Assembly: GCA_025352045.1 (NCBI GenBank)
Contig: JANXUD010000004.1
Location: forward strand, 1 to 40,289
Direction of reading: 5' to 3'
Source of the DNA: Gammaproteobacteria bacterium
Lineage (GTDB): Bacteria; Pseudomonadota; Gammaproteobacteria; Xanthomonadales; Xanthomonadaceae
Length of the DNA: 40,289 nucleotides
In this document: one piece after another, positions 1 to 40,289 of the stretch
Position numbering within the stretch: the stretch's first letter is position 1
Layout of the letters: every line of letters starts with the position of its first letter
Notes under the pieces: model-generated
Told to the model about the DNA's origin: nothing
What the model saw: only the letters and a program-made list of their open reading frames with translations
The model's database searches: none
Translations under genes and position numbers: made by a program

Positions 1-6
1 TAGGCT

Positions 7-32
7 AATCGGCGCCGTCCATGGCGCCGATT
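7..32. terminator. Inverted repeat at the window edge, possible terminator of an off-window gene
   Basis: A perfect 10-bp stem (AATCGGCGCC / GGCGCCGATT) closes a 6-nt loop. Neither side has a run of T, so a classical intrinsic terminator is not proven. It could end a gene lying to the left of the window or be part of a small palindromic repeat. Positions 33 to 250 hold no reading frame I would defend; the short frames there have poor composition and no ribosome binding site. Confidence 0.35.
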
Positions 33-250
33 GTCCCGCCAAGACCCCTCCACCAAGCCGCCCAGGCCACTTCACCATCGCGCCTGACCGATGGCACTTC
101 GCAAACAGCGAATCGCCGCGATGCCGCACGCGCGAGCGGAGCGACGCGAGCAGGTGGCGATGGCGATTGTGGTGGGGCGCGATGCCCTGCCGTGAAGTAC
201 GACGATGGCTCGGCGCGCGGTGCGGTGCACTGCAGTGCGACGGTCGGTGG

Positions 251-276
251 GGGCGCGGCTGCCGGCAGCCGCGCCC
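251..276 (-). terminator. Perfect 26-bp palindrome just after the yfiF-like gene
   Basis: The sequence is fully self-complementary, with two 13-bp arms and no spacer, and lies about 20 bp beyond the stop codon of the RNA methyltransferase gene. Its place suggests a transcription end for the long minus-strand run. There is no T tract on the minus strand, so it may be a 3' stabilising hairpin or a protein site instead. Confidence 0.4.
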
Positions 277-295
277 TCGCCCTCGTCGAGCAACG

Positions 296-1303
296 CTAGT
301 GCTGTCGGCGCCACTCTGAAAGCAGCACCGCAGTGGCCGCCGCGACGTTCAGGCTTTCGACCGCGCCCGTGCCCGGGATGGACAGGCGCAGCCGGCTGGC
401 CTGCGCCAGCGCCGGATCGACGCCGGTCTGCTCGGCGCCCATTACCAGGACCAGGCGTGCAGGCAGTCGCGCGCCGTGCAGGGGCTCGCCGCCGCGCACG
501 ACGGTCGCGGCGAGCACGAAGCCCGAGGACTGCAATTGCGTGATGGCGTTGTCGCTGCGGCCGAGCCGGACCAGGGGCACGGCCTCTGCGCCGCCTTCGG
601 CCACGCGCGCGGCGGCGCCGGACACGGCGAGCGTGGCGAACTTCGGCAACAGCAGGCCGGCGACGCCGAAATGCGCGGCGCTACGCAGGATCGCGCCGAG
701 GTTGTGCGGGTTACCCACGCCGTCCAGCCACAGGGCCAGGCAGGGACCGGGCGGCAGCGCGCGCAGCCAGTCCGACAAGGTCTGCTCCGGCAGCGCCAGG
801 GCACCGAACACCACGCCCTCGTGGTGCTGGCTGCCGCTGAGCCGTTCCAGGTCCCCCGCTTCGACGATGGTGTAGCCGAGGCGGTGCGCTGCGCACCAGG
901 CCAGCACGGGTTTCAGCACGGGAATGCGTGACTCCAGCAGCCACAGCTTGCGCAGGGCCGCGGGGCGGTGCTGGAACAGGGACAGGCAGGCGTTCACGCC
1001 GTAGAAGCGCTGCTCCTCGGCCGGGCCGCGCTCGACGGATTCATGCGCCGGCGCCGTGCTGCGTTCCTGTGCCGGGGCAGCTTGCCGCGACGATGCGGGC
1101 CGCGGCGATGCGGGCTGCGACGATGCGGGCTGCGACGGCGCGGGCCGTCGCGTGGTCGACGCATCGCGGCGCGGCGGAGCGTCATCGCGAGGTCCCGCGC
1201 CGCGGCCACCGCCGCCGGCGGCGCGTTCGCGGGCGCGCTTGTCCAGGCGCTGCTTGGGCGGGCCGCGGTAGGGCGAGTCGGCGGGCGGGTCGCGATCGGT
1301 CAT
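296..1303 (-). CDS. yfiF: TrmH/SpoU-family RNA 2'-O-methyltransferase, YfiF-like
   Basis: This 335-residue protein belongs to the SPOUT (TrmH) class, which transfers methyl groups from S-adenosylmethionine to the 2'-OH of tRNA or rRNA riboses. Residues 1-97 are basic and Ala/Pro/Ser-rich and look disordered. Residues 98-170 match the SpoU substrate-binding domain (RFYGVNACLSLF). Residues 185-330 carry the three SpoU motifs: NPHNLGAILRS near 198, MGAEQTG near 288 and the knot motif GAVESLNVAAATAVLLSEW near 313. The overall order and the ending closely resemble E. coli YfiF, whose substrate I do not know to be settled. The ATG at 1303 was chosen because the longer frame upstream overlaps the RND pump gene and has poor composition. 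It starts 22 bp after the pump's stop codon, so it may be co-transcribed. Confidence 0.88.
   Translation of the reverse strand: MTDRDPPADSPYRGPPKQRLDKRARERAAGGGGRGAGPRDDAPPRRDASTTRRPAPSQPASSQPASPRPASSRQAAPAQERSTAPAHESVERGPAEEQRFYGVNACLSLFQHRPAALRKLWLLESRIPVLKPVLAWCAAHRLGYTIVEAGDLERLSGSQHHEGVVFGALALPEQTLSDWLRALPPGPCLALWLDGVGNPHNLGAILRSAAHFGVAGLLLPKFATLAVSGAAARVAEGGAEAVPLVRLGRSDNAITQLQSSGFVLAATVVRGGEPLHGARLPARLVLVMGAEQTGVDPALAQASRLRLSIPGTGAVESLNVAAATAVLLSEWRRQH
1088..1147. repeat. Four tandem 15-bp repeats inside the yfiF-like gene
   Basis: Four consecutive 15-bp units with consensus CGACGATGCGGGCTG on the plus strand differ at only a few bases. The unit is a multiple of three, so it keeps the frame and encodes repeats of the SQPAS/SRPAS type in the disordered N-terminal tail of the methyltransferase. 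Copy number could vary between strains without breaking the gene. Confidence 0.8.
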
Positions 1304-1325
1304 TGCGCCAGTGTAAGCCAGCCGC

Positions 1326-4300
1326 TCAACCGCCGTGCGAGTTGTCCACCGAGGCGATGCTGGTGTCCAGGCGCTCGAGTTCGTGCGCGCGTTCTTCCGG
1401 CGAATGTGTGAAGCGCGCCAGCAGCAGGTAGAAGGCCGGCACCACGAACAGCGACAGGAAGGTCGACAAAAGCACGCCGAACACCACCACCACGCCGATC
1501 GCACGCCGGCTTGCCGAGCCTGCGCCCGTGCCGAGCATCAGCGGCAGGGCGCCGGTGACGGTGGCGACCGAGGTCATCAGGATCGGACGAAGGCGCGTCG
1601 CCGCGGCATCCAGGATGGCGTCGCGGATCGCCAGCCCGTCGTCGCGCCGCTGGTTGGCGAACTCGACGATCAGGATGCCGTTCTTCGCCGCAAGCCCGAT
1701 CAGCATCACGATGCCGATCTGCGAGAACAGGTTGATCGTGTTTCCCGTGGCCGCCAGGCCAAGCAGCGCGCCGAACACCGCCAGCGGCACCGTCAGCATG
1801 ATCACCAGCGGGTGCACGAAACTCTCGAACTGCGCCGACAGCACCAGGAACACCACCAGCAGGGCCATGCCGAAGGTGAACAGGGCGGCGCCGCCGGCCT
1901 GCAGGTATTCGCGCGACTGCCCGTTGAAATCGATCTGCGCGGTCTCGGGCAATTCCTCGTGCGCCGCCTGCTTGGCGAAGTCGATCGCTTCGCCCAGGGG
2001 ATAGCCTGGCGCCAGGCGCGCGGAGATGGTGATCGCGCGGAGCCGGTTGAAGCGGTTGAGCGTGCCCGGCTCCGCCAGGTTGGTTACCGTCACAAGGCCC
2101 GACAGGGGCACCAGGGCGTTGTTGCGCCCGCGCACGTAGAGGTTCTTGAGGTCGTCGATGCTGGCGCGGTCCTTGCGGTCGGCCTGCACCAGCACGTCGT
2201 ATTCCTTGCCCTCGTTGACGAAGGTGGTGGCGCGCACCGAGCCGAGCATCGATTGCAAGGTATTGCCGATGTCGCTGACCGACACACCTAGGTCGGCGGC
2301 GCGGTCCTGGTCGATCTTCACCCGCAGCTGGGGCCGCGTTTCCTTGTAGTCGGAATCCACGCCCTGCAGCTTCGGATTGGCTTCGAACCGGGCCAGCAGC
2401 TTGTCGCGCCAGTCGACCAGGCGCGCATAGTCGGGGCCGCCCAGCACCACCTGCAGCGGCTGGCCTCCGCCGCGCACCAGGCCCTGGCGCACCTGCGGCA
2501 GGGCGCGTACGCCGGGGATCTTCGCCAGTTCCTTGCCGACCTGCTCGACCACGTCGTCGGTGGTCTGCGCGCGCTCGGCCCAGGGCTTGAGGATGACGAT
2601 GGCCTGGCCGTTCTGCATGTCGCCGCCGCCACCACCGCCACCACCGGGCGCACGCGAGTTGATCATCCGGATCGGCTTGTCGCCGCCTTCGTGCCTGAGC
2701 AGGACGGTCTCGACCTTGCCCATCTGCTTGACCGTGTAGTCGTAACCGCCGCCCTCGGGGCCATTGGCGGACACGAAGAAGGCACCGCGGTCCTCGGTCG
2801 GGGCCAGCTCGCGCGGCACGTGCACGAACAGGAAGGCGCTGGCGACCAGGGCCGCGGCCATGATCGCCAGGAACAGCAGGGGCTGGCCGATCCGCTTGCC
2901 GAGCTGGTTCCGATAGCCGGCCGACAGCGCTTTCAGCCGCCCGTCCACCCAGCCGCCGAAGCCGCCTTCGTCGCGCCGGTGTGGCCGCAGCAGCAGCGAA
3001 CACATCATCGGCGTCAGGGTCAGCGCAACGAAGGCCGACAATGCGACCGCGCCGGCCAGCGCCACGGCGAGCTCGCGGAACAGGCGGCCGTTGTTGCCTT
3101 CCTGGAAGGCCATCGGCACGAACACCGCGATCAGCACCGCCGTGGTCGCGATCACGGCGAAGCCCACCTGGCGGGTGCCACGCAACGCGGCCAGCGGCGC
3201 CGGTTCGCCCAGGTCCGCGCGCCGTTGTGCGTTCTCCAGCACGACGATTGCATCGTCGACCACCAGCCCGATCGACAGCACCAGCGCCAGCAGGGTTAGC
3301 AGGTTGATCGAAAAGCCGAAGGCGTACAGCGCCATGAAGGCCGCGATCACGCACACCGGCACCGTCACCGCCGGGATCAGCGCCGCGCGCAGCGAGCCCA
3401 GGAACAGCCAGATCACCACCAGCACCAGCACGATCGCCTCGGCCAGGGTCTTGTAGACCTCGTGCACGGCGACGCTGATGTACTCGGTGGAATCGTAGGT
3501 GAGGCCCATGCGCATGCCTTGCGGCAACTCCGGGTTGATCTTCGCGATCTCCGCCTTGACCAGGTTGGCGACCGCCAGGCTGTTGGCGGTGGATGTCTTG
3601 ACGATGCCCAGGCCCAGCATCGGCTGGCCGTTGCCGCGGTAATAGCTGCGCCGCTCGGCCGATTCCAGCGCGACGCGCGCCACCTCGCCCAGGCGCACGA
3701 CGTGGCCATCGGCGCCGCGGCTGAGCGCGAGCTGCGCGAAGTCGGGCGCCGAGCGGAAACCGCGCTCGACGCGCACGGTGAAATCGCGGTCGGTGGACTC
3801 GATCGCGCCGCCGGGCAACTCGACGTTCTCGCGCTTGAGCGCCGCCTGGATGTCGGCCACCGTCAGCCCGCGCGCGGCCATGGCCACCGGATTGGGCCAG
3901 ATTCGCATGGCATAGCTCTGTCCACCGCCCAGCTGGACCTGGGACACGCCGTCGATGGTCGACAGGCGGTCCACCAGATAACGGTCGGCGTAATCGGTGA
4001 GCGTCAGCATGTCGAACTTGGGGCCGGTCAGGTTGGCCCAGAGGATCACTTCCGAATCCGCGTCGGCCTTCGCCACCTGGGGCGTGTCCACGTCGTCGGG
4101 CAGGCGGTCGAGCACGCGGCTCACTGCATCGCGGACGTCGTTGGCCGCGCTCTCGATGTCGCGCTTGGTGCTGAATTCGATGTTGAGCTGCGAGCGGCCC
4201 GTGCGGCTGCTCGAGGTCAGCAGGTCCACGCCCTCGATCCCGCTCACCGCGTCCTCGAGCACCTGGGTGATGCGCGTCTCGACCACCGCCGCGGAGGCGC

Positions 4301-4457
4301 CGGTGTAGGTGGTACTCACGGACACCACGGGCGGGTCGATGTCGGGCAGCTCGCGCAGTGGCAGGCGCGTGAAGGCGAACAGGCCCAGCACGATCAGCAG
4401 CAGGCTGGCCACCGTCGCCAGCACCGGCCGGCGGATCGACAGGTCGGAGATCAGCAT
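1326..4457 (-). CDS. RND-family multidrug efflux pump, inner-membrane subunit (AcrB/MexF-like)
   Basis: The protein has 1043 residues, the usual size for a hydrophobe/amphiphile RND pump working as a proton-driven trimer in the inner membrane. It starts with the typical cytoplasmic end and first membrane helix (LSIRRPVLATVASLLLIVLG) and has two repeats of membrane bundle plus large periplasmic loops. The proton relay is complete: D401 and D402 in GLVVDDAIVVLEN (helix 4) and K925 in GLAAKNGILIVEF (helix 10). A run of eight glycines (605-612) sits in the second periplasmic domain and keeps the frame. The gene begins 3 bp after the adaptor gene, so the two form a transcriptional unit. No outer-membrane channel gene is nearby, so a distant TolC-type protein is probably recruited. 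Substrates cannot be told from the sequence. Confidence 0.95.
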   Translation of the reverse strand: MLISDLSIRRPVLATVASLLLIVLGLFAFTRLPLRELPDIDPPVVSVSTTYTGASAAVVETRITQVLEDAVSGIEGVDLLTSSSRTGRSQLNIEFSTKRDIESAANDVRDAVSRVLDRLPDDVDTPQVAKADADSEVILWANLTGPKFDMLTLTDYADRYLVDRLSTIDGVSQVQLGGGQSYAMRIWPNPVAMAARGLTVADIQAALKRENVELPGGAIESTDRDFTVRVERGFRSAPDFAQLALSRGADGHVVRLGEVARVALESAERRSYYRGNGQPMLGLGIVKTSTANSLAVANLVKAEIAKINPELPQGMRMGLTYDSTEYISVAVHEVYKTLAEAIVLVLVVIWLFLGSLRAALIPAVTVPVCVIAAFMALYAFGFSINLLTLLALVLSIGLVVDDAIVVLENAQRRADLGEPAPLAALRGTRQVGFAVIATTAVLIAVFVPMAFQEGNNGRLFRELAVALAGAVALSAFVALTLTPMMCSLLLRPHRRDEGGFGGWVDGRLKALSAGYRNQLGKRIGQPLLFLAIMAAALVASAFLFVHVPRELAPTEDRGAFFVSANGPEGGGYDYTVKQMGKVETVLLRHEGGDKPIRMINSRAPGGGGGGGGDMQNGQAIVILKPWAERAQTTDDVVEQVGKELAKIPGVRALPQVRQGLVRGGGQPLQVVLGGPDYARLVDWRDKLLARFEANPKLQGVDSDYKETRPQLRVKIDQDRAADLGVSVSDIGNTLQSMLGSVRATTFVNEGKEYDVLVQADRKDRASIDDLKNLYVRGRNNALVPLSGLVTVTNLAEPGTLNRFNRLRAITISARLAPGYPLGEAIDFAKQAAHEELPETAQIDFNGQSREYLQAGGAALFTFGMALLVVFLVLSAQFESFVHPLVIMLTVPLAVFGALLGLAATGNTINLFSQIGIVMLIGLAAKNGILIVEFANQRRDDGLAIRDAILDAAATRLRPILMTSVATVTGALPLMLGTGAGSASRRAIGVVVVFGVLLSTFLSLFVVPAFYLLLARFTHSPEERAHELERLDTSIASVDNSHGG

Positions 4458-4460
4458 GCC

Positions 4461-5582
4461 TCAGCCACCGCGCGTGCCGGCGGACGCGCCGTGCGCCGCG
4501 CCCTGCCCGCCCGCGCCGTCCCGGCCCGCATCCGCCTTGCCCGCCTTCGCCGCGTCGATGATCTTCGCCCCGTCCTTCAACTTGACGATGCCCTCGACCA
4601 CGATGCGGTCGCCTGCCTTCACGCCGTCGAGGATCTCAACCGCGCCCGGCCGGCGCGCGCCGAGCGTGACCGGAACCTGTTCGACCTTGTTGTCCGGGGT
4701 GACCCGGAATACGAAGCTCTGCTGGCCCACTTGCTGGATCGAGAGCTCGGGCACCTGCAGCGTCGAGCGCGCGGCCTGGTCGAGCACGACGTTCAACAGC
4801 ATGCCCGGGCGCAGCCGCTTGTCCGGATTGTCGAAGCGGGCGCGCGCAGCCACCGAGCGCGTGGCCGGGTCCACGCGCGAGTCGATCGATGCGATCGCAC
4901 CCTGGAACCGTTCGCCGGGGAAGGCATCGCTCGCGGCTTCGACCCGCTGGCCCACGGCCAGCTTGCCCAGGGCGCGTTCGGGCAGCGAAAAATCCAGGTC
5001 CAGCGCGGACAGGTCGTCGAGCGTCGTGATCACGGTGCCCGGCGACACCAGCGACCCGGGGCTGACGCGACGCAGGCCGAGCACGCCGGCGAAGGGTGCG
5101 CGGATCACGCGGTCTGAGGCATCGGCATGCATGGACTCCAGCCGCGCCCTGGCGGCATCGCGCGTCGCGCGCTGCGCTTCCACGGTGCTGGTCGCCACCA
5201 GCTGGCGCTGGGCCAGCGCAGCCTGGCGCGCGTACAGTGCCTGCGCTTCGCGGTAGGCCGCCTGCGCTTCCTGCACGCCCGCGGCTTCCTGCCGGTTGGA
5301 CAAGGTCACCAGCACCTGGCCGGCCGCCGCATCCTGCCCGCTGTCGAACTGCACGGCGCTGACCGTGTCGCTGACCTTGGCGGTGATCTCTACCGACTCG
5401 CGCGCGCGCGCCGTGCCCAGCGCGTCGGTGGTGTCGGTCCAGGGCGATGGCGCGAGCACGGTCGTCGTGACCACCGAGGGCGCACCGCCGCCCTTGCCGC
5501 CCGCCTTGTCGGCCTTGCCCGAGCAGGCAGCAAGCCCGAGTATCGCGGCCACCAGGGCCAGGGTGAATCCGATGCGCGCCAT
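4461..5582 (-). CDS. RND efflux periplasmic adaptor (membrane fusion protein), lipoprotein
   Basis: A 373-residue adaptor that would bridge the RND pump to an outer-membrane channel. The N-terminus has a lipoprotein signal with lipobox LAAC, making C20 the lipidated residue. The biotinyl-lipoyl-like, coiled-coil hairpin and beta-barrel order of AcrA/MexA relatives is visible; the hairpin lies around residues 95-145 (QEAAGVQEAQAAYREAQALY region). The C-terminal tail is rich in Gly, Ala, Lys and Asp. The start at 5582 is set by AAGGAG about 6 bp upstream and by the signal sequence; the open frame runs on upstream over the end of emrB without support. A weak -10-like TAGACT lies at 5613-5608, so the adaptor and pump may have their own promoter, or be read from emrB 46 bp upstream. 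Confidence 0.92.
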   Translation of the reverse strand: MARIGFTLALVAAILGLAACSGKADKAGGKGGGAPSVVTTTVLAPSPWTDTTDALGTARARESVEITAKVSDTVSAVQFDSGQDAAAGQVLVTLSNRQEAAGVQEAQAAYREAQALYARQAALAQRQLVATSTVEAQRATRDAARARLESMHADASDRVIRAPFAGVLGLRRVSPGSLVSPGTVITTLDDLSALDLDFSLPERALGKLAVGQRVEAASDAFPGERFQGAIASIDSRVDPATRSVAARARFDNPDKRLRPGMLLNVVLDQAARSTLQVPELSIQQVGQQSFVFRVTPDNKVEQVPVTLGARRPGAVEILDGVKAGDRIVVEGIVKLKDGAKIIDAAKAGKADAGRDGAGGQGAAHGASAGTRGG

Positions 5583-5628
5583 GCGCTCTCCTTGCGAAAA
5601 CCGGCCGAGTCTAATCCAGGGCCGTGAC

Positions 5629-7182
5629 TCAGACATGATCAATGACCACAGGTTCCTCGGCCGCCCCGGGCGCGCGGCCCCGGGCAACGCGGAGGAAATA
5701 CACCAGGGGCAATGACAGGGCCGTGAGCCCCATCAACAGCCAGAAATCGTTGATGTAGGCCAGCACGGCGGCCTGGCGCGAGACTTCGGCGTTCAGTGCC
5801 GCTGCACCAAGCGCCGTTGTCGGGTCCCAGGCTGCGGGCAGCAGGCCCTGCTCGGCGCCGAAAGCGGGGATGCGCGCAGCGATTTCCGCATGGTTGACCT
5901 GCGCGCTGTGCGAGAGCATGAACATCACCACCGAGATCCCGATGCTCGAGCCAATGTTGCGCACCAGGCTGAAAAGGCTTGCCGCCTCGGTCCGCTGCGC
6001 GGCCGGCAGGGTCGCGTAGGCGACGCTGGAGATCGGCACGAACACCAGGCCCAGGCCAAGGCCCTGCACGGCGCCGATCCAGACCACGGCGCTGCGCGAG
6101 ACTTCCACGCCGAAGCCGGTCATCAGCCAGAGCGAATAGATGGTCAGCACGATGCCGACCAGGATCGGCCAACGCGCATCGATGCGGCCGAGCAGGCGGC
6201 CGACCACCATCATGCCGAGCATGGTGCCGATGCCGCGCGGCGCCAGCAGCAGGCCGATGTCGAGCACCGGGTAGTGCATCAGCTGGCTCAGGTAGGGCGG
6301 CAGCAGGGCCAGCGTCGAGAACAGCACGATGCCGATCACGAAGATCAGCAGGGAGGCCACCGCGAAATTGCCATTGCGCCACAGCCCGAGGTCGAGCAGC
6401 GGGTGTTCCTGCGAGCGCCAGTGCAGCACGTACCAGGTGAGCGCGAGGAAGGCGAGCGCGCATTCCACCTGGATCTCGATCGAACCAAACCAGTCCTCGC
6501 CCTGCCCGCGATCGAGGAACAACTGCAATGCGCCGATGCCGACGGCAAGCAGGGCAAGCCCGATCCAGTCCAGCGGCCGCGAATGCGGCGGGTCCTTGCG
6601 CACGCTGGCCATGATGCCGATCAGCGCCAGCACGCCGACCGGCAGGTTGATCAGGAAGACCCAGCGCCAGCTGTAGAACTCGGTCAGCCAGCCGCCAAGC
6701 GGAGGGCCCAGGATCGGCCCGACCATGATGCCCATGCCCCAGAGCGCCATCGCCGAGCCGTGCTTCTCCTTGGGGAACACGTCCAGCAGCAGGGACTGCG
6801 AGATCGGCACCAGCGCGGCGCCGAACAGGCCCTGCAACACGCGGAACATCACCATCTCGCCGATGCCGGTGGCGATGCCGCACAACAGCGAGGCGACGGT
6901 GAAGCCCGCTACCGACAGCAACAGCAGGCGTCGCCGCCCGAGGGCGCCGGCAAGCCACCCGGTGACCGGCGTCATGATCGCGGCGGCCACGATGTAGGAC
7001 GTCAGCACCCAGGACGTCTGGTCCTGGGTCGCCGACAGCGAGCCCTGCATTTCCGGCAGGGCGACATTGGCGATCGTGGTGTCGAGCGCCTGCATCAGCG
7101 TGGCCAGCATCACCGAGCCGACTAGCAGGGTCCGTCCGGGAATCGCGGCATGATCGACGGGTTGGGCGACGGCAGTACTCAT
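5629..7182 (-). CDS. emrB: DHA2-family MFS drug exporter, EmrB-like
   Basis: A 517-residue inner-membrane transporter with the 14-helix pattern of the DHA2 (drug:H+ antiporter 2) family. It shows the helix-1 motif LDTTIANVALPEM, the helix 2-3 loop motif A GWLAGALGRRRLL, and the helix-5 antiporter motif MGIMVGPILGPPLGGWL with WRWVFLINLPVG following. With EmrA it would drive proton-coupled export of hydrophobic compounds across both membranes through an outer-membrane channel. It starts 22 bp after emrA; no convincing Shine-Dalgarno precedes the ATG, which suggests coupling to emrA translation. Substrate is unknown. Confidence 0.94.
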   Translation of the reverse strand: MSTAVAQPVDHAAIPGRTLLVGSVMLATLMQALDTTIANVALPEMQGSLSATQDQTSWVLTSYIVAAAIMTPVTGWLAGALGRRRLLLLSVAGFTVASLLCGIATGIGEMVMFRVLQGLFGAALVPISQSLLLDVFPKEKHGSAMALWGMGIMVGPILGPPLGGWLTEFYSWRWVFLINLPVGVLALIGIMASVRKDPPHSRPLDWIGLALLAVGIGALQLFLDRGQGEDWFGSIEIQVECALAFLALTWYVLHWRSQEHPLLDLGLWRNGNFAVASLLIFVIGIVLFSTLALLPPYLSQLMHYPVLDIGLLLAPRGIGTMLGMMVVGRLLGRIDARWPILVGIVLTIYSLWLMTGFGVEVSRSAVVWIGAVQGLGLGLVFVPISSVAYATLPAAQRTEAASLFSLVRNIGSSIGISVVMFMLSHSAQVNHAEIAARIPAFGAEQGLLPAAWDPTTALGAAALNAEVSRQAAVLAYINDFWLLMGLTALSLPLVYFLRVARGRAPGAAEEPVVIDHV

Positions 7183-7204
7183 GGGCGGGCGGGGTTGGCG
7201 CCGG

Positions 7205-8263
7205 TCAGTGCGACGCGACCGTGACCGACGGCGCCATCGCCTTGCCGGCCAGGTCCACCTTCACTTCCGCACTAATGCCCGAACGCAGCACCTGCGGGTT
7301 GTCGCCACGCGAGACCAGCTCGAGGCGCACGGGGATGCGCTGCACGACCTTGACCCAGTTGCCGGTTGCATTCTGCGCGGGCAGCACGCTGAACTCGCTG
7401 CCCGACGTCGGCGCGATCGATGCAACACGCGCGGTCCACTTCACGCCCGGGTAGGAATCCACCGTCACCTGCGCCGGCTGGCCGACGCGCAACCTGGCGA
7501 GATCGGTTTCCTTGAAATTGGCCTCGATCCAGACCGGATCGGTGGCGACCAGCGGCATCGCCACCTGGCCCGGATTGAGGTATTCGCCGGCCTGCAGGTC
7601 GTGGTTGCCAACCTCGCCGTTGACCGGCGCATACACCGCCGCCTGCGACAGGTCGAAGCGCGCCTTCTCCACGGCGGCCAGGGCGGCGCGGTACTCGGGC
7701 AACTGGTTGCTGGCGATCGACGCATTGCCACCCAGCGCGGAGGCGGCCTGAGACTGCGCGGCTTCCGCGGCGGCGCGCTGCGAGCGCGCCTCGGCCAGGG
7801 CATGGCGTGCATCGTCCAGCGTCTTGCGCGGGATCAGCTGGCGGCGGGCGAGGTCCTGCGCGCGCGTGACTTCCTGCTGCGCGTAACGCTCGGCTTCCGC
7901 CGCCGCGCTGATCTTGCTGCCGGCGCCCTGCACTTGCGCGCGGCTGGCCGATGCTTGGTTGTCCACCATCGCCAGGCGCGCCTCGGCCTGGTCGAGCGCG
8001 ATCTTCAGCGGCGCATCGTCCAGGCGGAACAGCAGCTGGCCCTTGCGCACCGGCGCGTCCTGCGCGACCGCAACCTCGACCACGCGGCCGCCGACCTGCG
8101 CGGAAACCATGATCCGCTCGGCCTTGACGTAGGCATTGTTGGTGTCCACCTCGCGGCTGGAGCCATACCACTCCCAGCCGAAGAAGCCGGCAACCAGCAG
8201 GGGGCCGGCGATCCAGGCCCAGCGCGGCACGCGGCGGGCGGCGGTCTTCATCTGTGCGTTCAT
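7205..8263 (-). CDS. emrA: EmrA-like membrane fusion protein of an MFS efflux system
   Basis: A 352-residue adaptor with a short cytoplasmic N-terminus, one membrane helix at about residues 15-30 (WAWIAGPLLVAGFFGWEW) and a periplasmic HlyD/EmrA-type region: DTNNAYVKAERIMVSAQVGG, a long Ala/Gln/Arg-rich coiled coil (about 85-190), then the second lipoyl half and beta-barrel. Such proteins pair with DHA2 pumps, and emrB follows directly. The start at 8263 is favoured because the ATG overlaps the marR stop as ATGA, with GAAGGA just upstream; an in-frame ATG at 8251 is the alternative. It forms the middle of marR-emrA-emrB. Confidence 0.93.
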   Translation of the reverse strand: MNAQMKTAARRVPRWAWIAGPLLVAGFFGWEWYGSSREVDTNNAYVKAERIMVSAQVGGRVVEVAVAQDAPVRKGQLLFRLDDAPLKIALDQAEARLAMVDNQASASRAQVQGAGSKISAAAEAERYAQQEVTRAQDLARRQLIPRKTLDDARHALAEARSQRAAAEAAQSQAASALGGNASIASNQLPEYRAALAAVEKARFDLSQAAVYAPVNGEVGNHDLQAGEYLNPGQVAMPLVATDPVWIEANFKETDLARLRVGQPAQVTVDSYPGVKWTARVASIAPTSGSEFSVLPAQNATGNWVKVVQRIPVRLELVSRGDNPQVLRSGISAEVKVDLAGKAMAPSVTVASH

Positions 8264-8733
8264 GCGTCCTTCTTGCGCGTGGCGGTCTTGCCTTCGCGAT
8301 CGAGCTTGTTGAGGGTTTCCTTGACCGTGCCGAGCACGCGCATGGTCACGGCGAAGTCGTCGGGGGCCACGCCGTCCAGCACGTCCTCGCGCAACTGCGC
8401 GGCGATGACCTTCATGCCATCCATCACGGCGTCGGACTTGCGCGCCCGGTACAGGCGCCAGCAGCGGCGGTCGTCCGGGTCGGCGCGGCGCTCGACGAAG
8501 CCGGCCGCTTCCAGCCGGTCCAGCACGCGGCCGACGGCGATGGTTTCCATGTCGAGCTCCTGCGCCAGCTCGGTCTGGGTGAGGCCTTCGAAGCGTTCGA
8601 TCCGGCTCAGCGCCATCCACTGGGCCCGGGTCAGGCCCAAGTCGGCGGCGCGGCGGTCGAAGACCCGCCGCAACAGGCGCTGGACGTCGGCGATGGTGTA
8701 GCCGAACTGGGATTTGTCGGTGGAGTCGTTCAT
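8260..8733 (-). CDS. MarR-family transcriptional regulator of the emr operon
   Basis: A 157-residue winged-helix protein. The DNA-binding core is clear: LGLTRAQWMALSRIERFEGL, the recognition region LTQTELAQELDMETIAVGRV, and the wing with the family's DxR pattern (RRADPDDRRCWRLY). MarR proteins bind as dimers to palindromes and usually repress their own operon until a ligand releases them. Here a 14-bp palindrome lies inside the promoter and emrA follows with a 4-bp overlap, so local autoregulation is very likely. The ATG at 8733 falls at the predicted transcription start, so the transcript is probably leaderless. It could also control the adjacent RND genes if they are read through. Confidence 0.93.
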   Translation of the reverse strand: MNDSTDKSQFGYTIADVQRLLRRVFDRRAADLGLTRAQWMALSRIERFEGLTQTELAQELDMETIAVGRVLDRLEAAGFVERRADPDDRRCWRLYRARKSDAVMDGMKVIAAQLREDVLDGVAPDDFAVTMRVLGTVKETLNKLDREGKTATRKKDA

Positions 8734-8740
8734 GTCCCAG

Positions 8741-8769
8741 ATTATAATGTCCTAGGACATCATTAACAA
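8741..8769 (-). promoter_or_regulatory. marR-emrAB promoter with a palindromic operator in the spacer
   Basis: On the minus strand there is a perfect -10 TATAAT at 8746-8741 and a -35-like TTGTTA at 8769-8764, separated by exactly 17 bp. The spacer holds the perfect 14-bp palindrome ATGTCCTAGGACAT at 8747-8760. Allowing one mismatched pair extends the dyad to 8744-8763, overlapping the -10. The start codon at 8733 is 7 bp beyond the -10. A bound MarR dimer here would block RNA polymerase. Confidence 0.8.
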
Positions 8770-8775
8770 CCGGGC

Positions 8776-8799
8776 GTGGGATGGGCTTCAGCCGCGATT
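8776..8799 (+). repeat. REP-like palindromic element, copy A
   Basis: A short element reading GTGGGATGGGC then TTCAGCCGCGATT. It matches two others in this window (8871-8894, opposite strand, and 40254-40277). The core GGCTTCAGCC is a small hairpin. Elements of this form are dispersed in Xanthomonadaceae and Pseudomonas genomes. Confidence 0.6.
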
Positions 8800-8813
8800 G
8801 GGTCTCCCAACAG

Positions 8814-8840
8814 AAAAACCCCGGCGGAGGGCCGGGGTTT
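8814..8840 (-). terminator. Intrinsic terminator of the aldolase gene
   Basis: A perfect 10-bp stem (AAACCCCGGC / GCCGGGGTTT) with a 5-nt loop lies about 65 bp after the aldolase stop codon. On the minus strand the hairpin runs into TTTTT, the classic form. It also separates aldolase transcription from the marR promoter just downstream. Confidence 0.85.
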
Positions 8841-8870
8841 CAGGTTGCTGGAGGGGCGCCGGTGGCGGAA

Positions 8871-8894
8871 GTCGCGGCTAAAGCCGTTCCCACA
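8871..8894 (-). repeat. REP-like palindromic element, copy B (inverted to copy A)
   Basis: On the minus strand this reads TGTGGGAACGGC then TTTAGCCGCGAC, close to the copies at 8776-8799 and 40254-40277. Copies A and B face each other and flank the aldolase terminator, the arrangement of a paired REP element (BIME-like). Confidence 0.6.
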
Positions 8895-8903
8895 GCCGCT
8901 ACA

Positions 8904-9911
8904 TCAACCGGCGGTCCACTGCCCCAGCGCGGCGAGGCCGTTGTCGCGGGCGCGGCCGTAGACGGTTTGCTGGGCGACGGCGACATTGCCGACCAGGTCC
9001 TTCGACCACAGCTTGAGCGCAGCCGACTGCATCGCGCGGCCATAGCTGAAGCTCAGCGGCCAGGGCAGCGGGCCGTACTGGTTCATGGCGTTGAGGTGCG
9101 CGGTGGCGTCGTGGTCGTTCTGGCCGCCCGACAGGAAGACGATGCCCGGCAGCGAGGCCGGCACCGTGCTGCGCAGGCAGCGCAGGGTCATCTCGGCCAC
9201 TTCGTCCACGCCGGCCTGGTCCGGGCAATCCTTGCCCGAGACGACCATGCTGGCCTTCAGGATCGTGCCTTCGAGCATGACGTTGTGGTCGTACAGGGCC
9301 GAGAACAGCGAGCGCAGCACCACTTCGGTGACTTCGTAGCAAATGTCGATGTCGTGGTCGCCATCCATCAGCACTTCCGGCTCGACCATCGGCACGATGC
9401 CCGCTTCCTGGCACAGCGCGGCATAGCGCGCCAGCGCGTGGCTATTGGCCTCGATGCAGGTGCCCGACGGGATGTCATCGCCGATGTTGATCACCGCGCG
9501 CCACTTGGCGAAGCGGGCGCCGAGCAGCGCGTATTCGCGCAGGCGCTCGCGCAGGCCGTCGAGGCCCTCGGTGACCACTTCGCCCGGGAAGCCGGCCAAC
9601 GCCACCGGGCCCTTGTCCACCTTGATGCCCGGCAGGATGCCGGCGTCGGCCATCAGCCGCGCGAACGGAATGCCCTCGCGCGTTGCCTGGCGTAGCGTTT
9701 CGTCGTATAGGATGGCGCCCGAGATGTGCTCGGACAGGTTCGGCGTGCCCAGCAGCATCTCGCGGTAGGCGCGGCGATTCTCCTCCGTGCACTCGATGCC
9801 GACGCCGTCGAAGCGCTTCTTGATGGTCGCGTTGGATTCGTCGATCGCGATGATGCCCTTGCCGGGCGCCACCATGGCCTGTGCGGTTTCAGCGAGGAGG
9901 TCGATGCTCAT
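8904..9911 (-). CDS. fba: Class I fructose-bisphosphate aldolase
   Basis: A 335-residue Schiff-base aldolase of the animal/plant-like class I type, cleaving fructose 1,6-bisphosphate to two triose phosphates. The Schiff-base lysine is K219 in LEGTILKASMV; upstream catalytic-barrel motifs are IIAIDESNATIKKRF (near 20), GIKVDKG (96-101), GARFAKWR (131-138) and VPMVEPEVL (173-181). It lacks the zinc-binding His pattern of class II enzymes. Last in a same-strand run with pgk and pyk, but with its own TATAAT promoter and terminator. The Shine-Dalgarno is weak (GGA about 10 bp upstream) and lies in one arm of the inverted repeat at 9913-9939. The start region shares a 20-bp block with gap, suggesting joint control. 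Confidence 0.95.
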   Translation of the reverse strand: MSIDLLAETAQAMVAPGKGIIAIDESNATIKKRFDGVGIECTEENRRAYREMLLGTPNLSEHISGAILYDETLRQATREGIPFARLMADAGILPGIKVDKGPVALAGFPGEVVTEGLDGLRERLREYALLGARFAKWRAVINIGDDIPSGTCIEANSHALARYAALCQEAGIVPMVEPEVLMDGDHDIDICYEVTEVVLRSLFSALYDHNVMLEGTILKASMVVSGKDCPDQAGVDEVAEMTLRCLRSTVPASLPGIVFLSGGQNDHDATAHLNAMNQYGPLPWPLSFSYGRAMQSAALKLWSKDLVGNVAVAQQTVYGRARDNGLAALGQWTAG

Positions 9912-9912
9912 G

Positions 9913-9945
9913 GGCGGTTTCCGTCAGGGGGAAACCGCCATTATA
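9913..9945 (-). promoter_or_regulatory. fba promoter and inverted repeat sharing a motif with gap
   Basis: The minus strand carries TATAAT at 9945-9940 followed directly by GGCGGTTTCCCCCT. The segment GGCGGTTTCC (9939-9930) is repeated in inverted form as GGAAACCGCC (9922-9913) after a 7-nt spacer, giving a perfect 10-bp dyad between the -10 and the start codon. The block from the -10 to the C run recurs at gap (17526-17507) with two differences. It could be an operator dyad at the transcription start or, if transcription starts early enough, an RNA hairpin over the ribosome site. No good -35 is visible. Confidence 0.65.
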
Positions 9946-9980
9946 CCGGCCGGGCCGGATGACCGTCCCGGACGGTGCCA

Positions 9981-10020
9981 GCGCCAGCGTCAGCGTCAGC
10001 GTCAGCGTCAGCGTCAGCGC
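9981..10020. repeat. Hexanucleotide tandem repeat spanning a stop codon
   Basis: One GCGCCA unit and five perfect GCGTCA units, plus a partial one, run in tandem. The array contains the TGA stop of the small exported protein gene (10016-10014) and extends into the space before the fba promoter. Every unit carries TGA in the same frame on the minus strand, so slippage could not extend the protein; it would only change the spacer length. Confidence 0.85.
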
Positions 10021-10598
10021 CCGATGATCGGCGGGTTCATGACCCGCGCGCGGTCCATGCGGCCCTTGTTGAGGTTGCCGCGGCGGCGGTAGGCATCCGC
10101 CTGCGCCTGCTTCATGAAATCGGGGAGGTCGTCGATCCGGCAATGGCTGCGCACCAACTCGGCATCGGTCGCCGGGCCGCCGAAGGCATAGCTGCTGGAG
10201 GTGAAGATCGCCACCGGCTTGCCCGTCATCGCCGGCGCTGGCGCGTACTTGTGCTGCATCGTCGCCGCCACGGCCATGCGCAAGTACAGGCCATAGGCGT
10301 CCGAGTCGGGGAGGCCCTTGGCGTGCTTGCTGCTCCAGCTGCGCAACAGGGTGAAGTCGGAGGTGCTGCCGTCGGCCTGGATCTGGTAGCCCAGGCTGAC
10401 GCAGACCTGCTCGGTCGCATCGGGCACGCCGGCAGGCACGCCCGGCTGGGCCAGCGCGCCCTTGGGCAGCCAGTAGGAGCCGACGCTGGCTTCGCTGACG
10501 GGCGGCGGCCCCTCTGGAAGGGCCGGTTTGGCCGCATTGGCGGCCGGGCACAGGCCCAGGCCGAGCAGGACGGGGAACAGCAGCTTGTTCGTGTTCAT
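10014..10598 (-). CDS. Small exported protein with a TonB C-terminal-like region
   Basis: A 194-residue protein with a plausible Sec signal peptide (residues 1-22, ending CPAANA). I do not recognise a named family for it. Residues about 60-130 recall the TonB C-terminal fold: a beta-strand stretch VCVSLGYQIQADGSTSDFTL, then an Arg/Ser-containing turn and a helix LYLRMAVAATMQHKYAP, as in exported TonB-like proteins that lack the membrane anchor. Two cysteines in the mature part could form a disulfide. The start at 10598 is chosen because it gives the signal peptide; the frame extends 12 codons further. It lies 69 bp after pyk on the same strand and may be read through from it. Confidence 0.7.
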   Translation of the reverse strand: MNTNKLLFPVLLGLGLCPAANAAKPALPEGPPPVSEASVGSYWLPKGALAQPGVPAGVPDATEQVCVSLGYQIQADGSTSDFTLLRSWSSKHAKGLPDSDAYGLYLRMAVAATMQHKYAPAPAMTGKPVAIFTSSSYAFGGPATDAELVRSHCRIDDLPDFMKQAQADAYRRRGNLNKGRMDRARVMNPPIIGR

Positions 10599-10667
10599 GG
10601 GGGTCTCGCGCAGAGTGTCAGGGGATTGCAACACGCCGGCCGCGCTGGGCGCCCGGGCCGGAAGTAA

Positions 10668-12134
10668 CTACAGCTCGCCCATGCCCTCGGCGCTGCCGCC
10701 CGCACCCACCTGCAACAGGCGCAGCGTGTTGGTGCTGCCGTGGGTTTCCATGTGGTCGCCGCTGGTGATCAGCACGCGGTCGGTCTCGGCCAGCAGGCCC
10801 ATGCCGAACAATTGCCGGATCGCACCGCGCGCAGCTTCCCGGGTCGGCAGGCCGCGGCTGTCGAAGGCCACCGGAAACACGTCGCGCATCATCGCCATCT
10901 TGCGCCGCGCGGACTCATGCCGCGACAGGGCGAAAATCGGCACCGATGAACGGAATCGCGACAGGAAGCGCGCTGTGCCGCCGGACTCGGTGAGCGCGAG
11001 CATGGCCCGCACCTTGGTGTGCTCGGCCAGGAACATGCCGGCCATGGCGATCGCCTGGTCGGCGCGTTGCAGGCCGCGCGGGGCTTTCTCGAAATCGGTG
11101 TCGCGGTCGAACTGGCGCTCGGCGCCCAGGCAGATGCGCACCATCGCCTCGACCGCCTTGACCGGATAGTTGCCCGAGGCGGTCTCCGCCGACAGCATCA
11201 CCGCGTCCGTGCCGTCGATGACGGCGTTGGCCACGTCGAGCACCTCGGCTCGGGTCGGGATCGGGTTGTCGACCATGGACTGCAGCATCTGGGTGGCTGT
11301 GATCACCACGCGGTTGTGCTCGAGCGCGGTGCGGATGATCTTCTTCTGCAGGCCGGGCAGTTCCGCATCGCCGATCTCCACCCCCAGGTCGCCGCGCGCC
11401 ACCATCACCACGTCGGAGGCAATCGTGATTTCGACCAGGTTCTCGATCGCCTCGGCGCGCTCGATCTTGGCCACCAGGGCGGCGTCGCTGCCCGCGGCTT
11501 GGGCCAGGGCGCGGGCGCGATCCATGTCGGCCGCAGAGCGGCAGAAGGACACCGCGAGGAAATCGACCCCGAGCCTGGCGGCGATCTTGATGTGCTCCTC
11601 GTCCTGTTCGGTGAGGGCGCCGAGCGAGAGGCCGCCGCCGAGCCGATTGAGGCCCTTGCGGTCGGACAGCGCGCCGTCGGTCATCACCCGGGTGCGCACC
11701 AGCTCGCCGTCCACGGCGGTCACCTGCAGCGCGATCAGTCCATCGTCCAGCAACAAGATGTCGTCGGCGTGCACGTCGCCGACCAGGCCCAGATAGCTCA
11801 CGCCCACCTGGGTCGCGTCGCCGGGCGGCGCGTCGGCGCGGCAGACCAGGGTGAAGGCATCGCCGGCCTTGAGCACGACCTTGCCCATGGCGAATTTCTC
11901 AATCCGGATCTTGGGCCCCTGCAGGTCGGCCAGGATGCCCACTTCGCGACCCGCGCTCAGCGCCGCGGCGCGCACTGCCGCAACGCGCGCGCCGTGGTGC
12001 TCGGGCGTGCCGTGCGAGAAATTCAGGCGCACCACGTTGACGCCGGCGCGGATCAGTTCATCGAGCACGCCCGGGGCATCGGTGGCGGGGCCCAGCGTGG
12101 CCAGGATCTTGGTGCGTCGCAAATCGGGGGTCAT
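10668..12134 (-). CDS. pyk: Pyruvate kinase
   Basis: A 488-residue type II-like pyruvate kinase making pyruvate and ATP from phosphoenolpyruvate and ADP. Motifs in order: RTKILATLGPATD and VNVVRLNFSHG near the N-terminus, LQGPKIRIEKF, a B domain, LVAKIERAEAIENL (active-site lysine), VMVARGDLGVEIG (metal and substrate loop), ITATQMLQSM and MLSAETASGNYPVKAVE, then the C-terminal allosteric domain. The start at 12134 gives the standard N-terminus (MTPDLRRTKIL) with GAGG upstream. It begins 37 bp after the aldo/keto reductase gene, so joint transcription with it and perhaps pgk is likely. No copy of the fba/gap start-region motif is seen here. Confidence 0.96.
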   Translation of the reverse strand: MTPDLRRTKILATLGPATDAPGVLDELIRAGVNVVRLNFSHGTPEHHGARVAAVRAAALSAGREVGILADLQGPKIRIEKFAMGKVVLKAGDAFTLVCRADAPPGDATQVGVSYLGLVGDVHADDILLLDDGLIALQVTAVDGELVRTRVMTDGALSDRKGLNRLGGGLSLGALTEQDEEHIKIAARLGVDFLAVSFCRSAADMDRARALAQAAGSDAALVAKIERAEAIENLVEITIASDVVMVARGDLGVEIGDAELPGLQKKIIRTALEHNRVVITATQMLQSMVDNPIPTRAEVLDVANAVIDGTDAVMLSAETASGNYPVKAVEAMVRICLGAERQFDRDTDFEKAPRGLQRADQAIAMAGMFLAEHTKVRAMLALTESGGTARFLSRFRSSVPIFALSRHESARRKMAMMRDVFPVAFDSRGLPTREAARGAIRQLFGMGLLAETDRVLITSGDHMETHGSTNTLRLLQVGAGGSAEGMGEL

Positions 12135-12171
12135 CGGGGTCGCCTCGGGTCTGGGCGAAAAACTAACACGC

Positions 12172-13173
<1,002 letters not shown>

Positions 13174-13226
13174 GCCTGTCTCTCCGAGGGGGTCCTCCAG
13201 CATAGGCCCGCGCGGATGCCGTTTGG

Positions 13227-14405
13227 TTAAACCGCTGCGCGCGCCTGCAGCGCGACCACGGCGGGCAGGGGCTTGCCCTCGCAGAACTCGAGGAACGCGC
13301 CTCCGCCGGTGCTGATGTAGCCGATGCCAGCGGCCACGCCGTACTTGTCCACCGCCGCCAGGGTGTCGCCGCCACCGGCGATCGAGAAGGCCTTCGAGGC
13401 GGCGATCGCTTCGGCCAGCACGCGGGTGCCTTCGCCAAACGCGTCGAACTCGAACACGCCCACCGGGCCGTTCCACAGTACGGTGCCCGCCGCGGCGACC
13501 AGCTGCGAATAGCGCGCCGCGGTCTTCGGGCCGATGTCCAGGATCATGTCGTCGGGGCCCACGTCGGCCACCGCTTTCACCGTCGCCATCGCATCGGCGG
13601 CAAAGCGATCGGCAACCACCACGTCCTCGGGCATCGGGATATGCGCGCCACGGTCATCGGCGTCGGCCATGATCGCGCGCGCCGTGTCGACCAGGTCGTG
13701 CTCGCACAGCGACTTGCCGACCGGCAGCCCGTTCGCCGCCAGGAAGGTATTGGCGATGCCGCCGCCGACGATCAACTGGTCCACCTTGCCGACCAGGTTG
13801 CCCAGCAACTCCAGCTTGGTCGAGACCTTGGATCCGGCGACGATGGCAAGCAGGGGCCGCTTCGGCGCTTCGAGCGCTTTCGCCAGTGCATCGAGTTCGG
13901 CCATCAGCAAGGGACCGCCGCAGGCGACGGGTGCAAGGCGGATCACGCCATGCGTGGACGCCTGCGCGCGATGTGCGGTACCGAAGGCGTCCATCACGAA
14001 GATGTCGCAGAGCGCGGCGTACTTCCTGGCCAATGCCTCGTCGTCCTTGCTCTCGCCCACGTTCATGCGGCAGTTCTCGAGCAGCACGATCTCGCCCGGC
14101 GCCACCTGCACGCCGTCGGCCCAGTCGCGCAGCAGGGGCACCGGGCGGCCGAGCAGGTCCGCCAGCCGCGCAGCGACGGGCGCCAGCGAATCCTCGGCGC
14201 TCCAGGCGCCTTCCTTCGGCCGGCCCAGGTGCGATGTGACCATCAGCGCGGCGCCGCGCTCGAGCGCAAGCCTCAGCGTCGGCAAGGCCGCCAGCAGGCG
14301 CTGCTCCGAGCTGATCCGTCCGTCCTTGACGGGCACGTTGAGGTCTTCGCGCACCAGCACGCGCTTGCCCCGCAGGTCCAGGTCGCTCATCCGCAGGATC
14401 GGCAT
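13227..14405 (-). CDS. pgk: Phosphoglycerate kinase
   Basis: A 392-residue two-domain kinase interconverting 1,3-bisphosphoglycerate plus ADP with 3-phosphoglycerate plus ATP. The signature is [18 protein letters not shown] near residue 12. Further motifs are [10 protein letters not shown]-like [51 protein letters not shown] and [15 protein letters not shown] at the C-terminal nucleotide site. The open frame continues about 300 codons upstream, antisense to sua5, but the true start is the ATG at 14405 ([14 protein letters not shown]), with GGAG upstream. It is divergent from sua5. Its start region shares CGGGGGAAAATGC with tkt. Confidence 0.96.
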
Positions 14406-14431
14406 CGCCAAGGCTCCATTCGTCGAAGGCT

Positions 14432-14444
14432 GCATTTTCCCCCG
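14432..14444 (-). promoter_or_regulatory. pgk start-region motif shared with tkt
   Basis: The minus strand reads CGGGGGAAAATGC. The identical 13 bases occur upstream of transketolase at 23394-23382. GAAAAT (14439-14434) could be a -10 hexamer, giving a leader of about 22 nt, but no strong -35 is visible. The pairing with another central-carbon gene suggests a shared regulatory site. Confidence 0.5.
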
Positions 14445-14488
14445 GCGCGGGGCGCAGGTACAGGCCACGCCGAAATCCGCGCCTGTGG

Positions 14489-14538
14489 GAGAATCATCCA
14501 TGGCCAACTCCGTGCCCCGATCCGCCCCCGCGCCATGA
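14489..14538 (+). promoter_or_regulatory. Possible sua5 promoter with a 12-codon upstream reading frame
   Basis: A -10-like GAGAAT (14489-14494) is followed by ATG at 14500. That ATG opens a frame of 12 codons ([12 protein letters not shown]) whose TGA at 14536-14538 overlaps the sua5 start codon as ATGA. The sua5 ATG itself has no Shine-Dalgarno, only C-rich sequence. The small frame could be translated from a nearly leaderless message and feed ribosomes to sua5. The promoter lacks a clear -35. Confidence 0.4.
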
Positions 14539-15512
14539 GCGATCCCGCGCCCGCCATCGCCGAGGCCCTCGATGCGCTGCGCCGCGGCGAAGTGATCGGC
14601 CTGCCGACCGAAACCGTCTACGGACTGGCCGCCGACGCCTCGAACGCAGACGCCGTGCGGCGGATCTTCGCGCTCAAGGGCCGTCCCGCCGACCACCCGG
14701 TGATCGTGCACATCGCCGACGCATCGGCATTGCGGCGCTGGGCGCGTTCGGTTCCCGCGCCGGCGCAGGCACTGGCCGCGGCATTCTGGCCCGGGCCGCT
14801 GACCCTGATCCTGCCACGTCAGTCCAGCGTGGCCGATGTCGTGACGGGCGGCCAGGACACCGTTGGCCTGCGCTGCCCGTCGCATCCGCTCGCGCTGTGC
14901 CTGTTGCGGGAGTTCGGCGGCGGCCTGGCCGCGCCTTCGGCCAATCGCTTCGGACACATCTCGCCGACCAGCGCGGAGCACGTGCGCGCGGAATTCGGCG
15001 ATGACGTGCCGCTGGTGCTCGATGGCGGCGACTGCGAAGTCGGCATCGAAAGCACGATCGTCGCCTTCACCGGCAGCCGCCCACGCATCCTGCGCCCGGG
15101 CCGGATCACCCGCGCAGAAATCGAGGCGGTGGTCGGAACCGTGGATGCCGGCGTCGACAGCGGCAGTCCGCGCGCCTCGGGCACGCTGGAAGCACACTAC
15201 GCGCCGCGCACGCCGATGTTGCTGCTGGCCCGCGCGGCGCTTGAGGTCGAGGCGAGGCAGCAGGCGGCGCTCGGCAAGCGGGTGCGCGTGCTTGCGCTGG
15301 ACGCCTTGCCGGCCAACGTGCAGGGCCTCGTGCTGCCGGCACGCGCGGCCGACTACGCCCACGGCCTGTACGCCGCGATGCGCGCGCTGGACGAAGGTGG
15401 CGGACAGTTGCTGCTGGTCGAACGGCCGCCGGCCGGCCCTGGCTGGCTGGCCGTGCAGGACCGGTTGCGGCGCGCTGCGGCGGGCGCCGAGCCAGGCGAC
15501 GATTCGCCTTAG
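14535..15512 (+). CDS. sua5: Threonylcarbamoyl-AMP synthase, Sua5 type
   Basis: A 325-residue enzyme that makes L-threonylcarbamoyladenylate from threonine, bicarbonate and ATP, the first step of the universal tRNA modification t6A37. Residues about 1-200 form the YrdC domain: [74 protein letters not shown] and GIESTIVAF. The remaining ~100 residues ([17 protein letters not shown] onward) are the Sua5 domain absent from short TsaC proteins. It is divergent from pgk. The start codon has no visible ribosome site and overlaps the stop of a small upstream frame. Confidence 0.94.
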
Positions 15513-15569
15513 CGGACCCGCCGCCGCCGTGGCGGCCGCCCACCCAAGGGTCGTTGGCTTGCGACTGCG

Positions 15570-16463
15570 CTAGTGCTGTCGCGCTTGCGGCGGCTGCGCA
15601 GCCAGTTCATGCGACAGCAGCCACGGCACCAATTCCGCCTCGGAGTAGGCGTGATCCCAGGAATTGTGGTTCGCGTCCGGATACTCGCTGAAGCGCACCT
15701 CGCCGCCCAGCGCGCGCATCGCCACGTCCATGCGGCGCGCATTGAGCACCGGCACCGCGTCATCGAGGGTACCGTGGAAGATCCACACCGGCACCGGGCC
15801 GATACGCCTGGCGAACGCTGCCGACGGATCCGCGGCGAGGGCCTCGGGAAACTCCTTGGTCAGCAGCGCATCGTCGGCCGGATCCAGGACGTCGTCGTCG
15901 TCCTTCAGGCGCAGGAAGCCGCAGACCGGCGCAATCGCCGCAAACCGGCCGGGATGCGCCGCGGCGAGGAGCCACGTCCCCTGCCCGCCAATCGACAGTC
16001 CCGTCAGGTAGACGTGCCGGGGGTCGCCATGGAATTCGGCCATCGCGGCGTCGAGCGCCTGCATCGCCATGGCGTCCATCGCACCATGCCAGCGCCTGTT
16101 GGGGCGCAGCTGCGGCATCACCACGATCATCGGGAAGCGCGCGCGGTCGTTGCGGATTGCCGCCGGCAGGCCGACAGCCGTCTGGTGCAGGCCGTCGTCG
16201 CCGCGTTCACCCGAGCCGTGCAGGAACAGCGCCACCGGCCATTGCCTGTCCGGCGTGTAGTCGGCCGGCACGAACACCTGGTAGCGATAGGCCACGCCGT
16301 CGACGGTGATGCTGCGGTCGAGGAATCCGGTCGGCATGGTCTGCATGGTCGGCCTGGCCTGCATGGCACGCTGGGTGGACTTGCCTGCGGCCAGGGCCGG
16401 ACTGCCCGCGCCCGCGGCAAGCGCGAGCACGAGGCCGGCCACCGCGACGCGCAGGCCGCGCAC
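15570..16463 (-). CDS. Secreted alpha/beta-hydrolase, probable esterase (CE1 / PHB-depolymerase-like)
   Basis: A 297-residue protein with a Sec signal peptide (about residues 1-25, ending SPALA). The mature part has the alpha/beta-hydrolase order: VALFLHGSGERGDD (oxyanion region), the nucleophile elbow GLSIGGQG with S157, the acid in FHGTLDDAVPV (D234 or D235), and the base in DANHNSWDHAY (H266 likely). The DGLHQTAVGLP segment and nucleophile context resemble feruloyl-esterase/lipoprotein-type depolymerases. The substrate is not identifiable. The start is a GTG at 16463, one base after the gap stop codon; the signal peptide needs this start. Coupling to gap would give high expression. Confidence 0.82.
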   Translation of the reverse strand: MRGLRVAVAGLVLALAAGAGSPALAAGKSTQRAMQARPTMQTMPTGFLDRSITVDGVAYRYQVFVPADYTPDRQWPVALFLHGSGERGDDGLHQTAVGLPAAIRNDRARFPMIVVMPQLRPNRRWHGAMDAMAMQALDAAMAEFHGDPRHVYLTGLSIGGQGTWLLAAAHPGRFAAIAPVCGFLRLKDDDDVLDPADDALLTKEFPEALAADPSAAFARRIGPVPVWIFHGTLDDAVPVLNARRMDVAMRALGGEVRFSEYPDANHNSWDHAYSEAELVPWLLSHELAAQPPQARQH

Positions 16464-16464
16464 C

Positions 16465-17478
16465 TTACCTGGCCGCCATCAGCGCCGCGGTCATGTCGAG
16501 CATGCGGTTGCTGAAGCCCCACTCGTTGTCGTACCAGGCCAGCACCTTCACCAGCGTGCCGCCGGTGACCTTGGTCAGCGTGCTGTCGTAGACCGAGCTG
16601 CGCGGGTCGTGGTTGAAGTCCACCGACACCAGTGGCGCCGTATTGAAGCCAAGGATGCCCTTGAGCGAACCCTTGCTGGCTTCCAGCACGGCGGCGTCGA
16701 TCTCGTCCTTGGTGGTCGCGCGCGCGGCGACGAAGCACAGGTCGACCACCGACACGTTGATGGTCGGCACGCGCATCGCGAAGCCATCGAGCTTGCCGTT
16801 CAATTCGGGAAGCACCAGGCCCACCGCCGCCGCGGCACCCGTCTTGGTCGGGATCTGCGACATCGTCGCGCTGCGGGCGCGCCGCAGGTCGGAGTGGTAG
16901 ACGTCGGTCAGCACCTGGTCGTTCGTATACGCATGGATGGTCGTCATCAGGCCGTGCACCACGCCGATCTTCTCGTGCAGCACCTGGACCAGCGGCGCCA
17001 GGCAGTTGGTGGTGCAGGAGGCGTTGGAGATCACGGTGTGCGACGCGGTCAGCTTGTCGTGGTTGACGCCGTAGACGAAAGTGCCGTCCACGTCCTTGTC
17101 GCCGGGCGCGGAGATGATGACCTTCTTCGCGCCGCCGGCGATGTGCGCGCCGGCCTTGGCCTTGGAAGTGAACAGGCCGGTGCACTCGAGCACCACGTCT
17201 ACGTCGTGCGCGCCCCAGGGGATATCGGCCGGGTTGCGCACCGCGTACACCTTGATGCGGTCGCCGTTGACGATGATGTCGCCGCCGTCGGCGGAGACTT
17301 CGCCGGGGAACTTCCCGTGCGCGGTGTCGTACTGGGTCAGGTGGGCGTTGGTGGCCGCGTCGCCGAGGTCGTTGATGGCGACGACCTGGAACTCGCCCTG
17401 CCGGCCGGACTCGTAGATGGCGCGCAGCACGTTGCGGCCGATGCGTCCGTAACCGTTGATCGCGACCTTGATCGCCAT
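16465..17478 (-). CDS. gap: NAD-dependent glyceraldehyde-3-phosphate dehydrogenase
   Basis: A 337-residue glycolytic dehydrogenase converting glyceraldehyde 3-phosphate to 1,3-bisphosphoglycerate. The Rossmann motif [14 protein letters not shown] opens the protein. D37 in INDLGD favours NAD over NADP. The active-site cysteine is C155 in [13 protein letters not shown], and [10 protein letters not shown] carries the partner region. The start at 17478 has CAGGAG 8-9 bp upstream; an upstream GTG at 17505 lacks one. The gene runs directly into a secreted esterase gene and is divergent from the nuclease gene. Its start region matches that of fba over 20 bp. Confidence 0.96.
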
Positions 17479-17505
17479 GGGCAAGCTCCTGGGAATGAGG
17501 GACAC

Positions 17506-17526
17506 TAGGGGGAGACCGCCATTTTA
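17506..17526 (-). promoter_or_regulatory. gap promoter block shared with fba
   Basis: The minus strand reads TAAAATGGCGGT then CTCCCCCTA. TAAAAT (17526-17521) fits a -10 hexamer; the following GGCGGTCTCCCCCT would lie over the transcription start. Compared with fba (9945-9925) only two of the first 20 positions differ. Unlike fba, there is no inverted second arm. The -35 region is GC-rich and unconvincing. Confidence 0.6.
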
Positions 17527-17585
17527 TCGCCTGCGGCCGGCCCGGCGACACCCCCGCGCGCGCCGGCGCGGCCAGGAACCATGCC

Positions 17586-18440
17586 ATGCGCCCTGCCGCC
17601 AGCTACCTGACCTGCCTGTTCGTCCTGGTTGCGGCCCTGCTGGCGCCTGCACCCGCCGGTGCCTGGGGCCGCGATGCGCATCGAATCGTCGCCGACCTGG
17701 CACAGGCTCGCCTGAATCCCGTGGCGCGCGCGGAGGTCGCCAGGCTGCTCACCCTCGAGCCGGCCGCCACGCTCGCCGATGTGTCCAGCTGGGCCGACGA
17801 CCAGCGCCGGGACGGGCTGGCCGAGGTTGCCGGCAGCCCGGCTGACCGGCGCACGCACTTCGTCGATTTCATGGGCGGCTGCGAGTACGTGCAGGCACGC
17901 GACTGCCCCGACGGCCGCTGTGTCATCGCCGCGATCAACCGCCAGTTCCTCGTGCTGTCGGACGCACATCGCCCCGACGCCGAGCGCCTGGTCGCCCTGA
18001 AGATGCTGGTGCACCTGGTCGCCGACGCGCACCAGCCCCTGCACGCCTCGCCCGTGGACGACAAGGGTGGCAACGACTACCAGGTGTCAGTGGACGGCCA
18101 GGGCAGCAACCTGCATGCAGTCTGGGACCGGCTGCTGCTGGACCACGCGCTGGCGAAGGACGGGCGTGACGCCGCGGGCTTCACCGCAGGCCTGCAGGCG
18201 ATGCCACCCCTGCCCGCGGATGCAACGGCGCAGTCCGACCGCCCGGCGCTGGACTGGGCGCTGGAGAGCTGCCGCCTCGTGCGCGATGGTGGTGTTTACC
18301 CACCAGGCCACGTGATCGGCGATGACTACCTGGACGCACACCGCGGACAGATGGAGACGCGCCTGCGCCGCGGGGGTGATCGCCTGGCCGATATGCTCAA
18401 CGATGCCCTGGATCCGTCGAGCAGGAGACCACTGCCATGA
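17586..18440 (+). CDS. Secreted zinc-dependent S1/P1-type nuclease
   Basis: A 284-residue exported nuclease of the S1/P1 family, which cuts single-stranded nucleic acids to 5'-mononucleotides. The signal peptide (1-26) ends just before W27, so the mature N-terminal Trp can serve as zinc ligand as in P1. All expected metal ligands are visible: W27, H32, D71, H91, H143, D147, H153, H177 and D181 (in AWGRDAH, DVSSWADD, HFVDF, HLVADAHQPLH, NLHAVWD). Cysteines at 99, 107 and 112 could form disulfides. The ATG at 17586 has AGGA upstream; another ATG 5 bp earlier is out of frame. First gene of an operon whose next genes are joined by overlapping stop and start codons. Confidence 0.92.
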   Translation: MRPAASYLTCLFVLVAALLAPAPAGAWGRDAHRIVADLAQARLNPVARAEVARLLTLEPAATLADVSSWADDQRRDGLAEVAGSPADRRTHFVDFMGGCEYVQARDCPDGRCVIAAINRQFLVLSDAHRPDAERLVALKMLVHLVADAHQPLHASPVDDKGGNDYQVSVDGQGSNLHAVWDRLLLDHALAKDGRDAAGFTAGLQAMPPLPADATAQSDRPALDWALESCRLVRDGGVYPPGHVIGDDYLDAHRGQMETRLRRGGDRLADMLNDALDPSSRRPLP

Positions 18441-18469
18441 GGGCAGCGCCATGAGGGCAGCGCCATGAC
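18434..18469 (+). repeat. Tandem 14-bp Shine-Dalgarno/ATGA cassette at the gene junction
   Basis: GCCATGAGGGCAGC occurs twice in tandem (18434-18447, 18448-18461) followed by a partial third GCCATGAC. Each unit carries ATGA and a GAGGG ribosome site. The first ATGA overlaps the nuclease stop. The ATGs at 18437 and 18451 each open a five-codon frame (MRAAP) whose TGA overlaps the next ATG, the last of these being the true start of the persulfide dioxygenase at 18465. The result is a chain of three stop/start overlaps. Confidence 0.85.
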
Positions 18470-19328
18470 ACAGCCGGACATCCATGCCCGCCACCACGCC
18501 GACACCGGCACCTGGTCCTACATCGTGTCCGATCCGGCCACGCGGGCCGCGGCGATCATCGATCCGGTGCTCGACTACGACGCCAAGGGCGCACGCACGG
18601 GCACCAAGGAAGCCGAGGCGCTGCTGGCGCATTGCGCGGCCGAAGGCCTGCGCGTGGACTGGATACTGGAAACGCACGCGCACGCCGACCACCTCAGTTC
18701 CGCCGCCTGGCTGAAGTCCAGGCTCGGCGCGCCGGTTGGCATCGGCGTGGGGATCCGCGCCGTGCAGTCGGCGTTCAAGCCCATCTTCGGCCTGCCTGCC
18801 GATTTCGCAACGGACGGCTCGCAGTTCGACCGCCTGTTCGCGGATGGCGAGCGCCTGCCGCTAGGCGCGCTCCAGGTCGAAGTCATCGCCACCCCCGGCC
18901 ACACCAGCGACAGCCTCAGCTACCGGATCGGCGACGCGGTTTTCGTCGGCGACAGCCTGTTCCTGCCCGACGGCGGCAGCGCGCGTTGCGACTTCCCCGG
19001 GGGCGACGCCGGCGTGCTGTACGACTCGGTGCAGCGCCTGTATGCGCTGCCGGACGCGACGCGCGTGTTCGTCTGCCATGACTACGGCCCGGGCGGCCGC
19101 GCGGTGCAATCGCAAACCACCATCGGCGCGCAGAAAGCCGGCAATATCCACGCCCGTGCCGGCGTGTCGCGCGAGGAATTCATTGCCATGCGCAACGCGC
19201 GCGACGCGACGCTCGCCCTGCCCGCGCTGATCCTGCCCGCGGTGCAGGTGAATATCCGCGCCGGCGCGCTGCCGCCGGCCGACGCGGATGGCCGGCGCTA
19301 CCTGCGCCTGCCCATCGACACCCTCTGA
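18465..19328 (+). CDS. blh: Blh-type metallo-beta-lactamase-fold persulfide dioxygenase
   Basis: A 287-residue MBL-fold hydrolase. The metal motif is HAHADH with H71, H73, D75 and H76, followed by TPGHTSDSLSYRIG, FVGDSLFLPDGGSARCDFPGGDA and FVCHDYGPGG. The sequence through IGAQKAGNIHARAGVS and ILPAVQVNIRAG closely follows the Blh group (Xylella/Agrobacterium bigR-blh), related to ETHE1 persulfide dioxygenases that oxidise glutathione persulfide during sulfide removal. The iron-binding set fits that role rather than beta-lactam hydrolysis. No BigR-type repressor or rhodanese is next to it. The ATG at 18465 has GAGGG 8 bp upstream within the 14-bp repeat; the stop overlaps the next start as TGATG. 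Confidence 0.87.
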   Translation: MTQPDIHARHHADTGTWSYIVSDPATRAAAIIDPVLDYDAKGARTGTKEAEALLAHCAAEGLRVDWILETHAHADHLSSAAWLKSRLGAPVGIGVGIRAVQSAFKPIFGLPADFATDGSQFDRLFADGERLPLGALQVEVIATPGHTSDSLSYRIGDAVFVGDSLFLPDGGSARCDFPGGDAGVLYDSVQRLYALPDATRVFVCHDYGPGGRAVQSQTTIGAQKAGNIHARAGVSREEFIAMRNARDATLALPALILPAVQVNIRAGALPPADADGRRYLRLPIDTL

Positions 19329-21307
19329 TGGCCGACGCCGCGCCGCAGGAGCCTGGCGTTGCCGTTGCGCTCGCTTCCGCGGTGGACGCGATCCTCGCCC
19401 GCTGCGGCCCGCGCCTGGAAGCCGCCGCGCCACTGGGCCTGGGCAAGCCGCATCGCCTGCTCAACGCGCTGTATGCGCGCGTCGCCGCCGATCCCTCGCT
19501 GTCGCTGCGCATCCACACGGCGCTCTCGCTCGACCCGCCCTCGCCGTCCGCGTCCCTGGAAAAGCGCTTCCTGGCGCCATTCGTGGAGCGTCACTTCGGC
19601 GCCGATTTCCCACGGCTTGCCTACACGGTGGCGCAGAAGCACGATGCGCTGCCGCCCAACATCAAGGTGGAGGAGTTCTACATGCAGTCGGGCGCGATGC
19701 TCGGCTCGCGCATGGCGCAGTCCTCCTACAACGCGTTGAACTACACGCACGTCGCTCGCAATGTCGCCGCGCATGTCGGCCTGCTGGTGCAGAAGGTGGC
19801 GGTTTCTGCCGACGGGTCCATGCTCAGCCTGAGCTGCAATCCGGACCTCAGCCTCGACCTCCTCGACGAGGTCTCCAGGCTCGGCAAGCCCCGGCCGATG
19901 CTGGTCGCCGAGGTCGATGCGGCCCTGCCCTTCATCGGCGGCACGGCCGGGGTGCCCCGCGCCTTCTTCGATCACGTGGTCGAGCTGCCAGGCCCGGCGC
20001 CGATGCTGTTCGCGCTGCCGCGGCAGCCGGTCAGCGATCCCGAATTCGCCATCGGCCTGTACGCGAGCACCCTGGTGCGCGACGGTGGCACGCTGCAGAT
20101 CGGCATCGGCTCGCTGTCGGATGCGCTCTGCCATGCCCTGGTCCTGCGGCACACTCGCAATGCCGAGTACCTGGCCCTGCTCGAGGCGCTGTCGCCCGGG
20201 CTGGCGCTGCACGCCCTGGTGCGCGAGCGCGGCGGCACCGCGCCCTTCGTCGAGGGCCTTTACGGCGCCAGCGAGATGGTCAACGACGGATTCATGCGCC
20301 TGCGCCAGGCCGGCATCCTGGTGCGCCAGGTGCTGGACGACGAGGATGCGCTGCGGCGCTTCGAAGCCGGCACGGCAACCTCCGACGACCGCGCGCGCCA
20401 GCGCACCGAAGGGCATTGGCTGGACGGCGGCTTTTACCTGGGCTCGAAGGACCTCTACGCCTGGCTAGGCGACATGCCCGCCGGCGAGGCACGCGGTTTG
20501 GGCATGACCCGGATCTCGCACATCAACGAGCTGTATGGCGGCTTCGAGGAACGCGAGCGCATGCAGCGGCGCGAGGCCCGCTTCTTCAACACCTGCATGA
20601 TGATGACGGCGCTGGGTGCGGCGGTGTCCGACGGCCTCGATGACGGGCGCGTGGTGTCCGGCGTCGGCGGCCAGTACAACTTCGTGGCGATGGCGCACGC
20701 GCTGCGCGACGGTCGCTCGGTGCTGATGTTCCGCGCCACCCGCGACCAGAAGGGCGAACTGCGCACCAGCGTGCCCTGGAACTACGGACACTGCACGATC
20801 CCCCGCCACCTGCGCGACATCGCGGTCAGCGAATACGGCATCGCCGACCTGCGTGGCGTGGACGACGGCGGCTGCGTGCGGGCGATGGCGGCGATCGCCG
20901 ACGCGCGCTTCCAGGCCGGCCTGCTGCAGCGCGCGCATGCCGCGCGGAAGCTGAAGAAGGACTTCACGGCTCCACCAGAGTGGACGCAGAACACGCCCGA
21001 GGAAATCCGTCGCCGGCTCGCATCATTCCGGCGTAGCGGCCTGCTCGTCGATTATCCGCTCGGCTGCGATTTCACTCCGGTCGAACAGCGGCTGGCAGGC
21101 GCGCTTGGCTGGCTGAAATCCGCCACCGCGACGCCGGCAGGCAAGGCAGCGACGATTTCCTGTGCCCTGCTTCCCGCAGGCGCGCCCGGCGACGGCGACA
21201 CCACCGCGCTCGACCGCATGGCGCTTTCGACGCCGCGCAGCGTCGGCGAGTGGATCGAAGCGCGGCTATTGCGCCTGGCCTTGCGGCGCACCGCGTCGCC
21301 TGGGTGA
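19328..21307 (+). CDS. Acetyl-CoA hydrolase / CoA-transferase family protein
   Basis: A 659-residue member of the acetyl-CoA hydrolase/4-hydroxybutyrate CoA-transferase superfamily, enzymes that move CoA between carboxylates or hydrolyse acyl-CoA. Typical blocks are DGGTLQIGIGSLSDALCHAL (about 257-276), FVEGLYGASEMVNDGFMRL (306-324), with a likely catalytic glutamate in ASEM, and GQYNFVAMAHALRDGRSVL and SEYGIADLRG toward the C-terminus. It is longer than many relatives (often about 500) because of an N-terminal extension of about 150 residues (FYMQSGAMLGSRMAQSSYN) and a long insertion rich in charged residues before the C-terminal domain. The start overlaps the upstream stop as TGATG, so it is translationally coupled. 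The exact substrate is unknown. Confidence 0.85.
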   Translation: MADAAPQEPGVAVALASAVDAILARCGPRLEAAAPLGLGKPHRLLNALYARVAADPSLSLRIHTALSLDPPSPSASLEKRFLAPFVERHFGADFPRLAYTVAQKHDALPPNIKVEEFYMQSGAMLGSRMAQSSYNALNYTHVARNVAAHVGLLVQKVAVSADGSMLSLSCNPDLSLDLLDEVSRLGKPRPMLVAEVDAALPFIGGTAGVPRAFFDHVVELPGPAPMLFALPRQPVSDPEFAIGLYASTLVRDGGTLQIGIGSLSDALCHALVLRHTRNAEYLALLEALSPGLALHALVRERGGTAPFVEGLYGASEMVNDGFMRLRQAGILVRQVLDDEDALRRFEAGTATSDDRARQRTEGHWLDGGFYLGSKDLYAWLGDMPAGEARGLGMTRISHINELYGGFEERERMQRREARFFNTCMMMTALGAAVSDGLDDGRVVSGVGGQYNFVAMAHALRDGRSVLMFRATRDQKGELRTSVPWNYGHCTIPRHLRDIAVSEYGIADLRGVDDGGCVRAMAAIADARFQAGLLQRAHAARKLKKDFTAPPEWTQNTPEEIRRRLASFRRSGLLVDYPLGCDFTPVEQRLAGALGWLKSATATPAGKAATISCALLPAGAPGDGDTTALDRMALSTPRSVGEWIEARLLRLALRRTASPG

Positions 21308-21334
21308 GCCGGGCTGCGCGATGCGCGGCGCGGC

Positions 21335-23335
21335 CTAGAGCTGCGCCTTCGCGGCCGCCACCACCGCGTCCACCGTGATGCCGAAATAGTTGTACAGCGC
21401 GTCGATGGGCGCCGAGGCGCCAAAGCTGTCGATGCCGATCACCGCGCCATCCAGGCCCACGTATTTGCGCCAGTAGTCCGTGACGCCCGCCTCTACCGCC
21501 ACGCGGGCGCGCAGCGCGCCCGGCAATACGCGTTCGCGGTACTCGGCCGGCTGGTGGTCGAACCGATTGCTGCAGGGCATGGACACCACGCGCGCGTGGA
21601 TGCCGTCCGCGGCCAGGGCGCGCGCGGCGGCCATCGCCAGTTCCACCTCGGATCCGGTGCCGATCAGCAGCACCTGCGGCGCAGCGGCCGGCTCGTGCAG
21701 CACATAGCCGCCACGCGCGATGTCCGCCAGCTGCGCCGCGTCTCGCGCCTGGTGCGCCAGGTTCTGCCGGCTGAAGACCAGGCAGCTGGGCCCGTCGCGG
21801 CGCTCGATCGCGCAGCGCCACGACACCGCCGACTCGACCGCGTCACAGGGACGCCAGAGCTCGTTGTTGGGGATGTAGCGCAGGCTGGCGAGGTGCTCGA
21901 CCGGCTGGTGGGTCGGGCCGTCCTCGCCCAGTCCGATCGAGTCGTGCGTGAACACGTGGATCGCGCCGGCCGGGATCAGCGCCGACATGCGCAATGCATT
22001 GCGCGAGTAGTCGGAGAACACCAGGAAGGTGGCGTCATAGGGAATGAAGCCCCCGTGCAGGGCCAGGCCGTTGCTGATCGCGCTCATCGCGAACTCGCGA
22101 ACGCCGTAGTAGACGTAGTTGGCGTTGGCATCGCTACTGGCAACCGACTTGCTGCCCGACCAGAGGGTCAGGTTGGAATGCGCCAGGTCCGCGGAGCCGC
22201 CGATCAGCTCGGGCAGGTGCGGTGCAAAGGCTTCGATCGCCATCTGCGAGGCCTTGCGCGAGGCCACCACTGGGCCGTCGGCCTGCAGCTTTTCGATATA
22301 GGCCTGGGCCACCGACGCGAACCCCTCCGGCAGCTCGGCATGCGAACGGCGCACCAACTCGTCCGCCAACTGCGGATATTGGCGCGAGTAGGCGTCGAAC
22401 ATGCGGTTCCACTGTTCCTCGCGCACCAGGCCCGTGTTGCCCGCACGCCAGCCGTCGGAGATTTCCTGCGGGATCTCGAACGGCGCATACGGCCAGGCCA
22501 GCGCCACGCGCGCGGCGGCGAGTTCGTCCTTGCCCAGCGGCGCGCCATGCGCGCTTTCCTTGCCCTGCTTGTTGGGCGCGCCGAAGCCGATCGTGGTGCG
22601 GCAGCAGATCAGCGACGGCCGCGCGGTCTCGGCCTGCGCCGCGGCGATTGCCGCATGCACCTGCGCCGGGTCGTGGCCGTCCACGCCCTGGATCACCTGC
22701 CAGCCATAGGCACGGAAGCGCGCCGCGGTGTCATCCGTGAACCAGCCCTTGGTGTCGCCATCGATGGAAATGTGGTTGTCGTCCCACAGCGCGATGAGTT
22801 TCCCCAGTCCCCAGGTGCCGGCCAGCGAGCAGGCCTCGTGCGAGATGCCTTCCATCAGGCAGCCATCGCCGAGGAAGACCCAGGTGAAGTGGTCGACGAC
22901 CATGAACTCGGGGCGGTTGAATCGCTGCGCGAGCAGTTTCTCCGCCAGCGCAAAGCCAACGGCATTCGCGAGGCCCTGCCCCAGCGGCCCGGTGGTGGTC
23001 TCGACGCCAGGCGTCTCGCTGCGCTCCGGATGCCCCGCCGTCTTCGAATGCAGCTGCCGGAAGTGCTTCAGTTCCTCGATCGGCAGGTCATAGCCCGACA
23101 GGTGCAGCAGCGCGTACTGCAGCATGGAGCCGTGGCCGTTGGACAGCACGAAGCGGTCCCGATCGAACCACTTCGGATTGTTCGGGTTGTGCTTGTGGAA
23201 ATCGTTCCAGAGCACCTCGGCGATGTCGGCCATGCCCATCGGCATGCCGGGGTGGCCGGATTTCGCCTGTTCCACCGCGTCGGCGGCGAGGAAGCGGATG
23301 GCATTGGCAAGGTCGCGGCGGCTGGGCGTCGGCAT
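21335..23335 (-). CDS. tkt: Transketolase
   Basis: A 666-residue thiamine-diphosphate enzyme moving two-carbon ketol units between sugar phosphates, linking glycolysis to the pentose phosphate pathway. The ThDP motif begins at G156-D157-G158 and ends at N187 ([10 protein letters not shown] to ALWDDN). The N-terminal [57 protein letters not shown] (with the catalytic Glu), [20 protein letters not shown] and [15 protein letters not shown] all fit the bacterial enzyme. The open frame extends upstream through the symporter gene, but the start at 23335 ([15 protein letters not shown]) is standard. No strong Shine-Dalgarno is seen. It converges on the CoA-transferase gene 27 bp away and shares a start-region motif with pgk. 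Confidence 0.97.
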
Positions 23336-23381
23336 GGGTTGGGCTCGAGGGAGGGGCCGCCGCGGGGATCCGCCCGGCCGC

Positions 23382-23394
23382 GCATTTTCCCCCG
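23382..23394 (-). promoter_or_regulatory. tkt start-region motif shared with pgk
   Basis: CGGGGGAAAATGC on the minus strand is identical to 14444-14432 before pgk. GAAAAT (23389-23384) may be a -10; the resulting leader would be about 42 nt. The motif lies in the 86-bp gap between the symporter stop and the tkt start. Confidence 0.5.
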
Positions 23395-23421
23395 AACCCG
23401 GGTCGCCTGTCTCGCGCCGTC

Positions 23422-24813
23422 TCAGGTGTGCCGGCGGGGGCGGCCGTGGGCGTCCAACTCCGCGACCTCCTCTTCCAGCCCGGCCTGCTCCAGGGCGATC
23501 TCGTCCAGGGCGGCGACCTCGACGCTCTCGCCGGCGCGGTGCGACACCACCACGGCCGTGGCAAGGTCGCCGGTGACGTTGAGCGCGGTCCGGCACATGT
23601 CCAGGAAGGTGTTCACGCCGAGGATGATCGCGATCCCCTCCGGCCTTAGGCCAATAATTCCGCAGATCATCGCGATGACCGGCAGCGAGCCGGACGGGAT
23701 GCCGGCGGTGCCGATGCCGCCCAGGATGCACAGGGCCAGCACCATCAGTTGCTGCAACAGGGGCAGGTGCATGCCCGAAACCTGGGCCAGGAACAGCACG
23801 GTGATACCCTCGAACAGGGCCGTGCCGTGGTGGTTGGCCGATGCGCCGACGGTCAGCACGAAGCGCGAGACCTTGCGCGGCAAGTGCAGGTTTTCCTCGG
23901 CAACGCGCAGTGTCACCGGCAGGGTCGCGGCCGACGACGCGGTGGCGAACGCCGTGAGGATCGCCTCCTGGCTGCCGCGGAAGAACACGCGCGGCGACAT
24001 GTTGCCCATGAAGCGCACCCACAGCGGCAACACCACGAAGCCATGCAGGGCCAGCGCCAGCAGCACGGTCGCCACGAACCAGGCCAGGCCCTCGATCACG
24101 TCCCAGCCCAGGTTGGCGGTGAGGTTGAACATGAAACCGGCGACGGCATAGGGAGCCAGGCGGATGATCAGGCCGATCAGCCGCATGCAGATCTCGAACA
24201 GGCCCTGCAGTGCGTTCTTGAAGGCCTGGGTCGCCGGCGACGGCGTCATCACCATGCCGATGCCGAACAGCAGCGCGAAGAACACTACCCCGAGCTTCTG
24301 CTTGTCGTCGATCGCCGCGGCGATCACGTTGTGCGGGACGATGTTGACCAGCAGGTCGATGAAGTTGAGTTCCTGCCCCTTGGTGGCGATCTCGCCGGCC
24401 TTGGCCGCGCCCTGGGCCATGGCCTGGTTGAGCGTCGCCGGATCCAGGTGCAGGCCAGGCTGCAGCAGGTTGACCATCAGTACGCCGATGCCGACGGCGA
24501 TCGCCGTGACGACGCCGGTATAGACCAGGGTGCGCAAGCCCAGCCGGCCAAGGCTGGCGATGTCGCCGAGCTCCGCCACGCCCAGCACCAGGGCGCTGAA
24601 CATCAGCGGCACCACCAACATGAAGAGCAGGTTGAGGAAGATCTGGCCGAACGGCTTGACCAGCCAGTCCACCACATGGATCACGCCGGGTGCAGCTTGC
24701 AGTCCCTGGGCGTGGACCAGCAGTCCAAGCAGGGCGCCGAGCAGGAAACCAATCAGCACTTTCACGTGCAGGGGCAGGCCCGGGGGACGGGCGGACGGCG
24801 CGACTGCAGTCAT
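23422..24813 (-). CDS. Dicarboxylate/amino acid:cation symporter (DAACS family) with altered sodium-site residues
   Basis: A 463-residue inner-membrane carrier of the glutamate/dicarboxylate transporter fold. Hairpin 1 reads [11 protein letters not shown] (291-301), hairpin 2 GTAGIPSG, and the last helix [13 protein letters not shown] keeps D405, R408, N412 and D416; R408 matches the arginine that binds the side-chain carboxylate of acidic substrates in GltPh. Two cation-site positions differ from the usual pattern: the helix-7 NMDGT motif is N327-H-H-G-T, and the last helix has N401 where GltPh has Asp. The C-terminus is a long acidic tail ([20 protein letters not shown]). The start at 24813 gives a normal N-terminus; upstream codons have no ribosome site. 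Likely a transporter for acidic solutes, coupling ion uncertain. Confidence 0.88.
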
Positions 24814-24919
24814 GGCGGGGCTCGTTCGTCGGTTCGCGCGAGCATACGGCAGCTTGCCCGGGTTCGCCCAGCCTCGGCACGCAAGGCTGGCGCGTCGCAC
24901 GGCAACGCCGCGCCGTGGA

Positions 24920-26149
24920 TCAGGACGCCCGGAGGCGCTCGACCAGGTGATCCAGGCGTTCCGCCTGGCCGATCAGGAAGCCCTGCGCGTAATCGCAGCC
25001 GAGCATGCGCAGCACCTCCAGCACTTCCCCCGACTCCACGCCCTCGGCGACGATCTGCGCGTCGAGCGCGCGGGCCATCGCCACGATCGCCTCGACCACG
25101 TGGTGGACCCGCGGCTCGTCGAGCAGCGCACGGGTGAAGCCCTGGTCGATCTTCAGCGTGTCGAACTGCAGGCGATGCATGCGCGCGAGATGCGAATAGC
25201 CGGTGCCGAAATCATCCAGCGCCACGCCGATGCCATGGCGATGGCAAAGGGCGATCGCGGCCTCGACCTGGACATCGTCGAAGGACTGGCTCTCGGTCAA
25301 CTCGATCTTGAGACTGCCGCGCGGCACGGCGGCCGCCTCGACGCGCTCGACGATGCGCTGGACCAGCCCGGGATGCTGCAGCTGGCGCGCCGACACGTTG
25401 ACCGCGATGAAGGGCGACGGCTCCGCGCCGGCATCAATCAGGCGGGTCACGGCGCGGCAGGCGGTGTCGAACACGTATTCGCCCACGGCCACGATCAGCG
25501 CGCTTTCCTCGGCCAGACCGACAAGCTCCATCGGTGAAACTGGTCCGCGCTCGGGATGGTTCCAGCGGATCAGCGCTTCGTAACCGGCGACCCGGCCGCT
25601 GGCGATGTGCAGGATCGGCTGGTAGCGCACGTCCAGGCCATCGTCGGCCAGCGCCTGGCGCAGTTCGGACTCGAGCCGCAGCTTGTCCACGCCCTCGGTC
25701 GGCGTGGCCTGGTCAAAGGCCGCGGCGTCGGCGCGGGCAATCGCCAGGCCGCGCAATTGCTCGAAGCTCGGCTCGGGGTCGAAGGCGGAGGGTGGCGAGG
25801 CCTCGCGATAGCTCCGTACCACGCTGCGGTAGCGGTGCAGCAGGCTCTCGATCAGGGCGCGGATGACCGGGTCGGTCTTGGCGAGGCGCTCGGTGACCTG
25901 CTCGGGGTCGATGGCATAGAGCTCCGAATCCACCAGCGCGACCGCCGTGGTCGAGCGCGGCCCGTCATCGAACACCGCCATCTCGCCGACCAGTTCGCCC
26001 GCGCGCAGGCGGCTCAGGACCAGCCGCCGTCCGCGCACGACGGTGGACATCTCCAGTTCGCCGGCCTCGATCAGGTAGGCGCCCGTCGGCGCGTCCCCTT
26101 CGGCAAACAGCACTTCGCCAGCGCGGAGCATGCGGCGCGGCGGGGTCAT
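24920..26149 (-). CDS. Cyclic nucleotide-binding domain + EAL c-di-GMP phosphodiesterase
   Basis: A 409-residue soluble two-domain protein. Residues about 5-115 form a cyclic nucleotide-binding (CRP-like) domain; its phosphate cassette GELVGEMAVFDDGPRSTTAVA keeps E56 and R65. Residues about 160-405 form an EAL domain with the catalytic set present: E191-A-L, N251, E284 (ELTES), D312-D313 (DDFGTG), K333, E369/E372 (AEGVE) and Q389. The last signature is QGFLIGQA rather than the usual QGYLFSRP. It should hydrolyse c-di-GMP under control of a bound nucleotide. It follows pilQ but a terminator lies between, so expression is probably separate. The ATG at 26149 gives the full sensor domain; the ribosome site is weak. 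Confidence 0.9.
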   Translation of the reverse strand: MTPPRRMLRAGEVLFAEGDAPTGAYLIEAGELEMSTVVRGRRLVLSRLRAGELVGEMAVFDDGPRSTTAVALVDSELYAIDPEQVTERLAKTDPVIRALIESLLHRYRSVVRSYREASPPSAFDPEPSFEQLRGLAIARADAAAFDQATPTEGVDKLRLESELRQALADDGLDVRYQPILHIASGRVAGYEALIRWNHPERGPVSPMELVGLAEESALIVAVGEYVFDTACRAVTRLIDAGAEPSPFIAVNVSARQLQHPGLVQRIVERVEAAAVPRGSLKIELTESQSFDDVQVEAAIALCHRHGIGVALDDFGTGYSHLARMHRLQFDTLKIDQGFTRALLDEPRVHHVVEAIVAMARALDAQIVAEGVESGEVLEVLRMLGCDYAQGFLIGQAERLDHLVERLRAS

Positions 26150-26164
26150 GCCTGCCGTGCCCAC

Positions 26165-26193
26165 AAAAGCACAGGGCCGCGAACGCGGCCCTG
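26165..26193 (-). terminator. Intrinsic terminator of the pilMNOPQ operon
   Basis: A 9-bp stem (CAGGGCCGC / GCGGCCCTG at 26172-26193) with a 4-nt loop lies 24 bp after the pilQ stop and is followed on the minus strand by a short TTTT tract. It separates the pilus operon from the EAL gene, which begins about 16 bp further on. Confidence 0.75.
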
Positions 26194-26216
26194 GGCAACA
26201 ACCTGGGGAATCGCGA

Positions 26217-28343
26217 TCAGCGCTTGGCAACCTGCAGGACGCGGGGCGTCACGAAGACCAGCAACTCGGCCTTCGAGTGCGTCTTGTTGCGCTTCTTGAA
26301 CAGGTTTCCGAGCACCGGCACGTCGCCGACCCACGGCAGCTTGCTGATGTCCTGGCGGTTGCGGAACTCGTACACGCCGCCGATCACGACCGTATCGCCG
26401 CTATCCACCATGACGCCGGTGGTGACCGAGCGCTTGGTCAGCGAGGGAACGCCCAGCGTGAAGCCCTTGATGTCGTCCTTCTTCAGGTTGATCTGCATGA
26501 AGACGCGGCCATCGGTGGTGATGGTCGGGGTGACCTTCAGCTCGAGCAGGGCTTCCTTGAACGCCGGCGTGGCCAGGGCCTGGCCCGCACCCGCCGCCTG
26601 CGGCGTGGTGTAGCCGATCTCGTCGCCCTGGGTGATCGTCGCCTCGCGCTGGTTGGTGGTGATCACGCGCGGGTTGGACACCACTTCGCCGCGGCCCTCG
26701 GCCTCGAGCGCGGACAGCGACAGGTCGAGGTTCGAACTGGGCGACAGGATGCCGAAGTTGAAGGTGCCGCCGCCGGTCACCGGCAGGCTCAGGTCGAAGC
26801 CGTCGGTGGTGGTCTTGCTGCTGGTCGCGCTCGGGTTGTTGACGTTGTTGAAGCTGAACGTCGCGCCGATGTCGCGGGAGAAGGTTTCGTCGGCGATCAC
26901 GACGCGCGCTTCGATCATCACCTGGTCCACCGGGCGATCGAGGACCAGCAGCATGCGCTTGATCTCGTCGATCTTCTTGCGCGTGTCGTTGATCAGCAGG
27001 GTATTGGTGCGGGTGTCGGCGCTGATGCTGCCACGCGCGGACAGGAAGCCGCGGTTGCCGCCTGCACCGCCGCCGCCGCCCGCCGCACCGCCGCCGCCGC
27101 TGCCGCTGGCCTGGATGATGGTGATCAGGTCCTGCGCATTGCCGTAGTTGATCGGGATGTATTCGGTGACCAGCTCGCCGGAGTTCTCGAGGTTGATGCG
27201 GGCGTTGTTCTGCGCCAGCTCATAGGCCGACAGTTCGGCCTGCGGGGCGACCCAGACCACGTTGCCATCCCGGCGCTGGTCCAGGCCCTTGGCGCGCAGC
27301 AGGATCTCCAGCGCCTGGTCCCAGGGCACGTTGATCAGGCGCAGCGTGACGCTGCCCGAGACCGTGTCGGCGACCACGACGTTGAGGTTGGATTCCTCGG
27401 CGATCAGCTGCAGCACCGTGCGCACCGGCACGTCCTGGAAGTTGAAGGTCACCGGCTTGCCGGTGTAGCGACCCGTCGTGCCGCCAATCGTCGCCTGGCC
27501 GGCATTGCGCATCACGCCCGCCTGCGGGGAAGCCGCCGTGGCCGCCGTGCGCTTGGGCGAGATCTCGACCACGTACTCGTTGCCGGTCTGGTAGGCCATG
27601 CTGTCGTAGGCGCCGTTGGTGTTGATCACCAGGCGGGTGGAACCGGCATTGTTGCGCGGCTCGACGCTGACCACCGGGGTGGCGAAGTCGGTCACGTCCA
27701 ACCGGCGCCGCAGGGCTTCGGGGATGGAGGCGTTGGCCACGTCCACGATCACCTGCTTGCCGTCGTTGCGCATGTCCGGGGCGACGCCCGGGTTGTTGAA
27801 GCGGACGATCAGGCGGCCGGAGCCGTTGTCGCCGCGCCGGAAGTCGATGTTGGAGACGCTCGCCATGGCGGCCGAGCGCTTGGTCGGATCGGCACTCTGC
27901 GCCATCACCGCGCCAGCGGCCTGGACCGAGCCCGCATCCACCGTCACCACCAGCAGGTTTCCTGCGCTGCGGGTCACGTAGCCCGCGGGACGCAGCAGGT
28001 CGACCACGACCCGGGTCCGTCCGCCGGCTTCGACCGCGGAGACCGCGGAGGTCGCGCCACTGCCGATCACCACCCTGCGCTTGCTGAATGCGCTGGTGGT
28101 GTCGGGAAGGTCGATCGCGATCTTCGGGGGGCTGTCAGTGGTGAAGGCCTGGACCTCCCCCACTGGCTGCGCGAACTGCAGGGTGATGTCCACCTTGCCG
28201 CCGGGCGCCGCCGAGTAGCGGACGTCCTGCAGGACATTGTCGGCAAGCGCCTGGGCGCTGACCAGCATCAGGCCGAGGCCCACGGCGGTGTTGCGCAAGG
28301 TTCGTGTCGCCTTGCCCACGCCGGTCATCTTCGTTGCGGTCAT
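26217..28343 (-). CDS. pilQ: Type IV pilus secretin PilQ
   Basis: The outer-membrane secretin ring through which the type IV pilus leaves the cell. About 708 residues: signal peptide ending VSAQALA, then peptidoglycan-binding AMIN domains (about 35-260), the secretin N0/STN region (FNFQDVPVRTVLQLIAEESNLNVVV split around 300), a NolW/N1 domain with a Gly-rich loop (ASGSGGGGAAGGGGG), and the C-terminal secretin (VMIEARVVIADE, GRGEVVSNPRVITTNQ, VMVDSGDTVVIGGVYE, PWVGDVPVLGNLFKKR). The ATG at 28343 is preferred because GGGGGA precedes it and it gives a good signal sequence; an ATG at 28367 overlapping the pilP stop as ATGA is the alternative. Last gene of pilMNOPQ. Confidence 0.95.
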   Translation of the reverse strand: MTATKMTGVGKATRTLRNTAVGLGLMLVSAQALADNVLQDVRYSAAPGGKVDITLQFAQPVGEVQAFTTDSPPKIAIDLPDTTSAFSKRRVVIGSGATSAVSAVEAGGRTRVVVDLLRPAGYVTRSAGNLLVVTVDAGSVQAAGAVMAQSADPTKRSAAMASVSNIDFRRGDNGSGRLIVRFNNPGVAPDMRNDGKQVIVDVANASIPEALRRRLDVTDFATPVVSVEPRNNAGSTRLVINTNGAYDSMAYQTGNEYVVEISPKRTAATAASPQAGVMRNAGQATIGGTTGRYTGKPVTFNFQDVPVRTVLQLIAEESNLNVVVADTVSGSVTLRLINVPWDQALEILLRAKGLDQRRDGNVVWVAPQAELSAYELAQNNARINLENSGELVTEYIPINYGNAQDLITIIQASGSGGGGAAGGGGGAGGNRGFLSARGSISADTRTNTLLINDTRKKIDEIKRMLLVLDRPVDQVMIEARVVIADETFSRDIGATFSFNNVNNPSATSSKTTTDGFDLSLPVTGGGTFNFGILSPSSNLDLSLSALEAEGRGEVVSNPRVITTNQREATITQGDEIGYTTPQAAGAGQALATPAFKEALLELKVTPTITTDGRVFMQINLKKDDIKGFTLGVPSLTKRSVTTGVMVDSGDTVVIGGVYEFRNRQDISKLPWVGDVPVLGNLFKKRNKTHSKAELLVFVTPRVLQVAKR

Positions 28344-28363
28344 CGCGTTGTCCCCCGAATCAA

Positions 28364-28888
28364 TCATTTGTCATTGTCTGCAAGAGAGATCTTGGCCTGG
28401 CGTTCCAGCCAGCCGCCCGCCCCGTCCGGTACCAGTTCGACGAGCTCGATCCGGTCTTCGTAAACCGCAGTGATGCGGCCATCGTTCTGGCCCAGGTAGT
28501 TGCCGGGCCGCACGCGGTAAGTCACCCGGTCCGGTGCGAGCACCAGTCCAACCAGGCTGCCGCCCCCGCCGATCGTGCCGACCATGTTCATGCCGTCGAG
28601 CGGGAAGGCTTCCAGTGCTTCCTTGCGCCGGTTCGGATCGGGCCGCAGGCCGCTGCCCGAGTCGCGGTCCGGCGACGGGATGGCGAACGGGTCGCGCAGT
28701 CCCTCGGCCGAGTACTCGAACGTCTCGAACTGCTTCATCACCGGAAGCGGGTCGAGCGGGGGCGCGGGCCGCGCCTTGACCTCGGCAACCCACTCCTCGA
28801 TGTCCTTGGTGTCGCTCGTGCAGCCCGCCAGGCCGAAGCCGAGCACAGCCAGCATCACGCTGGCGCGGAAGGTGGAGGTCATGCGCAT
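28364..28888 (-). CDS. pilP: Type IV pilus lipoprotein PilP
   Basis: A 174-residue inner-membrane-anchored lipoprotein that links the PilN/PilO ring to the PilQ secretin. The lipobox LAGC follows a short signal (FRASVMLAVLGFGLAGC). After a disordered linker comes LRDPFAIP and the compact C-terminal domain with MVGTIGGGGSLVGLVLAPDRVTY split over about 100-125, then VRPGNYLGQNDGRITAVYED, all typical of PilP. The ATG at 28888 overlaps the pilO stop as TGATG with GGGAGG upstream; a GTG one codon earlier is possible. Four of the five operon junctions overlap, so expression is tightly coupled. Confidence 0.95.
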   Translation of the reverse strand: MRMTSTFRASVMLAVLGFGLAGCTSDTKDIEEWVAEVKARPAPPLDPLPVMKQFETFEYSAEGLRDPFAIPSPDRDSGSGLRPDPNRRKEALEAFPLDGMNMVGTIGGGGSLVGLVLAPDRVTYRVRPGNYLGQNDGRITAVYEDRIELVELVPDGAGGWLERQAKISLADNDK

Positions 28889-29529
28889 CACTTGCTCCCT
28901 CCCGGCGCAGGCGTGCCACCCTGGGCGGCGATCTCGTCGTCATCCAGGTAGCGATAGGTCTTGACCGTGCCCTGCAGCACCAGCAGCCCCGGCTTGCCGG
29001 CGCGCGGCGTGAGCGAAATGTTGTTCATGGTCATGATCACCACGCGCGGCAGCGAGGCCACGCCGCTGACGAAGGCGCCGAACTGGTGGTAGGTGCCGAC
29101 CATGCGCAGGTTGATCGGCTTCTCCGCGTAGAACTCCTTCGCGGTCTCCGGCCCCGGCTGGAACAGCTCGTTGCTGATGCCGGTGGCGAGCGCGGTCTGC
29201 GACACGTCGACGATCAGGTCGGGCATCTCGTTCTTGCTCGGCAACTGGCGCAGCATCTGCTGCAGCATCAATTCCATCTGCGCGAGCTGCTGCTTGAGCG
29301 GCTCGAGGTTGGCGGCGCGACCTTGCTTGTCGGCGAACTCCGTCTTCAGGGTTTCCTGGGTGGCGACCAGGCCCTCGAGCTCGGTCTTGCGGTCGGCCAC
29401 GAAGAAGTACCAGGCCAGCCCAATGATGAACAGGCCGGTGATCACGCAGGCCGCGATCTTTACCGGCAGCGGCCAGGACCCCGGGTTGCTGGTGTCGAGG
29501 TTGCGGAGGTCCATCCCTTTCTTGCTCAT
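28888..29529 (-). CDS. pilO: Type IV pilus inner-membrane protein PilO
   Basis: A 213-residue bitopic protein of the pilus alignment complex, forming heterodimers with PilN. It has a short cytoplasmic end, one membrane helix (about 24-45, KIAACVITGLFIIGLAWYFF), a coiled coil (RKTELEGLVATQETLKTEF onward, to about 95) and a ferredoxin-like periplasmic domain (INLRMVGTYHQFGAFVSGVA, VVIMTMNNISLTP). The tail is Gly/Pro-rich. The start overlaps the pilN stop as ATGA. Confidence 0.95.
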   Translation of the reverse strand: MSKKGMDLRNLDTSNPGSWPLPVKIAACVITGLFIIGLAWYFFVADRKTELEGLVATQETLKTEFADKQGRAANLEPLKQQLAQMELMLQQMLRQLPSKNEMPDLIVDVSQTALATGISNELFQPGPETAKEFYAEKPINLRMVGTYHQFGAFVSGVASLPRVVIMTMNNISLTPRAGKPGLLVLQGTVKTYRYLDDDEIAAQGGTPAPGGSK

Positions 29530-30325
29530 GGCTTGCCTCCCGTGGCGCCGGCCGGGGTGGTCGCGGGCGGGGTCGCGCTGGCTGGAGCCGGGGCGGGGGT
29601 CGTGGCAGGTGCTGCCGTGGGCGCCGCAGCCGGCACCGTGGCGGGCACCGTCGCCGGCGCGGCGCGGGCGACGCTGGCAGCGGTGGCCGGCGCGCCGGCA
29701 TTAGTGGGGAGCGGCGCGGTCGGCATCGGCGCCACCGGCACGGCCGGAGCGGCGCCACGCGGGGCGGCGGGCGCGTTGGGATCGTTCGGATTCTTCAGCG
29801 TGACCTTCAGCGAGAAGGCATTCGGCAGGCCCGGGTCGGCGCCGGTCAACTCGATGACGGACAGGTCCGGATTGCCCATCCAGCCCGACGCATCCAGGTT
29901 GCGCATGTACGTGCTGACGCGCGCATTGGACTGCGCCCGGCCCAGGATGGTCATCTCGGCGCCGTTCTGGGCGACGGACTGGATCTGGGTGCCGTCGGAG
30001 ATCGTGCGCGCCAGTTCGTCGAACAAGTGCACCATCTGCGAACGGCTGGCCTGCAGTTCCTCGATGACCTGCTTGCGCTTGAGCAGGCCGGCCTTCTTCT
30101 TGTCCAGCTCGGCGATTTCGACGATCTGCTTGTCGAGCGAGGCGATCTGGTCGGTGAGGTACTTGTTGCGGGCTTCCTGCGCCGAGATCCGGGCGTTGTA
30201 GGAAAGCACGATCAGCAGGCTGATCAGCACGGCGGCGGCAGCCGCCACGCCGAGCATGGTCATGAATTCCTTCTGGCGCAGCTTGCGACGCTCGGCCCGC
30301 CAGGGCAAGAGGTTGATCTTGGCCA

Positions 30326-30326
<1 letters not shown>
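29526..30326 (-). CDS. pilN: Type IV pilus inner-membrane protein PilN with long Ala/Pro tail
   Basis: A 266-residue partner of PilO and PilM. The N-terminal INLLPWR (residues 4-10) is the PilM-binding motif. A membrane helix lies at about 25-45 (LGVAAAAAVLISLLIVLS), then a coiled coil (SAQEARNKYLTDQIASLDKQ onward) and a small periplasmic domain ending near LKVTLKNPNDPN. From about residue 180 the protein is a low-complexity Ala/Pro/Thr tail of roughly 85 residues, longer than I expect for PilN. The start overlaps the pilM stop as TGATG. The tail stays in frame and ends at a stop overlapping pilO, so it is not a frameshift product. Confidence 0.94.
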
Positions 30327-31408
<1,082 letters not shown>

Positions 31409-31433
31409 TTACACGCTATTCGTGCGCCGTTAC

Positions 31434-31474
31434 ATTAATAACGAATTTTTCCCAAATGGCAATGCCCCCTGCCA
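31434..31474 (-). promoter_or_regulatory. Candidate pilM operon promoter with a TGGCA-N8-TGCCA dyad
   Basis: On the minus strand TTGCCA (31462-31457) and ATTAAT (31439-31434) are 17 bp apart and would start a leader of about 43 nt. The -35 overlaps an inverted repeat TGGCA-N8-TGCCA (31457-31474), a possible regulator site. The AT-rich patch here stands out from the surrounding GC-rich DNA, as expected of a promoter. Confidence 0.5.
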
Positions 31475-31576
31475 CATTTCCGGTCCCGGGTCTCGAATTG
31501 CCACCCCAGTTCACAGCTTGGGGCTCCGGAGTCGACGCCAATCGGCCCCGCGCCGCGTGCCCGGACTCCCACGTTC

Positions 31577-31582
31577 TATACT
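31577..31582 (+). promoter_or_regulatory. Candidate -10 hexamer for mrcA
   Basis: TATACT lies 39 bp before the mrcA start codon. A matching -35 is not convincing, so this is only a candidate. Confidence 0.35.
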
Positions 31583-31621
31583 CCCGGTCCCGCTTGAAGT
31601 AAACGAGGAAGAAGGCCCGGG

Positions 31622-34084
31622 ATGGCCCAGATCAAACGCTGGATGCGGCGCCTGGCCGTCTTCGCCGCCATCGGCCTCGGCCTTGGCCTGTTGGCCCTGG
31701 TCATCACGTATTGGCTGGTCGCGCCGCGCCTGCCGGACGTGCAGGAGCTGCGCCATGTCGCCCTGCAGGTGCCGCTGTCGGTCTATTCCCGGGACGGCAA
31801 GCTGATCGCCCAGTTCGGCGAAACGCGGCGCTACCCGGTCAAGGTGGCCGCGGTGCCGGTGTACGTGCGGCAGGCCTTCATCGCCATCGAGGACGCCCGC
31901 TTCTACCACCACCAGGGCCTGGATTTCCGCGGAATCTCCCGCGCGGTCTGGCTGCTCGCAACCACCAGCGACCAGCGCGTCCCGGGCGGCAGCACCATCA
32001 CCCAGCAGGTGGCCAAGAACTACTACCTGAGCTCGGAATACAGCTACAGCCGCAAGCTGATGGAAATGGCGCTGGCGCTGAAGATGGAGCGGGAGCTGAG
32101 CAAGGACGAGATCCTGGAGCTCTACCTCAACAAGATCTTCTTCGGCAACCGCGCCTATGGCGTGGCCGCCGCGGCCGAGTACTACTACGGCAAGCCGCTC
32201 GACCAGCTGAGCCTGGCCGAGGCCGCAACCCTTGCGGCGATACCAAAATTCCCCTCCTCCGCCAATCCGATCATCAACCCGCAACGCAACCTGCAGCGGC
32301 GCAACTACGTGCTGCAGCGGATGCGCGAAGTCGGTTTCATCACCCCCGCGCAGGAGCAGGCCGCGCGGGTCGAGCCGGCGCACGCCAGCCCGCACCAGCC
32401 GCGGCTCGAACTGGATGCGCCCTACGTGGCCGAAATGGTCCGCTCCGCCATGCAGGAACGCTACGGTGCCGAGGCAGAGACCAGCGGCTTCCGCGTCTAC
32501 ACGACCGTGCGCAGCGCCGACCAGGTCGCCGCCAACCGGGCCGTGCGCGACGGCCTGGTCGAATACGACCGCCGCCACGGCTGGCGCGGCGCCGAGGCCC
32601 AGCTGGAGCTCGGCGCGGGCGAAGACGAGGCCGCGTTTCGGGCCCGGGTGCGCAAGGCCCTGTTCGTGACCGGCATGCCCGCCGCCCTGGTCATCTCGGC
32701 AGCTGGCAACCAGGCCACCGTCGTGATGGCTGCCGGCCCCGTGATCAGCCTGGACGCCAAATCCACGGCCTGGACCGGCAAGTCACCCGGGGCCCTGCTC
32801 AAGCGGGGCGACCTGGTGCGGCTGATCCCGGGCGCCACGCCCGGCAGCTTCGAAGTCGCCCAGTTGCCCAAGGCCGAGGCCGCCCTGGTGTCCCTGCAGC
32901 CCGAGGACGGCGCCCTGCGCGCCCTGGTCGGCGGCATGAGCTTCTCGCGCAGCAATTTCAACCGCGCCACCCAGGCCCAGCGCCAGCCCGGTTCCAGCTT
33001 CAAGCCCTTCCTGTATTCGGCGGCCATGGAGCGTGGCTACACGCCGGCGTCGATCGTGCTGGACGCGCCGGTGGTGTTCCGCGACCGGGTCGGCCATGTC
33101 TGGCGGCCGCAGAACGACAACGGCAAGTTCAGCGGGCCGATGCGCATGCGCGAGGCGCTCGTGCAGTCGCGGAACCTGGTATCGGTACGACTCCTCGACG
33201 CCATCGGCGTGGACTTCGCGCGCAAGTACATCACCCAATTCGGCTTCAAGCTCGAGAGCCTGCCGGCCAACCTGTCGATGTCGCTGGGCACTGCCTCGCT
33301 GACGCCGATGTCGGTCGCGCGCGGCTACACCGTGTTCGCCAACGGCGGCTTCCTTGTGGATCCCTACTTCATCGACAAGGTGGTGGACCGCAACGGGGTG
33401 GTGATCGCCTCCACGCACCCGGCGCGCGCCTGCCGGCTCTGCCCGCAGCGGATCAACTCCGAGACGCGGGCGGCCGTCGTTGTGGACGACTTCGATTTCA
33501 GCGCCGGTGGTCCCAGCACCGCCGCGCCCGGCGCCACCGCCCAGGCCGACGCGGGCGGCGACGCCATCGGCCCGCCGCCCCTGGCGCTGGCCCCGCGCGC
33601 CATCGACGAGCGCACGGCCTTCCAGGCCAGCTCGATGATGCGCGACGTGGTCCTGCGCGGCACGGCCACCGCGGCCCTGGTGCTGGAGCGCGCCGACATC
33701 GGCGGCAAGACCGGTTCGACCAATGACCACCGCGATGCCTGGTTCTCCGGCTTCGGCGGCGACCTGGTGACCACGGTCTGGGTGGGCCGCGACCACTTCG
33801 AGTCGCTCGGCTACAAGGAATACGGCGGCAAGGCCGCCTTGCCGATCTGGATCAGCTACATGGGCGCCGCGCTCAAGGGCGTGCCCCTGAAGGACGATTC
33901 GCCGCCCAACGGCATCGTCGTGGTGTCGATCAACCGCAACACCGGCGGCCTGGTGCCGGATGGGACGCCGGGCGCGCTGACCGAATACTTCAAGACCGAG
34001 GACTACGACCGCGTCGTCGCGCAGGGCTACAACCCCCAGGACATGGCCGAGCCCACGGACGACCAGGCCTTCGACATCTTCTGA
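31622..34084 (+). CDS. mrcA: Penicillin-binding protein 1A (bifunctional peptidoglycan synthase)
   Basis: An 820-residue class A PBP. A membrane helix (about 11-33) is followed by the GT51 glycosyltransferase domain with catalytic E90 in AIEDARFYHHQGLD and GGSTITQQVAKNYYL, which polymerises glycan from lipid II. An OB-like insert precedes the transpeptidase, which has S458-S-F-K461, S516-R-N518 and K696-T-G as its three penicillin-fold motifs. A CxxC pair (CRLC, about 604-607) lies in the region after the second motif, as in other proteobacterial PBP1A proteins. The ATG at 31622 is preceded by GAGGAAGAAGG. Divergent from pilMNOPQ, an arrangement conserved in Pseudomonas and Xanthomonas. Confidence 0.96.
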   Translation: MAQIKRWMRRLAVFAAIGLGLGLLALVITYWLVAPRLPDVQELRHVALQVPLSVYSRDGKLIAQFGETRRYPVKVAAVPVYVRQAFIAIEDARFYHHQGLDFRGISRAVWLLATTSDQRVPGGSTITQQVAKNYYLSSEYSYSRKLMEMALALKMERELSKDEILELYLNKIFFGNRAYGVAAAAEYYYGKPLDQLSLAEAATLAAIPKFPSSANPIINPQRNLQRRNYVLQRMREVGFITPAQEQAARVEPAHASPHQPRLELDAPYVAEMVRSAMQERYGAEAETSGFRVYTTVRSADQVAANRAVRDGLVEYDRRHGWRGAEAQLELGAGEDEAAFRARVRKALFVTGMPAALVISAAGNQATVVMAAGPVISLDAKSTAWTGKSPGALLKRGDLVRLIPGATPGSFEVAQLPKAEAALVSLQPEDGALRALVGGMSFSRSNFNRATQAQRQPGSSFKPFLYSAAMERGYTPASIVLDAPVVFRDRVGHVWRPQNDNGKFSGPMRMREALVQSRNLVSVRLLDAIGVDFARKYITQFGFKLESLPANLSMSLGTASLTPMSVARGYTVFANGGFLVDPYFIDKVVDRNGVVIASTHPARACRLCPQRINSETRAAVVVDDFDFSAGGPSTAAPGATAQADAGGDAIGPPPLALAPRAIDERTAFQASSMMRDVVLRGTATAALVLERADIGGKTGSTNDHRDAWFSGFGGDLVTTVWVGRDHFESLGYKEYGGKAALPIWISYMGAALKGVPLKDDSPPNGIVVVSINRNTGGLVPDGTPGALTEYFKTEDYDRVVAQGYNPQDMAEPTDDQAFDIF

Positions 34085-34102
34085 CCGCAGCGGAGCCGTG
34101 CG

Positions 34103-34726
34103 ATGCCGCGCAACGGTCCCCCCGAGGCGTCGCGAATGCGGGAGCGACGCCAGCGCATCGCCTGCGAGGCGGCGCGCCTGATGGCGCTGGGCGAACCCGA
34201 CCTCGAACTCGCCCGCCGCCGTGCGGCGCACCAGCTGGGCGAACAGGCGCGCGATGCGCTGCCCGATGCCGCCCAGGTCATGGAGGAATTGCGCCTGCGC
34301 CTGCGCCTGTTCCGCGGCCCCGCCCAGGCGGCCGCCCTGCGCCGATTGCGCGACTCGGCAGTGGAAGCGATGCAGTTCCTGCAGGCATTCGAACCGCGCC
34401 TGGTGGGATCGGTGCTCGAGGGCACTGCGGACGAAGGATCCGCCGTGTGCTTGCACCTGTTCGCGGAGGAGCCGGAGGCCTTGCCGCGTTTCCTGGCGGA
34501 CAAGGCGATTCCCGCGCACGCGATCGAGCGCCGACTGCGCATGCCAGGTGGCGTGTCGGTGCGAGTGCCGGCGTGGACGTTCAAGGCGGGCGGCGTGGAC
34601 GTGGAGCTGGTGTCGCTGCCCATGGCCTTGCTGCGGACGAAACTGCCCGGGCACGACCCCGGGGTCGCCATGGAGCGCGCGGGGTTGCAGGCCGTGCGGG
34701 ATCTATTGGGGGGCGACGCGTCCTGA
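34103..34726 (+). CDS. Unrecognised small protein, possible degenerate nucleotidyltransferase fold
   Basis: A 207-residue, Arg- and Leu-rich soluble protein that I cannot place in a named family. The N-terminal ~90 residues look helical (RERRQRIACEAARLMALGEP, then LRLRLRLFRG). The middle reads LVGSVLEGTADEGSAVCLHLF, which has the spacing of the nucleotidyltransferase motif GSxxxG...SDxDL but with Ser-Ala-Val in place of the metal aspartates. The C-terminal half is VELVSLPMALLRTKLPG. It begins 18 bp after mrcA with GGAG 7-9 bp upstream, so the two are probably co-transcribed. It ends convergent to gltA. Confidence 0.72.
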   Translation: MPRNGPPEASRMRERRQRIACEAARLMALGEPDLELARRRAAHQLGEQARDALPDAAQVMEELRLRLRLFRGPAQAAALRRLRDSAVEAMQFLQAFEPRLVGSVLEGTADEGSAVCLHLFAEEPEALPRFLADKAIPAHAIERRLRMPGGVSVRVPAWTFKAGGVDVELVSLPMALLRTKLPGHDPGVAMERAGLQAVRDLLGGDAS

Positions 34727-34731
34727 CGCGC

Positions 34732-34760
34732 GGTCGGGTCCGGCAGGGCCGGACCTGACC
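34732..34760. terminator. Strong hairpin between convergent genes
   Basis: A 13-bp stem with one G-U pair closes a 3-nt loop, about 5 bp after the small unknown gene and 27 bp after gltA on the other strand. It could stop transcription from both sides, although neither strand shows a T tract. Confidence 0.55.
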
Positions 34761-34787
34761 CCCGACGGAGCTGACGCCGGCCTCGGT

Positions 34788-36110
<1,323 letters not shown>

Positions 36111-36329
36111 GACGGATTCCTTCGTTGCGATTCCTGCGCTTGCGCCCGCGCGAGGCGGGCCTCCGGCGGCACGCGCCGAGGGCGCGGGCCAAGCGCGAAG
36201 TATCGCATGGGGCGCGCGGCCGGGCATTGGACCAACGACGCGAAATCGGCGCCACGAAGCTATCGGTTTAGAGCGAAAGCTCGGGATTCCCTCGCATCGC
36301 GCGGCCCCGCATGGCCTCCCCGCAAACGA

Positions 36330-36353
36330 CGACGGCCGCTTTCGCGGCCGTCG
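36330..36353 (-). terminator. Hairpin terminator after rpmE2
   Basis: A perfect 10-bp stem (CGACGGCCGC / GCGGCCGTCG) with a 4-nt loop lies about 30 bp beyond the rpmE2 stop. On the minus strand it is followed by GTCGTTTG, a weak T tract. It would separate rpmE2 from gltA; positions 36111-36329 hold no other feature I can support. Confidence 0.6.
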
Positions 36354-36383
36354 GTCGAAGCAGGGCCGCTGGCCCGGCGCGGA

Positions 36384-36650
36384 TTACTCCGCGGCGGCGG
36401 CGGGCTTGGCGGCGCCGTAGCGCTTGCGGAACTTGTCCACGCGACCGCTGGTGTCCATCAGCTTCTGCTTGCCCGTGTAGAACGGGTGCGAGGCGGAGGA
36501 CACTTCGATCTTGACCAGGGGATATTCCTTGCCGTCCTCCCACTTGATCGTTTCCTTGCTGCCCAGGGTCGAGCGGGTCAGGAAGGAGAAATCGGAGGTG
36601 ACGTCCTGGAACACGACGTCGTTGTACTTGGGGTGGGCATCGGCTTTCAT
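36384..36650 (-). CDS. rpmE2: Ribosomal protein L31 type B (zinc-free)
   Basis: An 88-residue large-subunit ribosomal protein. It matches L31 type [12 protein letters not shown], the longer loop [37 protein letters not shown]-like [17 protein letters not shown], and [11 protein letters not shown]. It has none of the zinc-binding cysteines of the type A protein, so it is the form able to work without zinc. In several bacteria such paralogues are derepressed by zinc starvation through Zur; no Zur box is obvious here. A short Ala/Pro tail ends it. The start at 36650 gives the standard N-terminus with AGGA upstream. It has its own promoter (TACAAT) and terminator. Confidence 0.95.
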
Positions 36651-36700
36651 GGGGAATCCTGCGGTATGACAGCTGGGGTGTTGCGGCGGAAAAGACACCC

Positions 36701-36730
36701 ATTGTAGCCGTCAGGCCCCGACTCACGCAA
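36701..36730 (-). promoter_or_regulatory. rpmE2 promoter
   Basis: TACAAT (36706-36701) on the minus strand fits a -10 hexamer. TTGCGT (36730-36725) may be the -35, with an 18-bp spacer. The leader would be about 44 nt. Confidence 0.6.
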
Positions 36731-36745
36731 CTCGCCAGGCCCGCG

Positions 36746-37687
36746 TCAAGCCACAGGCACGCCCAGCGCCGAGCGAATCCGGGCCTCGAAGGCTGGCTGG
36801 TCCACGGCCAGGTGGATGCGGGCATTGGCGGCCTGTCCGCCGCGACCGGCCCAGTCCACGACCGTCGCGCCGCGCGTGAGACGCCCCTCGGTTTCCACCC
36901 CCACGTGCCGCAGTTCGGAGTGCAGGCTGCTGTCCGGCTGCAGGGCCACGGCCATCGCCAGCGCGTCGGCCGAATGCCAGTGGTCGCCGCGGCGGTCGCC
37001 GGCCCAGGCCCGGGTCTTGCGCGAGATGGCGTCATAGAAGCGCGCGCGCGCATCGCCGGTCGCCAGCCAGGCCTCGAAAGCCGCATGGAGGAAACCGTGC
37101 CGCAACACCGCCTCCCAGTCCACGATCTCGAAGGCCGGGAACGCCTCGAAGACGACGCGCGCGGCTTCCGGATCGAAGCCGATGTTGAACTCGGCCGCCA
37201 CCGTCGTATTGCCCTGCCCGGTTACTGCGCCGCCCATCACCACCAGGCGGGCGACCAGCGACGGCAGGGCGGGCTCGAGGCGCACGGCCAGCGCCAGGTT
37301 GGTCAGCGGGCCGAGCGCGACCAGGCACAGCTTGCCGCGCTGCTCGCGGGCGTGGCGGATGATCGCCAGCGCCGCGTGTTCGTGTTCGGCCGCGCGCTGC
37401 GCGGGCTGGTAGCCGATGTCGCCGAAGCCATCGTTGCCGTGGACGAAGGCCGCGTCCCCGGACGGGTACACCAGCGGCACCGGGCAGCCGGCGTGCACCG
37501 GCACGTCGGTACCGACCACCTCGCACAGCTTCAGCGCATTGGCGACCGTGTGCACCAGGCCGACGTTGCCGGCGGCGATGGTCAGCGCCACCACGCGATG
37601 CGCCGGGTCGTCGAAAGCCATCAGCAGGGCCAGCGCGTCGTCCACGCCGGGATCGGTGTCGATCAACAGGGGAATGGTTTCGCGCAT
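36746..37687 (-). CDS. Nucleoside hydrolase (IU-NH family)
   Basis: A 313-residue N-ribohydrolase splitting nucleosides to ribose and free base for salvage. The family's calcium-binding N-terminus is complete: LLIDTDPGVDDALALLMAF. Other signatures are VGTDVPVHAGCPVPL, LVALGPLTNLALAVRLEP, VVMGGAVTGQGNTT, AAEFNIGFDPEAARVVF and the C-terminal HSADALAMAVAL, which supplies the last metal Asp. The catalytic pocket looks intact. Base preference cannot be told. The ATG at 37687 has GGAGG 6 bp upstream. It lies 32 bp after recG on the same strand and may be read through from it. Confidence 0.93.
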   Translation of the reverse strand: MRETIPLLIDTDPGVDDALALLMAFDDPAHRVVALTIAAGNVGLVHTVANALKLCEVVGTDVPVHAGCPVPLVYPSGDAAFVHGNDGFGDIGYQPAQRAAEHEHAALAIIRHAREQRGKLCLVALGPLTNLALAVRLEPALPSLVARLVVMGGAVTGQGNTTVAAEFNIGFDPEAARVVFEAFPAFEIVDWEAVLRHGFLHAAFEAWLATGDARARFYDAISRKTRAWAGDRRGDHWHSADALAMAVALQPDSSLHSELRHVGVETEGRLTRGATVVDWAGRGGQAANARIHLAVDQPAFEARIRSALGVPVA

Positions 37688-37719
37688 GGGATCCTCCGTG
37701 GATGGGTTTGCGCCGGGGC

Positions 37720-39855
37720 TCAGGCGCCGGCAAAGCGCGAGGCGCTACCGATCCAGCGCGCGACGATGCGGTCCGCAAGTTCCGGTTCGTCCGACAGCAT
37801 GTGGTCGGCGGCACGCTGCACCGCCGGCAGCAGGCGCGCATCGCGCACCAGGTCGGCGACCCGGAAACTGGCCAGCCCGGTCTGGCGCGTGCCGAGCAGT
37901 TCGCCCGGGCCGCGCAGCTCCAGGTCCTTCTCGGCGATCAGGAAGCCATCGGTGGTCTGGCGCATCACCTCGATGCGCTGCCGCGCCATCTGCGACAGCG
38001 GCGCCCGGTACATCAGCACACAGCTGGACGCCTGCGCGCCGCGCCCAACCCGCCCGCGAAGTTGGTGCAACTGCGCCAGGCCGAGGCGCTCCGCATTTTC
38101 GATCACCATCAGGCTGGCATTGGGGACGTCCACGCCGACTTCGATCACCGTGGTGGCGACCAGCACCTGCAGTTCCCCCGCGGTGAAGCGCGCCATGACC
38201 GCCGCTTTCTCTGCCGGCTTCATGCGCCCGTGCAGCAGGCCGACCTGCAGGCCCGGCAGCGCCGCGCCAAGCGCCTCGTAGGTGGTCTGCGCGGCCTGGG
38301 CGTCGATCTTCATCGCACCCGGGCCGTCCGGTTCGCTCTCGTCGATGAGCGTGCAGACCCAGTAGACCTGGCGGCCCTCGGCGCAGGCCAGGCGGATGCG
38401 CTCGACGACTTCATCGCGGCGGCTGCCGGCGACCGCCACGGTGGTGACCGGCGTGCGGCCGGGCGGCATCTCGTCGATCACCGACACGTCCAGGTCCGCG
38501 TAGGCCGACATCGCCAGCGTGCGCGGGATCGGTGTCGCCGTCAGCACCAGCTGGTGCGGCACACGTTCGCCGTCCCGGCCCTTGTCGCGCAGCGACAGGC
38601 GCTGGTGCACGCCGAAGCGGTGCTGCTCGTCCACGATCGCCAGGCCGAGGTTGCGGAACTGCACGCCCTCCTGCATCAGCGCATGCGTGCCGACCACCAC
38701 CGGCGCCTCGCCCGAGGCGATCCGCGCCAGCGCCAGCGCACGCGCCTTGCCGGTGACCTTGCCAGCGAGCCAGGCGACCGGCACGTCCAGCGGGTCCAGC
38801 CAGCGCCGCAAGTTGGCCAGGTGCTGCTCGGCCAGCAGCTCGGTCGGCGCCATCAGCGCGACCTGTCGCCCGGCTTCGACGGCAGCCAGCGCCGCCAGGG
38901 CAGCGACGATGGTCTTGCCGCTGCCGACGTCGCCCTGCACCAGGCGCAGCATCGGCTGCGGCTGGGCGATGTCGGCGAGGATCTCCGCGTAGACGCGCGC
39001 CTGCGCGCCGGTCAGCGCGTACGGCAATTGTGCGCGCAGCCGCGCGGGCAGTGCACCGGCACCCTGCAGCGGGTGCGCGCCATGCGCGCGCAGGGCGATG
39101 CGTTGGCGACGCAGGCTGAGCTGGTGCGCGAGCAGTTCCTCGATCGCCAGGCGCTGCAGCGCCGGATGGTGGCCGCTGGCGAACAGCGCGGGATCGGCGT
39201 CGAGCGGCGGCCGGTGCGCCACCAGCAGCGCTTCGCGCAGCGTGCCCGTGCCAAAGCTCGCGGCGAGCGCCGGTGGCAACAGTTCAAGATCCTCGGCCGG
39301 CGGCAAACGCGACAGCGCTTCGGCCACCAGCTTGGCCATGGTCTGCGGGCCGACGCCTTCCACCGCCGGATAGACCGGGTCGAGGCGCTCGTTCAAGGCG
39401 CCAGCATCGTCTTCGGCCAGGAACCGGTAGCTGGGATGCACGATCTCCAGCCCGCGCCCCCCGGGCCGCGGCTCGCCGTACAGGCGGATGCGCCGGCCAG
39501 GCAGGAACTGCGCGGCCTGCGCGGAATTGAAGTGGAAAAAGCGCAGGCCCAGGCTCGCGTGCGACTCGTCGCTGACCGTCACGCGCAACATCGGCCGATA
39601 GCGGAAGCCACGCTCCACGGCGTCCACCCGCGCATCCACCTGGGCCGCCTCGCCCAGGCGCAGCGAGGCGATCGGCACGACCTTGGTGCGGTCCTCGTAG
39701 CGGAGCGGAAGGTGCAGCCAGAGGTCCTGGATAGTCAGCAGCCCCCGCGTCGCGAGCTTTTCCGCCAAGGCTTTACCCACGCCCTGCAGGACCCGCAGCG
39801 GCACGTCGCCGGCCGGCGCCAGGGCTGGCGCGGGACTGGAGGGCCGGCGCGCCAC
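37720..39855 (-). CDS. recG: ATP-dependent DNA helicase RecG
   Basis: A 711-residue superfamily 2 helicase that remodels stalled forks and branched DNA. The N-terminal wedge domain (LQGVGKALAEKLATRGLLTI and LWLHLPLRYEDRT) is followed by the motor: Q/Walker A LVQGDVGSGKTIVAALAAL (about 300), VALMAPTELLAEQHL, the DEQH box IVDEQHRFGVHQR, LTATPIPRTLAMSAY, and motifs V and VI ending QLRGRVGRG with the RecG C-terminal TDGFLIAEKDLELRGPGE. The start is a GTG at 39855, adjacent to the ridA stop (TGAGTG), so translation is probably coupled. The length fits the family. Confidence 0.96.
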   Translation of the reverse strand: MARRPSSPAPALAPAGDVPLRVLQGVGKALAEKLATRGLLTIQDLWLHLPLRYEDRTKVVPIASLRLGEAAQVDARVDAVERGFRYRPMLRVTVSDESHASLGLRFFHFNSAQAAQFLPGRRIRLYGEPRPGGRGLEIVHPSYRFLAEDDAGALNERLDPVYPAVEGVGPQTMAKLVAEALSRLPPAEDLELLPPALAASFGTGTLREALLVAHRPPLDADPALFASGHHPALQRLAIEELLAHQLSLRRQRIALRAHGAHPLQGAGALPARLRAQLPYALTGAQARVYAEILADIAQPQPMLRLVQGDVGSGKTIVAALAALAAVEAGRQVALMAPTELLAEQHLANLRRWLDPLDVPVAWLAGKVTGKARALALARIASGEAPVVVGTHALMQEGVQFRNLGLAIVDEQHRFGVHQRLSLRDKGRDGERVPHQLVLTATPIPRTLAMSAYADLDVSVIDEMPPGRTPVTTVAVAGSRRDEVVERIRLACAEGRQVYWVCTLIDESEPDGPGAMKIDAQAAQTTYEALGAALPGLQVGLLHGRMKPAEKAAVMARFTAGELQVLVATTVIEVGVDVPNASLMVIENAERLGLAQLHQLRGRVGRGAQASSCVLMYRAPLSQMARQRIEVMRQTTDGFLIAEKDLELRGPGELLGTRQTGLASFRVADLVRDARLLPAVQRAADHMLSDEPELADRIVARWIGSASRFAGA

Positions 39856-40239
39856 TCAGTCGAACGCGAGGATCGCGTCCACCTCGACCCGGGCAGCGCG
39901 CGGCAGGCCAGAGACTTCGATCGTCGAACGCGCGGGATACGGGGCATCGAAATACTCGGCCATCACCGCGTTCACCGCGGCGAAGTCGCCCAGGTCCACG
40001 ACATAGATGCCGACGCGCACGATGTTTCCCAGGCCGGCGCCGGCGGCGACGCAGACGGCCTTGAGGTTGTCGAACACCTGCCGCGACTGCGCCACGATGT
40101 CGCCCTGCACGAGCTGGCCGGTGGCCGGATCGAGCGGGATCTGCCCCGACAGGAACAGCAGCGACCCGCTGCGCACCGCCTGGGAATAGGGACCGATGGC
40201 CGCCGGGGCCTGGTCGGTGCTGACCGGTTGTCTGCTCAT
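39856..40239 (-). CDS. ridA: RidA family enamine/imine deaminase
   Basis: A 127-residue trimeric protein of the YjgF/YER057c/UK114 family that hydrolyses reactive enamine and imine intermediates such as those from threonine dehydratase. The signature is complete: AIGPYSQAVRSGSLLFLSGQ, the middle VFDNLKAVCVAAGAGLGNIV, and the C-terminal YPARSTIEVSGLPRAARVEVD with the substrate-binding arginine. The ATG at 40239 gives the standard length. It leads into recG with no gap, an arrangement I regard as an operon by position only. Confidence 0.94.
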   Translation of the reverse strand: MSRQPVSTDQAPAAIGPYSQAVRSGSLLFLSGQIPLDPATGQLVQGDIVAQSRQVFDNLKAVCVAAGAGLGNIVRVGIYVVDLGDFAAVNAVMAEYFDAPYPARSTIEVSGLPRAARVEVDAILAFD

Positions 40240-40253
40240 GCCTGAAGTCTACT

Positions 40254-40277
40254 GTAGGAGCGGCTTCAGCCGCGATT
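40254..40277 (+). repeat. REP-like palindromic element, copy C, at the window end
   Basis: GTAGGAGCGGC then TTCAGCCGCGATT, closest to copy A at 8776-8799. The flanking CGCGAT-N6-ATCGCG forms a second small dyad that runs to the edge of the window. It lies in the 5' region of ridA. Confidence 0.6.
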
Positions 40278-40289
40278 TCCGGATCGCGG

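Follow-up and report, generated by a model that had tools for sequence, protein, structure and literature searches.

In the stretch of 40,289 nucleotides analysed here (the window), the genes for fructose-bisphosphate aldolase (fba) and glyceraldehyde-3-phosphate dehydrogenase (gap) are preceded by nearly the same block of 20 bases. Does this block mark a regulator common to both genes, as the initial annotation had supposed, or a more general feature of promoters in this lineage? The elements concerned are as follows.

8904..9911, minus strand: fba, class I fructose-bisphosphate aldolase (NF033379.1, E 3.9e-153), with its ATG at 9911
9945-9926, minus strand: fba block TATAATGGCGGTTTCCCCCT, 5′ of fba
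9940..9945, minus strand: -10 hexamer TATAAT of the fba promoter, assigned from sequence
9926..9939, minus strand: G-rich discriminator and pyrimidine tract of fba, GGCGGTTTCCCCCT, assigned from sequence; tract without G in the genus
9913..9939, minus strand: perfect 10-bp dyad GGCGGTTTCC-N7-GGAAACCGCC (arms 9939-9930 and 9922-9913), spanning the presumed fba start and leader
16465..17478, minus strand: gap, type I glyceraldehyde-3-phosphate dehydrogenase (TIGR01534.1, above its cut-off)
17526-17507, minus strand: gap block TAAAATGGCGGTCTCCCCCT, 5′ of gap
17521..17526, minus strand: -10 hexamer TAAAAT of the gap promoter, assigned from sequence
17507..17520, minus strand: G-rich discriminator and pyrimidine tract of gap, GGCGGTCTCCCCCT, assigned from sequence; tract without G in 24/25 gap sites of the genus
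36688..36706, minus strand: TACAATGGGTGTCTTTTCC, a further site with this layout, matching TANAAT-N5-9-TTTCC, 5′ of the gene for type B ribosomal protein L31

The gap start is ATG 17478 and not GTG 17505, and orthologues use the same start. By direct comparison the two blocks are identical at 18 of 20 bases, in agreement with the two differences first reported; the minus strand was also correctly given, the block ends being displaced by one base from those above. A scan of the 3.0 Mb genome with the block pattern gave four matches at up to 3 mismatches, of which two were perfect, those at fba and gap only. The reversed control pattern gave 0 matches in the same scan, and in 100 dinucleotide shuffles of the window the pattern was unmatched, even at up to 3 mismatches. 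Also, fba-gap was the most alike pair among 64 sites of the own genome, with 13 of 14 bases shared after the -10 (the runner-up sharing 11). This level was attained in 5 of 1000 column shuffles, so that some private relation between fba and gap may exist.

We then consider the block as part of a promoter. A -10-like hexamer (TANAAT or TATACT) was present within 160 nt upstream in all 81 fba upstream regions examined, window included, and TAAAAT or TAGAAT occupied this place in 25/25 gap sites read in the genus. A strict consensus scan for -35 elements over 8500-18500 returned a single promoter-like site, at 8769-8741, and thus no match at either gene. A sigma-70 promoter may have a weak -35 or lack it, and the block appears to work like one, membership falling short of proof. 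In ten apparently leaderless genes, all with a Pfam match, the ATG lies at position 7 (5 genes), 8 (2), 9 (1) or 10 (2) after the -10, which suggests an RNA start inside the tract, at a distance of 7-10 bases from the -10. By this comparison the fba RNA likely starts at about 9933-9930.

The best reading of the block, in our estimate with good probability, is an ordinary core promoter of the sigma-70 type whose start is rich in pyrimidines; part of the housekeeping genes of the lineage would use it. In such a promoter a strong -10 hexamer would be followed by a G-rich discriminator and, about 6-12 bases after the -10, by a pyrimidine-rich initiator, a T/C tract often of the form YTTCC or TTTCC, where RNA synthesis would be expected to begin. 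RNA polymerase itself, rather than a repressor or an activator, would read the block, and fba and gap would resemble each other because both stand near the same promoter consensus. Some of the housekeeping promoters of the own family, which is probably Xanthomonadaceae, would have this layout in common, and the counts point to the same in another family of the order, f12. The initial annotation had also proposed control through the initiation sequence: the shared part would indeed consist of the -10 and the bases of the RNA start, the restriction to fba and gap giving way to a general housekeeping set.

Occurrence of the layout at other genes was observed directly. The pattern TANAAT-N5-9-TTTCC has 7 sites in the own genome versus 0 for its reverse, and each of the seven has a gene start downstream, namely that of coxB (131 nt from its site), rimO, pyrG, ilvE, an acyl-CoA dehydrogenase gene, fba and rpmE. 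The fba arm GGCGGTTTCC itself also precedes ilvE in this genome, and close forms of the block, GGCGGTCTTTCC or GGCGGTCTTCCC, precede gcvT in two relatives (G278 and G285). Among non-leaderless sites of the own genome, a T/C tract was found at positions 5-13 in 13/50, versus 2/50 at positions 15-23, and T occupied position 8 in 18/50 (background 0.13, p 4e-5); two of the 13 tract sites (L173 and L180) have no convincing gene downstream. Across genomes, TAWAAT-N5-8-TTTCC outnumbered its reversed control by 63 to 9 in the own family (19 genomes) and by 77 to 11 in family f12 (18 genomes). With the spacing changed to N15-18, a control summed for these two families (f1 and f12) only, the counts were 13 to 9 and 20 to 13, respectively. 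In the order sample a weak excess was seen in families f7 (159 to 100) and f9 (84 to 46), families f2-f6, f10 and f11 together gave 31 to 22 (30 genomes), and f8 showed no excess (486 to 575), its counts being high on both sides. Similarly, no excess appeared in a class-wide count outside the own family (181 sites versus 203 reversed controls in 149 genomes). A base profile of 118 relatives' sites consisted mostly of fba (61) and gap (16) and, dominated by these, looked stronger than it really is. The 41 sites of other genes in the profiled loci were much weaker, with TTTCC in 2/32 of the non-leaderless ones; the case for generality is accordingly carried by the sites of the own genome, by the counts across the order and by the alignments within the genus.

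These alignments displayed conservation of the tract, again a direct observation. In the genus, no G stood at positions 7-11, counted from the -10, in 25/25 fba, 24/25 gap, 26/26 guaB, 22/22 pyrG, 17/25 gcvT and 13/24 gltX sites. Positions 8-10 carried only T or C in 18/25 sites at both fba and gap, in all guaB (26/26) and pyrG (22/22) sites, in 17/25 at gcvT and in 8/24 at gltX. The tract varies, a YTTCC-type motif being found at just 8/25 fba and 19/25 gap sites of the genus. Fewer than five pyrimidines at positions 7-12 were counted in 16/81 fba upstream regions, six of them Rhodanobacter loci. The pyrG site reads TTTCCA at positions 6-11 in all 22 genomes read, and its initial sequence is strongly conserved, as TTTCCAGCG in 18/22 and TTTCCAACG in 4/22.

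Neither conservation nor co-variation specific to fba and gap was seen, and this weighs on the dedicated regulator, which would bind GGCGGTYTCC as a dyad at the fba start and as a half-site at the gap start and so couple both genes. The near-identity of the blocks and their two perfect matches genome-wide, the dyad at fba, and the rank of fba-gap as top pair among the 64 sites would all suit such a protein, as would a plain permutation at fixed register, in which fba and gap were more alike within a genome than across genomes (p 0.0003, the largest effect of 15 gene pairs). That permutation is, however, uncontrolled for relatedness: set against the two nearest relatives, the mean fba-gap excess was 0.38 of 14 and not significant (p 0.15), with fba-gcvT also at 0.38 and gap-gltX at 0.43. 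Conservation upstream of orthologues, the check proposed at the outset, failed as well. The arm GGCGGTYTCC occurs at fba in 1/81 orthologue upstream regions, that of the window itself, and at gap in 2/20, the window and a paralogue of 48% identity in L079; of the fba and gap starts read in the genus, 25 each, only those of the own genome carry the exact block. The genome-wide motif scan, proposed likewise, gave perfect matches at fba and gap alone, but the looser layout also precedes coxB, rimO, pyrG, ilvE, acyl-CoA dehydrogenase and rpmE. With close forms before ilvE and gcvT besides, a common fba/gap regulator is unsupported; we reject a private operator and regard a dedicated regulator as very unlikely.

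The dyad could act in another way, as an mRNA hairpin that masks the ribosome-binding site and controls fba translation. The perfect 10-bp dyad initially described at fba was indeed found, as was the single arm at gap (GGCGGTCTCC, with one difference). When folding began at position 1 past the -10, the leader gave -19.5 kcal/mol (z -3.4). RNA beginning there, directly after the -10, would however start too early: from position 4 (GGUUUCC) the value was -12.3 kcal/mol (z -1.5) and from position 6 (UUUCC) -5.1 kcal/mol (z 0.27). Perfect dyads of 10 bp or more (loop 3-12) number 5 in the window, while 10 random windows from a first-order Markov model averaged 1.4, so a single dyad at fba is unremarkable, and its arm is, as stated, confined to 1/81 fba upstream regions. 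The dyad is probably incidental, and the hairpin, which requires a start directly after the -10 and an unconserved arm, was rejected as a likely mechanism, its probability being in our view very low. A further proposal keeps the core promoter and gives its start a sensing role: initiation would be set by UTP or CTP, or by slippage on T3/C5, and central metabolism would thereby be adjusted to the pyrimidine pool. Positions 7-10, where the apparently leaderless genes would place +1, read TTCC (fba) and CTCC (gap); the genus keeps the T/C tract throughout, and pyrG, encoding CTP synthase, has the invariant TTTCCA. Against this, a G at position 5 or 6 offers RNA polymerase an alternative start, and some carriers (coxB, ilvE, rpmE) have no tie to nucleotides. 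We hold this proposal to be unlikely, and it is only speculatively that T/C starts would make these promoters UTP/CTP-sensitive or prone to slippage. Somewhat more doubtful still is its broadest form, in which the own family, together with one or more related families of the order, would possess a lineage-specific class of housekeeping promoters starting RNA with UUUCC or CUUCC, and fba, gap, guaB, pyrG, gcvT, ilvE and coxB would share nucleotide-sensitive or slippage-controlled initiation.

With the core promoter as the preferred reading, a supposed regulator of two genes is replaced by a promoter feature testable across a whole bacterial group. If true, T/C starts would matter for how promoters are predicted and growth is controlled in the Xanthomonas, Stenotrophomonas and Lysobacter group, and a pyrimidine-start promoter class would be in effect a bacterial counterpart of a 5′ pyrimidine-tract gene set. 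Among the literature matches listed, titles and abstract openings mention neither a pyrimidine initiator in this group nor a shared fba/gap regulator, which does not prove their absence from print. For Xanthomonas campestris pv. vesicatoria and for Stenotrophomonas maltophilia, dRNA-seq start maps are on report (PMC3744752, PMC4098767); the motif search in PMC4098767 was limited to 20 nt upstream of the mapped starts.

Among known systems, the block resembles the sigma-70 core promoter in its TATAAT or TAAAAT -10, its short G-rich discriminator and a presumed start 7-10 bases on. It differs in that the consensus scan gave no -35 and that pyrimidines form a tract where the start is expected. 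Bacterial promoters usually prefer a purine at the RNA start, and RNA starting in the T/C tract would depart from this preference at many housekeeping genes. Cra/FruR and HexR are glycolytic regulators of fba- and gap-like genes in other gammaproteobacteria; their consensus sites are not known to resemble GGCGGTYTCC, and the layout of the fba and gap blocks extends beyond glycolysis here. At E. coli pyrC, codBA and upp, the start site is controlled by pyrimidine sensing, and similarly a T/C run at the presumed start could tie initiation to UTP or CTP, although the carriers here are mostly not pyrimidine genes. Finally, pyrG of Gram-positive bacteria is under CTP-dependent control; the lineage here is Gram-negative and its initial sequence is another one, but its pyrG likewise carries a strongly conserved initial sequence.

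The initial annotation had matched the start regions of fba and gap over 20 bases with two differences, and this was borne out: the two blocks are identical at 18 of 20 positions. The features concerned are:

9945-9926, minus strand: fba block, TATAATGGCGGTTTCCCCCT; the ATG (9911) lies 14 bases further on
17526-17507, minus strand: gap block, TAAAATGGCGGTCTCCCCCT; the ATG (17478) lies 28 bases further on
9913-9939: perfect 10-bp dyad at fba
~10020-9978, minus strand: short run of tandem CGCTGA/CGCTGG hexamers just 5′ of the fba promoter, about where the preceding reading frame stops
36688-36706: site of similar layout before the ribosomal protein L31 gene

Both genes belong to a glycolytic cluster whose members share one strand (gap, a PHA depolymerase-like ORF, a phosphoglycerate kinase region, pyruvate kinase and fba). 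With up to three mismatches, the block pattern had no match in the window beyond fba and gap and none in shuffled sequences. The 3.0 Mb genome gave four matches, the only two perfect ones being fba and gap, and none for the reversed pattern. The fba/gap likeness is therefore real. The best reading of the block is a pair of sigma-70 type core promoters whose initiator is rich in pyrimidines; a subset of the lineage's housekeeping genes has this layout.

A looser layout, TANAAT-N5-9-TTTCC, was found seven times in the same genome against zero for the reversed pattern. All seven sites lie 5′ of gene starts: coxB (131 bases from the ORF start) and, at 11-37 bases, rimO, pyrG, ilvE (TAAAATGGCGGTTTCCCGGA), an acyl-CoA dehydrogenase gene, fba and the ribosomal protein L31 gene. 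A regulator site private to fba and gap, as initially proposed, was thus not borne out. In the ilvE reading frame (L088:1528-2361), only residues 5-196 fit the family; the sequence beyond them diverges as it would after a frameshift, whether an assembly error or real.

STAWAAT matched 62 sites, its reversed control 34; of the 62, 60 were analysed with their flanks and the fba site was taken from the window, 61 in all. In ten of the 60, the ATG of a long reading frame falls at position 7 (5 sites), 8 (2), 9 (1) or 10 (2) after the -10 hexamer, and all ten proteins have Pfam matches. These seemingly leaderless loci (L136, L149, L154, L158, L161, L170, L172, L177, L124 and L157) include genes for a cyclophilin, an ApaG-domain protein, an ABC protein, an asparaginase, a HAD hydrolase, a PTPS-family protein, an acyltransferase and a UbiE-family methyltransferase. 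Setting aside these ten and L171 (a duplicate of L150) and adding fba left 50 sites. A T/C tract occupied positions 5-13 in 13 of them versus 2 at positions 15-23 (p 0.004 by Fisher's test, for a pattern picked post hoc from the same data), and T stood at position 8 in 18/50 (background 0.13, p 4e-5). Among the other tract carriers are a gene for an iron-sulfur assembly protein, guaB, gltX and gcvT; two tract sites, L173 and L180, had no convincing gene downstream. By eye, REP-like palindromic stretches adjoin the -10 box or end within ~25 bases upstream of it at several promoters (L124, L127, L158, L161 of the window's genome, and the fba upstreams of genomes G075 and G275). They terminate in GCCGCTCCCAC (GCCGCTTCCAC in L158) or GTCCCTCCCACAG, which would fit an interspersed repeat that provides or borders the promoter.

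If the ten mRNAs are leaderless, they indirectly suggest an RNA start about 7-10 bases after the -10 hexamer, where fba reads TTCC and gap CTCC. The G of position 5 is another possible starting point for the polymerase. The full fba hairpin is stable only in an RNA starting directly after the -10 hexamer, and an RNA starting at UUUCC folded no better than shuffles (118/200 folded at least as well). The perfect dyad noted initially does exist but is unremarkable, five such dyads occurring in the window versus 1.4 expected.

We compared the fba upstreams of 80 relatives with that of the window, 81 in total. Every one carried a -10-like hexamer within 160 nt; at least five pyrimidines occupied positions 7-12 in 65, and the start region contained TTTCC in 27. 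Six had a dyad of at least 8 bp between the -10 and the start, all different in sequence. Among 30 gap upstreams, several of them from paralogues (~48% identity), the same rule found a -10 in 20, with pyrimidines in 11 and TTTCC in 8. The expected conservation of the GGCGGTYTCC arm did not hold: it occurred in 1/81 fba upstreams, the window alone, and in 2/20 gap upstreams. In Xanthomonas and some relatives (L048, L052, L055, L060, L064, L066), a dyad such as CATTCCGTGAAGGAATG lies ~15-35 bases 5′ of the fba -10 and could be an operator or the preceding gene's terminator. The closest named fba relatives are Xanthomonadales, including Arenimonas metalli; since its locus L006 and G275, a genome of the window's genus, have identical fba upstreams, the genus is probably Arenimonas.

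Start regions of six genes among 27 genomes searched in the genus: usable starts; no G at positions 7-11; only T/C at positions 8-10; YTTCC-type motif
fba: 25 (one genome without match, one upstream cut by a contig end); 25/25; 18/25; 8/25
gap: 25 (G280, G286 excluded, fragments or paralogue only); 24/25; 18/25; 19/25
guaB: 26 (G280 excluded); 26/26; 26/26; 20/26
pyrG: 22 (no match in three genomes; G283, G286 partial); 22/22; 22/22; 22/22
gcvT: 25 (mostly a GATAAT box, accepted as -10; none in G280, G287); 17/25; 17/25; 17/25
gltX: 24 (no -10 at the set distance in three upstreams); 13/24; 8/24; 7/24

From these counts, the tract is kept but not its exact letters, which vary the most at fba and gltX. 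Among the gltX exceptions, the -10 abuts the ATG in G287 and G288, and G271 has a tract with a short leader. The gcvT start in G278 and G285 comes close to the gap block, being GGCGGTCTTTCC or GGCGGTCTTCCC. The pyrG start is very rigid, with TTTCCA at positions 6-11 in 22/22 genomes and an initial region of TTTCCAGCG in 18 and TTTCCAACG in 4; CTTC at positions 7-10 is invariant at guaB (26/26). Arms like those of the window's fba dyad were not seen by eye elsewhere in the genus.

In a 121-genome sample of the order, the counts of TAWAAT-N5-8-TTTCC and of its reversed pattern were 63 and 9 across 19 genomes of the window's family f1, presumably Xanthomonadaceae, and 77 and 11 across 18 genomes of family f12; at a control spacing of 15-18 bases the figures were 13 to 9 and 20 to 13. 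The excess was weak in f7 (159 to 100) and f9 (84 to 46) and absent in f8 (486 to 575); the remaining 30 genomes gave 31 to 22. TATAAT-N6-TTTCC showed no excess in 149 genomes from other families of the class (181 to 203). Six Rhodanobacter fba loci lacked the tract (at least five pyrimidines at positions 7-12), which matters for f12 if it is Rhodanobacteraceae.

A link specific to fba and gap would favour co-variation of the two sites. In a plain permutation with the window's genome excluded, they matched at 7.04/14 positions within genomes versus 5.86 across (p 0.0003), the largest excess among 15 gene pairs in fixed register; with a one-base shift permitted the pair came second (p 0.003) behind gap-gcvT (p 0.0003), and fba-gltX likewise stood out without control. 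Under a relatedness control in which every genome was compared with the two closest to it in guaB DNA, the fba-gap excess dropped to 0.38 (p 0.15), on a par with those of fba-gcvT (0.38) and gap-gltX (0.43). Within the window's genome, no two of the 64 sites were as alike as fba and gap, once one identical duplicate pair had been set aside; 5/1000 column shuffles attained this level, and the finding speaks weakly against an origin that is purely generic. Of the common initiation-sequence control first suggested, the promoter-start nature fits the evidence and the limitation to fba and gap does not, the layout also preceding other housekeeping genes. A metabolite-sensing role of the putative initiator is possible. 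As a general feature, the pyrimidine initiator could be new or could already show in existing start maps.
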